Shown here piece by piece: positions 1-64,000 of a stretch of DNA of 64,000 nucleotides. The notes under the pieces were generated by a model. It had not been told where the DNA came from. It saw only the letters and a list, made by a program, of their open reading frames with translations, and searched no databases. Numbering within the stretch: the stretch's first letter is position 1; the number at the start of each line of letters is the position of its first letter. This DNA comes from Methyloversatilis sp. (GTDB lineage Bacteria; Pseudomonadota; Gammaproteobacteria; Burkholderiales; Rhodocyclaceae). A program made the position numbers and the translations under genes. Where the stretch lies: assembly GCF_030696805.1 (NCBI RefSeq), contig NZ_JAUYRO010000053.1, positions 1 through 64,000 on the forward strand. Direction: 5' to 3'.

Positions 1-60
1 TAGGTGTCCGCATATCGGACATTGCCTCTGCGAACCGACGAACAGGAGACGGACTGCCGC

Positions 61-879
61 ATGAACGGGCGAACTGCAGCGCCGCGCGGCGAAGCGGACG
101 AGGCGCCGGCAGGCAGCCTGCACCGCGCACGCCTGCTGGTGACGACGATTGCGCGCGGCTCGCGCCGCGGCAGTCTGCTGATCGAACTGGTCGCGCGCAC
201 CGGCCTGCCGCGGCCGACCATCCACCGCGTGCTCGACACGCTGATCGATATGGGCTGGGTCGAGCGCGATCCGGTCACGCTGCGCTTCAACCTCGGCCGC
301 GATCTGGCCGCACTGGGTTATTCGGCGATCGGCCGCCAGCCGATCGAACGTGCGGCGGCCACCGAACTGAGTGCGCTCGCCGTGGCGCTTGATCAGGTGG
401 TGTTCCTGAACATCCGCAGCGGACTGGACAGCGTGTGCATCGGGCGCTACGACAGCCTTTCGCAGATCCAGGTCGGGCGCGGCGACGTCGGCCTGCGCAC
501 GGCGTTCGGCGTCACGCAGAGCTGCCTCGCCATGATGTCGCGCCTGCCGGAAGAAGAGGTGTGGGAGGTGGTGCGCATCAACCTGTCACGCTTTCACCGC
601 GTCGAGCGCTACGACGAAACGCGCCATCGCGCGGCGATCGAATTCGCGCTGGCGCACGGCTACAGCGCGTTCGACGGCATGGTGCTCGACCGCAGCACCA
701 GCGGCATGGGGGTGCCGATCTGTGATGCAGGCGGCTATCCGGTGGCTGCCATCGGCACCACCTTCATTAGCGCCTGGCTGGACGAATCCGGCCGCGCCGC
801 CTGTCGTGCGCGGCTCGAGGCGGCGGCGGCGCGGATTGCGCAACGGCTGTTCGCGTTGCCCGGCAGCGGCGCCGACTGA
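61..879 (+). CDS. IclR family transcriptional regulator
   Basis: N-terminal winged helix (LLIELVARTGLPRPTIHRVLDTLIDMGWVERD) followed by an IclR-type effector domain (MGVPICDAGGYPVAAIGTTFI). The ORF is open from position 4; the start at 61 is a choice. Confidence 0.85.
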   Translation: MNGRTAAPRGEADEAPAGSLHRARLLVTTIARGSRRGSLLIELVARTGLPRPTIHRVLDTLIDMGWVERDPVTLRFNLGRDLAALGYSAIGRQPIERAAATELSALAVALDQVVFLNIRSGLDSVCIGRYDSLSQIQVGRGDVGLRTAFGVTQSCLAMMSRLPEEEVWEVVRINLSRFHRVERYDETRHRAAIEFALAHGYSAFDGMVLDRSTSGMGVPICDAGGYPVAAIGTTFISAWLDESGRAACRARLEAAAARIAQRLFALPGSGAD

Positions 880-934
880 TGGTCGGTCGCCGCGCGGGCA
901 AGATGCCCGCGGTGCGTGCGGCTAAACTCCGGTG

Positions 935-2434
935 ATGAAGCGTGGCACCAACCTGAAACTGACGCTGATGCTGCGCATCACGCTGCTCGCCGTGGCGATC
1001 GGTGCGCTCGCGTCGGCCGGCCTGATCTGGCGCACCACGACGCGGCTGCAGGCCGAGGCGGTGCGCAACGCCGATCTGGTATCGCGGCTGATCACCGACC
1101 AGATGTCGCGCCAGTTGAGCGGACTCGAACTGAATATCGGCAAGCCCGACCTCGCGCGCTTTGCCGAATTTTCCGAAGTGACGCGACTGTGCGTGCAGTA
1201 CTTTGACCTGGAAGGTTCGCTGTCCGCCAACAGTTGTCAGCAGCAGGCGCCGCCGGCGCAGGACGCTGCGCAGGCACCCGCATGGTTCCGCGAACTGATC
1301 CGCTACATGCTGAACCGGCGCATCGATCGCGATGCCGAAACCGTCGTCGACGGCGGCGAGGCGCCCGGCGTGAAGGTGGGGCGGCGCGTGCTGTGGTACC
1401 AGCCGTACGGCGTCGGCCTGGACGTCGGGCGCGCGCCTGGCCTGAAGATGGGCGAAGTGCTCATCCGCGTCGACGCCGATCGCGAAAGTGCCGCCGTGTG
1501 GAACGAAATCACCCGTCTGCTGATGTGGGCGGTGCTGGCACTGCTGGCGTTCAATGTGCTGATCTACTTCAGCATTGGCCGCGCGCTGCGCCCGGCTGAG
1601 GCGGTGCTCGACGGTCTGGGCAAGCTCGAGCGCGGCGATCTGGATGCGCGGCTGCCGGCGTTCGAACTGATCGAATTCGACCGCATCGGTTCGGTGTTCA
1701 ACGCGATGGCCGGCAATCTGAAACAGAAGACGCAGGAACAGCAACGGCTGGCGCAGATGCTGCTCACCGTGCAGGAAGGCGAGCGCCGGCGGCTGGCGCG
1801 GGAACTGCACGACGAATTCGGGCAGAGCCTGGCGTCGATCAGCGCCGAGGCCGCCTGCGTCGTGGACGAAGCCGCGCGGCCGCAACCCGAGCCGACTGCG
1901 CTGCGCACCAGCGGACAGACCGTGCTGCGCACGGTCAGCGGCATGATGGAATCGCTGCACGGCATCCTGCGCGATCTGCGGCCGGTGGGGCTGGACGAGT
2001 ACGGGCTGATCGCCGGCCTCGACAAGCTGGTGCGCATGTGGGGCGCCCAGGCGCGCGGCCGCTGCAATTACCGGCTCGATGTAAGCGGCGAGTTCGCCGA
2101 CGTGCCGGATGACATTGCGATCAATCTGTATCGCATCGTGCAGGAATGTCTGACCAATGCGGCCAAGCATTCGGACGCGACTGCGGTCGACGTACGACTG
2201 GAACGACGCGCAGCGAGCGATGACATCCGCCTGCGCGTCAGCGACGACGGCGTCGTACGCGGGCCTGACCTGCCTGCGCCGCAGGGAAAATCCGGCGGCT
2301 TCGGCCTGATCGGCGTCAAGGAAAGGGTGATCGCGCTCGGCGGTCGCGTGCAGTGGTCGGTGCGCGAACCACAGGGGCTGGTGGTCGACATCGTTGTGCC
2401 CTGGCAACTGAACGAAGGGGGAATGGCGGCATGA
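935..2434 (+). CDS. Sensor histidine kinase (HAMP + HisKA_3 + HATPase, NarX/UhpB type)
   Basis: N-terminal TM segment, HAMP-like linker, RRLARELHDEFGQSLASISAEA (HisKA_3) and a C-terminal ATPase (NAAKHSDAT...GFGLIGVKERV). Confidence 0.9.
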   Translation: MKRGTNLKLTLMLRITLLAVAIGALASAGLIWRTTTRLQAEAVRNADLVSRLITDQMSRQLSGLELNIGKPDLARFAEFSEVTRLCVQYFDLEGSLSANSCQQQAPPAQDAAQAPAWFRELIRYMLNRRIDRDAETVVDGGEAPGVKVGRRVLWYQPYGVGLDVGRAPGLKMGEVLIRVDADRESAAVWNEITRLLMWAVLALLAFNVLIYFSIGRALRPAEAVLDGLGKLERGDLDARLPAFELIEFDRIGSVFNAMAGNLKQKTQEQQRLAQMLLTVQEGERRRLARELHDEFGQSLASISAEAACVVDEAARPQPEPTALRTSGQTVLRTVSGMMESLHGILRDLRPVGLDEYGLIAGLDKLVRMWGAQARGRCNYRLDVSGEFADVPDDIAINLYRIVQECLTNAAKHSDATAVDVRLERRAASDDIRLRVSDDGVVRGPDLPAPQGKSGGFGLIGVKERVIALGGRVQWSVREPQGLVVDIVVPWQLNEGGMAA

Positions 2435-3078
2435 CGGATACACCGGTCAGCGTGCTTCTGGTCGACGACCACGCGGTGGTGCGCGAAGGTTACCGGCGGC
2501 TGATCGAGCGCCATCCGCCGCTGACCATCGCAGCCGAAGCGGGCTCAGGCGAAGAGGCTTACCGGCTTTACGTCGAACTGGCGCCTGATGTGGTGGTGAT
2601 GGATATCACGCTGCCTGGCGCCAGCGGCATCCAGACGCTGCAGCACATCCTGCAGCGCGACCGCGATGCGCGCGTGCTCATCTTCACCATGCACCGCGAC
2701 GCCACCTTCGTCGAAAAGGCACTCGAATCGGGTGCGCTCGGCTACGTCACCAAAAGTTCGCCGCCCGACCTGCTGGTCGAGGCGATCTGCGCGGTGTACC
2801 ACCGCCGGCAGACGCTGAGCCCCGACGTACAGGTCGAACTGGCGGCGCTGCGCCGCGCCGGCAGCGCTGCAAAGAATCCCTTGGCCGCACTGAGCGCGCG
2901 CGAATTCGAAATCCTGCGCATGCTGATCGCCGCAAAATCGCGCGAGGACATCGCCGACACGCTGCACATCAGCGTGAAGACGGTGTTCAACATCCATTAC
3001 CAGATCAAGTCCAAGCTCGGCGTGTCGACCGACATCGAACTGATGCACGCGGCGCGCCAGCTCAAGCTGATCGACTGA
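2431..3078 (+). CDS. Response regulator, NarL/FixJ (LuxR-HTH) family
   Basis: Receiver domain (VLLVDDHAVVREGY...VVMDITLPGASG) and LuxR HTH (LSAREFEILRMLIAAKSREDIADTLHISVKTV). ATG overlaps the kinase stop. Confidence 0.92.
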   Translation: MTDTPVSVLLVDDHAVVREGYRRLIERHPPLTIAAEAGSGEEAYRLYVELAPDVVVMDITLPGASGIQTLQHILQRDRDARVLIFTMHRDATFVEKALESGALGYVTKSSPPDLLVEAICAVYHRRQTLSPDVQVELAALRRAGSAAKNPLAALSAREFEILRMLIAAKSREDIADTLHISVKTVFNIHYQIKSKLGVSTDIELMHAARQLKLID

Positions 3079-3175
3079 GTACGGCCAGGACGCGGCCAGA
3101 CCGGCAAGATGCCGTTCGCAGCAAGGCTGGACCGGACTTGTTGGCTCGCGTCGCGATCACGGTCGAAGCTCGATC

Positions 3176-3663
3176 GTTGGGCATCGCTGCGCTCACCCCA
3201 ACCTACGCATCATCCAGCCCCGTAGGTCGGGGTGAGCGCAGCGATGCCCAACAAGTGACGTTCACGCGCCCAACGCATCGTCCCGCGCCCGTAGGTTGGG
3301 GTGAGCGCAGCGATGCCCAACAAGTCACGTTCACCCGACCAACGCATCGTCCAGCCCCGTAGGTCGGAGTGAGCGCAGCGATGCCCGACAAGTGACGTTC
3401 ACCCGCCCAACGCATCGCCCAGCCCCGTAGGTTGGCGTGAGCGCAGCGATGCCCGACAAGTGACGTTCATCCGCCCAACGCATCGCCCAGCCCCGTAGGT
3501 CGGGGTGAGCGCAGCGATGCCCGACAAGTGACGTTCATCCGCCCAACGCATCGCCCAACCCCGTAGGTTGGGGTAAGCACAGCGATGCCCAAAACAAGTC
3601 ACGTTCACCCGCCCAACGCATCGCCCAACTCCGTAGGTTGGGGTGAGCGCAGCGATGCCCAAC
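3176..3663. repeat. Tandem array of seven ~68-bp units (core GTAGGTYGGGGTGAGCGCAGCGATGCCCRAC) plus one inverted core at the left end
   Basis: Direct cores start at 3222, 3291, 3359, 3427, 3495, 3563 and 3633 (spacing 69,68,68,68,68,70). Inverted core at 3176-3206. Confidence 0.95.
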
Positions 3664-3853
3664 AAGCCGCGCTCACCCGCCCGACGCCACCCGGCACATT
3701 ATTGGAAGCAGGTGGGCGGTGACCGGCTCTGTCGCCACACCGGACGCCACGGCGATGCGGGTTCTGGCGTCAGCGTCCGGTTCCGGCGCCGGCAGAAACA
3801 GGCGCCGAAGGCGGCCGCTCTGACCGTGCGTTACCGCGGCTGTCGCCGGCCGC

Positions 3854-6703
3854 TCAGCCGGCGGCCGGATGCGGCTGGCCCCGCGCGTCCTTGTCGAGCA
3901 GCGGCGCCAGATAGCGCCCGGTGTGCGACGCCGGCTCGGCGGCGACCTGCTCGGGCGTGCCGGTGGCGACGATGCGCCCGCCGCCGGCACCCCCTTCCGG
4001 GCCGAGGTCGATGATCCAGTCGGCGGTCTTGATCACGTCGAGGTTGTGTTCGATGACGACGATGGTGTTGCCGGCGTCGCGCAGCCGGCCGAGCACGCCG
4101 AGCAGCATGTCCACGTCGTGGAAGTGCAGACCGGTGGTCGGCTCATCGAGGATGTACAGCGTGCGTCCGGTGTCGCGCTTCGACAGTTCCAGCGCGAGCT
4201 TCACCCGCTGGGCTTCGCCGCCGGACAGCGTGGTCGCACTCTGGCCGAGGCCGATGTAGCCGAGCCCGACTTCGACCAGCGTTTCAAGCTTGCGCGCCAC
4301 CGTCGGCACGGCGTCGAAGAAGTCGCGCGCTTCGGTCACCTTCATCGACAGCACATCGTGAATGGTTTTGCCCTTGTAGCGGATGTCCAGCGTTTCGCGG
4401 TTGTAGCGACGCCCGTTGCACACGTCGCAGGGCACGAACACGTCGGGCAGGAAGTGCATTTCGACGCGCACCAGCCCGTCGCCCTGACAGGCTTCGCAGC
4501 GGCCGCCCTTCACGTTGAACGAAAAGCGGCCCGGGCCGTAGCCGCGCGAACGCGCTTCCGGCACGCCGGCGAACAGTTCGCGGATCGGCGTCAGCAGGCC
4601 GGTGTAGGTGGCCGGGTTCGAGCGCGGCGTGCGGCCGATCGGCGACTGGTCGACATTGATCACCTTGTCGAACAGGTCCAGCCCCTCGATCGCGTCGTGC
4701 GCCGCCGGCAGCGCAGCCGACCCATACAGATGGTGGGCGGCCGCGGCATACAGCGTGTCGTTGATCAATGTGGACTTGCCCGAACCGGACACGCCGGTCA
4801 CGCAGGTCAGCAGCCCGACCGGAATCGCCGCGTCGGTGCCGTGCAGGTTGTTGCCGCGGGCGCCGCGGATGTGCAGCCAGTCGTCCTTCGCCGGCGTGCG
4901 GGTTTGCGGCACGGCGATCTGCCGGCGACCCGACAGGTAGGCACCGGTCAGGCTGGCTTCGCACGCTTCGATGTCGGCCGGCGTGCCCTGGGCGATCACT
5001 TCGCCACCGTGCTGGCCGGCGCCCGGGCCCATGTCGACCACGTGGTCGGCCATTTCGATCGCTTCCTGATCGTGTTCGACCACCACCACCGTGTTGCCGA
5101 GGTCGCGCAGCCGCGACAGCGTGCCGAGCAGGCGGGCGTTGTCGCGTTGGTGCAGGCCGATCGACGGTTCGTCGAGCACATACATGACGCCGGTCAGGCC
5201 CGAGCCGATCTGGCTGGCCAGCCGGATGCGCTGCGCCTCGCCGCCGGACAGCGATTCGGCCGAGCGGTCGAGACTGAGGTAGTCCAGTCCGACGTCGATC
5301 AGGAAGCCGAGCCGGGCGGCGACTTCGCGCATGATGCGGGCGGCGATCGCAGCGCGCGCGCCATCCAGTTCCATGCCGTCGAAGATGGCCTTGCAGGCGC
5401 GTAGTGGCAGCCCTGCCAGTTCCGGTAGCGTGTGCTCGGCCACCTTCACGTGGCGCGCATCACTGCGCAGCCGCGTGCCCTTGCAGTCCGGGCACACCTT
5501 GGTGTTGCGGTACTTGCCCAGCTCTTCGCGCACGGCGACCGAATCGGTTTCGCGGTAGCGGCGTTCCAGGTTCGGCACCACGCCTTCGAACACGTGCTCG
5601 CGTATCGTCGCGCGGCCCGATTCCGACAGGTAGCGGAACGGAATGCGGACCTTGTCCGAACCCTCCAGTACGACGGCCTGAAGCGCCGCGTCCAGCTCGT
5701 CGAACGGGGTGTCGATGTCGAATTTGTAGAACCCGGCCAGGCTGGACAGCAACTGGAAGTAGAACTGGTTGCGCCGGTCCCAGCCGCGGATCGCGCCGGA
5801 GGCGAGCGAAAGGTGCGGGTGGGCGACGATGCGCGCCGGGTCGAAGAAGGTGACCATGCCCAGGCCGTCGCAACTGGTGCAGGCGCCGGCCGGATTGTTG
5901 AACGAGAAAAAGCGCGGCTCGAGTTCCGACACGCTGTGGCCGCACACCGGGCAGGCAAAGCGGGCCGAAAAGAGCTGTTCGGCGTCGCTGTCCATGTCCA
6001 GCGCAATGGCGCGCCCCTCGGCCTGCTGCAGCGCGGTTTCGATCGATTCGGCGAGGCGCTGGCGCATGTCGGGGCGCACTTTCAGCCGGTCGACCACCAC
6101 ATCGATGGTGTGCTTGATGTTCTTGTCGAGCTTGGGCAGCGCGTCGATGTCCATCATCCTGCCGTCGAGCCGCACGCGCACGAAGCCGCGCGAACGCAGC
6201 TCGGATATCAGCTCGACCTGCTCGCCCTTGCGCTCGCTCACCACCGGCGCAAGGATGGCCACCTTGCTCTCTTCCGGCATCGCGAGTACGGCATCGACCA
6301 TCTGCGACACGCTCTGCGCGGCCAGCGGCGCGCCATGCTCGGGGCAGTGCGGCGTGCCGACGCGCGCGAACAAGAGGCGCAGGTAGTCGTGTATTTCGGT
6401 CACCGTGCCCACGGTGGAGCGCGGATTGTGGCTGGTGGCCTTCTGTTCGATCGAAATCGCCGGCGAGAGCCCCTCGATCAGGTCGACATCCGGCTTTTCC
6501 ATCAGCTGCAGGAACTGCCGCGCGTAGGCGGACAGCGACTCGACGTAGCGGCGCTGCCCCTCGGCATACAGCGTGTCGAACGCCAGCGAGCTTTTGCCGG
6601 AGCCCGACAGACCGGTGATCACCGTCAGGCGGTCGCGCGGGATGTCTATATTGATGTTCTTCAGATTGTGGGTGCGCGCCCCACGAATGCGTATCCAGTC
6701 CAT
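3854..6703 (-). CDS. uvrA: Excinuclease ABC subunit A
   Basis: [64 protein letters not shown], two ABC cassettes and zinc-finger CxxC motifs. The longer ORF N-terminus to 6817 looks like non-native repeat sequence. Confidence 0.98.
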
Positions 6704-6777
6704 CAGCCCGCCCGGTTTCATGCAACCGGGTATGAGAACCCATTTCGGGGGGAAAGGCGAGGAGCGCAGGAATCCGG

Positions 6778-6820
6778 ATTCAAGATTCAAGATTGAAGAT
6801 TCCAGGGCAAGGGGCAAGGG
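6778..6820. repeat. Short degenerate tandem repeat (ATTCAAG heptamers, then GGGCAAGG units)
   Basis: ATTCAAGATTCAAGATTGAAGATTCCAGGGCAAGGGGCAAGGG; a related block occurs at 49332-49359. Confidence 0.8.
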
Positions 6821-6955
6821 CGATGCGTGGGGTACGGATGATCCTTGGCACGGGCTCTGCGTGGGTTGGCGTCGCGCGCGCAGAAAAGAGCCCGGTGCGG
6901 CGCATCAGACCCTGCCGGCTTGCTAGAATCCCGGCTGACCGTTTTCCTGCCTCAC

Positions 6956-8329
6956 ATGACTCCCCCGACAAAAGACCGCATGACCCGCACGGAACTGCGC
7001 GCGGGGGCTGCGCTGGCCTTCATCATTTCCCTGCGCATGCTGGGGCTGTTCCTCGTGCTGCCCGTGTTCGCGGTGTTCGCGCGCACCCTGCCGGGCGGCG
7101 ACAACATTTTCTGGGTCGGCCTGGCGTTCGGCATGTTCGGCCTGTCGCAGGGCGTGATGCAGATTCCGCTCGGCGCCGCTTCGGACCGCTTCGGCCGCAA
7201 GCGCATCATCGTGATCGGTCTGCTGCTGTACGCCGCGGGCAGCGCGATGGCCGCCTGGGCGCCCGACATCAACTGGATGATCGCCGCCCGCATCCTGCAG
7301 GGCAGTGGTGCCATTTCGGCCGCGGCCACCGCGCTGGTGGCCGATCTGGTGCGTGACGAGCACCGCACGAAAATCATGGCGGTCATCGGCACGTCGATCG
7401 GTCTGGTGTTTGCCGGCTCGCTGGTGCTGGCGCCGGCGCTCTACGGCTGGATCGGCATGGAGGGCATCTTCCTGCTGATCGGCGGGCTGGCGCTGGCCGG
7501 CATTCCGCTGCTGCTGTTCGTCGTGCCCGACCCGGAACACGCGCCGGTCGTGAAGCCTGCGCCATTCGCACGCGTGTTCGGTGACCGCCAGCTGATGCGC
7601 CTCAATTTCGGCATGTTCGTCGTGCACATGGTGCAGATGGCCATGTTCCTGATGGTGCCGCTGGCCCTTGTGCAGGTGATGGACCTGCCGGTCGCCGAAC
7701 ACTGGACGCTGTACTTCCCGATCGTGATCGCCAGCTTCATCTGCATGATTCCGGCCATCATCTGGGCCGAACGCAAGTCACGCGTGAAGACCGTTTTCCT
7801 TGCTTCCATCGTCACGTTGATCGTGTCGCAGGTGATGTTCCTGCTGCATCTCGACCTTGCCTGGGTGCTGATCGGCGGCCTGTTCGTGTTTTTCGTGGCG
7901 TTCAACCTGCTTGAAGCCACGCTGCCGTCGCTGGTGTCGCGCATCGCGCCGCCGGACGCCAAGGGCGCGGCGCTCGGCGTGTTCAATACCGCGCAGTCCT
8001 TCGGTGCGGCGACCGGCAGTGCGATCGGCGGTGCAATCGCGCTGCGCTTCGGCGAAGATGGCGTCTATCTGTTCTGCACTGTGCTGGCCATCGTGTGGCT
8101 GCTGTGGGCGCGCAGCATGAAGCCGCCGCCGGTGGTCGCGCTGCGCGAGTACGTGATCGACGAACATGTCGATCTGGACCGCCTGCGTGACCAGATCAAC
8201 GACCTGCCCGGTCTGCGCGAAGTGCGCATCGAGGCAGAGCGGCGCATGGCTTTCCTGAAGGTCAATCTGGAACTGTGGGACGAAGAAGTCGTGCGCCGGC
8301 TGCTCGACCAGCCGGTCGCCGGTACCTGA
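6956..8329 (+). CDS. MFS transporter with C-terminal YAM-like domain (YajR-like)
   Basis: 12-TM MFS with the GxxSDRFGRKR motif. C-terminal EHVDLDRLRDQINDLPGLREVRIEAERRMAFLKVN resembles the YajR soluble domain. Start could also be ATG 6980. Confidence 0.88.
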   Translation: MTPPTKDRMTRTELRAGAALAFIISLRMLGLFLVLPVFAVFARTLPGGDNIFWVGLAFGMFGLSQGVMQIPLGAASDRFGRKRIIVIGLLLYAAGSAMAAWAPDINWMIAARILQGSGAISAAATALVADLVRDEHRTKIMAVIGTSIGLVFAGSLVLAPALYGWIGMEGIFLLIGGLALAGIPLLLFVVPDPEHAPVVKPAPFARVFGDRQLMRLNFGMFVVHMVQMAMFLMVPLALVQVMDLPVAEHWTLYFPIVIASFICMIPAIIWAERKSRVKTVFLASIVTLIVSQVMFLLHLDLAWVLIGGLFVFFVAFNLLEATLPSLVSRIAPPDAKGAALGVFNTAQSFGAATGSAIGGAIALRFGEDGVYLFCTVLAIVWLLWARSMKPPPVVALREYVIDEHVDLDRLRDQINDLPGLREVRIEAERRMAFLKVNLELWDEEVVRRLLDQPVAGT

Positions 8330-8450
8330 GATTATGCAATGGGCGTAATCTGCCCTGTGCGAACGAAGACGCGGCGCGCAGCGCCGTTTTGATCATGCAG
8401 TCCGTGGGCCCCGTCGGGGCGCACGCTCAAGACACTCCGGGGGAGAAATC

Positions 8451-8966
8451 ATGGCTTCAGTCAACAAGGTCATTCTGGTCGGCAATCTCGGGAAAGACCC
8501 GGAAACCCGCTACGCACCGAATGGCGACGCGATCTGCAACATCACCGTCGCGACCACCGACAGCTGGAAGGACAAGGCGACCGGAGAAAAGAAGGAAATG
8601 ACCGAGTGGCACCGCGTTGCGTTCTTCGGCCGGCTGGCGGAAATCGCCGGTCAGTACCTGCGCAAGGGTTCGGCGGTGTATGTCGAAGGCAGCCTGCGCA
8701 CCCGCAAGTGGCAGGACAAGGACGGCAACGACCGCTACACGACCGAAATCCGCGCCGACCAGATGCAGATGCTGGGTAGCCGCCAGGGCATGGGCGGTGG
8801 CGGTGCCGGCAGCGAAGGCTACAGCGGCGGTGGCGGTGGCGACGATTTCGATCAGTCGCCGCGCCAGGCGCCCGCCGCGCGCGCGCCGCAGAAGCCCGCT
8901 CCGCAGTCCGCCCCGGCCAGCAGTTCGGGCGGCTTCGGCGGCATGGACGACGACATTCCGTTCTGA
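8451..8966 (+). CDS. ssb: Single-stranded DNA-binding protein
   Basis: [39 protein letters not shown]; Gly-rich linker; C-terminal MDDDIPF tip. Confidence 0.98.
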
Positions 8967-8988
8967 TCCGGCGCGTCTGGCCACTGCG

Positions 8989-9020
8989 ACGGCGCGCCTC
9001 AGAGCGCGCCGTTTGTCTTT
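8989..9020 (+). terminator. Candidate Rho-independent terminator of ssb
   Basis: ACGGCGCGC-CTCAGA-GCGCGCCGT followed by TTGTCTTT. Confidence 0.75.
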
Positions 9021-9916
9021 CTGCGCCCGGGTCTGACCGCCACGAACGCGCCCGCCGACACGAACAGCAGGCCGGCGATCAGCCAGCCGGACAGCGCCTC
9101 GCCCAGCAGCGGCGCGGCCATCACGCCGGCCAGCACAGGCACCAGTGCGACCAGTGCGCCGGTGCGCTGAGCACCCAGTACCGCCACTGCCTTCAGGAAC
9201 AGCACCATGGCGACGATGGTCACGGCCACGCCCTGGTAAAGCCCCTGCAGCGCCAGCATCGACAGTGGGACGGCGTCGAGCGCTTTCGGCAGCCACAGCA
9301 GATAGACCGGCAGGAACACGAGCGCGGACGCCAGTGCGACGAAGCGGGTCAGCGTCCACGGGTCGTAGGCCCATTTCCTGGCCAACACCGAATAGATGGC
9401 CCAGGCGAGCGAGCTGCCGAGCAGCAGCGCGTCGCCGATCAGCAGGTCCGGTGTCCAGCTGCCGTGGCCGACCAGTTCGTGTCGCGTCACGCAGGCGATG
9501 CCCACAGCGATGAACACCAGCCCGGCGATACTGGCGCCGCCGGGCCGCGCGCCGCTGACCGCCCAGGCGACGGCGGCGATCAGGAAGGGCTGCATGCCGG
9601 GCAGCAGGATGGCGCCGTGGGCGGCCGGGGCGAACTTGAATGCGGCGAAGGCGAGCACGCCGTAGAGCAGGCCACCCATCATGGCCAGCGCCCACAGCCT
9701 GCCGTCGCGCCAGGCCCCGCGCGGCAGACTGCCGGCGAAGGGCAGCAGGAGCAGGGCGGCCGTGCCCAGCCGCAGCGCCAGCGTGTCGTAGGGCGTCAGC
9801 GCGCTTTTCCCACCCATGCGTGAAACGAGGATGAAGCCGGTCCAGATGGCGACGGTACCGGCGGCGGCGAGATAGCCGCCCAAGCGGGATGACGGGGAGG
9901 CTTCGGTGGAACTCAT
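8999..9916 (-). CDS. DMT (EamA) family transporter
   Basis: Ten hydrophobic segments in two EamA repeats (WTGFILVSRMGGKSALTPYDTLALRL...). Confidence 0.88.
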   Translation of the reverse strand: MSSTEASPSSRLGGYLAAAGTVAIWTGFILVSRMGGKSALTPYDTLALRLGTAALLLLPFAGSLPRGAWRDGRLWALAMMGGLLYGVLAFAAFKFAPAAHGAILLPGMQPFLIAAVAWAVSGARPGGASIAGLVFIAVGIACVTRHELVGHGSWTPDLLIGDALLLGSSLAWAIYSVLARKWAYDPWTLTRFVALASALVFLPVYLLWLPKALDAVPLSMLALQGLYQGVAVTIVAMVLFLKAVAVLGAQRTGALVALVPVLAGVMAAPLLGEALSGWLIAGLLFVSAGAFVAVRPGRRKTNGAL

Positions 9917-10061
9917 GATGTGAACGAGCTGACGGGCGGGCGAGAGCTTAGCCGACCCGGCGCCCGGCAGGGCCGGAAGCTGATCAGGCTCAAGAAATGG
10001 AACGTAGTCCGGACTATTGTTTGATCACGGAGCATGGGCTCCGACTCAAGCGGGAGCAGAC

Positions 10062-10484
10062 ATGAAGAAGCGTTGCATCGAACTTGTCATCAAGGATCAG
10101 GACCCGTTGCTGCTGAGCACCGGACAGACGGTCGGCGATGCCTGCCGACGCATGTGGGAACGCCGCGTGGGTGCCGTGCTGGTCGTCAACGACCAGGGGG
10201 CGCTGGCCGGCATTTTCACCGGCCGGGATGCAGTGCGCATTCTGGCTGAGGCCCACGATGGCCCGGACACACGGCTGGCGGTTGCGATGACGCCGGATCC
10301 GCGCACCATCGGCCCGGGCGAAACCTCGCTCGACGCGTTGCGCGCGATGAGTGACGGCGGATACCGTCATCTGCCGGTGGTCGAGGCTGGGCGCATTCTG
10401 GGTGTGGTGTCGCGCGGTGACTTCAACGGCGTGGAATTCGAGCGCCTGGGCGACGAAACCAGCCTGTGGGAACGCATCTGCTGA
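10062..10484 (+). CDS. CBS-domain protein
   Basis: Two CBS motifs (GDACRRMWERRVGAVLVVNDQGALAGIFTGRDAVR; SLDALRAMSDGGYRHLPVVEAGRILGVVSRGD); GGGAGCAG upstream of ATG. Confidence 0.88.
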   Translation: MKKRCIELVIKDQDPLLLSTGQTVGDACRRMWERRVGAVLVVNDQGALAGIFTGRDAVRILAEAHDGPDTRLAVAMTPDPRTIGPGETSLDALRAMSDGGYRHLPVVEAGRILGVVSRGDFNGVEFERLGDETSLWERIC

Positions 10485-10597
10485 CTGAAGGCGGCGCGGG
10501 CGATCCGGGACTTCCCGACCCACCCGCGCCCTGCGCGTGGCGAAGCCGGCGCGCGCGCGGCCCGCAGTTCAATGTCAACAGGCCCTAGAATCGCGCG

Positions 10598-11227
10598 ATG
10601 CCCAGATTCCAGCTCCTGATCGCCGCGATCGAATTCGCGGCCACCCTTGCGTTCGCCCTGTCCGGTTTCATCGAGGCGGCGCGCCGTCGCATGGACGTGG
10701 TCGGGGTGTTCGCTGTTGCCTTCATCACGGCGTTCGGCGGCGGTACGGTGCGCGACGTGCTGCTCGATCGCCGGCCCTTCTTCTGGGTCGAACATCAGGC
10801 CCATGTGTGGCTGATCTTCCTGCTGTCGCTGGCTGCCGTACCCTGGTTGCGCGCGCGCCATCACCGCTTTACCGAACGCGCCATCCTGATTCCGGACGCG
10901 CTCGGACTGGGCCTGTTTACCGTGACCGGCGTCAGCCTGGCTTACGAGGCGGGCATGCCGGTGTTCGTGTCGGCCATGATGGGCGTCATCACCGGCGTAT
11001 TCGGTGGCGTGATGCGCGACGTGATCTGCAACGAAGTGCCCTATGTGTTCCGCGACCACCGGCCGTATGCGCTGTGTGCCTTCGTCGGCGCCTGGGCCTA
11101 TCTGGGCATGAATGCGCTGGACGTCACGCCGCTGGTGTCGCTCGGCGTGGCCGTGGTGCTGATCGCCGGTCTGCGACTGCTGGCGGTGCTGACCGGCTGG
11201 TCGGTCCCGGGCTGGCGCGAGGACTGA
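10598..11227 (+). CDS. Trimeric intracellular cation channel (TRIC/UPF0126) family protein
   Basis: FALSGFIEAARRRMDVVGVFAVAFITAFGGGTVRDVLL and a second repeat FGGVMRDVICNEVP. Confidence 0.9.
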   Translation: MPRFQLLIAAIEFAATLAFALSGFIEAARRRMDVVGVFAVAFITAFGGGTVRDVLLDRRPFFWVEHQAHVWLIFLLSLAAVPWLRARHHRFTERAILIPDALGLGLFTVTGVSLAYEAGMPVFVSAMMGVITGVFGGVMRDVICNEVPYVFRDHRPYALCAFVGAWAYLGMNALDVTPLVSLGVAVVLIAGLRLLAVLTGWSVPGWRED

Positions 11228-11278
11228 TCACCAGGGCGCCTGCGGACTGACGTCAAGTGCCGAGGTCAGTTGCGGGCT

Positions 11279-11818
11279 TCAGCTGCGCTGCAGGCCGCCG
11301 TCTACCACGCGCACCCGGTCACCGGCGCGCACGGCGGTATCGGCGCCTTCAGTGAAGCTGCGCTGTTCGCCGTTATCCATGCGCACGTTCACCCGGTAGC
11401 CGGAGACATGTTCGTTGCGATTCTTTTCGATCGTGTGGCCGGCGACCGCGCCACCGACCGCGCCGACCGCAGTGGCGACCTTGCGGCCGCTGCCGCTGCC
11501 GATCTGGTTGCCGAGCAGGCCGCCGACGACACCGCCTACGGCTGCACCGACGCCGCTGGCTTCACCTTCTGCCACGATGGGCTCCACTGCAATCACTTCG
11601 CCCAGATCGGCGCGTACTGCGGGTTCCGGCTTCGCAGCAACCGTGCGAGCCTCACCCGATTTTCGGGGTTCGTTGGTCACGCGTTCCTGTTTCACCGGCT
11701 CTGCGGCGCCGGATTGCGGGCCGATCGGGAAGGTGGATTGCGGATCGCACGCGGCGAGCATGAAGCAACAACTGATGAGGCCGGCGCTGCCGACGATTTT
11801 TCTGGTGGTCTGTTTCAT
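11279..11818 (-). CDS. Glycine-zipper 2TM domain outer-membrane lipoprotein (SlyB-like)
   Basis: Lipoprotein signal MKQTTRKIVGSAGLISCCFMLAAC; glycine zipper GVGAAVGGVVGGLLGNQIGSGSGRKVATAVGAVGGAVAG. Confidence 0.85.
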   Translation of the reverse strand: MKQTTRKIVGSAGLISCCFMLAACDPQSTFPIGPQSGAAEPVKQERVTNEPRKSGEARTVAAKPEPAVRADLGEVIAVEPIVAEGEASGVGAAVGGVVGGLLGNQIGSGSGRKVATAVGAVGGAVAGHTIEKNRNEHVSGYRVNVRMDNGEQRSFTEGADTAVRAGDRVRVVDGGLQRS

Positions 11819-12217
11819 GATGGTCGGTCTCGTGGTCAGGTTCAATGATTCAGGATCCGGGTCAGTGACAACAGGCTTTCGCTGGCCGCTGCAGCGGCCT
11901 GCTCGACCGGCCCGTCGTCCGGGCCGGTGACGATCAGCGCGATGGTGGCTATCACCATCAAAGCGCACATCAGAAGTTGGGCGGCGGACATCAATCTCTC
12001 CGGTCGGTACTCAATTGGGGTGGTGAAGTGGATGGCATGGAGCCGTGACCGGAGCTTAAGAGGGGGGCCGCGAGCAACCCGTCAGCATCGGGCGCACCCG
12101 TTGTCGGCCCCGTCCTACACGAATGTGCAGGGCATGGGGAACGGGTCTTCGGGTAGGATGCTGCGCGTCGCATGCCGCACGGATCCGCGCGGCAAACCTT
12201 CACAACGGAATATCGAT

Positions 12218-13147
12218 ATGGCTGGCGCCAGCCTTCTTGCACTGATCGACGACATCGCCAGCGTGCTGGACGACGTATCGGTACTGACCAAAGTTGCCGC
12301 GAAAAAGACCGCCGGTGTGCTGGGTGACGATCTGGCGCTGAACGCGCAGCAGGTCGCCGGTGTCAAGGCCGACCGCGAGCTGCCGGTGGTGTGGGCGGTG
12401 GCGCTGGGTTCGGTGCGCAACAAGCTGATACTCGTGCCGGCGGCGCTGGCCATCAGCGCCTTCATACCTGCGGCGGTCACGCCGCTGCTGATGGTTGGCG
12501 GGCTGTTCCTCTGTTACGAAGGCTTCGAGAAACTTGCCCATGGATTCCTGCACAGCCCGGACGAGGATGTAGCGACGCGCAAGGAACACCTGGCGGCGCT
12601 GGCTGGCGCCGAAGTCGATCTGGTGGCGCTGGAAAAGGACAAGATCAAGGGCGCGATACGAACCGACTTCATCCTGTCGGCAGAAATCATAGCCATCACG
12701 CTGGGCACTGTCACCGACGCGCCATTCGGCACCCAGGTCGCCGTGGTGGCCGGCATCGCCGCCATCATGACCGTCGGCGTGTACGGTCTGGTGGCAGGTA
12801 TCGTGAAGCTGGACGACGGCGGGCTTTACCTCAGCCGTTCAGACTCCGCGCCGTTGCGCGCCTTCGGCCGCGGCATCCTGACGGCTGCGCCCTGGCTGAT
12901 GAAATTCCTTTCGGTCGCCGGCACGGCGGCGATGTTCCTGGTCGGCGGCGGCATCCTGACCCACGGCATTGCGCCGCTGCACGAGGCAATCGTCCACCTG
13001 ACCGAAGCGGTGGCGCAGTCTGCGGGCACGGTGGCCGGCGTGCTGCTGCCCTTCCTTGCCGACGCGCTGACGGGCATCGTCGCCGGTGCGCTCACGCTGG
13101 CCGTCGTGCTGGGCGTGAAGAAGTTGCGCGGCGCCAGCGGCGCATAA
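12218..13147 (+). CDS. DUF808 family membrane protein (YedI-like)
   Basis: [48 protein letters not shown] is typical of this family. Confidence 0.9.
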
Positions 13148-13181
13148 CAACGGTCTGTTCTCGCGTGCAGCGCCCGCGCGC

Positions 13182-13898
13182 TCAGCCAGCCGGACTGAGA
13201 TCGGGCTTCAGTGCGCCGCGGTCGTCGAACACGACGCAGTTGCCGTGCCAGTGGGCGCCGCCCACCTCTTCGAAGTAGCGCAGGATGCCGCCCTCGAGCT
13301 GATACACCTGCGTGAAGCCAGCCTTCTTCATCAGCGGCGCGGCCTTTTCGCAGCGGATGCCGCCGGTGCAGAAGGTGACGATGGGCGTGTCTTTCAGGTC
13401 GGCGTATTGCTTGAGCGCTGCCGGGAACTGGCCAAAGCTGTCGACACCTGGGTCGAGCGCCTGGTCGAAACTGCCCTGTTCCACTTCCCAGCGGTTGCGC
13501 GTGTCGATGATGACGAAACGGCGGCCTTCGTCATACCAGCGCTTGAGTTCAGCCGCGGGCAGATAGGGCGCCGGGGTGTCGGCCGGATCGAAATCCGGCG
13601 CGCCGACCGTGACGATTTCCTTCTTCAGACGCACGCGCAGGCGCTTGAAAGGCACCGCGTCCGAATAGCTCCATTTCGCATCAAGCCCGGCAAGACGCGG
13701 ATCTTCCGCCAGATCGGCAAGGAAGGCGCGCAGGTTGTCGGCCGCGCCGGCGAGAAACAGGTTGATGCCTTCAGTCGCCAGCAGCACCGTGCCCAGCAGG
13801 CCCCGCGCGCGCGCGGCCTCGTGGATGCGCGTACGCAGCGCGTCGCGCTCGTCCAGTCGTATGAAGCGATAGGCGGCAATATTGGCGAAACGGGACAT
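13182..13898 (-). CDS. trhO: Rhodanese-like tRNA uridine hydroxylase TrhO (UPF0176/YceA)
   Basis: N-terminal acylphosphatase-like domain plus rhodanese motif (VTFCTGGIRCEKA) and YQLEGGILRYFEEVGG. Confidence 0.9.
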   Translation of the reverse strand: MSRFANIAAYRFIRLDERDALRTRIHEAARARGLLGTVLLATEGINLFLAGAADNLRAFLADLAEDPRLAGLDAKWSYSDAVPFKRLRVRLKKEIVTVGAPDFDPADTPAPYLPAAELKRWYDEGRRFVIIDTRNRWEVEQGSFDQALDPGVDSFGQFPAALKQYADLKDTPIVTFCTGGIRCEKAAPLMKKAGFTQVYQLEGGILRYFEEVGGAHWHGNCVVFDDRGALKPDLSPAG

Positions 13899-13968
13899 GA
13901 GTGACTCAATCAGGACGGTCAGAAAGTATACCGTGTGGTCTGGACACACTATTGAAGGCTGAACCTTG

Positions 13969-14667
13969 ATGACTCGTGCCCCGCGCAAGGAAATGCATCG
14001 CAGCCACCGCAGCGGCTGGCTGCGTGCCGCCGTCCTGGGCGCCAACGACGGTGTGGTGTCGACCGCCAGCCTGATCGCCGGCGTGGCCGCCGCGAATGCG
14101 ACGCCGCAGGTCGTGCTGCTGACCGGCGTGGCCGGACTGGTGGCCGGAGCCATGTCGATGGCGGCCGGCGAATACGTGTCGGTCCATTCGCAGGCGGACA
14201 CGGAACGGGCGGACATCGAGCAGGAGCGGCGCGAGCAGGAGAATGATCCGGTGCATGAAATGAGCGAACTCGCCGCTATCTACGTCGGGCGAGGGCTCGA
14301 TCCGTCGACCGCCGACGAAGTGGCGCGCCAGCTGATGGAACGTGACGCGCTGCAAGCGCATGCGCGTGACGAACTGGGGATCCCGATCGATGGTCAGGCG
14401 CGTCCGCTGCAGGCCGCGCTGACATCGGCGCTGGCCTTTGCGGCGGGCGCCGGCATTCCTCTGCTCGCCGTCGTGCTGACGACGGAAGACTCCATGACGA
14501 CGGCCGTGACCGTCGCGTCGCTGGTTTCGCTGATGGGGCTGGGCGCCGTGGCGGCGCAGGTCGGCGGTGCGTCACCGCTGCGTGGCGCGCTGCGCGTCAC
14601 CTTCTGGGGCGCTGCAGCCATGGGGCTGACTGCGCTGGTCGGATCCTGGTTCGGTGTTGCCGTCTGA
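13969..14667 (+). CDS. VIT1/CCC1 family iron/manganese transporter
   Basis: LRAAVLGANDGVVSTASLIAGVAAANA; AGAMSMAAGEYVSVHSQADTERADIEQER. Confidence 0.93.
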   Translation: MTRAPRKEMHRSHRSGWLRAAVLGANDGVVSTASLIAGVAAANATPQVVLLTGVAGLVAGAMSMAAGEYVSVHSQADTERADIEQERREQENDPVHEMSELAAIYVGRGLDPSTADEVARQLMERDALQAHARDELGIPIDGQARPLQAALTSALAFAAGAGIPLLAVVLTTEDSMTTAVTVASLVSLMGLGAVAAQVGGASPLRGALRVTFWGAAAMGLTALVGSWFGVAV

Positions 14668-14764
14668 GCCGAGTCGCAAGGGGTCGAGGCGGGCACGATT
14701 CAAGTCGCGGTCTGACGCCTCGTTTCAACGCTCGCCACTTGACGCTTTCGTCCCGCAACTCTGC

Positions 14765-15739
14765 TTATCCGAGCGCCTTCACCAGGTTGTAGGCACTGAG
14801 CGCACTGATCAGCAGGCCGACCAGCACGAGCAGCGCGCGCGCCGGCAGGGCGCGACACAGGAATGCGGCCAGTGGCGCGGCGAACATGCCGCCCGCCACC
14901 AGCCCGGCGACGGTGGCCCAGGGCGCCGCGTCGATGAACAATACGAAGGCGCCGGCACTGGCGATGGCGATGAAGAATTCGGCGAAATTCACCGAACCGA
15001 TGGTGCGTCGCGGGTCCTGACCGGCACCGACCAGACTGGTCGTCACCACCGGGCCCCAGCCGCCGCCGCCAGCGGCATCCACGAAACCGCCGAACAGCGC
15101 CAGTTTGGCGACATGCTTCGGTTCCTGCGCCGGCTTGCGCCGGTGACGCCACGCCTTTGTCAGCACATAGACGCCCATCAGTAGCAGGTAGCCGGAAATC
15201 CAGGGCTTGAGCGCCGCGCCGTCGAGCTGGGTGACGAAAAGCGCGCCCAGCACGCCGCCGATCACGCCGGGCACCAGCAGGCGCAGCATCAGCTTGCGAT
15301 CGACATTGCCCAGTCGCAGATGCGACAGGCCGGACAGACCGGTGGTGAAGATTTCAGCGATGTGCACACTTGCGCTGGCCACCGCGGGGGAGGCGCCGGT
15401 GCCGAGCAGGAAAGTGGTGGCGGAAATGCCGTAAGCCATGCCAAGTGCGCCGTCGATGCTTTGCGCGATGAAACCGACTGCGGCGGCCGTGAGGAATTCC
15501 TTCGACGTGACGACCTCGATGACGATGGCCAGCGCTGCGGCCGGGTCGCTCATCGGAAGGCCGCGTACCAGCAGGACCGTGGCGAGACCGAACAGGGTGA
15601 AGCCGATCAGCCAGGTGGCGATTGTGACCAGCGGACGCGTCTGAGCGCGGTCGATGACCTGCTCGACCGGCGGCAGGCCGAGGGCTTCGTGGGCCTGCCC
15701 GACAGCAGTCGGGCGGGTGTCTATATGGCGGATTTTCAC
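14765..15739 (-). CDS. Sulfite exporter TauE/SafE family protein
   Basis: GFIAQSIDGALGMAYGISATTFLLGTG and VDAAGGGGWGPVVTTSL repeats typical of TauE/SafE. Confidence 0.9.
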   Translation of the reverse strand: MKIRHIDTRPTAVGQAHEALGLPPVEQVIDRAQTRPLVTIATWLIGFTLFGLATVLLVRGLPMSDPAAALAIVIEVVTSKEFLTAAAVGFIAQSIDGALGMAYGISATTFLLGTGASPAVASASVHIAEIFTTGLSGLSHLRLGNVDRKLMLRLLVPGVIGGVLGALFVTQLDGAALKPWISGYLLLMGVYVLTKAWRHRRKPAQEPKHVAKLALFGGFVDAAGGGGWGPVVTTSLVGAGQDPRRTIGSVNFAEFFIAIASAGAFVLFIDAAPWATVAGLVAGGMFAAPLAAFLCRALPARALLVLVGLLISALSAYNLVKALG

Positions 15740-15836
15740 TGCGCTGCACTCCTTGAGGAGGGCGCAGTCTAGCCAGCAATACTTATCTCAAAAAGTGATA
15801 TTTGATTATAAGCATAGCTCTGAAAGACATTTTCCG

Positions 15837-16205
15837 TCAGTAGAACGGCCGCCGCCAGTAGCCCCACGGATAACCCGGATATCCGGGGTAGCCGAACATC
15901 CACATGCGTTCGCGTTCGCGCATGGCCTCGCGCGCCCGGGTGGCTTCGAGCAGCGTGACCTGCATGTGGTCGATCACCTCGTCGGACACACCCTGTTCGC
16001 GCAGATTTGCCAGTTCCGATGCCTTCAACGTATACAGGGCACCGCTTTCGTCGATGCGCTGGATGATTTCGGCCGGCGTCAGTCCGTCCTTCGACATCTG
16101 CACGATTTCATCGGTGGTCGGTGCCGGCGGGCGCGGCGGGTAGGTCGCGCAGCCACCGAGCATCACGGCAAGCAGGGCGACAAGTATCCAGCGGCTATTC
16201 GGCAT
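15837..16205 (-). CDS. Putative small lipoprotein
   Basis: MPNSRWILVALLAVMLGGCATYPPRP lipobox; C-terminal GYPGYPGYPWGYWRRPFY. Confidence 0.75.
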   Translation of the reverse strand: MPNSRWILVALLAVMLGGCATYPPRPPAPTTDEIVQMSKDGLTPAEIIQRIDESGALYTLKASELANLREQGVSDEVIDHMQVTLLEATRAREAMRERERMWMFGYPGYPGYPWGYWRRPFY

Positions 16206-16241
16206 ATCGGGTGCTCCGGCATCGGTTCATGAGCGTATGAG

Positions 16242-18977
16242 TCAGGACGGGGTGGTCAAGTTCGCTGCATCCGGAAACAGCCGCGTCCAGATGGCGGTGA
16301 TGGCTGCCCGCTCGACGACCACCTGGGCCGGATCGACGCGCGCCTTGGGCGCGTCGTTCAGGCGAAGGCCATGCTGCAGGTGACGCAGGTGGCGGTAGGC
16401 GTTGCCGGCGGCGACCGCATCCGGCGCCGGCAGCAGGCCGAATTGCGAGGCAATGCGCAGCAGCGTGATGTTGCCCAGGTTTCCGGTCAGCTCGGGGTGG
16501 CGTGATGCGTAGGCGAGCACCAGGTACTGCACCGCGAATTCGAGGTCGATCAGGCCGCCCGGATCGTGCTTGATGTCGAACAGGTCGGATTTGTTGGCGT
16601 GGCCCTCGCGCATCTTGCGCCGCATGTCGAGCACCTCGCGCTGCAGCGTCGTGAGGTCGCGGTCGCGCGTCAGCACCTCGTTGCGGATGGCTTCGAACTG
16701 CTCGCCGACCTGTGCGTCGCCGGCCGAAAAGCGGGCGCGGGTCAGCGCCTGGTGTTCCCACACCCAGGCGGATTTTCGCTGATAGTCGCGGAAGGCTTCG
16801 ACTGAACTGACCAGCAGGCCGGATTCGCCGTTCGGCCGCAGCCGGGTGTCGGTTTCGAACAGCATGCCGGCGCTGGTGTGGCTGGACAGCCAGGTCAGCA
16901 GGCGCTGCGCCAGCCGGGCGTAGATTTCGGGGGCCGATTCGTGCTCGTCGTCGAACAGGAAGATCACGTCCAGATCGGATGCATAGCCCAGTTCCTTGCC
17001 GCCCAGCTTGCCGTAGCTGATGACCGCGAAGCGCGGCGTGTCGCGGTGGCGCCGCGCCAGCTTGCGCCAGCACAGGTCGAGCGTGACGCGCAGCATCACG
17101 TCGGCCAGCGCCGACAGGTGGTCGGACAGCCGCTCGACCGACAGCTCGCCCGCCAGATCGCGTGCCAGCAAGCGGAAAACCTGAGCGTGGTGGGCGTCGC
17201 GCATGGTGTCCATCTGGCGTTCGGTGTCGTCGCCCAGTTCGTCGAGCTGCACTCGCAACGCCGCATCGAAGGCCGGCCAGTCCGGTTCGCCGGTCAGCAG
17301 CCGGGCGTCCAGCAGTTCATCGAGCAGGATGGGGTGGCGCACCAGATAGCTGGCGGCCCAGCTCGACGCACCGATCAGCCGTGCCACCTGGCCAAGTGCC
17401 TGAGGAAACTCCGCCAGCAGCGCCAGGTAGGCGGCGCGCCGGCTGATTGCTTCCAGCAGATCGAGCCCGCGCAGCGCCGTCGCCGTCGGGTGAGGTGTTT
17501 CGCGGCACGCTTCGAGCAGTTTGGGCACCAGTGCGTCGACCCGGTTGCGCGAAGTGTCGGGCAACTGGCGGTAGCGGCTGCCGGACTTGAACGCGACCAG
17601 CCGGTTCGACAGGTCTTCCGGCTCGCTGAAGCCCATGGTGGCGAGTGCGCTTCGGCAGTCGTCGCCCTGGTCGGCGTCCTGCCACAGCGCGCGCGGCGCT
17701 GAGGTGTCCGTTTCCTGCGCGCCGAACACGGCGTCGAAATGCCGGCTGACCCGGCTGCGATGCGCATCGAGTTCGCTCAGCAGGCTCGCGTAGTCGTCGA
17801 AACCCATGGCGCTGGCGATCAGGGCCTGATCGCCGGAGTCGGCCGGCAGTTTGTGCGTCTGCGCATCATCGAGGTACTGCAGCCGGTGCTCAAGGCGGCG
17901 CAGGAACACATAGGCCGCATGCAGTTCGTCCACCGCCTCTTCGGTCATCACGCCGCGCATCGCCAGCCGGTCGAGCACCTTTTGCGTCGGACGGATCTGC
18001 AGCGCACTTTCGCGGCCACCACGGATCAGCTGGAACACCTGGGCGATGAATTCGATTTCGCGGATGCCGCCCGGGCCCAGTTTCACGTTGTCGGCCATGT
18101 CGCGCCGCGCCACTTCGCGGCGGATCTGCGCGTGCAGGTCGCGCATCGCGTTGATGGCGCCGAAATCGAGGTATTTGCGGAACACGAAGGGCTTGCGCAG
18201 GGACTCCAGTTCGTCGTGCCGGCTGCCGGTCAGCGCGCGCGCCTTGATCCAGGCATAGCGTTCCCACTCGCGGCCCTGGGTGAAGAAGTAGTTTTCGAGC
18301 ATGTCGAAACTGACCGCCAGCGGACCACTGTCGCCATTCGGGCGCAGGCGCATGTCGACCCGGAACACGAAGCCGTCGGCCGTCACTTCCGACAGCAGTT
18401 CGATCACCTTGCGGCTCAGCCGGGTGAAAAAGTCGAAATTGTCGATCTGCTTGCCCAGCCCGTTCGGCGTCTGGCCATCGGTTTCGCCGCTTTCCGGATA
18501 GACGAAGATGAAATCGACGTCGGAACTGACGTTCAGCTCGCGCCCGCCCAGCTTGCCCATGCCGATGCAGATGAAGGGCTGCACCACGCCGGCGCTGCCG
18601 TCCTCGGCCTCGCCACGCGGCTCGCCGAAACGCGCTGTGAGCGGGAGGCGCGCCTGATCGGCCGCCACGCGCACGGTCAGTTCGGCCAGCAGCGTCATGC
18701 CCTCGGTCACTTCGTCCAGATCGGCCAGGCCAGCCAGATCACGCACGATCAGATGGGCCATCGTGCGGGCACGCAGGTGGCGCAGCGCGCGCTTGATGCC
18801 GGCTTCGTCGCCCGTCTCGAATGCCGTCTGCGCCAGCCAGTCCTCGAGCACGGTTGCACTGGCGTGCGCCTGCAGGGTACCGGTCAGCGTGCCTATGAGT
18901 GCCGGTCGGGCATCGAGCAGGCGGTCGAGGTAGCGACTGTGTCGTCGGGCGTGGGCAATGGCGGTAGATGCATCCAT
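16242..18977 (-). CDS. glnE: Bifunctional glutamine synthetase adenylyltransferase/deadenylase
   Basis: Two nucleotidyltransferase modules (GMGKLGGRELNVSSDVDFIFVYPE; SYGKLGGKELGYASDLDVIFLFDDE). Confidence 0.97.
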   Translation of the reverse strand: MDASTAIAHARRHSRYLDRLLDARPALIGTLTGTLQAHASATVLEDWLAQTAFETGDEAGIKRALRHLRARTMAHLIVRDLAGLADLDEVTEGMTLLAELTVRVAADQARLPLTARFGEPRGEAEDGSAGVVQPFICIGMGKLGGRELNVSSDVDFIFVYPESGETDGQTPNGLGKQIDNFDFFTRLSRKVIELLSEVTADGFVFRVDMRLRPNGDSGPLAVSFDMLENYFFTQGREWERYAWIKARALTGSRHDELESLRKPFVFRKYLDFGAINAMRDLHAQIRREVARRDMADNVKLGPGGIREIEFIAQVFQLIRGGRESALQIRPTQKVLDRLAMRGVMTEEAVDELHAAYVFLRRLEHRLQYLDDAQTHKLPADSGDQALIASAMGFDDYASLLSELDAHRSRVSRHFDAVFGAQETDTSAPRALWQDADQGDDCRSALATMGFSEPEDLSNRLVAFKSGSRYRQLPDTSRNRVDALVPKLLEACRETPHPTATALRGLDLLEAISRRAAYLALLAEFPQALGQVARLIGASSWAASYLVRHPILLDELLDARLLTGEPDWPAFDAALRVQLDELGDDTERQMDTMRDAHHAQVFRLLARDLAGELSVERLSDHLSALADVMLRVTLDLCWRKLARRHRDTPRFAVISYGKLGGKELGYASDLDVIFLFDDEHESAPEIYARLAQRLLTWLSSHTSAGMLFETDTRLRPNGESGLLVSSVEAFRDYQRKSAWVWEHQALTRARFSAGDAQVGEQFEAIRNEVLTRDRDLTTLQREVLDMRRKMREGHANKSDLFDIKHDPGGLIDLEFAVQYLVLAYASRHPELTGNLGNITLLRIASQFGLLPAPDAVAAGNAYRHLRHLQHGLRLNDAPKARVDPAQVVVERAAITAIWTRLFPDAANLTTPS

Positions 18978-19163
18978 GTGTCGTCTCTGCGATCGGTCGT
19001 GAAAATGCCGGGCTGTCGCAAGGCGCTGTCGCCCTGCCCGCCCGGAGCCATACGCGCCTGTTGTAAGGACTCCCTACAGAACGCGCCCTGTGCGACGTTG
19101 CGGGTAAACTCCAATATCGTCCCACAAACGCAGTCATCCCACTTTTGACTGCAAATTCTGATC

Positions 19164-22100
19164 TTGTCTGATTCTTCCTCCGCTGCCATTGCACACGCGC
19201 CCGCAGACGCCCGGTCCGCGCGGCCGTTATGGCGGCGACTGCCCGGCCGCGCCTTCGACGTGCTGCTGGTCGCCTGGATTGTCGTGGCGCTGGTCGTGCT
19301 GGGCGCGCGTCACCTGCTGCTGCCGCAGGTGGATGCCTACCGAACTCAGATCGAAGGCGCGGTGGGCGAGGCGCTCGCGCGCGAAGTGCGCATCGACAGC
19401 ATCCGCGCCGACTGGAGCGGTCTGCACCCGCATCTGGCGCTGCGTGGTGTCACCCTGCTCGACGAAGCCGGTCAGCCGGCGCTGCGGCTGGAACAGGTCG
19501 ATGCCGCACTCGGGTTTTCGTCGCTGGTGCGCGGGCGCATGCATCTGCACCGGCTCGATATCAACAGCCCCGCGCTGCAGATCCGCCGCGATACGGCCGG
19601 CGTACTCCACATCGCAGGGCTCGCGCTGCGGCAGGACGGCACGCGCGGCGGCTTTCTGCCATGGCTGCTCGCGCAGGGGCAGATCAACATCCGCGATGCG
19701 CAGCTCGAGTGGCATGACGAAACTCGCGCCGGTGCGCCGCCGCTGACGCTGACCCAGGTCAATCTGCGACTGGACAACTCGGGCGACCGGCACCGCTTCG
19801 GCCTGCTCGCCACGCCGCCGGCGGAACTGGCCCGGCAGCTGGAACTGCGTGGCGACGTGGTACTGCCCGACATCGACCAGCCGGCCCGCGCGTCGGGCGA
19901 ACTTTACGTATCGCTGGACAACGCCGACCTTGCCGTCTGGCAGAGCTGGGTCGATTACCCGGTCGATCTGCCCCAGGGGCGCGGTGCGGTGCGCGCCTGG
20001 GCGAATTTCGACGGCGCCACGCTCAATGCGGTCACCGGCGAACTGGCGCTGTCGGACGTGAAACTGCGCCTGCTGCCCGATCTGCCGCAGCTTGATCTGG
20101 TCACCCTGTCCGGGCGCGTCAGTGCCGAGCATCTGAGCCGCTCGCGGGTGACCGCCAATGCGCGCCAGTTGCAGTTGCTGACCCGCGACGGCGTGCGCGT
20201 GCGGCCGACCAGCATCGACCTGAAATGGCAGGCCGCCGCCGACGGACGAGCCGGGCAGGGTGAAGTGTCGGCCAGCGTGCTCGACCTTGCCGCACTGACC
20301 CGGCTGTCCGACTTCATGCCGCTGCCCGATCCGTTGCGCGAGCGGCTGCGCGATCACGCGCCGCACGGCCGGCTGACCGACCTCGACGCCGGCTGGACAG
20401 GCGAGCTGTCGGCGCCGCTCGGTTTCCGCGTCAGCGCCGGGCTCGACCGCATCGGCTTCAATGCGCGCGGCGACGTGCCCGGTGTGGCCGGTCTGAGCGG
20501 CAAGCTCGAAGGTAGCGATGAGCGCGGCAGCGTGGTGGTCGATGCGCCGGGACTGAGCTTCGATCTGCCGACGGTGTTCGCCGAGCCGCAGATCACGTTC
20601 GCCCGCTTCAAACTGCGTGCCGGCTGGTCGCGCAGCGACGGCGAAACCACCGTCGCGCTGGAATCCGTGGCGTTCGGCAATGCCGACGTCGAAGGCGAAT
20701 TCAGCGGCCGCTACCGCACGCTGCCGGAAAGCGCCGGGGAACTCGATCTGGATGGCCGCCTGCAGCGCAGCGACGCGCGCGCCATCTGGCGCTACCTGCC
20801 GCTGACCATTGGCGCCGATACGCGCGACTGGCTGCGTGATGCGCTGGTGGCGGGCGGCTCCACCGATGCAACGCTGAAGCTGCGCGGCAAGCTCGACGAC
20901 TTTCCGTTCGATCGCGGGCAAGCCGGGGTCTTTCTGGTCAAGGTGAAGGCCGAAGATGTGACGGTCGCCTTCGGTGGCACCTGGCCAGCCATCACCGGAC
21001 TCGACGCCGATGTGCTGTTTGAAGGCAAGCGCATGCTCATCACTTCGCGCGACGGCCGCATCCTGAACACGAAGCTGGGCACCACGACTGCCGAAATACC
21101 GGACCTCGAAGCGGCCGAGGAACTGTTGCTGGTGCGCGGATCGGCCAGCGGGGTCACGTCCGAGTTCCTGCGCTATATCGACATCAGCCCGGTGGCGGGT
21201 CGCATGGACGGATTCACCCGCGGCATGCGCGCCGACGGTAATGGCCGTCTCAATGTGTCGCTGGCCATACCTCTGCGCCACTCGCAGGACGCGAAAATCG
21301 AAGGCGATTTCACCTTCGCCGGCAATCGTCTGATCATCGACGACGCGCTGCCGCCGCTGACCGATGCGGCAGGCAAGATTTCGTTCACGGACAGTTCGCT
21401 GACCGTTCGCGGGGCGCAGGCGACGGCACTGGGCTTCCCGATGACGCTCGATGTGGCTTCAGCGGGCGGCGGCGTGGTGAATGTGACGGCCAGCGGACGC
21501 GCATCGATGGAGGCGCTGCGTGCCCAACTGGGGCAGCCGTGGCTCGCGGCACTCGCCGGCACGGCAGCCTGGCAGGCCCGCCTGGGCGTGCGCCGCAACG
21601 GCATGGACATGACGCTGGAAGCCGATCTGGCCCAGCTTGCCTCGACGCTCCCGGCCCCGCTCGGCAAGGCGGCCGGCGAGCCCATGACGCTCCGGATCGA
21701 ACGCACCGGCACGCTCGACGCGCGTGAATCGGCCCGGCGCGGCCTGCCGGCCATCGGTCCCGACCGCGAACTGTTGCGCGTCACGCTCGGCGATCTGGCC
21801 AGCGCCGACATCGTGCGCCGCACGGCGCCGACCGGCTGGGTCATCGAGCGAGGCGCGATCGGGCTGCCGCAACAGCCGGCGATGCCCGAGCGCGGACTTG
21901 CGCTGTCCGTGCGTGCCGATACGCTCGACCTCGACGCCTTGCGCCGTGCTTTTACACCGCGACCCACTCCCGAGGGGGCGGCGGGTGCGGCGGGTGCGGC
22001 GGGCAGCAGGGACGACGACCTGCCGCTTGCCCGCGTGCTGCTTGATGCGAAGCATGTGCGCCTGATGGACCACTGGCTCGATGCGGTCAAGGCCGATGCA

Positions 22101-23129
22101 CAACGTCAGGGCGAGGCCTGGGACATCGATCTTGCGAGCACGCAGGCGCGTGGCCGCATCAACTGGTCCGGGCAGGGCAAGGGCCGCCTGCAGGCGCGTT
22201 TCGACCAGCTGTTGATCAATACAGCGAGCGAGCCGGGCGTGCAGGCGTCGCCCGACGCCGAGGCGGAAGCGGGCGACGTGCTGGAGGATCTGCCTGCGCT
22301 GGACATCGAAGCAGCGCGCTTCGTGCTCGACGGCAAGACGCTTGGCAAACTGGCACTGCAGGCCAGCAACGAGCGGCGCGCCTGGCTGATCGACCGGCTG
22401 GCCCTGGAATTGCCGGAAGGCCGTTTCGATGCCAGCGGTGCCTGGGGCAAGCCGCTCGGTGCGCCGGGTGGCGTGCGCGAGACGCGGCTCGATTTTTCGA
22501 TCAGGGCGGACGAGGCGGGCAAGCTGCTCGATCGGCTCGGTCACGCCGACGCATTGCGCCGGGGTACTGCCGACATGAAAGGCAGCCTGCGCTGGAACGG
22601 CAACCCGTTGTCGATCGACTATCCGTCACTGTCCGGTGCGTTCAAGCTGTCGGTCAGCAAGGGGCAGTTCAGCAAGATCAACCCCGGTGCCGGGCGTCTG
22701 CTCGGCATCCTCAGCCTGCAGGCGCTGCCGCGCCGCATCACACTGGATTTCCGGGACGTGTTCAGCGAAGGGTTCGCGTTCGACCTGATTGAAGGCAATG
22801 TCGCGGTCGAGCGCGGCATCATGAAAACCGACGACTTCGAACTGGCCGGCCCGGCCGCACGCGTGCGGATTAGCGGCAGTGCGGACATCGCGGCCGAAAC
22901 GCAGAATCTGATCGTGCGCGTGCAGCCGGCGCTCAGCGACAGCGTGTCGGTCGGCGTGTTGATCGCCAATCCTGCGGTCGGGTTGGCCACCTACCTTGCG
23001 CAGAAGGTACTGCGCGATCCGCTCGGCCAGATTTTCGCCTTCCAGTACGGCGTTACCGGGTCCTGGGACGATCCGGTCGTGGCTAAACTTGCGGTGCCAC
23101 CACCGTCCGGCAAGCAGGCGGAAAATTGA
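19164..23129 (+). CDS. YhdP/AsmA-like large envelope protein (TIGR02099 type)
   Basis: 1321 aa with an N-terminal TM, AsmA/DUF3971-like repeats and C-terminal LSLQALPRRITLDFRDVFSEGFAFDLIEGNVAVERGI. TTG start inferred. Confidence 0.88.
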   Translation: MSDSSSAAIAHAPADARSARPLWRRLPGRAFDVLLVAWIVVALVVLGARHLLLPQVDAYRTQIEGAVGEALAREVRIDSIRADWSGLHPHLALRGVTLLDEAGQPALRLEQVDAALGFSSLVRGRMHLHRLDINSPALQIRRDTAGVLHIAGLALRQDGTRGGFLPWLLAQGQINIRDAQLEWHDETRAGAPPLTLTQVNLRLDNSGDRHRFGLLATPPAELARQLELRGDVVLPDIDQPARASGELYVSLDNADLAVWQSWVDYPVDLPQGRGAVRAWANFDGATLNAVTGELALSDVKLRLLPDLPQLDLVTLSGRVSAEHLSRSRVTANARQLQLLTRDGVRVRPTSIDLKWQAAADGRAGQGEVSASVLDLAALTRLSDFMPLPDPLRERLRDHAPHGRLTDLDAGWTGELSAPLGFRVSAGLDRIGFNARGDVPGVAGLSGKLEGSDERGSVVVDAPGLSFDLPTVFAEPQITFARFKLRAGWSRSDGETTVALESVAFGNADVEGEFSGRYRTLPESAGELDLDGRLQRSDARAIWRYLPLTIGADTRDWLRDALVAGGSTDATLKLRGKLDDFPFDRGQAGVFLVKVKAEDVTVAFGGTWPAITGLDADVLFEGKRMLITSRDGRILNTKLGTTTAEIPDLEAAEELLLVRGSASGVTSEFLRYIDISPVAGRMDGFTRGMRADGNGRLNVSLAIPLRHSQDAKIEGDFTFAGNRLIIDDALPPLTDAAGKISFTDSSLTVRGAQATALGFPMTLDVASAGGGVVNVTASGRASMEALRAQLGQPWLAALAGTAAWQARLGVRRNGMDMTLEADLAQLASTLPAPLGKAAGEPMTLRIERTGTLDARESARRGLPAIGPDRELLRVTLGDLASADIVRRTAPTGWVIERGAIGLPQQPAMPERGLALSVRADTLDLDALRRAFTPRPTPEGAAGAAGAAGSRDDDLPLARVLLDAKHVRLMDHWLDAVKADAQRQGEAWDIDLASTQARGRINWSGQGKGRLQARFDQLLINTASEPGVQASPDAEAEAGDVLEDLPALDIEAARFVLDGKTLGKLALQASNERRAWLIDRLALELPEGRFDASGAWGKPLGAPGGVRETRLDFSIRADEAGKLLDRLGHADALRRGTADMKGSLRWNGNPLSIDYPSLSGAFKLSVSKGQFSKINPGAGRLLGILSLQALPRRITLDFRDVFSEGFAFDLIEGNVAVERGIMKTDDFELAGPAARVRISGSADIAAETQNLIVRVQPALSDSVSVGVLIANPAVGLATYLAQKVLRDPLGQIFAFQYGVTGSWDDPVVAKLAVPPPSGKQAEN

Positions 23130-23222
23130 TGCCCTGGGTTCGCGGTCAGCTGGTCGGGTGGTCAGGTGCGTCGCTTGCCGCAGCATGCTTTGGCGGCGCA
23201 TCATCAAACTGAAAGGTCCGTC

Positions 23223-24041
23223 ATGAATACTTCTGCAATGACCCGCGTTGCTGCCGTGCAGATGGTGTCCGGCCCGAATGTTGCCGACAACCTCGACGAG
23301 GCCGGGCACTGGATTGCCGAAGCCGCCCGTCAGGGTGCGAAGCTGGTGGCGCTGCCCGAGTATTTCGCGCTCATTTCGGGTGACGAAGCCGACAAGGTGG
23401 CGATTCGCGAAACAGAGGGTGAGGGCCCGATCCAGCGCTTCATGGCAGAAGCCGCGCAGCGGCACGGCGTCTGGCTGGTCGGCGGTTCGGTGCCGCTGGT
23501 CGCCGACCGGCCCGACAAGGTGCGCAACACCTGTCTTGCCTACGGACCGGATGGCCGCCAGGTGGCGCGCTACGACAAGATCCACCTGTTTGCCTTCACG
23601 CGCGGCGCCGAGAATTACGACGAAGCGCGCACGATAGAGGCAGGCAGCACGCCGGTCGCCTTCGAGGCGCCGTTCGGGCGGGTCGGGCTGTCGATCTGCT
23701 ACGACCTGCGTTTTCCAGAGTTTTTCCGCGCGCTGGGCGACATGAAGCTGCTGGTGCTGGGGGCGGCCTTCACGGAAACGACCGGTCGCGCGCACTGGGA
23801 ACTGCTGCTGCGCGCGCGCGCGGTCGAAAATCAGTGCTACGTGCTGGCATCGGCGCAGGGCGGCGTGCACCCGTCGGGGCGGCGCACCTTCGGCGATTCA
23901 ATGCTGATCGACCCGTGGGGCCAGGTGCTCAATCGTCTGGCGCGCGGCCCGGGCGTGGTCGCAGGCGATCTGAACGAGGACTATCTCGTTGAAATAAGGC
24001 AAAATCTTCCGGCTCTGGGACACCGACGCCTTTCATGCTGA
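23223..24041 (+). CDS. Carbon-nitrogen hydrolase, Nit1/deaminated glutathione amidase type
   Basis: LVALPEYFAL (Glu), YDKIHLFAF (Lys), GLSICYDLRFPEFFR (Cys). Confidence 0.93.
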   Translation: MNTSAMTRVAAVQMVSGPNVADNLDEAGHWIAEAARQGAKLVALPEYFALISGDEADKVAIRETEGEGPIQRFMAEAAQRHGVWLVGGSVPLVADRPDKVRNTCLAYGPDGRQVARYDKIHLFAFTRGAENYDEARTIEAGSTPVAFEAPFGRVGLSICYDLRFPEFFRALGDMKLLVLGAAFTETTGRAHWELLLRARAVENQCYVLASAQGGVHPSGRRTFGDSMLIDPWGQVLNRLARGPGVVAGDLNEDYLVEIRQNLPALGHRRLSC

Positions 24042-24062
24042 ACATTCGTTGCTGAGGTCGAC

Positions 24063-24833
24063 ATGGCTGATCAACCCACCCGCCCCCATTCCCAGTTTCC
24101 GCACACGCTGGCTGAAGTCACGGTCATGGACGTCGACCGGCTGCGCTCCATGTGCATCGAGCAGGAAGACATCGCCGGTACGCGCGAAATGGCGCAGCAG
24201 AAAGACAAGTTCCGGGTGCGCCTGCTGAGCAGCGACAACGAGAAGCGCGAAGGCACCAGCCTGCTGATCGAGAAGATGTATTCGTGGCGCGGGTACCACA
24301 CGAAGAAGCAAATCGACGAGGTGCCCAACCGGATCACCCTTGTGGCGGAGTTCGATGGCCATATATATGGAACGATTACGGTCAATCTCGATTCCGATAC
24401 GGGTCTGTCGGCTGATGAAACCTACCCTGACGTGATGGCTGCACTGCGCGGCGACGGCCGTCGCGTGTGCGAATTCGGCAAGTTTGCCGTGGAACAGTCG
24501 GTCAAGTCGAAGCGACTGATGGGCACATTGTTCCACCTGATGTGCATCTACGCGTTCCGGCTGCAGCGCTGCGACGACGTACTGATCGAGGTAAATCCTC
24601 GCCACCGCGTGTTCTACGAAAAGTATCTGTCCTTTGTGCCGGCCGCCGAGGAACGCATGTGCAGCCGTGTCGGCGCACCCGCCGTTCTGCTCAGACTGAC
24701 GCGCGAAATGTATCGCAGCCGGGTCGATGAACTGGGCGGGCGCTGGCGCGATCTGAAGGAAGAGAAGTCGATGTACAAGTATTTTTTCCCGCGACAGGAA
24801 GAAGATGCCATCGCGGACCGGCTCGGACGCTAG
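24063..24833 (+). CDS. N-acyl amino acid synthase FeeM-like / GNAT-fold acyltransferase
   Basis: ITLVAEFDGHIYGTITVNLDSDTGLSADETYPDVMAALRGDGRRVCEFGKFAVEQSVKSKRLMGTLFHLMCIYAFR...DDVLIEVNPRHRVFYEKYLSF, matching my knowledge of FeeM/autoinducer-synthase-like domains. Confidence 0.7.
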   Translation: MADQPTRPHSQFPHTLAEVTVMDVDRLRSMCIEQEDIAGTREMAQQKDKFRVRLLSSDNEKREGTSLLIEKMYSWRGYHTKKQIDEVPNRITLVAEFDGHIYGTITVNLDSDTGLSADETYPDVMAALRGDGRRVCEFGKFAVEQSVKSKRLMGTLFHLMCIYAFRLQRCDDVLIEVNPRHRVFYEKYLSFVPAAEERMCSRVGAPAVLLRLTREMYRSRVDELGGRWRDLKEEKSMYKYFFPRQEEDAIADRLGR

Positions 24834-24876
24834 GTGCGACGAAACCCGCCCAAATTGACAGAGGATGCACTGACCC

Positions 24877-26364
24877 ATGACAGGTTCCACCCGCACGACC
24901 GGCATCCAGGCAGCACTACCTGGCCCCGACATGATGGACATCGCGCGATCGACGCTGCTAGCGCCATTCGATCTTGCGCGCCATGACCTCGACCGGGTGT
25001 TCGGCCTGCTCGCCTCACACCGCATTGACTACGCCGACCTGTATTTCCAGCACCAGTGCAGCGAGGCCTGGAGTCTGGAAGAGGGCATCGTCAAGTCCGG
25101 GAGCTTCAATATCGAACAGGGTGTGGGTGTGCGCGCGATCCAGGGCGAAAAGACCGCATTCGCGTATTCGGACGAAATCAGCGCCCCGGCGCTGGAAGCT
25201 GCGGCCCGCGCGACGCGTGCGATCGCATCGCAGGGCCAGAGCCTGACCGCGCGCACGCTGACCAGCAAGGCAAAGCTGCCGCGGGCGCTGTATTCGGCCG
25301 CCAACCCGCATGCCTCCCTCAGCGACACCGCGAAGGTGCAACTGCTTGAGCGGCTCGAAAGCTATGCCCGCGCGGAAGACAGCCGCGTCACACAGGTGAT
25401 GGCCCACATCGCCGGCACGCACGAAACGGTGCTGGTGATGCGCAACGACGGCCACATGGCTGCCGATGTGCGGCCGCTGGTTCGCGTGTCGGTCACCGTC
25501 ATCATGCAGGATGGTACGCGTCGCGAGCAGGGCTCGAGCGGCGGCGGCGGCCGCTTCGACTACGGCTACTTCACCGATGCAGTGTTGCGCGACTACGCGG
25601 CACGGGCGGTACACCAGGCACGGGTGAATCTCGACGCGCGTCCGGCGCCGGCCGGCACGATGAGCGTGGTGCTCGGCCCGGGCTGGCCGGGCATCCTGCT
25701 GCACGAGGCGATCGGCCATGGTCTGGAGGGCGATTTCAACCGCAAGGGCAGTTCGGCGTTCGCCGGGCGCATCGGCCAGCAGGTGGCGTCGCGCGGTGTG
25801 ACCGTGGTCGACGACGGTACGTTGCCGGATCGCCGCGGTTCCTTGACGATCGACGACGAAGGCAATCCGACCCGCTGCACAACGCTGATCGAGGACGGCA
25901 TTCTGGTCGGCTACATGCAGGACAGCCTGAACGCGCGCCTGATGGGCGTGGCGCCCACCGGCAACGGCCGGCGAGAAAGCTTTGCGCATCTGCCGATGCC
26001 GCGCATGACCAACACTTACATGCTCAATGGTGACCGCGAGCCGGAAGAAATCATCCGCTCGGTAAAAAAAGGCCTCTATGCCGTCAATTTCGGCGGCGGC
26101 CAGGTCGATATCACAAGCGGCAAGTTCGTGTTTTCGGGTGCGGAGGTTTATATGATCGAGAACGGAAAGGTGACCTACCCGATCAAGGGGGCAACGCTGA
26201 TCGGCAACGGCCCGGACGCGCTGACCCGCGTGTCGATGATCGGCAACGACATGGCACTGGACAGCGGCGTCGGTACCTGCGGCAAGGAAGGTCAGAGCGT
26301 TCCGGTCGGCGTCGGCCAGCCAACGTTGCGCATCGACGGATTGACCGTGGGCGGCACGGCCTGA
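24877..26364 (+). CDS. tldD: Metalloprotease TldD
   Basis: [35 protein letters not shown] (HExxxH-type site); C-terminal [44 protein letters not shown]. Confidence 0.97.
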
Positions 26365-26423
26365 GCGACATACCGATCACTGACTGACTGCCGCCGCGTC
26401 CCCCGGGGTGCGGCGCTTACCCC

Positions 26424-27017
26424 ATGCCCCCCTTTCTCGCCCGCTGGATGCCCACCCGCGAACAACTGCTCGCGATACGCTGGCTGGCACCGTTCGCGCA
26501 CTACCTGTCCGACGACCGGCTGTGGCACGCCGACCGGAAAAGTGTCGCCAAGGCGGTATCGATCGGCTTGTTCTTCGGGTTGCTGATTCCGTTCGCGCAG
26601 TTTTTGTTCGCGATCGCGACGGCATTCGCGATGCGGGCGAATGTGGCGATCAGCGCAGGCTGTACGCTCATCACCAATCCTTTCACTTTCCCGCCGATCT
26701 ACTGGGCAGCCTTTGAACTGGGCAGTTTCGTGCTCGACCGGCCGGGTTCCGACCGCGAGGTTCAGAACATCGAACAGTCGGCCGAAAAGATCGGCGAGCT
26801 GGCCACAGGCTGGCTGGAAGGGTTCTGGATCTGGCTCGGTGCAGCTGGCATGCCGCTGGTGACCGGGCTGTTCATCATGGCGTGTACCGGAGCGATCGTC
26901 GGCTATATGGCGGTCCATCTGCTGTGGCGCGATTCGAAGCACGATTCGAGGCATGAATCGAAGCACGAGTCGAAGCACGAAACGAAGCACGAAACGAAGC
27001 ACGACAGACCGCTCTGA
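26424..27017 (+). CDS. DUF2062 domain membrane protein with repetitive His/Lys-rich tail
   Basis: DRKSVAKAVSIGLFFGLLIPFAQFLFAIATAFAMRANVAISAGCTLITNPFTFPPIYW is typical DUF2062; tail DSKHDSRHESKHESKHETKHETKHDRPL. Confidence 0.88.
   Translation: MPPFLARWMPTREQLLAIRWLAPFAHYLSDDRLWHADRKSVAKAVSIGLFFGLLIPFAQFLFAIATAFAMRANVAISAGCTLITNPFTFPPIYWAAFELGSFVLDRPGSDREVQNIEQSAEKIGELATGWLEGFWIWLGAAGMPLVTGLFIMACTGAIVGYMAVHLLWRDSKHDSRHESKHESKHETKHETKHDRPL
26931..27002 (+). repeat. Six 12-bp in-frame tandem repeats (consensus GAATCGAAGCAC)
   Basis: GATTCGAAGCAC GATTCGAGGCAT GAATCGAAGCAC GAGTCGAAGCAC GAAACGAAGCAC GAAACGAAGCAC. Confidence 0.95.
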
Positions 27018-27117
27018 TTCCTGCGCCGCGCCGTCATCGAACGAAAACGCGCGCCGGGGTAGAATCCGGCTCTTTTTACCGGCTTCCGTGCCTGCGCGGG
27101 TGCCAAAACCGAAGGCC

Positions 27118-28200
27118 ATGAACGCTCACATGCACATGATCACCGACGACGTCCGCATCAAGGACATCCGCGAACTCATCCCGCCGATGAAGCTGCTCGA
27201 CGACCTGCCGGCCAGCGATGTCGCGGCGCAGAGCACCTTCGGCGCGCGTCAGGCCATCCACCGCATCCTGCGCGGTGCCGATGATCGGCTGCTCGTCGTC
27301 ATCGGACCCTGTTCGATCCATGACTACAAGGCGGGCATGGAATACGCGAAGCTGCTGATTGCTCAGCGCGAGCGTCTGTCGGCCGACCTCGAAATCGTCA
27401 TGCGCGTCTATTTCGAAAAGCCTCGCACCACCGTGGGTTGGAAGGGTCTGATCAACGATCCGTATCTCGACAACAGCTTCCAGATCAACGATGGTTTGCG
27501 TCTGGCGCGTCGCATCCTGCTCGAAGTGAATGAGCTTGGGCTGCCGGCCGGCACCGAATTCCTCGACACCATCACGCCGCAATACACGGGTGATCTGGTC
27601 GCCTGGGGCGCAATCGGCGCGCGCACCACAGAAAGTCAGGTGCACCGCGAACTGGCGTCCGGCTTGTCCTGCCCGGTCGGTTTCAAGAACGGCACCGACG
27701 GCAATGTGCGCATTGCATCCGACGCGATCAAGTCGGCACAGGCGCCCCACGTGTTCCTGTCGGTCACCAAGGCTGGCCACTCGGCCATTGTCACGACCGG
27801 GGGCAACGAAGACTGTCACGTCATCCTGCGCGGCGGCAAGGAGCCGAACTACGACGCCGAGGCAGTCGACAAGGTGTGCCGCGAATTGGCCGCCGCCGGT
27901 GTGCCGGCCAAGGTGATGATCGACTTCTCGCACGCCAACAGCCGCAAGCAGTGCGCGCTGCAGATGGACGTTGCGCGCGATGTCGCGGCCCAGCTCGCCT
28001 GCGGCGAAGAGCGCATTTTCGGCGTCATGGTCGAATCGCACCTGAAGGAAGGCCGTCAGGATCTGATCGCCGGCAAGGAACCGGAATACGGCATGAGCAT
28101 CACCGACGCCTGCCTCGGCTGGGAGAAAAGCATAGAGCTACTGGACACGCTGGCAGAAGCGGTGCGTGCGCGCCGTCGTGCCATCGCCGACCGCGACTGA
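27118..28200 (+). CDS. aroG: 3-deoxy-7-phosphoheptulonate synthase (class I)
   Basis: LLVVIGPCSIHD, GARTTESQVHRELASGLSCPVGFKNGTDGN, MIDFSHANSRKQ. Confidence 0.97.
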   Translation: MNAHMHMITDDVRIKDIRELIPPMKLLDDLPASDVAAQSTFGARQAIHRILRGADDRLLVVIGPCSIHDYKAGMEYAKLLIAQRERLSADLEIVMRVYFEKPRTTVGWKGLINDPYLDNSFQINDGLRLARRILLEVNELGLPAGTEFLDTITPQYTGDLVAWGAIGARTTESQVHRELASGLSCPVGFKNGTDGNVRIASDAIKSAQAPHVFLSVTKAGHSAIVTTGGNEDCHVILRGGKEPNYDAEAVDKVCRELAAAGVPAKVMIDFSHANSRKQCALQMDVARDVAAQLACGEERIFGVMVESHLKEGRQDLIAGKEPEYGMSITDACLGWEKSIELLDTLAEAVRARRRAIADRD

Positions 28201-28203
28201 TCG

Positions 28204-29709
28204 GTGACCCTGTTTTCCGCAACGGCGCCAGCCCACAACTGGCGCCGTTTCTACTTTGCAGCGCTGCTGCTCACGCTGGTGTTCCGTGGCTGGCTGGGCG
28301 CAGCGCTGCCGTTCACCGGCGACGAGGCGTACTTCTACTGGTGGGGCAAGATTCCCGCCGGCGGCTTCTACGATCACCCGCCCATGGTCGGCTGGTGGCT
28401 GGCCGGCCTGATTGCCGTGTCGGAAGCCGAGTGGTGGCTGCGCCTGCCGGCCATCCTGCAGCCGGCACTGCTGTCCTTCATGTTGCTTGCCTTTCTGCGC
28501 GACGACCCGCATGCGACGCGCTGGGGCGTCGCCACGCTGGTGCTGCTTGCGCCGGCCAGTGTGCTCGACGTGCTCATCACGACCGACATTCCGCTGGTGT
28601 ATTTCAGCGTCGCGTCGGCACTGGTCTTTCTGAGTGCCGTGCGTGGCCGCACCGGCTGGCTGTTCGCGTTGAGCGGCCTGCTGCTGGGCGGCGCCTTCCT
28701 GTCGAAGTACTTCGCCGTGCTGCTCGGCTTCGCCTACATCGCCTGGGCGCTGTGGAGGCCGGCAGTCTGGAAATGGAAGGCGCTGGCGCTGCTCGTGCTG
28801 TGTGCATTGCCGGCCGGGCTGTACAACGCCTGGTGGAACAGCCAGCACTGTTGGGCGAACGTGATGTTCAATGTGTTCAACCGTCATGGCAACGCCCATC
28901 TGTCGTGGGAAACGCCGCTGCTGTACGGGGCGATGATGGTGTGGCTGCTCACGCCGATGGTCGTGTGGGGCCTGCTGCGCACGCCCGGGACCTGGCTGCG
29001 TCAGGTGGCGCTGCCCTGGCTGGTCATCGTGCCGCTGTCCATCTTCGGGCTGCTTTCGCTGGTGAAGACCATCGGCCTGCACTGGGTGTTTTCTTTCGTG
29101 CCGCTGGTGTTCCTGCTGTACGGGCGCAGCGTGTCCGACCTGACGCTGCAGCGGGCGATCCGGTTTGCAGCGGTGATTGCCGCAGTGCATGTCGCCGCAG
29201 TGCTGGCCGTGGCCACCCAGCCGGTCGAGCGCTGGGCCTCGCTGCTGGGCGAACGCAAATACGCCGGCGTGGTGCAGACGGTGAAGCCCGATGAGGTGAT
29301 CGCGGCACTCGGCGACGACGTGAATCGCTATGAACTGATGACCGACGGTTACTCGCCTTCGGTCACCGTCGGCTACAACCACCGCCGATACTGGCCGGTG
29401 TTCGGCCCGGCGTCGAGCCATGCGCGCCACGATGACATGCTGACCGACTTCCGCCGCCTCGACGGCCGCGACGTGCTGGTGCTCAGCAAGGAAGCGCCGG
29501 TGCTGACCGACTACACGCCGTATTTCCGTGATGTGCAAGTCGATGAGCTCACGGTGCGCGGCGCCAAGTTCTGGCGTATCCGCGGCCACAGCTTCGATTT
29601 CGCGGCCTATCATGCCGGCGTGCTCGAACCGGCGCGCCGCTACTGGTACGCGATCCCGGGCTGGTTGCCGCAGCAGGGCTGCTTTTTCGAAGAACGTTAT
29701 TTCCGCTGA
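28204..29709 (+). CDS. Glycosyltransferase family 39 (ArnT-like) membrane protein
   Basis: ALPFTGDEAYFYWWGKIPAGGFYDHPPMVGWW motif; multiple TM segments. GTG start inferred. Confidence 0.85.
   Translation: MTLFSATAPAHNWRRFYFAALLLTLVFRGWLGAALPFTGDEAYFYWWGKIPAGGFYDHPPMVGWWLAGLIAVSEAEWWLRLPAILQPALLSFMLLAFLRDDPHATRWGVATLVLLAPASVLDVLITTDIPLVYFSVASALVFLSAVRGRTGWLFALSGLLLGGAFLSKYFAVLLGFAYIAWALWRPAVWKWKALALLVLCALPAGLYNAWWNSQHCWANVMFNVFNRHGNAHLSWETPLLYGAMMVWLLTPMVVWGLLRTPGTWLRQVALPWLVIVPLSIFGLLSLVKTIGLHWVFSFVPLVFLLYGRSVSDLTLQRAIRFAAVIAAVHVAAVLAVATQPVERWASLLGERKYAGVVQTVKPDEVIAALGDDVNRYELMTDGYSPSVTVGYNHRRYWPVFGPASSHARHDDMLTDFRRLDGRDVLVLSKEAPVLTDYTPYFRDVQVDELTVRGAKFWRIRGHSFDFAAYHAGVLEPARRYWYAIPGWLPQQGCFFEERYFR
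28222..28252 (+). terminator. Terminator-like hairpin after aroG, inside the GT39 5' coding region
   Basis: Perfect 10-bp inverted repeat ACGGCGCCAG-CCCACAA-CTGGCGCCGT followed by TTCTAC. Confidence 0.55.
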
Positions 29710-29741
29710 ATGCCTGCAGGATTGCCATCCGGCCGCCGATC

Positions 29742-30608
29742 ATGATTGCCGCTGCGTTCAAGTTGCTGCGACCGCACCAGTGGGTGAAGAACGGTTTCGT
29801 GTTCTTCGGCCTGCTGTTCGGCCACGCCTGGCACAACAGCGCCACGGTGCAGGCGGCCATTCTTGCCTTCCTCGCCTTCTGCCTGATGTCGAGCGCAGTC
29901 TATGCGCTGAACGATCTGCGCGATATCGAGCAGGACAGGCTGCATCCGGCCAAGCGGATGCGCCCGCTGGCATCCGGTGCGCTTTCGCCGTCGGTGGCCA
30001 TCCTGCTGATGTCCGCCTGCTCGATCGGTGCGCTTTTGCTGGCCTGGCAGGTCGGCGATACGCTGGTCTATCTGTTGTGCATTTACGGCCTGATCAACTT
30101 CGGCTACAGCTATGGCCTGAAGCGAGTGGTGGTGCTCGACGTATTCCTGATCAGCGCCGGCTTCATGCTGCGTCTGCTGGCCGGGACCACCGGGCTGGAC
30201 ATTCCGCCGTCGAACTGGCTGCTGATGTGCGGCCTGCTGCTGACGCTCTTCCTCGGCTTTTCGAAGCGGCGCGCCGAGCTGATGCTGATGGACGAGGCGG
30301 GCGGGGCGCACCGCAAGGTACTTGATCTGTATTCCCCGGCGCTGCTCGACCAGTTCATCACCATCACCGGCGCCTGTGCCGTGGTGGCGTACTCGCTGTA
30401 CACGGTCGATGCTGACACGGTGCGCATTCATGGCACGGCAGATCTCATCTATACATTGCCGTTCGTGCTGTACGGGCTGTTCCGCTACCTGTACATGCTG
30501 CACCGCCGCGGTGGTGGCGGTGATCCGTCATATGACCTGTTCCGCGACCCGCACCTGATCGTCGCGATGGGCGGCTGGCTCGCGGTTACGATTTCCCTGC
30601 TGCGCTGA
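29742..30608 (+). CDS. UbiA-family prenyltransferase, decaprenyl-phosphate phosphoribosyltransferase-like
   Basis: LLRPHQWVKNGFVFFGLLFGHAW; NDLRDIEQDRLHPAKRMRPLASG; second Asp motif NFGYSYGLKRVVVLDVFLISAGFMLR. Confidence 0.85.
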   Translation: MIAAAFKLLRPHQWVKNGFVFFGLLFGHAWHNSATVQAAILAFLAFCLMSSAVYALNDLRDIEQDRLHPAKRMRPLASGALSPSVAILLMSACSIGALLLAWQVGDTLVYLLCIYGLINFGYSYGLKRVVVLDVFLISAGFMLRLLAGTTGLDIPPSNWLLMCGLLLTLFLGFSKRRAELMLMDEAGGAHRKVLDLYSPALLDQFITITGACAVVAYSLYTVDADTVRIHGTADLIYTLPFVLYGLFRYLYMLHRRGGGGDPSYDLFRDPHLIVAMGGWLAVTISLLR

Positions 30609-30663
30609 TGCAGCATGACATCCTGCGGGTGGCGGGTTTCGGGCAGCACCGGTCAGATGGACG

Positions 30664-31584
30664 TCAGATTCCCATGCCTTTGGTGCCCAGATAGGCCGGA
30701 ATCCAGGCTTGCAGCAATTCGAGGAAGGCTTCGGCCGCCCGCGACAGGCGACGTTGCTGCAGTCGGACCACGTGCCAGCGTGACATCAGCGGAAACCCCT
30801 CGACCTGAAGGATGACCACTTCATTTTCGAGCAGCGGATCGCGATGCAGCGTGTGGCGCGAAAGTATCGACAGCCCCATGCCGCCCGCCACCGCCTGCTT
30901 GATGGCTTCGTTGCTGCCCAGTTCCATCCGCACATTCAGCGTGGCGCCCTGCTGCGACAGGTAGTTCTCTATGGCGATGCGCGTGCCCGAGCCCTGCTCG
31001 CGCATGATGAAGCGCTCTTCCGCCAGATCCTGCAGCTTCAATAAACCTGCATTGGCCAGCGGGTGCGCCGCTGGCGCAATTGCCACCAACGGATTGTCGA
31101 GGAATGAATCGCACGTGAGATCCATGTCTTCGGGCGGTTTGGTCATGACGTACATATCGTCGAGATTGGCCTGCATGCGTTCGATCAGACGGTCCCGGTT
31201 TGCCACTTCCAGCTTCACGTCGATGCCAGGGTGCTGTGCGCAGTAAGGGCCGAGCACCCGCGGCACGAAGTACTTCGCGGTACTGACCGCAGCCAGCCTG
31301 AGCGTGCCGCGATGCAGGCTGCGCGTGGCCTGGAGGTTTTCCTCGAACTGCTGCCACTGCAGCTGTATGCCCTTCCATGCCGACAGCAGCTCTTCCCCGG
31401 CCGGTGTCAGGAAGGTGCGCCGGCCTATGGTGTCGAACAAGGGTTCGCCGACCGTTTCGGTCAGTTGTCGCACCTGCTGTGACACCGCCGGCTGGGTCAG
31501 GAAGAGCTGCTCCGACGCGCGCGTAAAGCTGCCGGTTTCAGCCACTTTGGCGAATACCTGCAACTGCCGAAGCGTTATGTTCAT
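30664..31584 (-). CDS. LysR family transcriptional regulator (CbbR-like)
   Basis: MNITLRQLQVFAKVAETGSFTRASEQLFLTQPAVSQQVRQLTETVGEPLFDTIGRRTFLTPAGEELL. Confidence 0.92.
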   Translation of the reverse strand: MNITLRQLQVFAKVAETGSFTRASEQLFLTQPAVSQQVRQLTETVGEPLFDTIGRRTFLTPAGEELLSAWKGIQLQWQQFEENLQATRSLHRGTLRLAAVSTAKYFVPRVLGPYCAQHPGIDVKLEVANRDRLIERMQANLDDMYVMTKPPEDMDLTCDSFLDNPLVAIAPAAHPLANAGLLKLQDLAEERFIMREQGSGTRIAIENYLSQQGATLNVRMELGSNEAIKQAVAGGMGLSILSRHTLHRDPLLENEVVILQVEGFPLMSRWHVVRLQQRRLSRAAEAFLELLQAWIPAYLGTKGMGI

Positions 31585-32071
31585 AACCTTTTTCTTATCG
31601 AATCAAGAAAAAAATAATATTTGTACTAATGGATCAAAGTTTTTAGCATCTCGCGTCAATCACTGCAACCTGAATCGTCCGTGTCAATCGCCCTCGTGCC
31701 CAGCCAGTTTTCCAGCCCACCTGAATCCGGTTGGCGTACGTCACGTCTGACAGCCCTGGGCCACGCCCGGATGATCGCATTCTTGTGCATGGACGATGCG
31801 GTGCGGCGCCGGCTCGTTCTGGCCGGTTTCGTACCGAGCGCTGCGGGCAACGATGGCGCCCGCCGTGCGTGGAGTCGGCATGGCACGTCACCGCTGCTGC
31901 ACCCGTCAACGCTGCAACCCGAACACCCGCTGCGGCTTACCGGCTGATGCCGCCCGCAGGGCTCGCCCGGGGCGGACAACGCCCCGGTCACCGCTTCCCT
32001 TGGCCAACCCTTCGGTCTTACCCGCCACCTGTCTGATTCCTCAACGGATCCGACATGTGTGCGGGATTTTT

Positions 32072-32875
32072 TTATGCCGGCAACGGCGCAAGTCGCGCAT
32101 CCGGCTGCCACAGTCTCTGCAGCACCCGCTCAGCGGTGTCCGAGGCGGCCGAGGACCAGAAGCTTTCGGTTCCTGTCGCGTTTGCGCTGCGCAGAAGTCC
32201 GGCATCGTTCAGTCGATGCGCCAGCTGACGGGCCACCGAATCGCCGGTGTCGATGACCCGTACCGACGGCCCAGCCTGTTGCTCGACCCACTTGCGCAGG
32301 AACGGATAGTGCGTGCAGCCGAGCACGATCACGTCGGCACCGTCGGCCAGCAGCGGTTCGACATGCGACGCGATCAGCGCCTGCGTGGCGAGGGTGTCCA
32401 GTTCGCCGCGTTCGACCGCCTCGACCAGGCCGGTACCGGGCCGGGTGATCACGCGGACGTCGCGGCCGAAGGTGTCGAGCAGTGCAGCGAAGCGCGCGCT
32501 GGCCAGCGTCCCCGTGGTGGCGAGTATGCCGACCACACCGGACCGCGTGGCGGCGGCGGCGGGTTTGACCGCCGGTTCCATGCCGATCACCGGCACGTCC
32601 GGCCAGCGTTCGCGCAGGGCGTGAGCTGCGGCCGCCGTTGCCGTATTGCAGGCGATCAACAGCGCTTTCGCGCCCTGGTCGATCAGAAATTCACCCAGCG
32701 TCAGGCTGCGCTCCCGGATCCAGTCGGCGCTGCGCTCACCATACGGTGCATGGCCCGAATCGGCGACGTACAGGAAGTTTTCGCCAGGCAGGCGCGCCCT
32801 TGCGTGGCGCAGCACCGACAGGCCGCCAAGGCCGGAGTCGAAAACGCCTATCGGGGCATCGTTCGTCGGGGTCAC
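32072..32875 (-). CDS. murI: Glutamate racemase
   Basis: PIGVFDSGLGGLSVLRHARARLPGENFLYVADSGHAPYG; IACNTATAAA; VLGCTHYPFL. Confidence 0.97.
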   Translation of the reverse strand: MTPTNDAPIGVFDSGLGGLSVLRHARARLPGENFLYVADSGHAPYGERSADWIRERSLTLGEFLIDQGAKALLIACNTATAAAAHALRERWPDVPVIGMEPAVKPAAAATRSGVVGILATTGTLASARFAALLDTFGRDVRVITRPGTGLVEAVERGELDTLATQALIASHVEPLLADGADVIVLGCTHYPFLRKWVEQQAGPSVRVIDTGDSVARQLAHRLNDAGLLRSANATGTESFWSSAASDTAERVLQRLWQPDARLAPLPA

Positions 32876-33003
32876 GTTGGCGGCAGGTCGCCGATGGACG
32901 CGGGCGATCCGGAAGAAAGCAGCTTCATCGCGAGAACATGACTTTTCCGGGTCTGTCCGCCTTGATCGGCATTTTCAGCGTTCATCCGCCGCGCTGGTTC
33001 GGA

Positions 33004-33570
33004 TCAGACCGTCTTGACGTCGTGTGCCCGGCCACGTTGCCACAGCACGTCGCCGCGGCCATCGAGCCGGTTGAAAGTGCGACCGATGACGAACAACAGG
33101 TCGGACAGGCGGTTCAGATACTGGCGGCTGGCGTCCGGCACCTGACCTTCGGCAGCGGCGGCGATCACGGCGCGTTCGGCGCGCCGGCAGATCGTGCGCG
33201 CAAGGTGCGACAGTGCGGCCGGGCGCGTGCCCCCGGGCAGGATGAATTCCTTCAGCGGCTGGAGTTCGTCGTTCAGTCGTTCCAGTTCGGTTTCCAGCCG
33301 CGCCACCTGTTCAGGCTTGACCAGGTTGTAGCCCGGTACTGCCAGTTCGCCACCGAGATCGAACAGATCATGCTGGATGTCGGTCAGCAGCGCGGCAAGA
33401 TCGGGCGGCAGCGATTCGCACAGCAGCACACCGAGCGCACTGTTGAGTTCGTCGACGTCACCCAGCGCGTGCACGCGGGCGCTGTATTTCGATACTCGCG
33501 TACCATCGCCCAGGCCGGTTTCGCCACCGTCACCGGTGCGTGTCGTGATCTTTGAAAGTCGGTTGGCCAT
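33004..33570 (-). CDS. Cob(I)yrinic acid a,c-diamide adenosyltransferase (PduO type)
   Basis: KITTRTGDGGETGLGDGTRVSKYSARVHALGDVDELNSALG; RRAERAVIAAA...YLNRLSDLLFVIGR. Confidence 0.95.
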   Translation of the reverse strand: MANRLSKITTRTGDGGETGLGDGTRVSKYSARVHALGDVDELNSALGVLLCESLPPDLAALLTDIQHDLFDLGGELAVPGYNLVKPEQVARLETELERLNDELQPLKEFILPGGTRPAALSHLARTICRRAERAVIAAAAEGQVPDASRQYLNRLSDLLFVIGRTFNRLDGRGDVLWQRGRAHDVKTV

Positions 33571-33713
33571 GGCTGCTCGTGATGAGATGGATAAGAGCTA
33601 TTGATTATAAGTCGGCTTATATATAAGGCCGCACCAGTTAGAATTCTGCATATATTCCGAAGGCGACGCGCGCTGCGTGCCGAACGAAAGCAACGCATGG
33701 AGCGATCGCAAGT

Positions 33714-35006
33714 ATGACCCCGAAAACCGACCCGAAAGACTTCCTCCGCGAACTGTTTCAGGCGGCGTTCGACGCCGCCAATCCGGATCTGTGCGTGCCG
33801 GCCAACCTGCCGCTGCCACCCAGGGGGCGCACGCTGGTCGTAGGCGCCGGCAAGGCGGCCGCCTCGATGGCGCTGGCAGTGGAGAAGAACTGGCCGGGCG
33901 ATCTGTCCGGACTGGTCGTGACGCGTTACGGTCATGGCGCCCCGTGCCGGCGCATCGAAGTGGTCGAGGCGTCGCATCCGGTACCCGATGCGGCCGGCCA
34001 GCAGGCGGCGAAGCGCATTCTTCAGTCAGTCCAGGGTCTGACTGAAGACGACCTGGTTATTGCGCTGATTTCCGGCGGCGGTTCGGCACTGCTGTCGGCA
34101 CCGGCCGAAGGCCTCACGCTGGAGGACAAGCAGGCGGTGAACCGCGCGCTGCTGGCCAGCGGCGCAGCGATCCAGGAAATGAATTGCGTGCGCAAGCACC
34201 TGTCGTCGATGAAGGGCGGCCGGCTGGCGCAAGCCTGCTACCCGGCGCGCGTGTTCACGCTGGTCATTTCGGATGTGCCGGGCGACGACCCGGCGGTGGT
34301 TGCATCCGGCCCGACGGTTCCCGACACCACGACGCGCGAGGATGCGCTGGCCATCATCCGCCGCTACAACATCGAAGTGCCGACCGCGGTGATGAACTGG
34401 CTGTCGAGCCCCGAATCCGAAACCCCGAAGTCGGACGACCCGCGTCTGGCGCGCTGCGAAACGCGCACCATTTCGACCGCCCAGGCTTCGCTGCTGGCCG
34501 CCGCCGAGGTGGCCCGAGCGCACGGCGTGACGCCGCTGGTGCTGGGCGACATGATCGAGGGCGAGTCGGCCGATGCCGGCAAGGTGCTGGCCGGCATCGC
34601 CAAGGCGTGCGCGATCAACGGCACGCCGCTGGCGCCGCCTTGCGTGCTGCTGTCCGGTGGCGAGACGACCGTGACGCTGGGCCAGATCAAGCCGGGGCAG
34701 AAACCGCGCGGCGGCCGCAATTCGGAATTCCTGCTGTCGCTGGCCATTGCGCTTGACGGCATGCCCGGCATCCATGCCGTGTCCGGCGATACAGACGGCA
34801 TCGACGGCAGCGAGGACAACGCCGGTGCCCTGGTCACCGACGATACGCTGGCGCGCGCCCGCGCCGCCGGCATCGACGCCCGCCACATGCTCGACGTGCA
34901 CGACGCGTACGGCTTTTTCCATGGCATCGATGACCTCATCGTGACCGGGCCGACGCTGACCAACGTGAATGACTTCCGCGCCATCTACGTCGAGAAAAAG
35001 GTCTGA
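33714..35006 (+). CDS. ttuD: Glycerate kinase type-2 / hydroxypyruvate reductase (MOFRL family)
   Basis: VVGAGKAAASMALAVE; SGGGSALLSAPAEGLTLEDKQAVNRALLASGA; SGGETTVTL...GGRNSEFLLSLA; SGDTDGIDGSEDNAGA. Confidence 0.9.
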   Translation: MTPKTDPKDFLRELFQAAFDAANPDLCVPANLPLPPRGRTLVVGAGKAAASMALAVEKNWPGDLSGLVVTRYGHGAPCRRIEVVEASHPVPDAAGQQAAKRILQSVQGLTEDDLVIALISGGGSALLSAPAEGLTLEDKQAVNRALLASGAAIQEMNCVRKHLSSMKGGRLAQACYPARVFTLVISDVPGDDPAVVASGPTVPDTTTREDALAIIRRYNIEVPTAVMNWLSSPESETPKSDDPRLARCETRTISTAQASLLAAAEVARAHGVTPLVLGDMIEGESADAGKVLAGIAKACAINGTPLAPPCVLLSGGETTVTLGQIKPGQKPRGGRNSEFLLSLAIALDGMPGIHAVSGDTDGIDGSEDNAGALVTDDTLARARAAGIDARHMLDVHDAYGFFHGIDDLIVTGPTLTNVNDFRAIYVEKKV

Positions 35007-35064
35007 AAGATGTTTATTTGCAGCGGTAAGCGTCCGAAGAAGCGGCTGCTGTAGCGCGCCGACA

Positions 35065-35165
35065 CGGCTGGCCCCGCATGGCCAGCCGGCATCGCGGGCG
35101 TTGAACAGTGTTCGCCGAAACCCCGCTCCCACAGCACCGGCTCCCACAGCACCGGCGCTCCCACA
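35065..35165. repeat. REP-like palindrome (GGCTGGCCCCGCATGGCCAGCC) plus CTCCCACAGCACCGG direct repeat
   Basis: Hairpin at 35066-35087; CTCCCACAGCACCGG at 35126 and 35141, partial third copy at 35158. Confidence 0.8.
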
Positions 35166-35300
35166 TCGGCGAGTCATGCGGTGCCAGCCGTCGTTCAAGC
35201 CGGCAAGTTTCGATGTGGCCGCGTCGCTTCGTTGCAACCGTCCGCGATCGCGGATGTCTGCGGGTATCATCGATCGCCTGATTGCACCCGAAAACGAGCC

Positions 35301-36824
35301 ATGAGCGCATCGCCGCAGGCGCACGCCAATACCGCCAATTCCCACTCGACTGCCGCTGCACCCACGGTGGTTTCCAGGGCCGCCCTGATCGCGGAACTGG
35401 CGCGCGTGCTGCCGGCTGACTGCCTCATCACCGACACCGGCCGCCTGCGTGCCTACGAGTGCGACGGCCTGATGCTGATGCGCGAAATGCCGCTTGCCGT
35501 CGCGCTGCCGACGACCGAGGCGCAGGTGGTCGCGGTGCTGCGCACCTGCCACCGGCTGGGCGTACCGGTGGTGCCACGCGGCGCCGGCACCGGCCTGTCC
35601 GGCGGCGCCACGCCGCACAAGAACGGCCTGGTGCTGTCGACGGCGCGCATGAACCGCATCGTGTCGGTCGACCGGCTGGCGCAGCAGGCGGTGGTTCAGC
35701 CGGGTGTGCGCAATCTTGCGGTGTCCGAAGCAGCCGCCCCGCACGGCCTGTACTACGCGCCGGATCCGTCGTCGCAGATCGCCTGCAGCATCGGCGGCAA
35801 TGTGGCGGAGAACTCCGGCGGTGTGCACTGCCTGAAATACGGACTGACCGTTCACAACGTGCTGCGCGTGCGCATGGTCACTATGGCCGGCGACGTGATG
35901 GAGGTGGGCAGTGCCGCGCCGGACAGCCCGGGCTACGACCTGCTGGCTGTCACCATCGGCTCGGAAGGCCTGCTTGGCGTCATCACCGAAGTGACCGTGA
36001 AGCTGGTGCCCCGACCGCGTGTGGCGCGCTGCGTGCTGGCTGCCTTCGACGACGTGCGCCGCGCGGGTCAGGCGGTGGCCGACATCATTGCGGCGGGCAT
36101 CATCCCGGCCGGCCTGGAAATGATGGACCAGGCGACCACGGTGGCGGTCGAAGCGTTCGTACATGCCGGCTACCCGCTGGATGCCGCCGCCATCCTTCTG
36201 TGCGAGGCCGATGGCACGGCGGAAGAAGTGGAAGACGAGATTGCCCGCGTTCGGGCGCTGCTCGACGCAGCCGGAACCACCGAAATCCGTGTGTCTGACG
36301 GCGAAGCCGAACGGCTGCGTTTCTGGGCCGGCCGCAAGGCGGCTTTCCCGGCGGCCGGGCGCATCTCGCCCGATTACTACTGCATGGACGGAACCATTCC
36401 TCGCCGCAAGCTGGCCGACATGCTGGAAGCGATGAATGCCATGTCGGACAAGTACGGCCTGCGCTGCCTGAACGTGTTCCATGCCGGTGACGGCAATCTG
36501 CACCCGTTGATCCTGTTCGACTCGAACGATCCGGATTCGCTGCACCGCGCAGAGGCCTTCGGCGTCGAAATCCTCGAATTGTCGGTCGCGCTGGGTGGCA
36601 CCATTACTGGCGAGCACGGCGTCGGGCTGGAGAAGATCAACCAGATGTGCGTGCAGTTCGCGCCCGGAGAACTCGACATGTTCCATCGCGTGAAGGCGGC
36701 CTTCGATCCGGCCGGTCTGATGAATCCGGGCAAGGCGGTTCCCACGCTGCACCGCTGCGCCGAAATGGGCGGCATGCACGTGCATCACGGGGAGCTGCCG
36801 CACCCCGATCTGCCGCGTTTCTGA
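35301..36824 (+). CDS. glcD: Glycolate oxidase FAD-linked subunit
   Basis: VPVVPRGAGTGLSGGATPHKNGLVLSTARMNRI; NVFHAGDGNLHPLILFD; GGTITGEHGVGLEK. Confidence 0.95.
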   Translation: MSASPQAHANTANSHSTAAAPTVVSRAALIAELARVLPADCLITDTGRLRAYECDGLMLMREMPLAVALPTTEAQVVAVLRTCHRLGVPVVPRGAGTGLSGGATPHKNGLVLSTARMNRIVSVDRLAQQAVVQPGVRNLAVSEAAAPHGLYYAPDPSSQIACSIGGNVAENSGGVHCLKYGLTVHNVLRVRMVTMAGDVMEVGSAAPDSPGYDLLAVTIGSEGLLGVITEVTVKLVPRPRVARCVLAAFDDVRRAGQAVADIIAAGIIPAGLEMMDQATTVAVEAFVHAGYPLDAAAILLCEADGTAEEVEDEIARVRALLDAAGTTEIRVSDGEAERLRFWAGRKAAFPAAGRISPDYYCMDGTIPRRKLADMLEAMNAMSDKYGLRCLNVFHAGDGNLHPLILFDSNDPDSLHRAEAFGVEILELSVALGGTITGEHGVGLEKINQMCVQFAPGELDMFHRVKAAFDPAGLMNPGKAVPTLHRCAEMGGMHVHHGELPHPDLPRF

Positions 36825-36826
36825 CC

Positions 36827-37903
36827 ATGAGCCATCCTTTCCATTCGACGCTGCGCGAGCTGGTGCTGGATGCCGCCGCGCAAGGCCGCACGCTGCGTCC
36901 GCATGGCAGCGGCTCGAAGGATTTCCTCGCGCAGCAGCTCGCTGGCGCGCCGCTCGACATGCGCGGTGCGCAGGGTGTCATCGCCTACGAACCCTCCGAG
37001 CTCTACATCACGGCGCATGGCGGTACACGCGTGGCCGACATCGAAGCGCTGCTGGCCGGGCGGCAGCAGATGCTGGCTTTCGAGCCGCCGCTTTTCGGTC
37101 CCGGCGTCACATTGGGTGGCATGGTGGCGAGCGGCCTGTCCGGCCCGCGCCGCATGGCCGCCGGCAGCCTGCGCGACTTCGTGCTCGGCGTCACCGTCAT
37201 GGACGGGCAGGGCCGTGTGCTGCACTTCGGCGGCCAGGTCATGAAGAATGTTGCAGGCTTTGACGTATCGCGCCTGATCGCTGGCAGTTTTGGCACGCTG
37301 GGCCTCATTCTCGACGTAACGTTGAAGGTGCTGCCACTGCCCCAGGCCGAACAGACCCGGGTTCTCGAACTCGACGACGCGACGGCGCTGCTGCGCATGC
37401 GTGAGTGGGGCGCCCAGCCACTGCCGATATCGGCCACTTGCTGGCACGGCGGCCGGCTCCACGTCAGGCTGTCGGGCGCGCAGGTCGCGCTCGACGCCGC
37501 GGCACCGCTGATCGGCGGCGAGGCGGTTGACGCCGTCGAAGCGGCAGCGCTGTGGCGCTCGGTACGCAATCACACACATGCCTTCTTCGATGGCGATGCG
37601 CCGCTGTGGCGCGTCGCGCTGCCGCCGACGGCGCCGCATCTGGCCCTGGATGGCGACACCCTGACCGAATGGAACGGCCTGCAGCGCTGGCTGCGCAGCG
37701 ACACCGACGCGGACGCGTTGCGTCACGTGGTCGGCGCGATGGGCGGCCATGCCACCCTGTTCCGCGGCGGCCGGACCGTGGACCGGGCGCTCGGCGTGTT
37801 CGAGCCGCTCAAGCCCGAAGTCATGGCAGTCAGCCAGCGCCTGAAGCACGCTTTCGACCCGTCCGGCGTGTTCAGCCCCGGACGGTTGTATCCCGAACTT
37901 TAA
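36827..37903 (+). CDS. glcE: Glycolate oxidase FAD-binding subunit
   Basis: LFGPGVTLGGMVASGLSGPRRMAAGSLRDFVLGVTVMDGQGRVLHFGGQVMKNVAGFDVSRL. Confidence 0.95.
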   Translation: MSHPFHSTLRELVLDAAAQGRTLRPHGSGSKDFLAQQLAGAPLDMRGAQGVIAYEPSELYITAHGGTRVADIEALLAGRQQMLAFEPPLFGPGVTLGGMVASGLSGPRRMAAGSLRDFVLGVTVMDGQGRVLHFGGQVMKNVAGFDVSRLIAGSFGTLGLILDVTLKVLPLPQAEQTRVLELDDATALLRMREWGAQPLPISATCWHGGRLHVRLSGAQVALDAAAPLIGGEAVDAVEAAALWRSVRNHTHAFFDGDAPLWRVALPPTAPHLALDGDTLTEWNGLQRWLRSDTDADALRHVVGAMGGHATLFRGGRTVDRALGVFEPLKPEVMAVSQRLKHAFDPSGVFSPGRLYPEL

Positions 37904-37914
37904 GAGCGATCCCG

Positions 37915-39156
37915 ATGCAGACCGGACTGGCCGATTTCATCCGCAGCACGCCGGAGGGCGACGCTGCAGAAGCAGTGCTGCGCAAGTGCGTGCATTGCGG
38001 TTTCTGCAACGCCACCTGCCCGACCTATCAGTTGCTGGGCGACGAACTCGACGGTCCGCGCGGCCGCATTTACCTGATGAAGCAGATGTTCGAGGGCACC
38101 GTGCCGGCCGAGACCGTGCTGCCCCACCTCGACCGTTGCCTGACCTGTCGCAATTGCGAATCCACCTGTCCGTCCGGTGTGCGCTACAGCGAACTGGTCG
38201 ATATCGGCCGTGCCGTGGCGGAGCGCCGCACGCAACGGCCGCTGGTCGCGCGCGCGGCGCGCTGGGTGCTGAGGGAAGGCCTGTCGCGACCCGGTGTTTT
38301 CAACACCGCACTGGCGCTGGGGCGGCTTGCCAGACCGCTGCTGCCCGCTTCGCTGGCCGCCAAGGTGGCGCCGCGGCGGGACGCCGGCAGCTGGCCGCCG
38401 GTGCGTCACGCACGCCGCATGCTGGTGCTGGCCGGCTGCGTGCAGCCGGCGCTCATGCCCGACGTGAATGCCGCTGCGGCGCGGGTGCTCGACCTGGTCG
38501 GCATTTCGCTGGTCGAGGCCGCGCGCGCCGGTTGTTGCGGCGCCTTGCGTTTCCACCTGAATGACCAGGAAGGCGGACGGCGCGACATGCGCGCGTTGAT
38601 CGACGCCTGGTGGCCGGCCATCGACAGCGGCGAGATCGAAGCCATCGTGATGACCGCGTCCGGCTGCGGTACGACGGTGCGCGAGTACGGCCACCTGCTG
38701 GCTGATGACCCGCACTACGCACAGCGCGCCGCACGCGTGGGCGCAATGACGAAGGACCTGTCCGAAATCCTGCACGCCGAGCGCGTGCAGATCGAAGGCC
38801 TGTTCGCGGCGCAGCCGCCGGCGACGACGGCGCTTGCCTATCACCCTCCCTGTTCGCTGCAGCACGGCCAGCAGGTGCGCGGTCTGGCCGAAGGTCTGCT
38901 GCGTGCCGCCGGATACGACCTTGCACCGGTCACCGACAGTCATCTGTGCTGTGGCTCGGCCGGCAGCTATTCGCTGTTGCAGCCACAGCTTTCACGCACG
39001 CTGCGCGACAACAAGCTGCATGCGCTGCAAGCCGCGCCGGTGAAGGGAATTGCCAGTGCCAACGTAGGCTGTATCGCACACCTGCAGACCGGCACTGGAA
39101 CACCGGTGCGCCACTGGATCGAATGGGTGGAGGACGCACTGACAGCGGCTGCGTGA
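37915..39156 (+). CDS. glcF: Glycolate oxidase iron-sulfur subunit
   Basis: CVHCGFCNATCPTY and CLTCRNCESTCPSGV ferredoxin motifs; CCG-type cysteine-rich domains. Confidence 0.96.
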   Translation: MQTGLADFIRSTPEGDAAEAVLRKCVHCGFCNATCPTYQLLGDELDGPRGRIYLMKQMFEGTVPAETVLPHLDRCLTCRNCESTCPSGVRYSELVDIGRAVAERRTQRPLVARAARWVLREGLSRPGVFNTALALGRLARPLLPASLAAKVAPRRDAGSWPPVRHARRMLVLAGCVQPALMPDVNAAAARVLDLVGISLVEAARAGCCGALRFHLNDQEGGRRDMRALIDAWWPAIDSGEIEAIVMTASGCGTTVREYGHLLADDPHYAQRAARVGAMTKDLSEILHAERVQIEGLFAAQPPATTALAYHPPCSLQHGQQVRGLAEGLLRAAGYDLAPVTDSHLCCGSAGSYSLLQPQLSRTLRDNKLHALQAAPVKGIASANVGCIAHLQTGTGTPVRHWIEWVEDALTAAA

Positions 39157-39239
39157 GCGCATCGTTTCCGGTTCAAGTTGCGGCAATTTCTGCCGTAGAT
39201 GGACGTAACCCGCCAAAGATCCGGAAAAGAATCCCCGCC

Positions 39240-40094
39240 ATGCAAAAAGCTCGCAGCACGATGCCCGACACCGCAGAAGCCCTGCTCGATTCCACCGCCG
39301 TGTTGCTGCCGGCCAAGCCACATCTGCTGATGGAAATCGACAACCTGATGCGTACGCCGGATTTTGAGGTGGGTGTCCTGGCTGAATCCATATCGCGCGA
39401 TCCCGGCGTGCTGTCGGCCCTGTTCAAGCTTTGCCGATCGCCGGCCTACAGCCGCGGTCGCGCGCCGAGCAACGCCGAACAGGTGCTGATGCTGGTCGGT
39501 CTGTCGCAGACCGTGAATCTGGTGCGCGGCATTTCGATCCGTCAGGTGGCGGGTGGAGCCGGTCCGCAGATGACGCACTTCTGGACGCGTTGTGACGAGA
39601 TCGCGGCGCTCGCCTCGCAGATCGCCAGCGAACGTGTGGCCGTGTGCAATGTGTTCCCTGACCAGGCCTATCTGGCGGCGATGTTCCACGACTGCGGCGT
39701 ACCGCTGCTGTGCACACGCTTTCCGGGGTACTGGAAGCGGCTCAATCTCGATGACGACACCGCGTGGGTCGATCTCGCACTCGAGAACACGAGCTATCGG
39801 CTTGACCACGCCACGGTCGGTTACTGGGTTGCCCGCAACTGGGGTCTGCCCGAACTGATCGTGCAGGCGATCCGGCACCATCACGCCATGCCGGACGACG
39901 ATACCTTCGGGCTGCGCAGCACGATAGGCATCGTTGCGCTCGCCACTCACATCTATCTGCGCAACAAGGGACTGGGCGACCCGTCCTGGGCGGTGTGCGG
40001 GCCGGAAATCCTGTCCGAACTGGGCATCCATGCCGCGGCGCTTGACGAGTACGTTGACGAAATCAACGAACGGCACGTCAGTCTCGCGATGTGA
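39240..40094 (+). CDS. HDOD domain protein
   Basis: PHLLMEIDNLMRTPDFEVGVLAESISRDPGVLSALFKLCRSPAY; AAMFHDCGVPLL. Confidence 0.85.
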   Translation: MQKARSTMPDTAEALLDSTAVLLPAKPHLLMEIDNLMRTPDFEVGVLAESISRDPGVLSALFKLCRSPAYSRGRAPSNAEQVLMLVGLSQTVNLVRGISIRQVAGGAGPQMTHFWTRCDEIAALASQIASERVAVCNVFPDQAYLAAMFHDCGVPLLCTRFPGYWKRLNLDDDTAWVDLALENTSYRLDHATVGYWVARNWGLPELIVQAIRHHHAMPDDDTFGLRSTIGIVALATHIYLRNKGLGDPSWAVCGPEILSELGIHAAALDEYVDEINERHVSLAM

Positions 40095-40194
40095 ATATTC
40101 GTCACAATCTTCCGGAGATTGTGACGCCGGGTGACGCAGGTCGCAGCGGACCCGCCTGCACGGCTAGAATCAAGGGACGTACCCGGAAACCTTC

Positions 40195-41010
40195 ATGGCA
40201 CTAAAATTAGACAGTTGCGTTGCGCAGCACATCGGTGACCGCAAGGAACAGCAAGACCGCGCCGCAGTCTTTCCGCACAGCCGCCACAAGGGCATGCTGA
40301 TGGCAGTGCTCGCCGACGGCATGGGCGGGCACAGCGGCGGGGCGATGGCGGCCGAGCAGGTCGTGATGAAAGCGCGTGACAACTTCGAGGCCTACGCGCC
40401 AGCGGTCGAAACGCCGACGGACCTGCTGCGCAGCGTGGTCGAGGAAGCGCACGTGGTGATCAAGCTCACCCGATTCACGACCGAGCAGGACCCGCATTCC
40501 ACCGCCTGCGTGCTGTTGATGCAGTCGGGCCGTGTCGACTGGGCGCACTGCGGCGATTCGCGCATCTACCATTTCCGCCACGACAAGCGCGTGGCTATCA
40601 GTCAGGACCATTCACTGGTCGGCGAACTTATCCGCCAGGGCAGGCTCGACGAGGAAGGCGCCAAGACGCACCCGCAGCGCAATCTGCTGCTGCACTGCCT
40701 CGGCGCGCAGAAGGAACCGATGATCGACTACGGCGGCGCCAGCGACCTGGCCGACGGCGACAGCTTCCTGATCTGCTCGGACGGTCTGTGGGCCTACTTT
40801 TCCGACGAGGAAATCGGCGGCGTGCTGTCTGTCTTCTCCGCCCGCGAGGCGGCGGAAACGCTGATCAAGCGTGCGCGGGACCGGGGGCGGCCGACCGGCG
40901 ACAATGTGTCGCTCATCCTGATCAAGCTGATCGACGCCGAATCGCGCGAGAAGGCCGAACGCGAAAGGCTGGATTCAGCACGGCGCAAGCTGGGCAGCAT
41001 GAAAGACTGA
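40195..41010 (+). CDS. PP2C-family serine/threonine phosphatase
   Basis: GDRKEQQDRAAVF; VLADGMGGHSGG; WAHCGDSRIYHFRH; LICSDGLWAYFSDEEI; GDNVSLILIKL. Confidence 0.92.
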   Translation: MALKLDSCVAQHIGDRKEQQDRAAVFPHSRHKGMLMAVLADGMGGHSGGAMAAEQVVMKARDNFEAYAPAVETPTDLLRSVVEEAHVVIKLTRFTTEQDPHSTACVLLMQSGRVDWAHCGDSRIYHFRHDKRVAISQDHSLVGELIRQGRLDEEGAKTHPQRNLLLHCLGAQKEPMIDYGGASDLADGDSFLICSDGLWAYFSDEEIGGVLSVFSAREAAETLIKRARDRGRPTGDNVSLILIKLIDAESREKAERERLDSARRKLGSMKD

Positions 41011-41034
41011 ACCGGGCTGCCGGTCAGCCACCGG

Positions 41035-42126
41035 TCAGCCTAGCCAGTGCCGGCGCCAGAACAGCATGCCGAGCGGTGCCGCGATGGCGGCCATCAGCGC
41101 CAGCGCCATCAGGAAGCCATCGGGTGAATCCAGCCACGGCATATGGCGGAAGTTCATGCCGAACACACCAGCCACCAGCGCCGCCGGCATGAACAGCGTG
41201 GTGATCACGGTCAGGATGCGTACCTCCTGATTCACCCGCTGGCTCATCGCCGACAGGTAAACATCCAGCAGACCGGAAAGCGTTTCCCGCATCGAATCGA
41301 CCGATTCGATCAGGAAGGTCAGGTGGTCCTGCACATCGCGCAGATAGACGCGCGTTTCCGGCATCACCAGCGGATGGTCGCCGCGCTGCAGGCTGCTGAT
41401 CACTTCGCGCAGTGGCCACAGCGCGCGACGCAGTGCCATGGTGTCGCGCCTCGCCTCGTGCAACGGGGCGATCTGTGCGCTCGCCGGGCGTTCGAACAGC
41501 GCTTCCTCCAGCCTGTCCAGTCGATCATCGATGCGTTCGATCACGCCGAAATAATTGTCCACCACGGCATCGACCAGACTGTAGGCCAGCAGGTCGATGC
41601 CGCTGCTGCGCAGGCTGCCGAGTGATTTGCGCAGGCGCTCGCGCACCGGTTCGAAACTGCCGGTCGGCCGTTCCTGGAAACTGAGCAGGAAGTCCCGGCC
41701 GAGCACCAGACTGAACTGTTCCGACGACAGCGTCTGACCGTCATCGGACAGCTGCAGCACGCGGGCGACGATGAACAGCTGGTCGCCGTAGTCCTCCACC
41801 TTGGGTCGCTGCTCGGTGTTGGCGATGTCTTCCAGCACCAGCGGATGCAGATTGAAGCGTTGACCGATTTCGGCCAGTACGCTCGTGTCGTGCACGCCAT
41901 AGACATTCAGCCAGCGAAACGGCAGCGTCGCCTCGTGCAGGCGCGACTGTTCTAGCGACGTGAAGCGGGTTTCCCGCAATGCGTCCGAACCATACTCGAT
42001 CAGCGAAATGCCCGCCGCCTGTTCGCGCGCCGCACCGATGAACACCACCGACCCGGGCGCCAGGCCGCGTTTGCTGGAGCGGCGTGACGTGCCGCGCGCG
42101 CGTTTCGGAGTGGTTTGTCGATTCAT
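41035..42126 (-). CDS. corA: CorA-family magnesium/cobalt transporter
   Basis: C-terminal GMNFRHMPWL (GMN motif) with two TM segments. Confidence 0.95.
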   Translation of the reverse strand: MNRQTTPKRARGTSRRSSKRGLAPGSVVFIGAAREQAAGISLIEYGSDALRETRFTSLEQSRLHEATLPFRWLNVYGVHDTSVLAEIGQRFNLHPLVLEDIANTEQRPKVEDYGDQLFIVARVLQLSDDGQTLSSEQFSLVLGRDFLLSFQERPTGSFEPVRERLRKSLGSLRSSGIDLLAYSLVDAVVDNYFGVIERIDDRLDRLEEALFERPASAQIAPLHEARRDTMALRRALWPLREVISSLQRGDHPLVMPETRVYLRDVQDHLTFLIESVDSMRETLSGLLDVYLSAMSQRVNQEVRILTVITTLFMPAALVAGVFGMNFRHMPWLDSPDGFLMALALMAAIAAPLGMLFWRRHWLG

Positions 42127-42311
42127 AAGTAAGCCTTTATTTTGGTATACCCCCCTGCGCGCCGCGCTGCCTGAGGATAGTATGCGAAGCCGGCCGGGGG
42201 CAGCTTTCAGCGACCGCCCGGGCATCCAGAAACATCGGCACCGCCGCGCTCCATGGAGACGGCCGGGCAGCACGATGTTCAGCGCAGGACGTTCATCACG
42301 GGGGAGGGTAC

Positions 42312-43442
42312 ATGGCAGTCACCATTGGTGTGCCGAAGGAATCGGCCGAGGGCGAACAGCGCGTGGCGCTGACGCCTGAAGTGGTCAAGAAGTTTGCCGC
42401 ACTGGGCGCCGCGATTCAGGTACAGACCGGCGCGGGCGCGAGCAGCCACTACAGCGACGAGGACTATGTCGCTGCGGGCGCGACCATCGTCGAGAGCAGC
42501 GAAGCGATCCACACGCAGTCCGACATCGTGCTGCGGGTCGGCGTGCCGACCAGTATGCAGATCGAGTCGCTCAAGCCGGGCGCTGTACTGACCGGCTTCC
42601 TGCAGCCCTATGCCGACCGTGCGCGTGCCATGCGGCTGGCTGAACGCAACATCACGAGTTTCGCGGTCGAACTGGTGCCGCGCATTTCGCGCGCCCAGAG
42701 CATGGACGCGCTGTCGTCGCAGGCGGCGGTGGCCGGTTACCAGTGCGTGCTGATCGCCGCTGGCCAGTGCCCGAAGTTCTTTCCGATGTTGACCTACGCG
42801 GCCGGCACGATCCGCCCGGCGCGTGCGCTGGTGATCGGTGCTGGCGTGGCAGGCCTGCAGGCCATCGCCACGGCAAAGCGGCTCGGCGCCATCGTCGAAG
42901 CCTATGACGTACGGCCGGAAACCAAGGAGCAGATCGAGTCCCTGGGTGCCAAGTTCGTCGATACCGGCGTGTCGGCGGCCGGTGCCGGCGGCTACGCGCG
43001 CGAGCTGACCGACGAGGAAAAGGCGCAACAGGCGGTGAAGCTGGGCAAGGCGGTGGCCAACGCCGACGTGCTCATCACGACCGCGGCCATCCCGGGCAAG
43101 CGCGCGCCGCGCATCATCACGCTCGACATGGTGCAAGGCATGAAGGCCGGCGCCATCGTGGTTGACATGGCGTGCGAATCCGGCGGCAACGTGGACGGCA
43201 CGATCGCCGGCCAGTCGGTGCATGTCGGCAACGCCCTGATCATCGGGCCGACCAACATCACGTCGCGCATGCCGGTGCATTCGTCCGACATGTACGCCAA
43301 GAATCTTTTCAACCTGCTGTCACCCTTCGTCAAGGACGGTCAGTTCGTGCCCGACTGGGAAGACGACGTGATCTCCGGCACCGCGCTGACCCACGGTGGC
43401 GAGGTGCGTCATGCGATGGTGAAGAAGGTGTTCGGCCTCTGA
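42312..43442 (+). CDS. pntAA: NAD(P) transhydrogenase alpha subunit part 1
   Basis: VTIGVPKESAEGEQRVALTPEVVKKFAALGA; ALVIGAGVAGLQAIATAKRLGAIVEAYDVRPETKEQIESLGAKFV. Confidence 0.96.
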   Translation: MAVTIGVPKESAEGEQRVALTPEVVKKFAALGAAIQVQTGAGASSHYSDEDYVAAGATIVESSEAIHTQSDIVLRVGVPTSMQIESLKPGAVLTGFLQPYADRARAMRLAERNITSFAVELVPRISRAQSMDALSSQAAVAGYQCVLIAAGQCPKFFPMLTYAAGTIRPARALVIGAGVAGLQAIATAKRLGAIVEAYDVRPETKEQIESLGAKFVDTGVSAAGAGGYARELTDEEKAQQAVKLGKAVANADVLITTAAIPGKRAPRIITLDMVQGMKAGAIVVDMACESGGNVDGTIAGQSVHVGNALIIGPTNITSRMPVHSSDMYAKNLFNLLSPFVKDGQFVPDWEDDVISGTALTHGGEVRHAMVKKVFGL

Positions 43443-43467
43443 GCCAGCCCAAAAAAGAAAGGATCGA

Positions 43468-43746
43468 ATGATGGAAGCGCTCTATATCTTCATGCTCGCC
43501 GCCTTCACCGGTTATGAGGTGATCGCCCGTGTGCCGGTCATCCTGCACACCCCCTTGATGTCGGGTTCCAACTTCGTGCACGGCGTCGTGCTCGTCGGTG
43601 CCATGGTCGTGCTCGGCCACGCCGATCCGGAGGATCCGCTGCAGCTCGCCATCGGCTTCATCGCCGTGGTGCTGGGCGCGGCGAATGCAGCCGGCGGCTA
43701 CGTCGTGACCGAGCGCATGCTCGCCATGTTCATCAAGAAGAACTGA
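43468..43746 (+). CDS. pntAB: NAD(P) transhydrogenase alpha subunit part 2 (membrane)
   Basis: TGYEVIARVPVILHTPLMSGSNFVHGVVLVGAM. Confidence 0.95.
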   Translation: MMEALYIFMLAAFTGYEVIARVPVILHTPLMSGSNFVHGVVLVGAMVVLGHADPEDPLQLAIGFIAVVLGAANAAGGYVVTERMLAMFIKKN

Positions 43747-43759
43747 GGGAGCCGACAAC

Positions 43760-45133
43760 GTGACTGCAAAACTCCTGGTCGACGCGTCCTATTTCGTCGT
43801 CGCCGTACTGTTCATCCTCGGCCTGAAGGCCATGGCCTCGCCGGTCACCGCACGCAAGGGCATCGTGTGGGCGGGCATCGGCATGGTCGTGGCCACCCTG
43901 GTCACATTCTTCACGCCCGGCATGCAGAATTTCGGGCTCATCATCCTCGCCATCGCCATCGGCGGCGTCGCGGCCTGGTGGTCGGGCAAGGTGGTGAAGA
44001 TGACCGATATGCCGCAGATGGTCGCCATCTACAACGGCATGGGCGGCGGTGCCGCTGCAGCGATCGCCGCGCTCGAATTTGCGCGCGGCGGCGTGCATGG
44101 CGTGGTGTTCACGACACTGGCCACCCTCGGCGCGCTGATCGGCGCGGTGTCGTTCTCGGGTTCCTGCGTGGCGTTTGCCAAGCTGCAGGGTCTGATGAAC
44201 AAGGCCTGGCGCCTGCCGGCGCAGAACGCCGTCAACATCGTGCTGGCCCTGGTCACCATTCTGGTGGGCGTCGGCATCGTGGTCAGCGGTGACCCGACGC
44301 CGACCCAGATCATCACGTTCTTCGTGCTGTCGCTGGTGCTGGGCGTCATCATCACGCTGCCGATCGGCGGCGCCGACATGCCTGTGGTCATTTCGCTGTT
44401 CAACGCCTTCACCGGCCTGGCCGTGGGCTTCGAAGGCTATGTGCTGGGCATTCCGGCGCTGATCATCGCGGGCATCGTGGTGGGCGCTGCCGGCACGCTG
44501 CTGACTCAGCTGATGGCCAAGGCGATGAACCGCCCGATCACCAACATCCTGTTCTCGCCGATCACCGGTGAGGCGCAGGCCGGCTCGGGCCCGACCGGCA
44601 CGATGAAGGAGTGCTCGGCAATGGACGCCGCGTCGATGATGCGCTACGCGCAGAAGGTCATCATCGTGCCCGGTTACGGCATGGCGGTGGCCGGTGCGCA
44701 GCACAAGGTGTATGAAATGACCAAGCTGCTGGAGGAGGCGGGTGTCGAAGTCAAGTTCGCCATCCATCCGGTGGCCGGCCGCATGCCGGGTCACATGAAT
44801 GTGCTGCTGGCCGAAGCCGGCGTGCCCTACGAGCAGATATTCGACCTGGAAGAAATCAACGAAGAGTTCTCGCAGGCCGACGTGGCGCTCGTGATCGGCG
44901 CCAACGACGTCGTGAATCCGGTTGCCCGCACCGACAAGACCAGCCCGATCTACGGCATGCCCATCCTGAACGCCGACAAGGCGCAGAACGTCATCGTGAT
45001 CAAGCGCGGCAAGGGTGCCGGCTATTCCGGTATCGAGAATGCGCTGTTCTTCGAAGAGAACTGCCGTCTGTGCTACGGCTCGGCGCAGGGCGTCGTGTCG
45101 GAAATGATCGGCCACGTGAAGTCGCTGAGCTGA
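43760..45133 (+). CDS. pntB: NAD(P) transhydrogenase subunit beta
   Basis: VIIVPGYGMAVAGAQHKVYEMTKLLEEAGVEVKFAIHPVAGRMPGHMNVLLAEAGVPYE. Confidence 0.97.
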   Translation: MTAKLLVDASYFVVAVLFILGLKAMASPVTARKGIVWAGIGMVVATLVTFFTPGMQNFGLIILAIAIGGVAAWWSGKVVKMTDMPQMVAIYNGMGGGAAAAIAALEFARGGVHGVVFTTLATLGALIGAVSFSGSCVAFAKLQGLMNKAWRLPAQNAVNIVLALVTILVGVGIVVSGDPTPTQIITFFVLSLVLGVIITLPIGGADMPVVISLFNAFTGLAVGFEGYVLGIPALIIAGIVVGAAGTLLTQLMAKAMNRPITNILFSPITGEAQAGSGPTGTMKECSAMDAASMMRYAQKVIIVPGYGMAVAGAQHKVYEMTKLLEEAGVEVKFAIHPVAGRMPGHMNVLLAEAGVPYEQIFDLEEINEEFSQADVALVIGANDVVNPVARTDKTSPIYGMPILNADKAQNVIVIKRGKGAGYSGIENALFFEENCRLCYGSAQGVVSEMIGHVKSLS

Positions 45134-45151
45134 TCGGTCTGCGCGCCGGCG

Positions 45152-45187
45152 AAACCGCGTGTCCGCGTAAGCGGCACGCGGTTTTTT
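45152..45187 (+). terminator. Rho-independent terminator of the pnt operon
   Basis: AAACCGCGTG-TCCGCGTAAGCGG-CACGCGGTTTTTT. Confidence 0.85.
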
Positions 45188-45448
45188 GTGCACCGAATGC
45201 TGTAGGCGCGTGGGCTCCGGCGGCCGTTGTGGACCACGCGGTTGTCGTCGGTCGTGTCCCGAAAGCCGACCTGGAACACCCGCGAGTTGTCACCCGAACG
45301 GATAAGCGCTATACGCATGTTGGCCGGCGGTGCGGGGCGTTTTGCTTCGCGTCGCCTGCAGCGGTGTTCCGTACAACGCGACAGGCCTTCCAATCGCGTT
45401 GTTTTCGTTACGTCTCCACACTTCAAACCACCCTGGAAGGGACAGTTC

Positions 45449-46192
45449 ATGTCGAAAAAAGATGCCGAAAGTGCATCGCCGCCCGACCCGACGGCGAACC
45501 GGATACTGGCGTCGCTGCCCGACAAGGATCTCGCGCGCCTGCTGCCCGATCTTGAACTCGTCGACATGCCGATCGGCTGGACCCTGTCGGAGTCCGGCGA
45601 TCACGTGAATTTCCTGCATTTCCCGGTGTCCGGCATCGTATCGCTGCTCTATTCGCTGGAGGACGGGTCCTCCAGCGAAACCGCGCTGGTTGGCAAGGAA
45701 GGCATGGTCGGCATTTCGATCTTCATGGGCGGCGAAAGCATGCCGACCAGTACCGAAGTGCAGAGCGCCGGGCAGGCCTACCGTCTGAGCCGCAAGGTGA
45801 TGCAGAACGAGTTCGCGCTCGGCGGTCATCTGCAGTCCCTGTCGCTGCTGTTTACCCAGGCGATGATCTGCCAGACGGCGCAGAACGCGGTGTGCAACCA
45901 GCACCATGAACTGGCCCAGCAGATGTGCCGGTGGCTGCTGATGAGCATCGACCGCCTGGATGGCTGCAAGCTGCCCGTCACACAGGAGCGGGTTGCCAAG
46001 CTGCTCGGTGTGCGGCGCGAAAGCGTGACGCAGACGCTGGGGTTGCTGGAGAAGGAAGGCCTGATCGCGCGCTCGCGCGGCCTCATCACCGTCATCAAGC
46101 GCTCGAAGATGGAAAAGCGTGTGTGCGAGTGCTATGGCGTCGTGAAGGAAGAGTATGACCGGCTGTTGCCGGCGCGCAAGCGCAGGAACTGA
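45449..46192 (+). CDS. Crp/Fnr family transcriptional regulator
   Basis: cNMP-like domain (GIVSLLYSLEDGSSSETALVGKEGMVG) and HTH (LPVTQERVAKLLGVRRESVTQTLGLLEKEGLI); GGAAGGGACAG upstream of ATG. Confidence 0.9.
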   Translation: MSKKDAESASPPDPTANRILASLPDKDLARLLPDLELVDMPIGWTLSESGDHVNFLHFPVSGIVSLLYSLEDGSSSETALVGKEGMVGISIFMGGESMPTSTEVQSAGQAYRLSRKVMQNEFALGGHLQSLSLLFTQAMICQTAQNAVCNQHHELAQQMCRWLLMSIDRLDGCKLPVTQERVAKLLGVRRESVTQTLGLLEKEGLIARSRGLITVIKRSKMEKRVCECYGVVKEEYDRLLPARKRRN

Positions 46193-46222
46193 AACCGCGT
46201 CCCGGTTCGGTCGATCTCCGCC

Positions 46223-46627
46223 ATGCGCATGCCCTACACCCTGCTGCCCGACGAAATCGAATTTACCGCCATTCGTGCCCAGGGTGCTGGTGGGCAGAAC
46301 GTCAACAAGGTGTCAAGCGCAGCGCATCTGCGTTTCGACATCGGCGCCTCGTCGCTGCCGGATGAGTTGAAGGTGCGACTGCTTGCGCTCGGAGACCAGC
46401 GCATCAGCAAGGATGGCGTCGTGGTGATCAAGGCGCAGACCTTCCGCAGCCTGGAGAAAAACCGTACGGAGGCACTGCACCGGCTGGACGAACTGATCGC
46501 CGCAGCCGCCCATGTCGCGAAAACCCGCCGCCCGACGCGACCCGGCCGCGCTGCGGTCGAGCGCCGACTGGCCGGCAAGACGCATCGGTCGGCGATCAAG
46601 GCCGGTCGCCGTGGCGGCTGCGAATGA
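46223..46627 (+). CDS. arfB: Alternative ribosome rescue peptidyl-tRNA hydrolase
   Basis: [24 protein letters not shown] (GGQ motif) with a basic C-terminal tail. Confidence 0.93.
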
Positions 46628-46706
46628 GCGCACCCGGGCATGGCTTGCCGGGTTGCGCTGCGCCGTGCCACCTTCCAGCGCTGTTCACTCATCTCCACGA
46701 CGACCC

Positions 46707-47096
46707 ATGACACCACGAACGTTCCGCGCGCTGATCGCACTGTATCTGCTGTGCGTCGTGCTGGCGGTCATCTCGCACATCGCCTCCGTACCCGCTCTGC
46801 CCGAGCCGCTGCGCGGCTACGTTGAGGCGCAGGACGCGACGAGCTGGATGACCGGCATCGGCGGAATGGTGTATCTGGTGCTGGCTTCGATTTCGACCGC
46901 CGGCCTGCTGCTGTTCCGGCGCTGGGCGCGCCCAGTGTTCGCGTTGGTCGCGCTGGCCGGCAGCGTGCCGTGGGACGGCACGACCCTGTATCCGCCGCTG
47001 GAATACCTGTTCGTCAATCTCGAATTCATGCTCGCAGGCGCCGTGATTGCGTTGAGCTGGACACCTGCCGTGAGCGCCCGCTTCGCGCGCCGCTGA
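46707..47096 (+). CDS. Small integral membrane protein, unknown function
   Basis: 129 aa with ~4 hydrophobic segments. Confidence 0.7.
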   Translation: MTPRTFRALIALYLLCVVLAVISHIASVPALPEPLRGYVEAQDATSWMTGIGGMVYLVLASISTAGLLLFRRWARPVFALVALAGSVPWDGTTLYPPLEYLFVNLEFMLAGAVIALSWTPAVSARFARR

Positions 47097-47114
47097 GCGG
47101 CGGCTGCACAGACC

Positions 47115-47873
47115 CTAGCGTAGCCCGACGCGCAGCGACAGCGGCCAGCTCACCGTACGCGCCTGCGCCGGGTCGCCCCAGGCTGCGAGCAGCGGGACCG
47201 ACAGCCGTTCGACCGGGTCGAAGCCGTTCGCGGCCATGAAGCGTGCGGTGGCCGACCAGCTGCGCAGGTAGCCGAGCAGCTGCGTCGGCGTCCACCGTGC
47301 TGACAGCGCGAAGTCCGGTGCGGGCAGCAGCGGGAACGGGAAGGGCAGATCGCGATATCCCGTTTCGACATGATGGCGTTCGGCCGGCCACCAGGGGCCG
47401 ACCTCGTCACGATAGAAGTGCTGCACGATGCGGTCCACTTCACCGCCTTCCTCGCCGACGTGCAGTACGCCGTAACACCACGCCGCGATCACGCCGCCCG
47501 GTTTCAGCACGCGCCGCGCTTCAGGGTAGAAGCGGTCAAGATCGAACCAGTGCAGCGCCTGGGCGACGACGACCAGATCGACCGATGCATCGTCCAGCCC
47601 CGACGCCTCGGCCGGTGCGACCCGGTAGTCGATGCGCGCGCTCGGGGTCGCTTCGGCGATCTGCGCGGCGCTGGCGTCGGTCGCAATCACCTGTGCGAAC
47701 ACGCGGCTCAGATCGACGGCTGCCTGGCCGGTACCGGTGCCGCAGTCCCACACGCAGTCGCGCGCAGCGCACCGACTGGCCAGCCAGTCGAACAGTTCCG
47801 GCGGATAGGTCGGGCGGCTGCTCGCATAGTGGCTGGCGAGCGGGGCGAAGTGATCGGCGAACGCTTTGGTCAC
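47115..47873 (-). CDS. Class I SAM-dependent methyltransferase
   Basis: VWDCGTGTGQAAVDLSRVFAQVIATDAS; LVVVAQALHWFDLDRFYPEARRVLKPGGVIAAW. GTG start inferred. Confidence 0.9.
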   Translation of the reverse strand: MTKAFADHFAPLASHYASSRPTYPPELFDWLASRCAARDCVWDCGTGTGQAAVDLSRVFAQVIATDASAAQIAEATPSARIDYRVAPAEASGLDDASVDLVVVAQALHWFDLDRFYPEARRVLKPGGVIAAWCYGVLHVGEEGGEVDRIVQHFYRDEVGPWWPAERHHVETGYRDLPFPFPLLPAPDFALSARWTPTQLLGYLRSWSATARFMAANGFDPVERLSVPLLAAWGDPAQARTVSWPLSLRVGLR

Positions 47874-47880
47874 GGCTTGA

Positions 47881-49347
47881 TCATGACCTGGCGGGTCCGC
47901 CGCTGATGTCGAGGCACAGATACTTGATGTCGACATACTCCTCGATGCCGTGCTTCGACCCTTCACGGCCGAAGCCGGACTGCTTGATGCCGCCGAATGG
48001 CGCCACCGCGTTCGAGATGCGTCCGGTATTCAGGCCGACCATGCCGCATTCCAGTGCTTCGGCGACGCGCCAGCTACGGCCGATGTCGCGTGTGTACAGA
48101 TAGGCGGCGAGTCCGTACTCGGTGTCGTTGGCGAGCGCAATGGCTTCGGCTTCGCTATCGAAGCGGAACACCGGCGCCACCGGGCCGAATACTTCCTCGC
48201 GGGCGATGCGCATCGCAGGGGTCGCATCGGCCAGCACGGTCGGTTCGAAGAAGGTGCCACCCAGCGCATGGCGGCGTCCGCCGCACAGCACCCGGGCACC
48301 TTTCGCCTTCGCATCTGCGATCAGCGCCTCGACCTTTTCGATTCCTGCCATGTTGATCAGCGGCCCCTGTTCGACACCCGGTTCGGCGCCGTCGCCGACC
48401 ACCAGCCGCGCCGAAGCGTCGGCCAGCCGGGCGACGAAGGCTTCATGCACGCGGGACTGCACGATGAAGCGATTGGCGCACACGCAGGTCTGGCCGCTGT
48501 TTCGGTACTTGGCCGCCAGCGCGCCCTCGACTGCGGCGTCGATATCGGCGTCGTCGAACACGACGAAGGGCGCATTGCCGCCCAGTTCGAGCGACAGCCG
48601 TTTGAGGGTCGGTGCGCACTGCGCCATCAGCCGCCGCCCGACCGCCGTCGAGCCGGTGAAGGAAAGCTTGCGCACCGCCGGATCGGCGCACAGCACATCG
48701 CCGATCTGCGCCGGATCACCGGTGATCACATTGAGCACGCCCGGCGGCACACCGGCGCGCATGGCCAGTTCAGCCAGCGCGAACGCCGTCAGCGGCGTCA
48801 GTTCCGACGGCTTCACGACGACGGTGCAGCCGGCTGCCAACGCCGGGGCAACCTTGCGCGTGATCATCGCCAGCGGGAAATTCCACGGCGTGATGGCGGC
48901 GCACACGCCGACCGGCTGGCGCAGTGTCAGCAGCCGGGTGTCGTGCGCCGACGACGGAATGATGTCGCCATAGACGCGCCGGCCCTCTTCGGCAAACCAT
49001 TCGACGAAGGACGCGCCGTACTTCACCTCGCCGCGCGCCTCCGCCAGCGGCTTGCCGTTCTCGGCCGTGATCAGTGCCGCGAGGTCCTTCTCGTGCAACA
49101 GGATCAGTGCGCACCAATCGCGCAGCACCCCGGCGCGGGCTGCCGCGGTCAGTGCGCGCCAGCCGGGCAGGGCGCGGGCCGCCGCGTCGATCGCCCGCGC
49201 GGTTTCCGCAGCGCCACAGCCGGGCACGTCGGCCAGCCATTCGCCGGTCGCCGGATTGCGCACGGTCAGCGTGGCGCCATCGTCGGCCGTGATCCACTGG
49301 CCGTCGATCAGGTTGGCGCTGCGCAGCAGGGCAGATTCAAGGTTCAA
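47881..49347 (-). CDS. gabD: NAD(P)-dependent succinate-semialdehyde dehydrogenase
   Basis: ITPWNFPLAMITRKVAPALAAGCTVVVKPSELTPL; LELGGNAPFVVFDDAD; NSGQTCVCANRF. Start ambiguous (TTG at 49347 lies in a repeat). Confidence 0.93.
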   Translation of the reverse strand: MNLESALLRSANLIDGQWITADDGATLTVRNPATGEWLADVPGCGAAETARAIDAAARALPGWRALTAAARAGVLRDWCALILLHEKDLAALITAENGKPLAEARGEVKYGASFVEWFAEEGRRVYGDIIPSSAHDTRLLTLRQPVGVCAAITPWNFPLAMITRKVAPALAAGCTVVVKPSELTPLTAFALAELAMRAGVPPGVLNVITGDPAQIGDVLCADPAVRKLSFTGSTAVGRRLMAQCAPTLKRLSLELGGNAPFVVFDDADIDAAVEGALAAKYRNSGQTCVCANRFIVQSRVHEAFVARLADASARLVVGDGAEPGVEQGPLINMAGIEKVEALIADAKAKGARVLCGGRRHALGGTFFEPTVLADATPAMRIAREEVFGPVAPVFRFDSEAEAIALANDTEYGLAAYLYTRDIGRSWRVAEALECGMVGLNTGRISNAVAPFGGIKQSGFGREGSKHGIEEYVDIKYLCLDISGGPARS

Positions 49348-49359
49348 GATTCAAGACTC
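49332..49359. repeat. Short heptameric TTCAAGA-type repeat
   Basis: AGATTCAAGGTTCAAGATTCAAGACTCA; same family as 6778-6803. Confidence 0.75.
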
Positions 49360-49422
49360 AACATGGATGCGGCCGCGACAGGCGATGCTGAGCCACTTTC
49401 GGCCTGAAGCTTGCCTCTGATT

Positions 49423-50385
49423 TCAACCGAACAGCCCGAGCGCCATCAGCAGCGGCAACGACAGCCAGAACAGCAGCGTACTCCAGCCGATCAGCAGTGC
49501 CGAGGCGGCGGCATCGATCTTGAAGCGCTCGGCCAGCAGCAGCGATGTCATGAAGGTCGGGGTGGCGCATTCGACCAGCGAGGCGCGCTGCGCTTCGGTC
49601 GGCGCGTCGGACCACAGCAGCACGATGGCCCAGATCAGCAGCGGTGCGACCAGCAGCTTGACCGACGCGGCGACCAGCACTTCGGTGCGCGGCACCAGAC
49701 GGCGCCACGGTATGGTCATGCCGAGTACGAACATGATGACCGGGATGGCCGCCTGACCGATGAAGCGCGCCGCCTCGATCAGCGGCGGATAGGCCAGCCC
49801 GCTGTACTGCGCACCCAGTCCGAGGGCGAAGGCCCAGATCGGCGGCATCATCAGCACGGTGCGCAATACGTCCGGGCGCTCGCCTTCGGCGTGCGAACCA
49901 AGCCGGGTGGCGATCCACACGCCCAGCGTCCACACCACCGGCATGGTCATGAACATGTCGTTGAAGATGGCGTAGCGCATGGCGCCGGCGCCGAAGAAGA
50001 ACTCCAGCACCGGCGCGCCGACGTTGAAGGTGTTGCCGAACATGCCGCCCAGCATCAGCGAGGCGCGCGTCGTGTCGTGCAGCCCGGCGCCCAGTCGCGT
50101 CTTCCACAGCAAGACATAAAGCAGCGCGCCATTGGCCAGCGTGCCGATGCCCACCAGCAGCGGCACCGTCAGCAACTCGAAACTGATCGGCGTGCTGGCG
50201 GCCACCGCGAACAGGATGGCCGGATAGAACAGGTAAAGCACCAGCCGGTTCAGCTGCGCGCGCAGCACACCCGCGTCGTGACCCTCGCCCATGCGCGCCG
50301 CCCACCAGCCACCGGCCGCGACCAGAAGCGACAGCGGCAGCATGACCTGCACCATCAGCCCGAGCAGATTGCTGCCCAGCGTCAC
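49423..50385 (-). CDS. AEC family (auxin efflux carrier-like) transporter
   Basis: Ten hydrophobic segments; MFGNTFNVGAPVLEFFFG. GTG start overlaps the upstream MFS stop by 4 bp. Confidence 0.87.
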   Translation of the reverse strand: MTLGSNLLGLMVQVMLPLSLLVAAGGWWAARMGEGHDAGVLRAQLNRLVLYLFYPAILFAVAASTPISFELLTVPLLVGIGTLANGALLYVLLWKTRLGAGLHDTTRASLMLGGMFGNTFNVGAPVLEFFFGAGAMRYAIFNDMFMTMPVVWTLGVWIATRLGSHAEGERPDVLRTVLMMPPIWAFALGLGAQYSGLAYPPLIEAARFIGQAAIPVIMFVLGMTIPWRRLVPRTEVLVAASVKLLVAPLLIWAIVLLWSDAPTEAQRASLVECATPTFMTSLLLAERFKIDAAASALLIGWSTLLFWLSLPLLMALGLFG

Positions 50386-51677
50386 GCCTGCACCTCGGTC
50401 AGATTGCGGCCACGCGTTTCGGTCACCATGGCCGCACCGGCCAGACCGATCAGCGCAGCGACGACGAACACCGACATGCCGGACGCCATCGCTGCAGCAG
50501 TCGGTTCGCCCGGGCCGCCGATTTCGCGTTCGATCACCCAGCCGACCAGCGGTTGCTGGATGGCGGCGCCGAGAAAGCAGCCCACATTGACCACGCTGGT
50601 GGCCATGCCCGACAGCGCGGGCGGATTCACCTCTTTTGCGCTGGCCCAGCTCAGCGTGAAGGCGGCCGCCGACATGCCGAGCAGCGCGAACAGCGCATGG
50701 CTGGCCAGCGGTGTCAGCGGCATGCCCTGGGTCAGCGGCTGCCAGCACAGCAGATAGACGGTGCCGACCACCAGCATGACGCTCTTGCGCCGACGCAGCC
50801 GGTCGGACAGCCGTCCGATGAACAGTGCGCCGAAGGCAAAGGCGACCAGCATCAGGGTGGCGTGCTGCGCGGCCAGAGCGCGATCCATGCCCTGGACCTT
50901 CATCAGCCAGGGGATGCACCACAGGCCGGCGAATGAAAAGAAGCTGCCGGCAATGCCCAGATTGACGAACAGCCCGGGCCAGGTTGAACGGTTGCCGGCA
51001 ACGCGCCGCAGTCCCGCCTTCCAGTCGTCGGCCAGCGGCGCATGCGCCGCCTTGCCGGACAATTCGCGCAGCGACGGCAGACCGGCGTCTTCCGGCCGGT
51101 CGCGCACGTGCAGCCAGGTCAGCACCGCCAGCAGCATCGACAGCAGGCCCAGCGCCACGAATACCGAGCGCCACGACACCACGCCGACCAGCAAGGCAAG
51201 CGGCGTCGCAGCGACGGCCGCACCGAGGTTGCCGATGAACTGGGTCAGCCCGCTCATCGTGGCGAAGCGGCTTTCCGGAAACCAGGCGGCGTTGATCTTG
51301 AGCAGCGCGAGAAACGGGAAGGACACGCCCAGGCCGACGAGTGCGCGGCCGACCACCGCGACGAAAAGCGAATCTGCCTGGGCAAAAATGATAGCCCCGA
51401 TGCCGGCGATGACGCCGCCGAAGGCCACGATGCGCCGTGGCCCCAGCGTGTCCATCAGCACGCCGGTCGGGATCTGCATCAGTGTGTAGATCCAGAAGTA
51501 GCTGGCCGCAAGGATGCCGAGCGAGGCCGGGCCGACTGCAAAGTCGCGCGTCAGCTCGCCGGCAATTGCAGCAGGCGCGGTGCGATGGAAAAACACCAGC
51601 ACATAAGAGCAGGCGAGCAACAGGAATGCCGTCCAGCGCAGGCGGACCAACAGGCGGTTCTGTTCGGCGAGGAGCAT
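50382..51677 (-). CDS. MFS transporter
   Basis: 12 TM; PTGVLMDTLGPRRIVAFGGVIAGIGAIIFA; FIGRLSDRLRRRKS. Confidence 0.88.
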   Translation of the reverse strand: MLLAEQNRLLVRLRWTAFLLLACSYVLVFFHRTAPAAIAGELTRDFAVGPASLGILAASYFWIYTLMQIPTGVLMDTLGPRRIVAFGGVIAGIGAIIFAQADSLFVAVVGRALVGLGVSFPFLALLKINAAWFPESRFATMSGLTQFIGNLGAAVAATPLALLVGVVSWRSVFVALGLLSMLLAVLTWLHVRDRPEDAGLPSLRELSGKAAHAPLADDWKAGLRRVAGNRSTWPGLFVNLGIAGSFFSFAGLWCIPWLMKVQGMDRALAAQHATLMLVAFAFGALFIGRLSDRLRRRKSVMLVVGTVYLLCWQPLTQGMPLTPLASHALFALLGMSAAAFTLSWASAKEVNPPALSGMATSVVNVGCFLGAAIQQPLVGWVIEREIGGPGEPTAAAMASGMSVFVVAALIGLAGAAMVTETRGRNLTEVQA

Positions 51678-51751
51678 CGACCGGATTCTAGGTTGCACCG
51701 CAAGGATGCGCAGGCGCGCTGGCACCTGCGCATCAAGCTGTAACGGTTACA

Positions 51752-53707
51752 TCAGTTGTACAGATAGTTCGGCAGCCACAGGCCGATGCCGGGGAACATG
51801 TAGAGCAGGATGAGCATGATCACCTGGATGCCCATGAACGGCAGCATGCCGGAGAAGATCTGGTTCAGCGTCACGTGCGACGGCGCCACGCCCTTCAGGT
51901 AAAACGCCGACATCGCCACCGGGGGCGACAGGAAGGCAGTCTGCAGATTGATCGCCACCAGCAGGCCGAAAAATAGTGGGTCGATGTTGAAGTGCGCCAG
52001 CAGCGGCACGAAGATCGGCATGAAGATGACGATGATTTCGGTCCATTCCAGCGGCCAGCCGAGGATGAAGATGATGCACTGCGCGAGGATCATGAACTGG
52101 ATCGGTGTGAGGTCCATCGACAGCACGAATTTCTCCACCAGATCCTGACCGCCGAGCAGCGCGAAAGCGGCCGAGAAGATGGCGCTGCCGACGAACAGCC
52201 AGCACACCATGGCCGAGGTCTTGGCGGTCAGGAACACCGACTCCTTGATCACGCCGAAATTCAGCTGGCCGTAGGCGGCCGCCAGCAACGCGCCGCCGAA
52301 GGCGCCGATCGCCGCCGCCTCGGTCGGTGTCGCCAGTCCGAACACGATGGAGCCGAGCACCGCCAGGATGAGCACGGCCAGCGGAAAGAAGGACGACAGC
52401 AGCATCTTGAAGATTTCCAGCCGCTCGAAGCTGAGGATGGCGTAGAACGCGATCAGCAGTACGGCGCAGATGGCACAGGCGACCCAGAAGCTCGACGGGG
52501 CGGCCGGCGCTGCGGGTGTCTCATCGCTTGCAGGCGCTTCGGCGCCGGGCTCGGCCAGCGAGGGTGCAGGCGTTTCGGCAGCCATCGGCGCCGCCCCCGG
52601 CGGTTCTGCGAGGCCTGCTTCCTGCGGGGGCTCGGATACGCCGGCTTCCAGTGGCGGCTCGCTCAACCCGCCATCGCTGTCCGGCTCGGCCAGCGATGAA
52701 GACGAGTAGCTGCTTTCGAACGATTCGAGTCCGGCCGGTACCTCGTCGATCACCCTGACTGCCGTCATTGAGCTGTGGATGGCAAACAGCGACACCGCCA
52801 CCGCGATCAGCGGCAGCAGCGCGAGCCCGAGCTGGCCGAGCAGATTGCCCATCGGCACATCGGCGTTGCGCGGCCCTTTCACCGCGGCCAGCAGCGAGGG
52901 CAGGGCACGCGAGCCGTACTGGCGCGCCACCTGCGTCGCCAGCGCCGGCAGCGGAACGTGCCGTTCGGCCTCGGGCAGCGGCGGCGCCCAGTCGGGGCGC
53001 AGCTTCGCCATGATGATCACATACACCATGTACAGGCCGGCCAGCATCAGCCCGGGGAAGAAGGCGCCGGCATACAGTTTGACGACCGACACGCCGGCCG
53101 TCGCCCCATAGACGATGAGCATGACCGACGGCGGAATCAGGATGCCCAGACAGCCACCGGCCGTGATGACGCCGGCCGACAGCCGCACGTCGTAGCCGGC
53201 GCGCAGCATGGCCGGCAGCGCCAGCAGACCCATCAGCGTGACCACCGCACCGACGATGCCGGTCGCTGTTGCGAAGATGGCGCAGGTCACCAGCGTGGCG
53301 ATGGCCAGCGAGCCGGGCAGGCGCGACATCGCCAGATGCAGGCTCTTGAACAGCTTTTCGATCAGGTTGGCGCGCTCGACCAGATAGCCCATGAAAACGA
53401 ATAGGGGGATCGATATCAGCACGTCGTTGGTCATGACCGAAAACGCGCGCTGCACCATCAGGTCGAGCGTCTGCTGGGTCGCGATATCCGGGTTCTGCGA
53501 GCGGTAGGCCAGCCAGGCGAAGATGACGCCCATGCCCATCAGCGTGAAGGCGGTCGGAAAGCCCAGCATGATGGCCACCACGACGAGCGCCAGCATCAGC
53601 AGGCCCAGATGGCCGCTCGTCCATTCCGACGGCGCGGGCATCAGGATGGCCGTGGCGGCAATGATGATTGCCATCAGGCCGAAGCCGAAACGCAGTTCCT
53701 TCCTCAT
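51752..53707 (-). CDS. TRAP transporter large permease (DctM) with a central low-complexity insertion
   Basis: GILIPPSVMLIVYGATAGVSVVKLYAGAFFPG; ATPTEAAAIGAFGG; insertion LAEPDSDGGLSEPPLEAGVSEPPQEAGLAEPPG. Confidence 0.93.
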   Translation of the reverse strand: MRKELRFGFGLMAIIIAATAILMPAPSEWTSGHLGLLMLALVVVAIMLGFPTAFTLMGMGVIFAWLAYRSQNPDIATQQTLDLMVQRAFSVMTNDVLISIPLFVFMGYLVERANLIEKLFKSLHLAMSRLPGSLAIATLVTCAIFATATGIVGAVVTLMGLLALPAMLRAGYDVRLSAGVITAGGCLGILIPPSVMLIVYGATAGVSVVKLYAGAFFPGLMLAGLYMVYVIIMAKLRPDWAPPLPEAERHVPLPALATQVARQYGSRALPSLLAAVKGPRNADVPMGNLLGQLGLALLPLIAVAVSLFAIHSSMTAVRVIDEVPAGLESFESSYSSSSLAEPDSDGGLSEPPLEAGVSEPPQEAGLAEPPGAAPMAAETPAPSLAEPGAEAPASDETPAAPAAPSSFWVACAICAVLLIAFYAILSFERLEIFKMLLSSFFPLAVLILAVLGSIVFGLATPTEAAAIGAFGGALLAAAYGQLNFGVIKESVFLTAKTSAMVCWLFVGSAIFSAAFALLGGQDLVEKFVLSMDLTPIQFMILAQCIIFILGWPLEWTEIIVIFMPIFVPLLAHFNIDPLFFGLLVAINLQTAFLSPPVAMSAFYLKGVAPSHVTLNQIFSGMLPFMGIQVIMLILLYMFPGIGLWLPNYLYN

Positions 53708-54306
53708 TTCGCACTCCCGGCAGACGCCTCTTCAGGCAGGTCGGCGTGCACCATGTGGCGCAGCTTCTCGACGTCGACTTCCTCCACGTCCCGCACGCGC
53801 GACGGCCATTCACCCTGGCGGATGCAGATGATGCAGCGCAGGATTTCCACCACGCCCTGCAGCATCAGCGAGGCACCGGCCAGCGGAATGATGGCCTTGA
53901 ACGGATAGATCGGCGGGCCGTCGGCCGACACTGAAGAGTGTTCGTTGATCACCCAGGATTCGGACGCGAAGTCCCAGCCGGCCCAGCACAGCGCCAGCAC
54001 GCCCGGAATGAAGAACACGAAGTACAGGATGAGGTCCAGCGTGGCCTGGGTGCGCGGGCGGAAGAACCCGTACAGCACGTCGCCGCGCACGTGTCCGCTG
54101 GCGGCCAGCGTGTAGGCGCCGGCCATCATGAACAGCGTGCCGTAAAGCATGTAGGTGGCGTCGAACACCCAGGCGTGCGGCGTGTTCAGCACGTAGCGGG
54201 AGAAGACTTCCCAGGTGATGACAAGTGTCAGCAGCACCACGGTCCACGCAAAGGCGTGTCCGACCAGGGTGTTGAATCGGTCTATGCGCAGCAGCAGTTG
54301 TTGCAT
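53704..54306 (-). CDS. TRAP transporter small permease (DctQ)
   Basis: WTVVLLTLVITWEVFSRYVLNTPHAWVFDATYMLYGTLFMMAGAYTLAASGHVRGDVLY; overlaps DctM by 4 bp. Confidence 0.92.
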   Translation of the reverse strand: MQQLLLRIDRFNTLVGHAFAWTVVLLTLVITWEVFSRYVLNTPHAWVFDATYMLYGTLFMMAGAYTLAASGHVRGDVLYGFFRPRTQATLDLILYFVFFIPGVLALCWAGWDFASESWVINEHSSVSADGPPIYPFKAIIPLAGASLMLQGVVEILRCIICIRQGEWPSRVRDVEEVDVEKLRHMVHADLPEEASAGSAK

Positions 54307-54351
54307 GGCGGTTTCCTGATCCGGCAGGCACGCGCATCGATGCCTGCAATG

Positions 54352-54384
54352 AAAAAACCGGCGCCCCGTTCCGGAGCGCCGGTC
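54352..54384 (-). terminator. Intra-operon Rho-independent terminator between dctP and dctQ
   Basis: Minus strand ACCGGCGCTCCGGAACGGGGCGCCGGTTTTTTC. Confidence 0.85.
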
Positions 54385-54403
54385 TGTCACCTACCGAGCG
54401 GGC

Positions 54404-55531
54404 TCAGCCCTTCTTCGAGAAGAAGTGGTCGTAGGCCATGCGGAAATTGACGGTGGTGTCGTTCTGCCATGCAGCGGCGCGCTTCGCGAACGTGCGCTGC
54501 GATTCAAGCACCTTGGCGAACAGCGGGTTTTCGGATGCCTTCTTGTCGGTCACCTTGTCCCACGCGGCCAGTTGCGCCTTCAGGATCGGGTCCGGCGTCT
54601 TGTAGAACTTCACGCCCTGCTTGTCGCGCATTTCCATGTAGGCCGTGGAGTAACGGTCGATCGCCTTCCACGACATTTCGGCCGAAGCAGCCGGAACGGC
54701 AGACGCGATGATGGCGCGCAGGTCCGGTGCCAGGGCATCGAGGCGCTTCTTGTTGAACAGGATTTCGAACTGTTCCGACGCTTGGTGGAAGCTCTGCAGC
54801 ATGCACACCTTGGACACGTCGGGGAAGCCGAGCACCTGATCGCTCGACGCGTTGTTGAACTCGGCTGCGTCGAGCAGGCCGCGGTCCATTGCCGGGACGA
54901 TTTCGCCGCCGGGCAGCGCGTTGACGGACACGCCCATGTCGGTGAACACGTCGATCGACAGGCCGACGGTGCGGAACTTCAGGCCCTTCATGTCTTCCGC
55001 CTTCGACACCGGCTTCTTGAACCAGCCGAGCGGTTGAGTCGGCATCGGGCCGTACATGTAGGACACGACGTCCATGTTGAGGCTCTTGTAGATTTCTTCC
55101 AGCAGCGCCTTGCCGCCACCGAATTCGTGCCACGCCAGCACCATGTTGGCGTCCATGCCGAAGGCCGGACCGGAGCCCCACAGAGCCAGCGCGGAATTCT
55201 TGCCGTACCAGTAGGCAATCACGCCGTGGCCGCCATCGAGCGTGCCCTTGTTGACCGCATCCAGCAGATCGAATGCCTTGACCACCGAGCCGGCGGGCAG
55301 TACGTCGATCTTCAGCCGGCCACCCGACATGTCATTGACCCGCTTGGCGTAGTCCTGGGCGAATTCGTGGAAGATGTCTTTCGCTGGCCAGGTGGACTGG
55401 AAACGCAGCGTGATCGGCGACTGGGCGACCGAAATGCCCGGGAAGGCCACTGCCGCCGTACCGGCTGCGGTGCCGGCGGCTCTGGCCAGGAAGTTTCTGC
55501 GGGCTGCCTGGGGCTTGTTCTGTTCGGACAT
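54404..55531 (-). CDS. TRAP transporter substrate-binding protein (DctP family), Tat-type leader
   Basis: AARRNFLARAAGTAAGTAAVAFPGISVAQS leader; LRFQSTWPAKDIFHEFAQDYAKRVNDMSGGRLKIDVLPAGSVV. Confidence 0.93.
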   Translation of the reverse strand: MSEQNKPQAARRNFLARAAGTAAGTAAVAFPGISVAQSPITLRFQSTWPAKDIFHEFAQDYAKRVNDMSGGRLKIDVLPAGSVVKAFDLLDAVNKGTLDGGHGVIAYWYGKNSALALWGSGPAFGMDANMVLAWHEFGGGKALLEEIYKSLNMDVVSYMYGPMPTQPLGWFKKPVSKAEDMKGLKFRTVGLSIDVFTDMGVSVNALPGGEIVPAMDRGLLDAAEFNNASSDQVLGFPDVSKVCMLQSFHQASEQFEILFNKKRLDALAPDLRAIIASAVPAASAEMSWKAIDRYSTAYMEMRDKQGVKFYKTPDPILKAQLAAWDKVTDKKASENPLFAKVLESQRTFAKRAAAWQNDTTVNFRMAYDHFFSKKG

Positions 55532-55711
55532 GTCGTACTCTCCTCATCGTCGTTGTTGTGACCGCATCGTGCTGTGCGGTGCAATGATCGCCGTGTGCCG
55601 TACAGATACGACGCGTGACGATGCTAACCCCGCCGTACCGGCCACGACAAGGCGCACTGCAGCGTCGCTCCGTGAGCGGGCGCACCGTATATTTTCTGCC
55701 TTACGGTTTCC

Positions 55712-57055
55712 TTACTTGACCAGGCCCCAGTTCTGCAGTCGCTGAAACGCAAACTGCGCCTGCGCGTCCTTGTTGCCGCTGCGGATGTAGGCCGCGTAGT
55801 GCTGGCTGGCGTTGCGCTTGTCCTGCATGGTTTCGTAGGCAACACCCTTCAGGAACAGCGTGGACGGGTTGCCCGGCAGGATGCGGTCGTAGGCATTGAA
55901 CGATGCCAGTGCCTCCTGCGGCCGGTTCAGTGCAAGCTTCGATACGCCGCGCTGGTACAGCGCCTGGCCTTCGCCCGGATAGATCTCTGCCGCGCGCGCG
56001 AAGTGACGATCCGCATCGTCATACTGTTTCTGCGCAATCAGGCACTTGCCCATCAACACGTTGCCGCAGTAGTCGTCCGGCGCCGCCTTGAGCGCCCGGG
56101 CGAAATTGCCTTCGGCCTCTTCAATCGATTTCTTCGCCATCAACGATTCGCCGTCCTGCTGCGCCTTGATGGCCGGCGCGATGCGGCGCAGCGACGCCGT
56201 GTTGTCCATATAGCGTTCGCGCGACAGCTTCTTGTTGCGCAGCGCACCATAGGTGCCGTGCGCCTCGCGCTCGGCCGTGGCGTAACGCTCGTCGGACATC
56301 GGATGCGACGAGAACATGGTCTGCAGCAGACTGGGCTTGGCCTTGTTCTGGCTGCGCAGCATGTCCATCAGATTCACCATCCCGTCCGGGTTATAGCCGG
56401 CCTTGGTCATGTATTCCAGGCCCAGCGCGTCGGCCTGGCGCTCGTCGCTGCGCGAGTAGCCGGCGAGCAGCGCACTGGCGCCGACCTGGGTCGCGATATT
56501 GGCCAGCGGTGCGGCGCCGCGGTAGTCGGACATCGCCACCGCGACATTCACCGCTGTCGCGCCGACCTGGGCCATCATCGAGCGGCCGGCCTGTTTCGCG
56601 CTGTGGCGCGCATTGACGTGGCCTGTTTCATGGCCGAGCAGGGCGGCCAGCTCGTCCTCGCTGTCCATGTCCAGCATGATGCCGCGCGTGACCGCCATGC
56701 TGCCGCCGGGGAAGGTGTAGGCGTTGATGTAATTGGCGTTCACGACGCGTGCGTTGTAAGGCACCTCCGGCCGATGCGTGTTCTTCGCGAGCGACAATTC
56801 GAGGTTGTTCACGTAGCGGTTCAGCGCGTTGTCCTGCACCGCACCGTAGTCAGCCGAGAACTGCTTGGGCGAATGCTGGCGGTCGATGCCCAGCTCACTT
56901 TCCTCGGACATACCGACAACGACCTGCTTGCCGGTGATCGGGTCGGTCGCACAGCCGGTCAGCTGAGGCAGCGTCACCGCGGCGCCGGCAATGCCGGACA
57001 GCCAGAGGAAGTCGCGGCGTGACATTTCGCGGCGGAAGTAGCGGTCATGTGACAT
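55712..57055 (-). CDS. M48 family metalloprotease with C-terminal TPR
   Basis: LAALLGHETGHVNARHS (HExxH); TPR-like C-terminus; SRRDFLWLSGIAGAAVTLPQLTGC leader. Confidence 0.92.
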   Translation of the reverse strand: MSHDRYFRREMSRRDFLWLSGIAGAAVTLPQLTGCATDPITGKQVVVGMSEESELGIDRQHSPKQFSADYGAVQDNALNRYVNNLELSLAKNTHRPEVPYNARVVNANYINAYTFPGGSMAVTRGIMLDMDSEDELAALLGHETGHVNARHSAKQAGRSMMAQVGATAVNVAVAMSDYRGAAPLANIATQVGASALLAGYSRSDERQADALGLEYMTKAGYNPDGMVNLMDMLRSQNKAKPSLLQTMFSSHPMSDERYATAEREAHGTYGALRNKKLSRERYMDNTASLRRIAPAIKAQQDGESLMAKKSIEEAEGNFARALKAAPDDYCGNVLMGKCLIAQKQYDDADRHFARAAEIYPGEGQALYQRGVSKLALNRPQEALASFNAYDRILPGNPSTLFLKGVAYETMQDKRNASQHYAAYIRSGNKDAQAQFAFQRLQNWGLVK

Positions 57056-57237
57056 GTGGTCGGTCCTTTAGAAGATTCTGGGTGCGGCCTGCGAATACCT
57101 CCCCGCGGGCGCTACTCCGCAGGCGATTTGCAAACTTTGATCAGACGACGGCGTTCATTTCGAGGCCGGATCGTCTGCAGGGCAGGCTCCTGCGAAAGAC
57201 GAGACCTTCGTGAGAGCTTCGTTGGCCGGCACATCGC

Positions 57238-58929
57238 TCACGCTGGCTCTGCGTGTTCCACCATCAACTGTATGCGACGCACGCCCTGGTATTCGTTCAC
57301 GTCCAGCCGGTAGGCCGCGTTGACACGGGCCGGCAGGGGTTCCGCGCGGTTGAACCAGATGGCGTCGAAACTTGCGCCGTCCTTCACCAGGGAGAGCTTG
57401 AGGTGCTTGTCCTTCAGCAGACGCTGATTGCGTACTTCGAAGTGATCGGAAAACACCGGCGGCGGAAAGCCCTGGCCCCATATCTCAGCTTCGATCAACG
57501 TCGCCGCGTTGAGGTTCATCAGCGACGCTTCCAGCGCACCGTCGGTTTCTATGGTGCGGGTCAGCGCCGAAGGTTCCACCATCGTGGCGACCGCCTGTTC
57601 GAAGGCGGCTCGAAAGCGGTCGAGATCGTTCTCCAGCAGCGTCAGGCCGGCCGCCATGGCATGGCCGCCGAAGCGGATGATCAGGCCAGGTTCGCGCTTG
57701 GACACCAGGTCGAGCGCGTCCCGCAGGTGCAGGCCGGGAATCGAACGGCCCGAGCCCTTGACTTCCCCCTCGTGGCCGCGTGCGAAAGCGATGGTCGGGC
57801 GATGCGCGCGCTCCTTGATGCGCGAGGCGACGATGCCGATGACGCCCTGGTGCCAGTCCGGGTGGAACAGCGACAACGACTTCGATTCGCCGATGTCGAT
57901 GCCGGCCAGTTGCGCCTCGGCATCTTCCTGCATGCCCTGTTCGATTTCGCGCCGTTCGCGGTTGATCGCATCGAGCTGCTGCGCCAGACCGAGCGCGCGC
58001 GCGAAGTCGTCGGTGATCAGGCATTCGATGCCGAGCGACATGTCCGACAGCCGGCCGGCCGCGTTCAGCCGTGGCCCGAGCGCAAAGCCGAGGTCGAAGG
58101 ACTGTGCCTGCGATGGCTCGCGCCCGGCCGCGGCGAACAGCGCGCGCAGCCCGGGCACCATGTTGCCGGCGCGGATGCGTTGCATGCCCTGGGTGACCAG
58201 AATGCGGTTGTTGTGGTCCAGCTTGACCACGTCGGCCACGGTGCCGAGCGCCACCAGATCAAGCAGATTGCCCAGATTCGGTGCTTCCCGGCCGTCGAAG
58301 GCGCCGCGGCTGCGCAGTTCGGCGCGCAGCGCCAGCATGACGTAGAACATGACGCCGCAGCCGGCGATGGCCTTGCTCGGGAAGTCACAGCCGGGTTGGT
58401 TCGGATTGACGATGACGTCGGCCGCCGGCAGTTTGTCGCCCGGCAGGTGATGGTCGGTCACCAGTACCGACATGCCGAGTTCGTTCGCCCGCGCTACGCC
58501 CTCGACGCTGGCGATGCCGTTGTCCACGGTGATGAGCATGTCCGGTTCGGCGTGCGCTGCCAGATCGACGATTTCCGGCGTCAGGCCGTAGCCATACTCG
58601 AAGCGGTTCGGCACCAGATAGCTCACGTTGGCACCCATGGCGCGCAGCGCCCGGATGCCGATCGCGCACGCGGTCGCGCCATCGCAGTCATAGTCGGCGA
58701 CGATCAGCAACCGGGCGTCGGCTTCGATCGCGTCCGCCAGCATGACCGCCGCGTCGGCCAGCCCGCGCATCGAATCCGGCGGCAACAGCGCCTTGAGCGA
58801 ATAGTCGATCTGGCTGCGGTCCTGCACGCCACGCGCGGCGTACAGGCGGGCCAGCAGAGGGTGCACGCCCTGCTGGGCGAGCATTTCGCTGCTGCGCAGC
58901 GGGACGGGGCGGTTCTTGATGCAGGTCAT
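57238..58929 (-). CDS. recJ: Single-stranded-DNA-specific exonuclease RecJ
   Basis: LLIVADYDCDGATACAIGIRALRAMG (DHH motif); VLVTDHHLPG; RFGGHAMAAGLTL. Confidence 0.97.
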   Translation of the reverse strand: MTCIKNRPVPLRSSEMLAQQGVHPLLARLYAARGVQDRSQIDYSLKALLPPDSMRGLADAAVMLADAIEADARLLIVADYDCDGATACAIGIRALRAMGANVSYLVPNRFEYGYGLTPEIVDLAAHAEPDMLITVDNGIASVEGVARANELGMSVLVTDHHLPGDKLPAADVIVNPNQPGCDFPSKAIAGCGVMFYVMLALRAELRSRGAFDGREAPNLGNLLDLVALGTVADVVKLDHNNRILVTQGMQRIRAGNMVPGLRALFAAAGREPSQAQSFDLGFALGPRLNAAGRLSDMSLGIECLITDDFARALGLAQQLDAINRERREIEQGMQEDAEAQLAGIDIGESKSLSLFHPDWHQGVIGIVASRIKERAHRPTIAFARGHEGEVKGSGRSIPGLHLRDALDLVSKREPGLIIRFGGHAMAAGLTLLENDLDRFRAAFEQAVATMVEPSALTRTIETDGALEASLMNLNAATLIEAEIWGQGFPPPVFSDHFEVRNQRLLKDKHLKLSLVKDGASFDAIWFNRAEPLPARVNAAYRLDVNEYQGVRRIQLMVEHAEPA

Positions 58930-58957
58930 CGGAATTCCGGCAGGCAGGGGCCGCGCG

Positions 58958-59965
58958 TCAGCGCGACGGAACGACGGAAAAGGGACGGCGCCAGAACTTC
59001 ATCAGATCGCGCCGGTGCACGGTGACATCGACGCGGCCGCTGTCGCCGCTCAGTGTCAGGGTTAGCGTCTGCACATCGCCGCGCTTGAGTGCGGCCAGCG
59101 CCGGCGCAATCCACTGTGTGTCGAGCGCGCGGGCAGCGTCTGTCCAGGCTTCGGCATCGAGATAGAGCGAGGGCGCCAGCGCGCAGTCGAGCACCACGAG
59201 ATTGTCGGGCAGCAGCGCCACGCCGACCTGGGCCGGCAGCGGTGCGGTGCGCACGCCGGCAGCCAGTGCCATGCCACGCGCCAGCGCATTGTCGGACCAC
59301 ACCTGGATCGGCCTGGCCTGCGCGCGCGCGACCGCCACGCCTGCGCCCCAGAACCAAAGGCTGTTGATGGCCGGACGCCCGGCTTCTTCACGCGCGGCAT
59401 TCACCGGATGGCTATGAAAAAGCATCTGCGTTTCGTTCATCCACTGACGCACCCTGGCGCCATCCGAACCGGATGGCAGGCGCACGTCGATCTTGCGCCC
59501 TAGCGCACCGCCAGGCGGCGTGGTGATGACCGAAATGGCCTCATGCAGCGCCAGATGGCCGTGGCCGCCGGCGCCCATGTAGAGCCAGCCGACATTGGCG
59601 AAGTGGGCGTTCCACGACGCGCACAGCGCGGCGGCCTCCTCGGCGTCAGGTGCCACATCGGGCCCATCGGTCAGCAGCAGCGCGTCGCGTGCGAAGCGAA
59701 GATGTACGGCATCGGCCGCCAACCACTGCCGGCTGTTGACCGCCTCGCCCTGGCCGGCACGACGCAGCGCGCCGAACGGAGCCCGCTCATCCAGCCCGAA
59801 CAGTGACGCCAGCAGGTATTCGGCCGCCAGCGCCGGCCGCCGCAAAGTGGTGCCGCAACCTGCCAGACGCGACAGCGCCGGCGTCTTCAGCGACAGCAGT
59901 GCGGGTGGATGTTGCGGAGAGGGGGGCCAAAGCAGGCCGGGCAGAACGATGTGCAGGGACATCAT
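58958..59965 (-). CDS. rpfE: RpfE-type conserved protein (phosphoglycerate-mutase-like annotation family)
   Basis: MSLHIVLPGLLWP... and INSLWFWGAGV, adjacent to recJ as in the Xanthomonas rpf region. Confidence 0.7.
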   Translation of the reverse strand: MMSLHIVLPGLLWPPSPQHPPALLSLKTPALSRLAGCGTTLRRPALAAEYLLASLFGLDERAPFGALRRAGQGEAVNSRQWLAADAVHLRFARDALLLTDGPDVAPDAEEAAALCASWNAHFANVGWLYMGAGGHGHLALHEAISVITTPPGGALGRKIDVRLPSGSDGARVRQWMNETQMLFHSHPVNAAREEAGRPAINSLWFWGAGVAVARAQARPIQVWSDNALARGMALAAGVRTAPLPAQVGVALLPDNLVVLDCALAPSLYLDAEAWTDAARALDTQWIAPALAALKRGDVQTLTLTLSGDSGRVDVTVHRRDLMKFWRRPFSVVPSR

Positions 59966-60040
59966 GCAAGTGTACCCCGCCGGCCGGCCGGACTTCGTGG
60001 CTTGCATGGACCGAGGCAGTGGCCCGGTCGGAGTGGATGC

Positions 60041-60220
60041 CTTGGGAGCGGCCTGTGTGGGAGCGGCGACCCACGGCTGGCTCTTCATGGCCAGTCGGCT
60101 TTGTGGACGGCGATCGGCGAGGTTTCTGTGGGAGCGGCGTCCCCGCCGCGATACGGACTTCGCACAGCGAACGTCGCAGCACGGATCGCGGCGGGGACGC
60201 CGCACAGGTGTCGCTCCCAC
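60041..60220. repeat. REP-like repeat cluster (GTGGGAGCGGC family) with long inverted repeat
   Basis: GGGAGCGGC at ~60044, 60059 and 60131; GTGGGAGCGGCGTCCCCGCCGCGAT (60129-60153) inverted against ATCGCGGCGGGGACGCCGC...GCTCCCAC (60185-60220). Confidence 0.85.
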
Positions 60221-60291
60221 GAAGAGCCGTCACCACCCTCCGCCCCCGCCGCCGGCCGGCGGTGAGAGGCATCCGGATCCCCTTCCCAAAA

Positions 60292-60319
60292 GAAAAGCCC
60301 CGCTCTGGGCGGGGCTTTC
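60292..60319 (-). terminator. Rho-independent terminator of efp
   Basis: Minus strand GGAAAGCCCCGCCCAGAGCGGGGCTTTTCT. Confidence 0.9.
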
Positions 60320-60342
60320 CGGTACGGCTTCGATCGAACGAC

Positions 60343-60900
60343 TTACTTCACGCGGTTCTTGTACTCGCCGGTACGGGTGTCGATTTCGATCTTGTCGCCG
60401 ATTTCGCAGAACAGCGGCACCGACACTTCGAAGCCGGTGTTGATCTTGGCCGGCTTGAGCACCTTGCCCGAGGTGTCGCCCTTGACACCCGGTTCGGTGT
60501 AGGTGATTTCGCGCACCACCGAGTTCGGCAATTCGACCGAAATCGCACGGCCTTCGTAAAACACCACTTCGCAGGCCATGCCGTCTTCGACGTAATTCAG
60601 TGCGTCGCCCATGTTCTCGGCGTCGACTTCATACTGGTTGTAGTCTCCATCCATGAACGTGTACATCGGGTCGGCAAAGTACGAGTAGGTGACTTCGCGC
60701 CGCTCGAGGATGACCACGTCGAACTTGTCATCGGCTTTATAGACGGTTTCCTGACCGGAGCCGGTCAGCAGGTTCTTCATCTTCAGCTTGACGACGGCCG
60801 AGTTGCGGCCGGATTTGTTGTAGTCGGCCTTGAGTACAACCATGGCTTCGCTGCCGATTTTCACGACGTTGCCGGCGCGCAGTTCCTGAGCGGTTTTCAT
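60343..60900 (-). CDS. efp: Translation elongation factor P (Arg32 type)
   Basis: [60 protein letters not shown]; residue 32 is Arg. Confidence 0.98.
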
Positions 60901-61002
60901 GCAGGGTTCGTTCCTGTGGGGAGGGTTGTGATTGAAAGCCGCCGATGTACAGATCGAACCTTTGCAACCCCTGTTGCAACGCCCGCTGCGGCAAACCCGG
61001 CA

Positions 61003-62166
61003 TTATATAGGTGGTTGATTAAACATCACAAGCTGTGTCGCGAGGTCGTCCTGAGCCGCCAGCATGGCCGCCCTCCATCGTGCATGCGATACCAGTCGCG
61101 GCAGGTCGCCGAGCACCGCCTGCCAGTCTTCAACCGACACCGCAGCTGCGCTGTTCCAGCCGCGATGAAGCGCCCGCAGGCGTGTCGCCACTTCGTCGGG
61201 CAGGCCTTCGGCATGGCGGTCGAGGAAGGCGTCGAGCTTGGGAAGGTGGGCGCCCGCGTCCTGCGGGTAGATGTGCCACAGCATGGGCCGGGCGGCCCAC
61301 TGTGCGCGCACGAATGAATCTTCGCCACGGACAATGTTCAGGTCGCACTGCCACAGCAGATGGTCGTAATCGTCCTGGTCCATGAAGGCGAGTACGTGCA
61401 GCGAGAGCGCGCCGCGCCGTACGACGTCCCCGGCGCGCAATGCCCGACCGAGTGCCTCGGCCGCCACCGTCAGCGACCGGCTTTCCGGCACCCACAGTTG
61501 CACCGGTTGCGCATGCGCCGCGAGGGCATCGATCAGCGTCGCGATCGATGGGCTTTCGTAGCTGAACAGCGAAAGCTGCAGCGCCCCGCCGTCGACCGTC
61601 ACGCCAAGTCGCGCCAGATCGCGCTTCCGGGCAGCGGTATCGGCCAGCCAGGCGTCGCGCTGCGCCGGCAGGTCGCGCTCGCGCAGCAGGCCACCGGTGC
61701 GCGCGGTAAAACCGGGAAAGAAGAAGCGCTTGGTCAGCCCGCTCGCCGCGTCGTGCGACGGCAGGCCATGGCAGTCCTCGACCCAGTCTTCAGCACTCAG
61801 GTATTCGAGATTGATCCAGCGTGGCGGCGGGTGCTGCGCCGCCATGGCCGTGACGAAAGCCGGCGGCAGGTCGCAGGCGAAAGCTTCGATGACGCAGCCG
61901 GCGGGCACGCAGGTCGTGGCGTCGTCGGTCCAATGCAGGACTTCGATACCCGGTTCGGCGGCGCCGTGCGGCTTGATGCGCGTCAGCGCATCGGGTGCAT
62001 CGACCCACAGTCTGACGTGCCAGCCATGGTCGCGCGCCAGGCAGCGCGCCAGCCGCCAGCACACGCCGATATCTCCGAAATTGTCGATGACGCGGCAGAA
62101 CAGATCGGCTTCTGGCCGGGGCAGCGACCGCTTCCGTGATGAATCTTGCGTGACAGGGTGCGACAT
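61003..62166 (-). CDS. earP: EF-P arginine rhamnosyltransferase EarP
   Basis: LFCRVIDNFGDIGVCWRLARCLARDHGWHVRLWVDAPDAL; FFFPGFTARTGGLLRE; NIVRGEDSFVRAQWAARPMLWHIYPQDAGAHLPKLDAFLD. Confidence 0.95.
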   Translation of the reverse strand: MSHPVTQDSSRKRSLPRPEADLFCRVIDNFGDIGVCWRLARCLARDHGWHVRLWVDAPDALTRIKPHGAAEPGIEVLHWTDDATTCVPAGCVIEAFACDLPPAFVTAMAAQHPPPRWINLEYLSAEDWVEDCHGLPSHDAASGLTKRFFFPGFTARTGGLLRERDLPAQRDAWLADTAARKRDLARLGVTVDGGALQLSLFSYESPSIATLIDALAAHAQPVQLWVPESRSLTVAAEALGRALRAGDVVRRGALSLHVLAFMDQDDYDHLLWQCDLNIVRGEDSFVRAQWAARPMLWHIYPQDAGAHLPKLDAFLDRHAEGLPDEVATRLRALHRGWNSAAAVSVEDWQAVLGDLPRLVSHARWRAAMLAAQDDLATQLVMFNQPPI

Positions 62167-62251
62167 GCCTTCAAGTCCTGAATCCGGTCGTCGTAAAGGA
62201 AAAGGTATCCGACATCATCCGTCATTACCTGCCCGCTCAAGGAGTCCAGTC

Positions 62252-62458
62252 ATGCCCATGCAGCGTCCGACGTCCGAAGCACTCGGTTTTCGCCACACTC
62301 ACCGCACCCTGCAGGCCGGCGAACACATTCCGCCGATGCCGAGCCTGCTCGACCAGATCGCCCAGATCAATGCGATGGCGCTGGTTGCCGAGGCCGATGG
62401 CGAGGCCGACAATGACGACTGGGCGGGCGACACGGCGATCGACGACGACGAGGATTGA
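62252..62458 (+). CDS. Small acidic protein of unknown function (68 aa)
   Basis: MPMQRPTSEALGFRHTHRTLQAGEHIPPMPSLLDQIAQINAMALVAEADGEADNDDWAGDTAIDDDED; AAGGAG ribosome-binding site upstream. Confidence 0.65.
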   Translation: MPMQRPTSEALGFRHTHRTLQAGEHIPPMPSLLDQIAQINAMALVAEADGEADNDDWAGDTAIDDDED

Positions 62459-62534
62459 ACCGCGCATCGCGGCCACCGTTCAGCCGGCGGGTGTCCCGGC
62501 CGTAAACAGGTCATCTGAACGAAGGACCTGAATC

Positions 62535-63398
62535 ATGCGCGATATTTCTATCGCCACCCTAGACGGCTGGGTGGCGTACATGGGGGACAAGCCCCTGCCG
62601 GTTCTCGCACGCACCGTGCGCGAACTGGCCGTATTGCGCGAGAAGGAAAGCTCGGTCAGCGCGCGCAGCATCGCCCAGGTCGTGCTGCACGACCCGCTGA
62701 TGACGCTGCGGGTGCTCGCCTTCATTGAATCGCGCAATCGTCACAGCCAGCATCACGACATCACGACCATCGAGCGGGCGCTGATGATGATCGGCATTTC
62801 GCCCTTCTTCAATCATTTCGATGGCCTGCCCACGCTGGAAGATCATCTGCACGGGCATCCGCAGGCGCTGCTGGGCGTCATGCGCGTCATTGCTCGCGCC
62901 CGCCGCGCCACCAGCTGGGCCCGTGAGTGGGCGCTCATGCGGCACGACATGGATGTGGACGAAATCACCGTCGCGACGCTGCTGCACGACGTCGCGGAAG
63001 TACTGTGCTGGGTGTTTGCGCCCAAGCTGTCGCTCGACCTGCGCGACCTGCTGCGCGCCAACCCGGGCATGCGCACGGCAGCCGCGCAAAAGGCGGTATT
63101 CAACGTCACCGCGCATGAACTCCAGCTCGCACTGGTGCGCGCCTGGAAGCTGCCGTCACTGCTGGTCGAGCTGATGGATGGTCGGCATGCGGCCACGCCG
63201 CGCACCCGCAACGTGTCGCTGGCGATCGATCTGGCGCGCCACAGCGCCAAGGGCTGGGATGATCCGGCGCTGCCGGACGATTTCGCTGCAATCGAAGCGC
63301 TGCTGCGCGTCAGTCACGAAACCCTGCTCGGCCGGCTGGGGTTGCCGATGGATGGTTCGCCTCCGCCGGCGTTGCCCGACGAGCCCGAGCAGCCCTGA
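62535..63398 (+). CDS. HDOD domain protein
   Basis: PLPVLARTVRELAVLREKESSVSARSIAQVVLHDPLMTLRVLAFIES; TVATLLHDVAEVLCW. Confidence 0.88.
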   Translation: MRDISIATLDGWVAYMGDKPLPVLARTVRELAVLREKESSVSARSIAQVVLHDPLMTLRVLAFIESRNRHSQHHDITTIERALMMIGISPFFNHFDGLPTLEDHLHGHPQALLGVMRVIARARRATSWAREWALMRHDMDVDEITVATLLHDVAEVLCWVFAPKLSLDLRDLLRANPGMRTAAAQKAVFNVTAHELQLALVRAWKLPSLLVELMDGRHAATPRTRNVSLAIDLARHSAKGWDDPALPDDFAAIEALLRVSHETLLGRLGLPMDGSPPPALPDEPEQP

Positions 63399-63433
63399 GC
63401 TTCGGGCTCGGCGTCGCAGGCTACGCGCCAGAT

Positions 63434-64000
63434 TCAGCGCCTGGCTTCCAGCGCTTCCCAGCGCACCATCGCCTGATCGATCAGGGCCGACAGCTCACCC
63501 AGACGCGCGGACACCTTGCTTGCATCGGCCCCCGCACCGGCCGACAGGCGGTCGGTCAGCGTCGCCTGTTCGGCTTCCAGTGTGGCGATCAGGTCGGGCA
63601 GCCCCTCAAGTTCCTTCTGTTCCTTGAAACTGAGCTTTGATTTCGCGGCGGCGGCTAGCGGCTTGTCGCCTCTCACGGCCGGCGCGCTGGCGACTTTCGC
63701 CGCCGCACTGGCCGCGGCCTGCACCGTGGCGCGCTGCGCCACCCAGTCGGTGTAGCCGCCGATGTATTCGCGCCAGCGTCCGTCGCCTTCGTAGGCAACG
63801 GTCTGCGTGACCACGGCGTCGAGGAAGGCGCGGTCGTGCGACACCAGCAGAACGGTGCCGTCGTAGTCCTGCAGCAGCTGTTCGAGCAGATCCAGCGTTT
63901 CCATGTCGAGGTCGTTGGTCGGTTCGTCGAGCACCAGCACATTGGCCGGCCGGGCGAACAGCCGTGCCAGCAGCAAGCGGTTGCGCTCGCCGCCGGACAA
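63434..64000 (-). CDS. uup: ABC-F ATPase Uup (C-terminal part; truncated by window edge)
   Basis: LSGGERNRLLLARLFARPANVLVLDEPTNDLDMETLDLLEQLL; C-terminal coiled coil. Confidence 0.92.
   Translation of the reverse strand: MSGGERNRLLLARLFARPANVLVLDEPTNDLDMETLDLLEQLLQDYDGTVLLVSHDRAFLDAVVTQTVAYEGDGRWREYIGGYTDWVAQRATVQAAASAAAKVASAPAVRGDKPLAAAAKSKLSFKEQKELEGLPDLIATLEAEQATLTDRLSAGAGADASKVSARLGELSALIDQAMVRWEALEARR

Follow-up and report, generated by a model that had tools for sequence, protein, structure and literature searches.

The window, 64,000 nucleotides from contig 86 in a Methyloversatilis genome of 4.19 Mb, carries a feeM-type gene (24063–24833, forward strand; P0001) whose 256-residue product very probably belongs, judged from its sequence, to the FeeM class of N-acyl amino acid synthases (NASs). 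The product has the putative catalytic glutamate of the family, the gene is maintained by strong purifying selection, and its clade occupies two alternative housekeeping positions. The explanation that we favor, with rather modest confidence, is that a FeeM-type NAS makes a product serving an XrtA/PEP-CTERM cell surface and that the housekeeping site is only a place.

The open reading frame has exactly the limits given in a preliminary description of this DNA. It starts with ATG, and a GAGG stretch resembling a ribosome-binding site lies just 5′ of the start. The same-strand run of genes begins with yhdP (19164–23129), which encodes an AsmA-like envelope protein (TIGR02099, 793.5 bits versus a cut-off of 519; PF13116, E = 3e-289). 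It continues with nit (23166–24041, real start probably at 23223), a carbon–nitrogen hydrolase gene of the nitrilase superfamily (PF00795, E = 1.2e-52), and, on the other side of feeM, with tldD (24877–26364), a TldD/PmbA metalloprotease gene (NF008006, 682.6 bits versus a cut-off of 513). The YhdP, nitrilase-type, and TldD neighbors named in the preliminary description are thereby confirmed. The gaps are 21 bp between nit and feeM and 43 bp between feeM and tldD. Co-transcription of the three genes is likely, because a consensus scan of this strand shows nothing terminator-like in the intervals and places the nearest such site at 27053. A promoter scan at the feeM locus found none.

The product matches the Pfam family FeeM (PF21926) with 172.5 bits (cut-off 27; E = 7.3e-51) over residues 66–212, covering profile positions 3–157 of 158. 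FeeM (PDB 2g0b) is the sole match in the PDB when the single sequence is searched with phmmer (E = 2.7e-11), and the sole sequence match when a 27-row profile is used (E = 2e-23). An AlphaFold model of the product, computed from a shallow alignment of ten sequences, is weak (pLDDT 55, pTM 0.58). In a Foldseek search with this weak model as the query, ranks 1–6 are all chains of 2g0b (best E = 1.1e-8); other GNATs and the AHL synthase BjaI rank below them. The FeeM assignment of the preliminary description thus agrees with the Pfam match, the PDB sequence search, and the fold search, the last returning a FeeM/GNAT fold with 2g0b on top from a model with a pLDDT of 55. Its suggestion of a LuxI fold stands as a resemblance at the level of the fold, in view of BjaI, but not at the level of the family, as the LuxI family model Autoind_synth (PF00765) gives no match to the product at E ≤ 0.1. 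PF13444 and the exosort_acyl model TIGR03694 do not match the product, either.

The position of the gene was compared among 200 genomes of the same taxonomic family, in which we examined the surroundings of almost every match with an E-value below 1e-15. Weak matches (E 1e-4 to 1e-9), with frames mostly of 430–500 residues, are probably ArgA-type GNATs, judged by length, and were excluded from the counts. The order nit–feeM–tldD (context A) is present in 11 of the sampled genomes, from five genera. The order queG–feeM–murI (context B) is present in nine genomes from two genera; queG was named by TIGR00276, and murI is a gene that we take to be such from its likeness to 32072–32875 of the window. 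In context C (28 loci in the same bacterial family), a more distant relative of feeM is divergent from an XrtA/PEP-CTERM exopolysaccharide export gene, and the XrtA neighbors are named by the curated models TIGR03027, TIGR03007, TIGR03018, and TIGR03016. A location near a LapD-like gene (context E) is restricted to Methyloversatilis. In a tree made by a quick method without bootstrap, contexts A and B are joined with an SH-aLRT of 100 and context C falls outside, while A alone is not resolved as a clade. Contexts A and B are one clade, situated at either nit/tldD or queG/murI. Context C copies are missing from every genome that has context A or B (0/7 versus 7/13 genus representatives, p = 0.04, which is suggestive only). 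Sampled relatives from the wider order (37–46% identity) have no nit/tldD or queG/murI neighbors within about 1.5 kb around 19 loci, and one of these 19 loci adjoins an XrtA export gene. The chromosomal position of feeM is unusual, not unique.

In the 39 examined genus representatives without feeM, nit and tldD are direct neighbors in all 39, with a gap of at most 198 bp (median 67 bp), which bears out the earlier remark that the two genes are common neighbors. Because of this adjacency, feeM would most simply be a clade-specific insertion into a pre-existing nit–tldD pair. The preliminary description had also raised the case that feeM is a universal member of the cluster with an unrelated function. 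That case fails, as most genera have nit–tldD without feeM, and feeM is found in the yhdP–nit–tldD cluster in only 11 of the 200 genomes. The same observations bear on whether feeM, nit, and tldD form one local pathway. The shared strand, the 21 and 43 bp spacing without an intervening terminator-like site, and the conservation of the order in five genera would fit such a pathway, which we nevertheless consider very unlikely: the pair persists without feeM in every one of the 39 representatives, and the same clade resides at queG/murI in two genera, indicating that the neighbors of feeM are interchangeable. Nit and tldD probably give feeM a promoter and a place only, and no pathway.

Glu137 (codon 24471–24473), within the motif CEFGKFAVE, is the putative catalytic glutamate. 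It is invariant in 27 aligned homologues, and its aligned counterpart in the 2g0b chain is residue 96, presumably the published Glu95 of FeeM, off by one through construct numbering. Glu95 of FeeM is catalytic, and the equivalent Nas354 mutant (E103A) is inactive (PMC4897644). Two further motifs on the same strand are EVNPRH (residues 176–181; 24588–24605), in which E176, P179, R180, and H181 are invariant in alignment A2, and CxRVxAPA (residues 200–207; 24660–24683), in which C200, R202, V203, A205, P206, and A207 are invariant in the same alignment. Every member of the A/B clade keeps Glu137 and both motifs. Outside the FeeM domain, an N-terminal extension, FPHTLAEVTVMDVDRLRSMCIEQE (residues 12–35; 24096–24167, forward strand), is particular to the A/B clade. 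Its pattern, LAEVTVMD..RL..MCIEQE, is shared by the 23 context A and B members without exception and is nearly absent elsewhere; the shorter pattern C[IVL]..[EQ] near the N-terminus occurs in 23/23 rows from contexts A and B, against 1/28 from context C and 0/42 from the others. The active-site surroundings differ as well, being CEFGKFAVE in the A/B clade and CEvTrlAiDp in the XrtA-linked relatives. The product is 99% identical in Methyloversatilis sp. XJ19-49 and one Methyloversatilis MAG, and 82–92% identical in other Methyloversatilis, including M. universalis and M. thermotolerans. The dN/dS of feeM against other Methyloversatilis is 0.01–0.12, indicating that the gene is under strong purifying selection.

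The preliminary description had connected the gene with exosortase/PEP-CTERM systems. The connection is seen at the level of the genome and across genera, but not at the locus: the adjoining genes are nit and tldD, with no exosortase, PEP-CTERM, or exopolysaccharide gene among them, and the nearest PEP-CTERM frame found on this contig is about 55 kb away. Elsewhere, the genome has two exosortases above the cut-off, both on other contigs, and about 78 PEP-CTERM frames above the cut-off of a 24-position model whose single matches are weak; the same model exceeds its cut-off in only 2 of 14 control genomes. Defining XrtA-type exosortases as TIGR02602 matches above 170 bits, a cut placed visually where the scores leave a gap, we find XrtA in 20 of 22 genera carrying a FeeM-type gene versus 11 of 46 others (p = 1.7e-7; one genome per genus, 68 genera, phylogeny only partly corrected). 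All seven A/B-clade genera have XrtA (7/7, p = 0.003, one genome per genus). Counted per genome, the figures are 61/68 versus 30/132; one genome per genus is preferred because of relatedness. The co-occurrence agrees with the link between NAS genes and exosortases published by Craig et al. in 2011, as cited in PMC4897644 and PMC7293339, and with Methylomonas LW13, in which the polysaccharide band is lost on disruption of an exosortase-associated NAS gene and regained on complementation (PMC11072679). Among the papers searched, none deals with Methyloversatilis together with exosortase. The observation and the family call of the preliminary description stand, while an exosortase link at the locus is not supported.

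The enzyme, by analogy with characterised relatives, would bind an acylated acyl carrier protein, and the glutamate would act as a base in the transfer of a long acyl chain to the amino group of an amino acid. As genome context suggests, the product may then serve a cell surface (exopolysaccharide, biofilm, or floc matrix) made by the XrtA exosortase/PEP-CTERM exopolysaccharide system, whose genes are elsewhere in the genome. Product, acyl donor, and role are thus deduced for feeM from its relatives, and we rate the link to XrtA itself at even chances or slightly better. The XrtA region already has a TIGR03694 acyltransferase, so there is no obvious need for feeM in trans; XrtA is present in 11 of the 46 genera without a FeeM-type gene, and two FeeM-carrying genera are without XrtA. 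Moreover, XrtA may be served by an NAS other than the feeM product, because the genome encodes other acyltransferases, having five FeeM-like genes in all. In the own-genome search, TIGR03694 detects the copy in the XrtA region (C98:77264–77959), detects a C47 copy weakly, and detects no others. A second FeeM-family paralogue, 34% identical (C1:20880–21836; L060:6881–7837), lies near a LapD-like GGDEF/EAL gene (c-di-GMP); it is present in 6/6 sampled Methyloversatilis, with a tandem duplicate in one (L121). Because Nas354 carries a c-di-GMP-binding domain (PMC4897644) and this paralogue is near a LapD-like gene, a c-di-GMP link may recur. An acyltransferase of PF13444 (OlsB-like) with an adjoining PlsC-like acyltransferase (C47:128554–130242; L062:5555–7243) is probably an ornithine-lipid OlsB/OlsA pair, and a weak FeeM-like open frame is present at C68:35822–39749 (L061:5823–9750).

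Several side observations concern these loci. In this genome, the C1 paralogue is also near an alpha-2-macroglobulin gene and a C93 (LapG-type) peptidase gene. The gene after the C47 pair encodes SpoIIE-phosphatase and cyclic-nucleotide-binding domains. The C68 region also encodes an AIR-synthase-like protein, a radical SAM protein, and a carbon–nitrogen hydrolase, possibly a separate small pathway. In several genomes, a FeeM-type gene is beside or near a TIGR03694-like acyltransferase (L077 of G159, 6070–8400; L087, L104, and L130).

Other fates of the product can be envisaged. It could be a secreted signal, given that the fold is common to AHL synthases, with BjaI among the Foldseek matches, and that N-acyl tyrosines of the stieleriacine type influence the composition of biofilms (PMC7293339). 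However, the LuxI family model gives no match, no regulator gene is present in the immediate neighborhood of feeM, and FeeM-type genes co-occur with XrtA, so that a signal is unlikely. A GNAT of FeeM fold that acylates a protein, a sugar amine, or an aminolipid precursor is somewhat less likely still. The extension and active-site surroundings particular to the A/B clade mean that its substrate may differ, and we found no assay of an A/B-clade member; against this, the NAS signature motifs are retained, as is the catalytic glutamate. A more specific version of the XrtA reading, in which the N-acyl amino acid is a membrane lipid acting as partner of XrtA and not a secreted signal, with a head group that the exosortase uses or modifies when it anchors PEP-CTERM proteins or exopolysaccharide, would account for FeeM-type genes accompanying XrtA even from unrelated chromosomal positions such as the present one. 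The data behind it are the co-occurrence only, and we regard it as highly improbable.

Compared with FeeM, the Methyloversatilis protein has the GNAT-like fold, the catalytic glutamate, and an NPxHxxFY-type motif, but shares only about 30% identity, carries the conserved extension at its N-terminus, continues for about 50 residues past the APA motif, and is not surrounded by a fee biosynthetic cluster. With the PEP-CTERM/exosortase-linked NASs (Craig, Cherry and Brady 2011, as cited in PMC4897644), it has in common a genome with XrtA and PEP-CTERM proteins and many relatives of the same family in XrtA/exopolysaccharide loci, whereas the A/B clade itself is found apart from exosortase genes, in the nit/tldD or the queG/murI position. 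The TIGR03694 acyltransferases, one of which is in the same genome, are of a related fold family but on a separate tree branch, and their model does not recognize the feeM product. LuxI/BjaI AHL synthases resemble it in fold and in acyl transfer to an amine, without a shared PF00765 match. OlsB-type ornithine N-acyltransferases likewise N-acylate an amino acid, but the PF13444 match in this genome belongs to the separate C47 pair.

What long-chain N-acyl amino acids do physiologically for the bacteria producing them has been stated to be open (PMC4897644). The kind of enzyme and its exosortase link are already known (2011), and the gene is a well-conserved further case. In the A/B clade, the synthase gene lies among housekeeping genes in culturable Methyloversatilis. 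As feeM is away from the exosortase locus, the synthase can be deleted without touching the exopolysaccharide operon, which makes the proposed link between an N-acyl amino acid and the XrtA/PEP-CTERM surface directly testable. Downstream of the yhdP–nit–feeM–tldD cluster, the window also contains genes for a PMT_2-type glycosyltransferase and then a UbiA-family prenyltransferase (28204–30608), possibly glycan-lipid genes.
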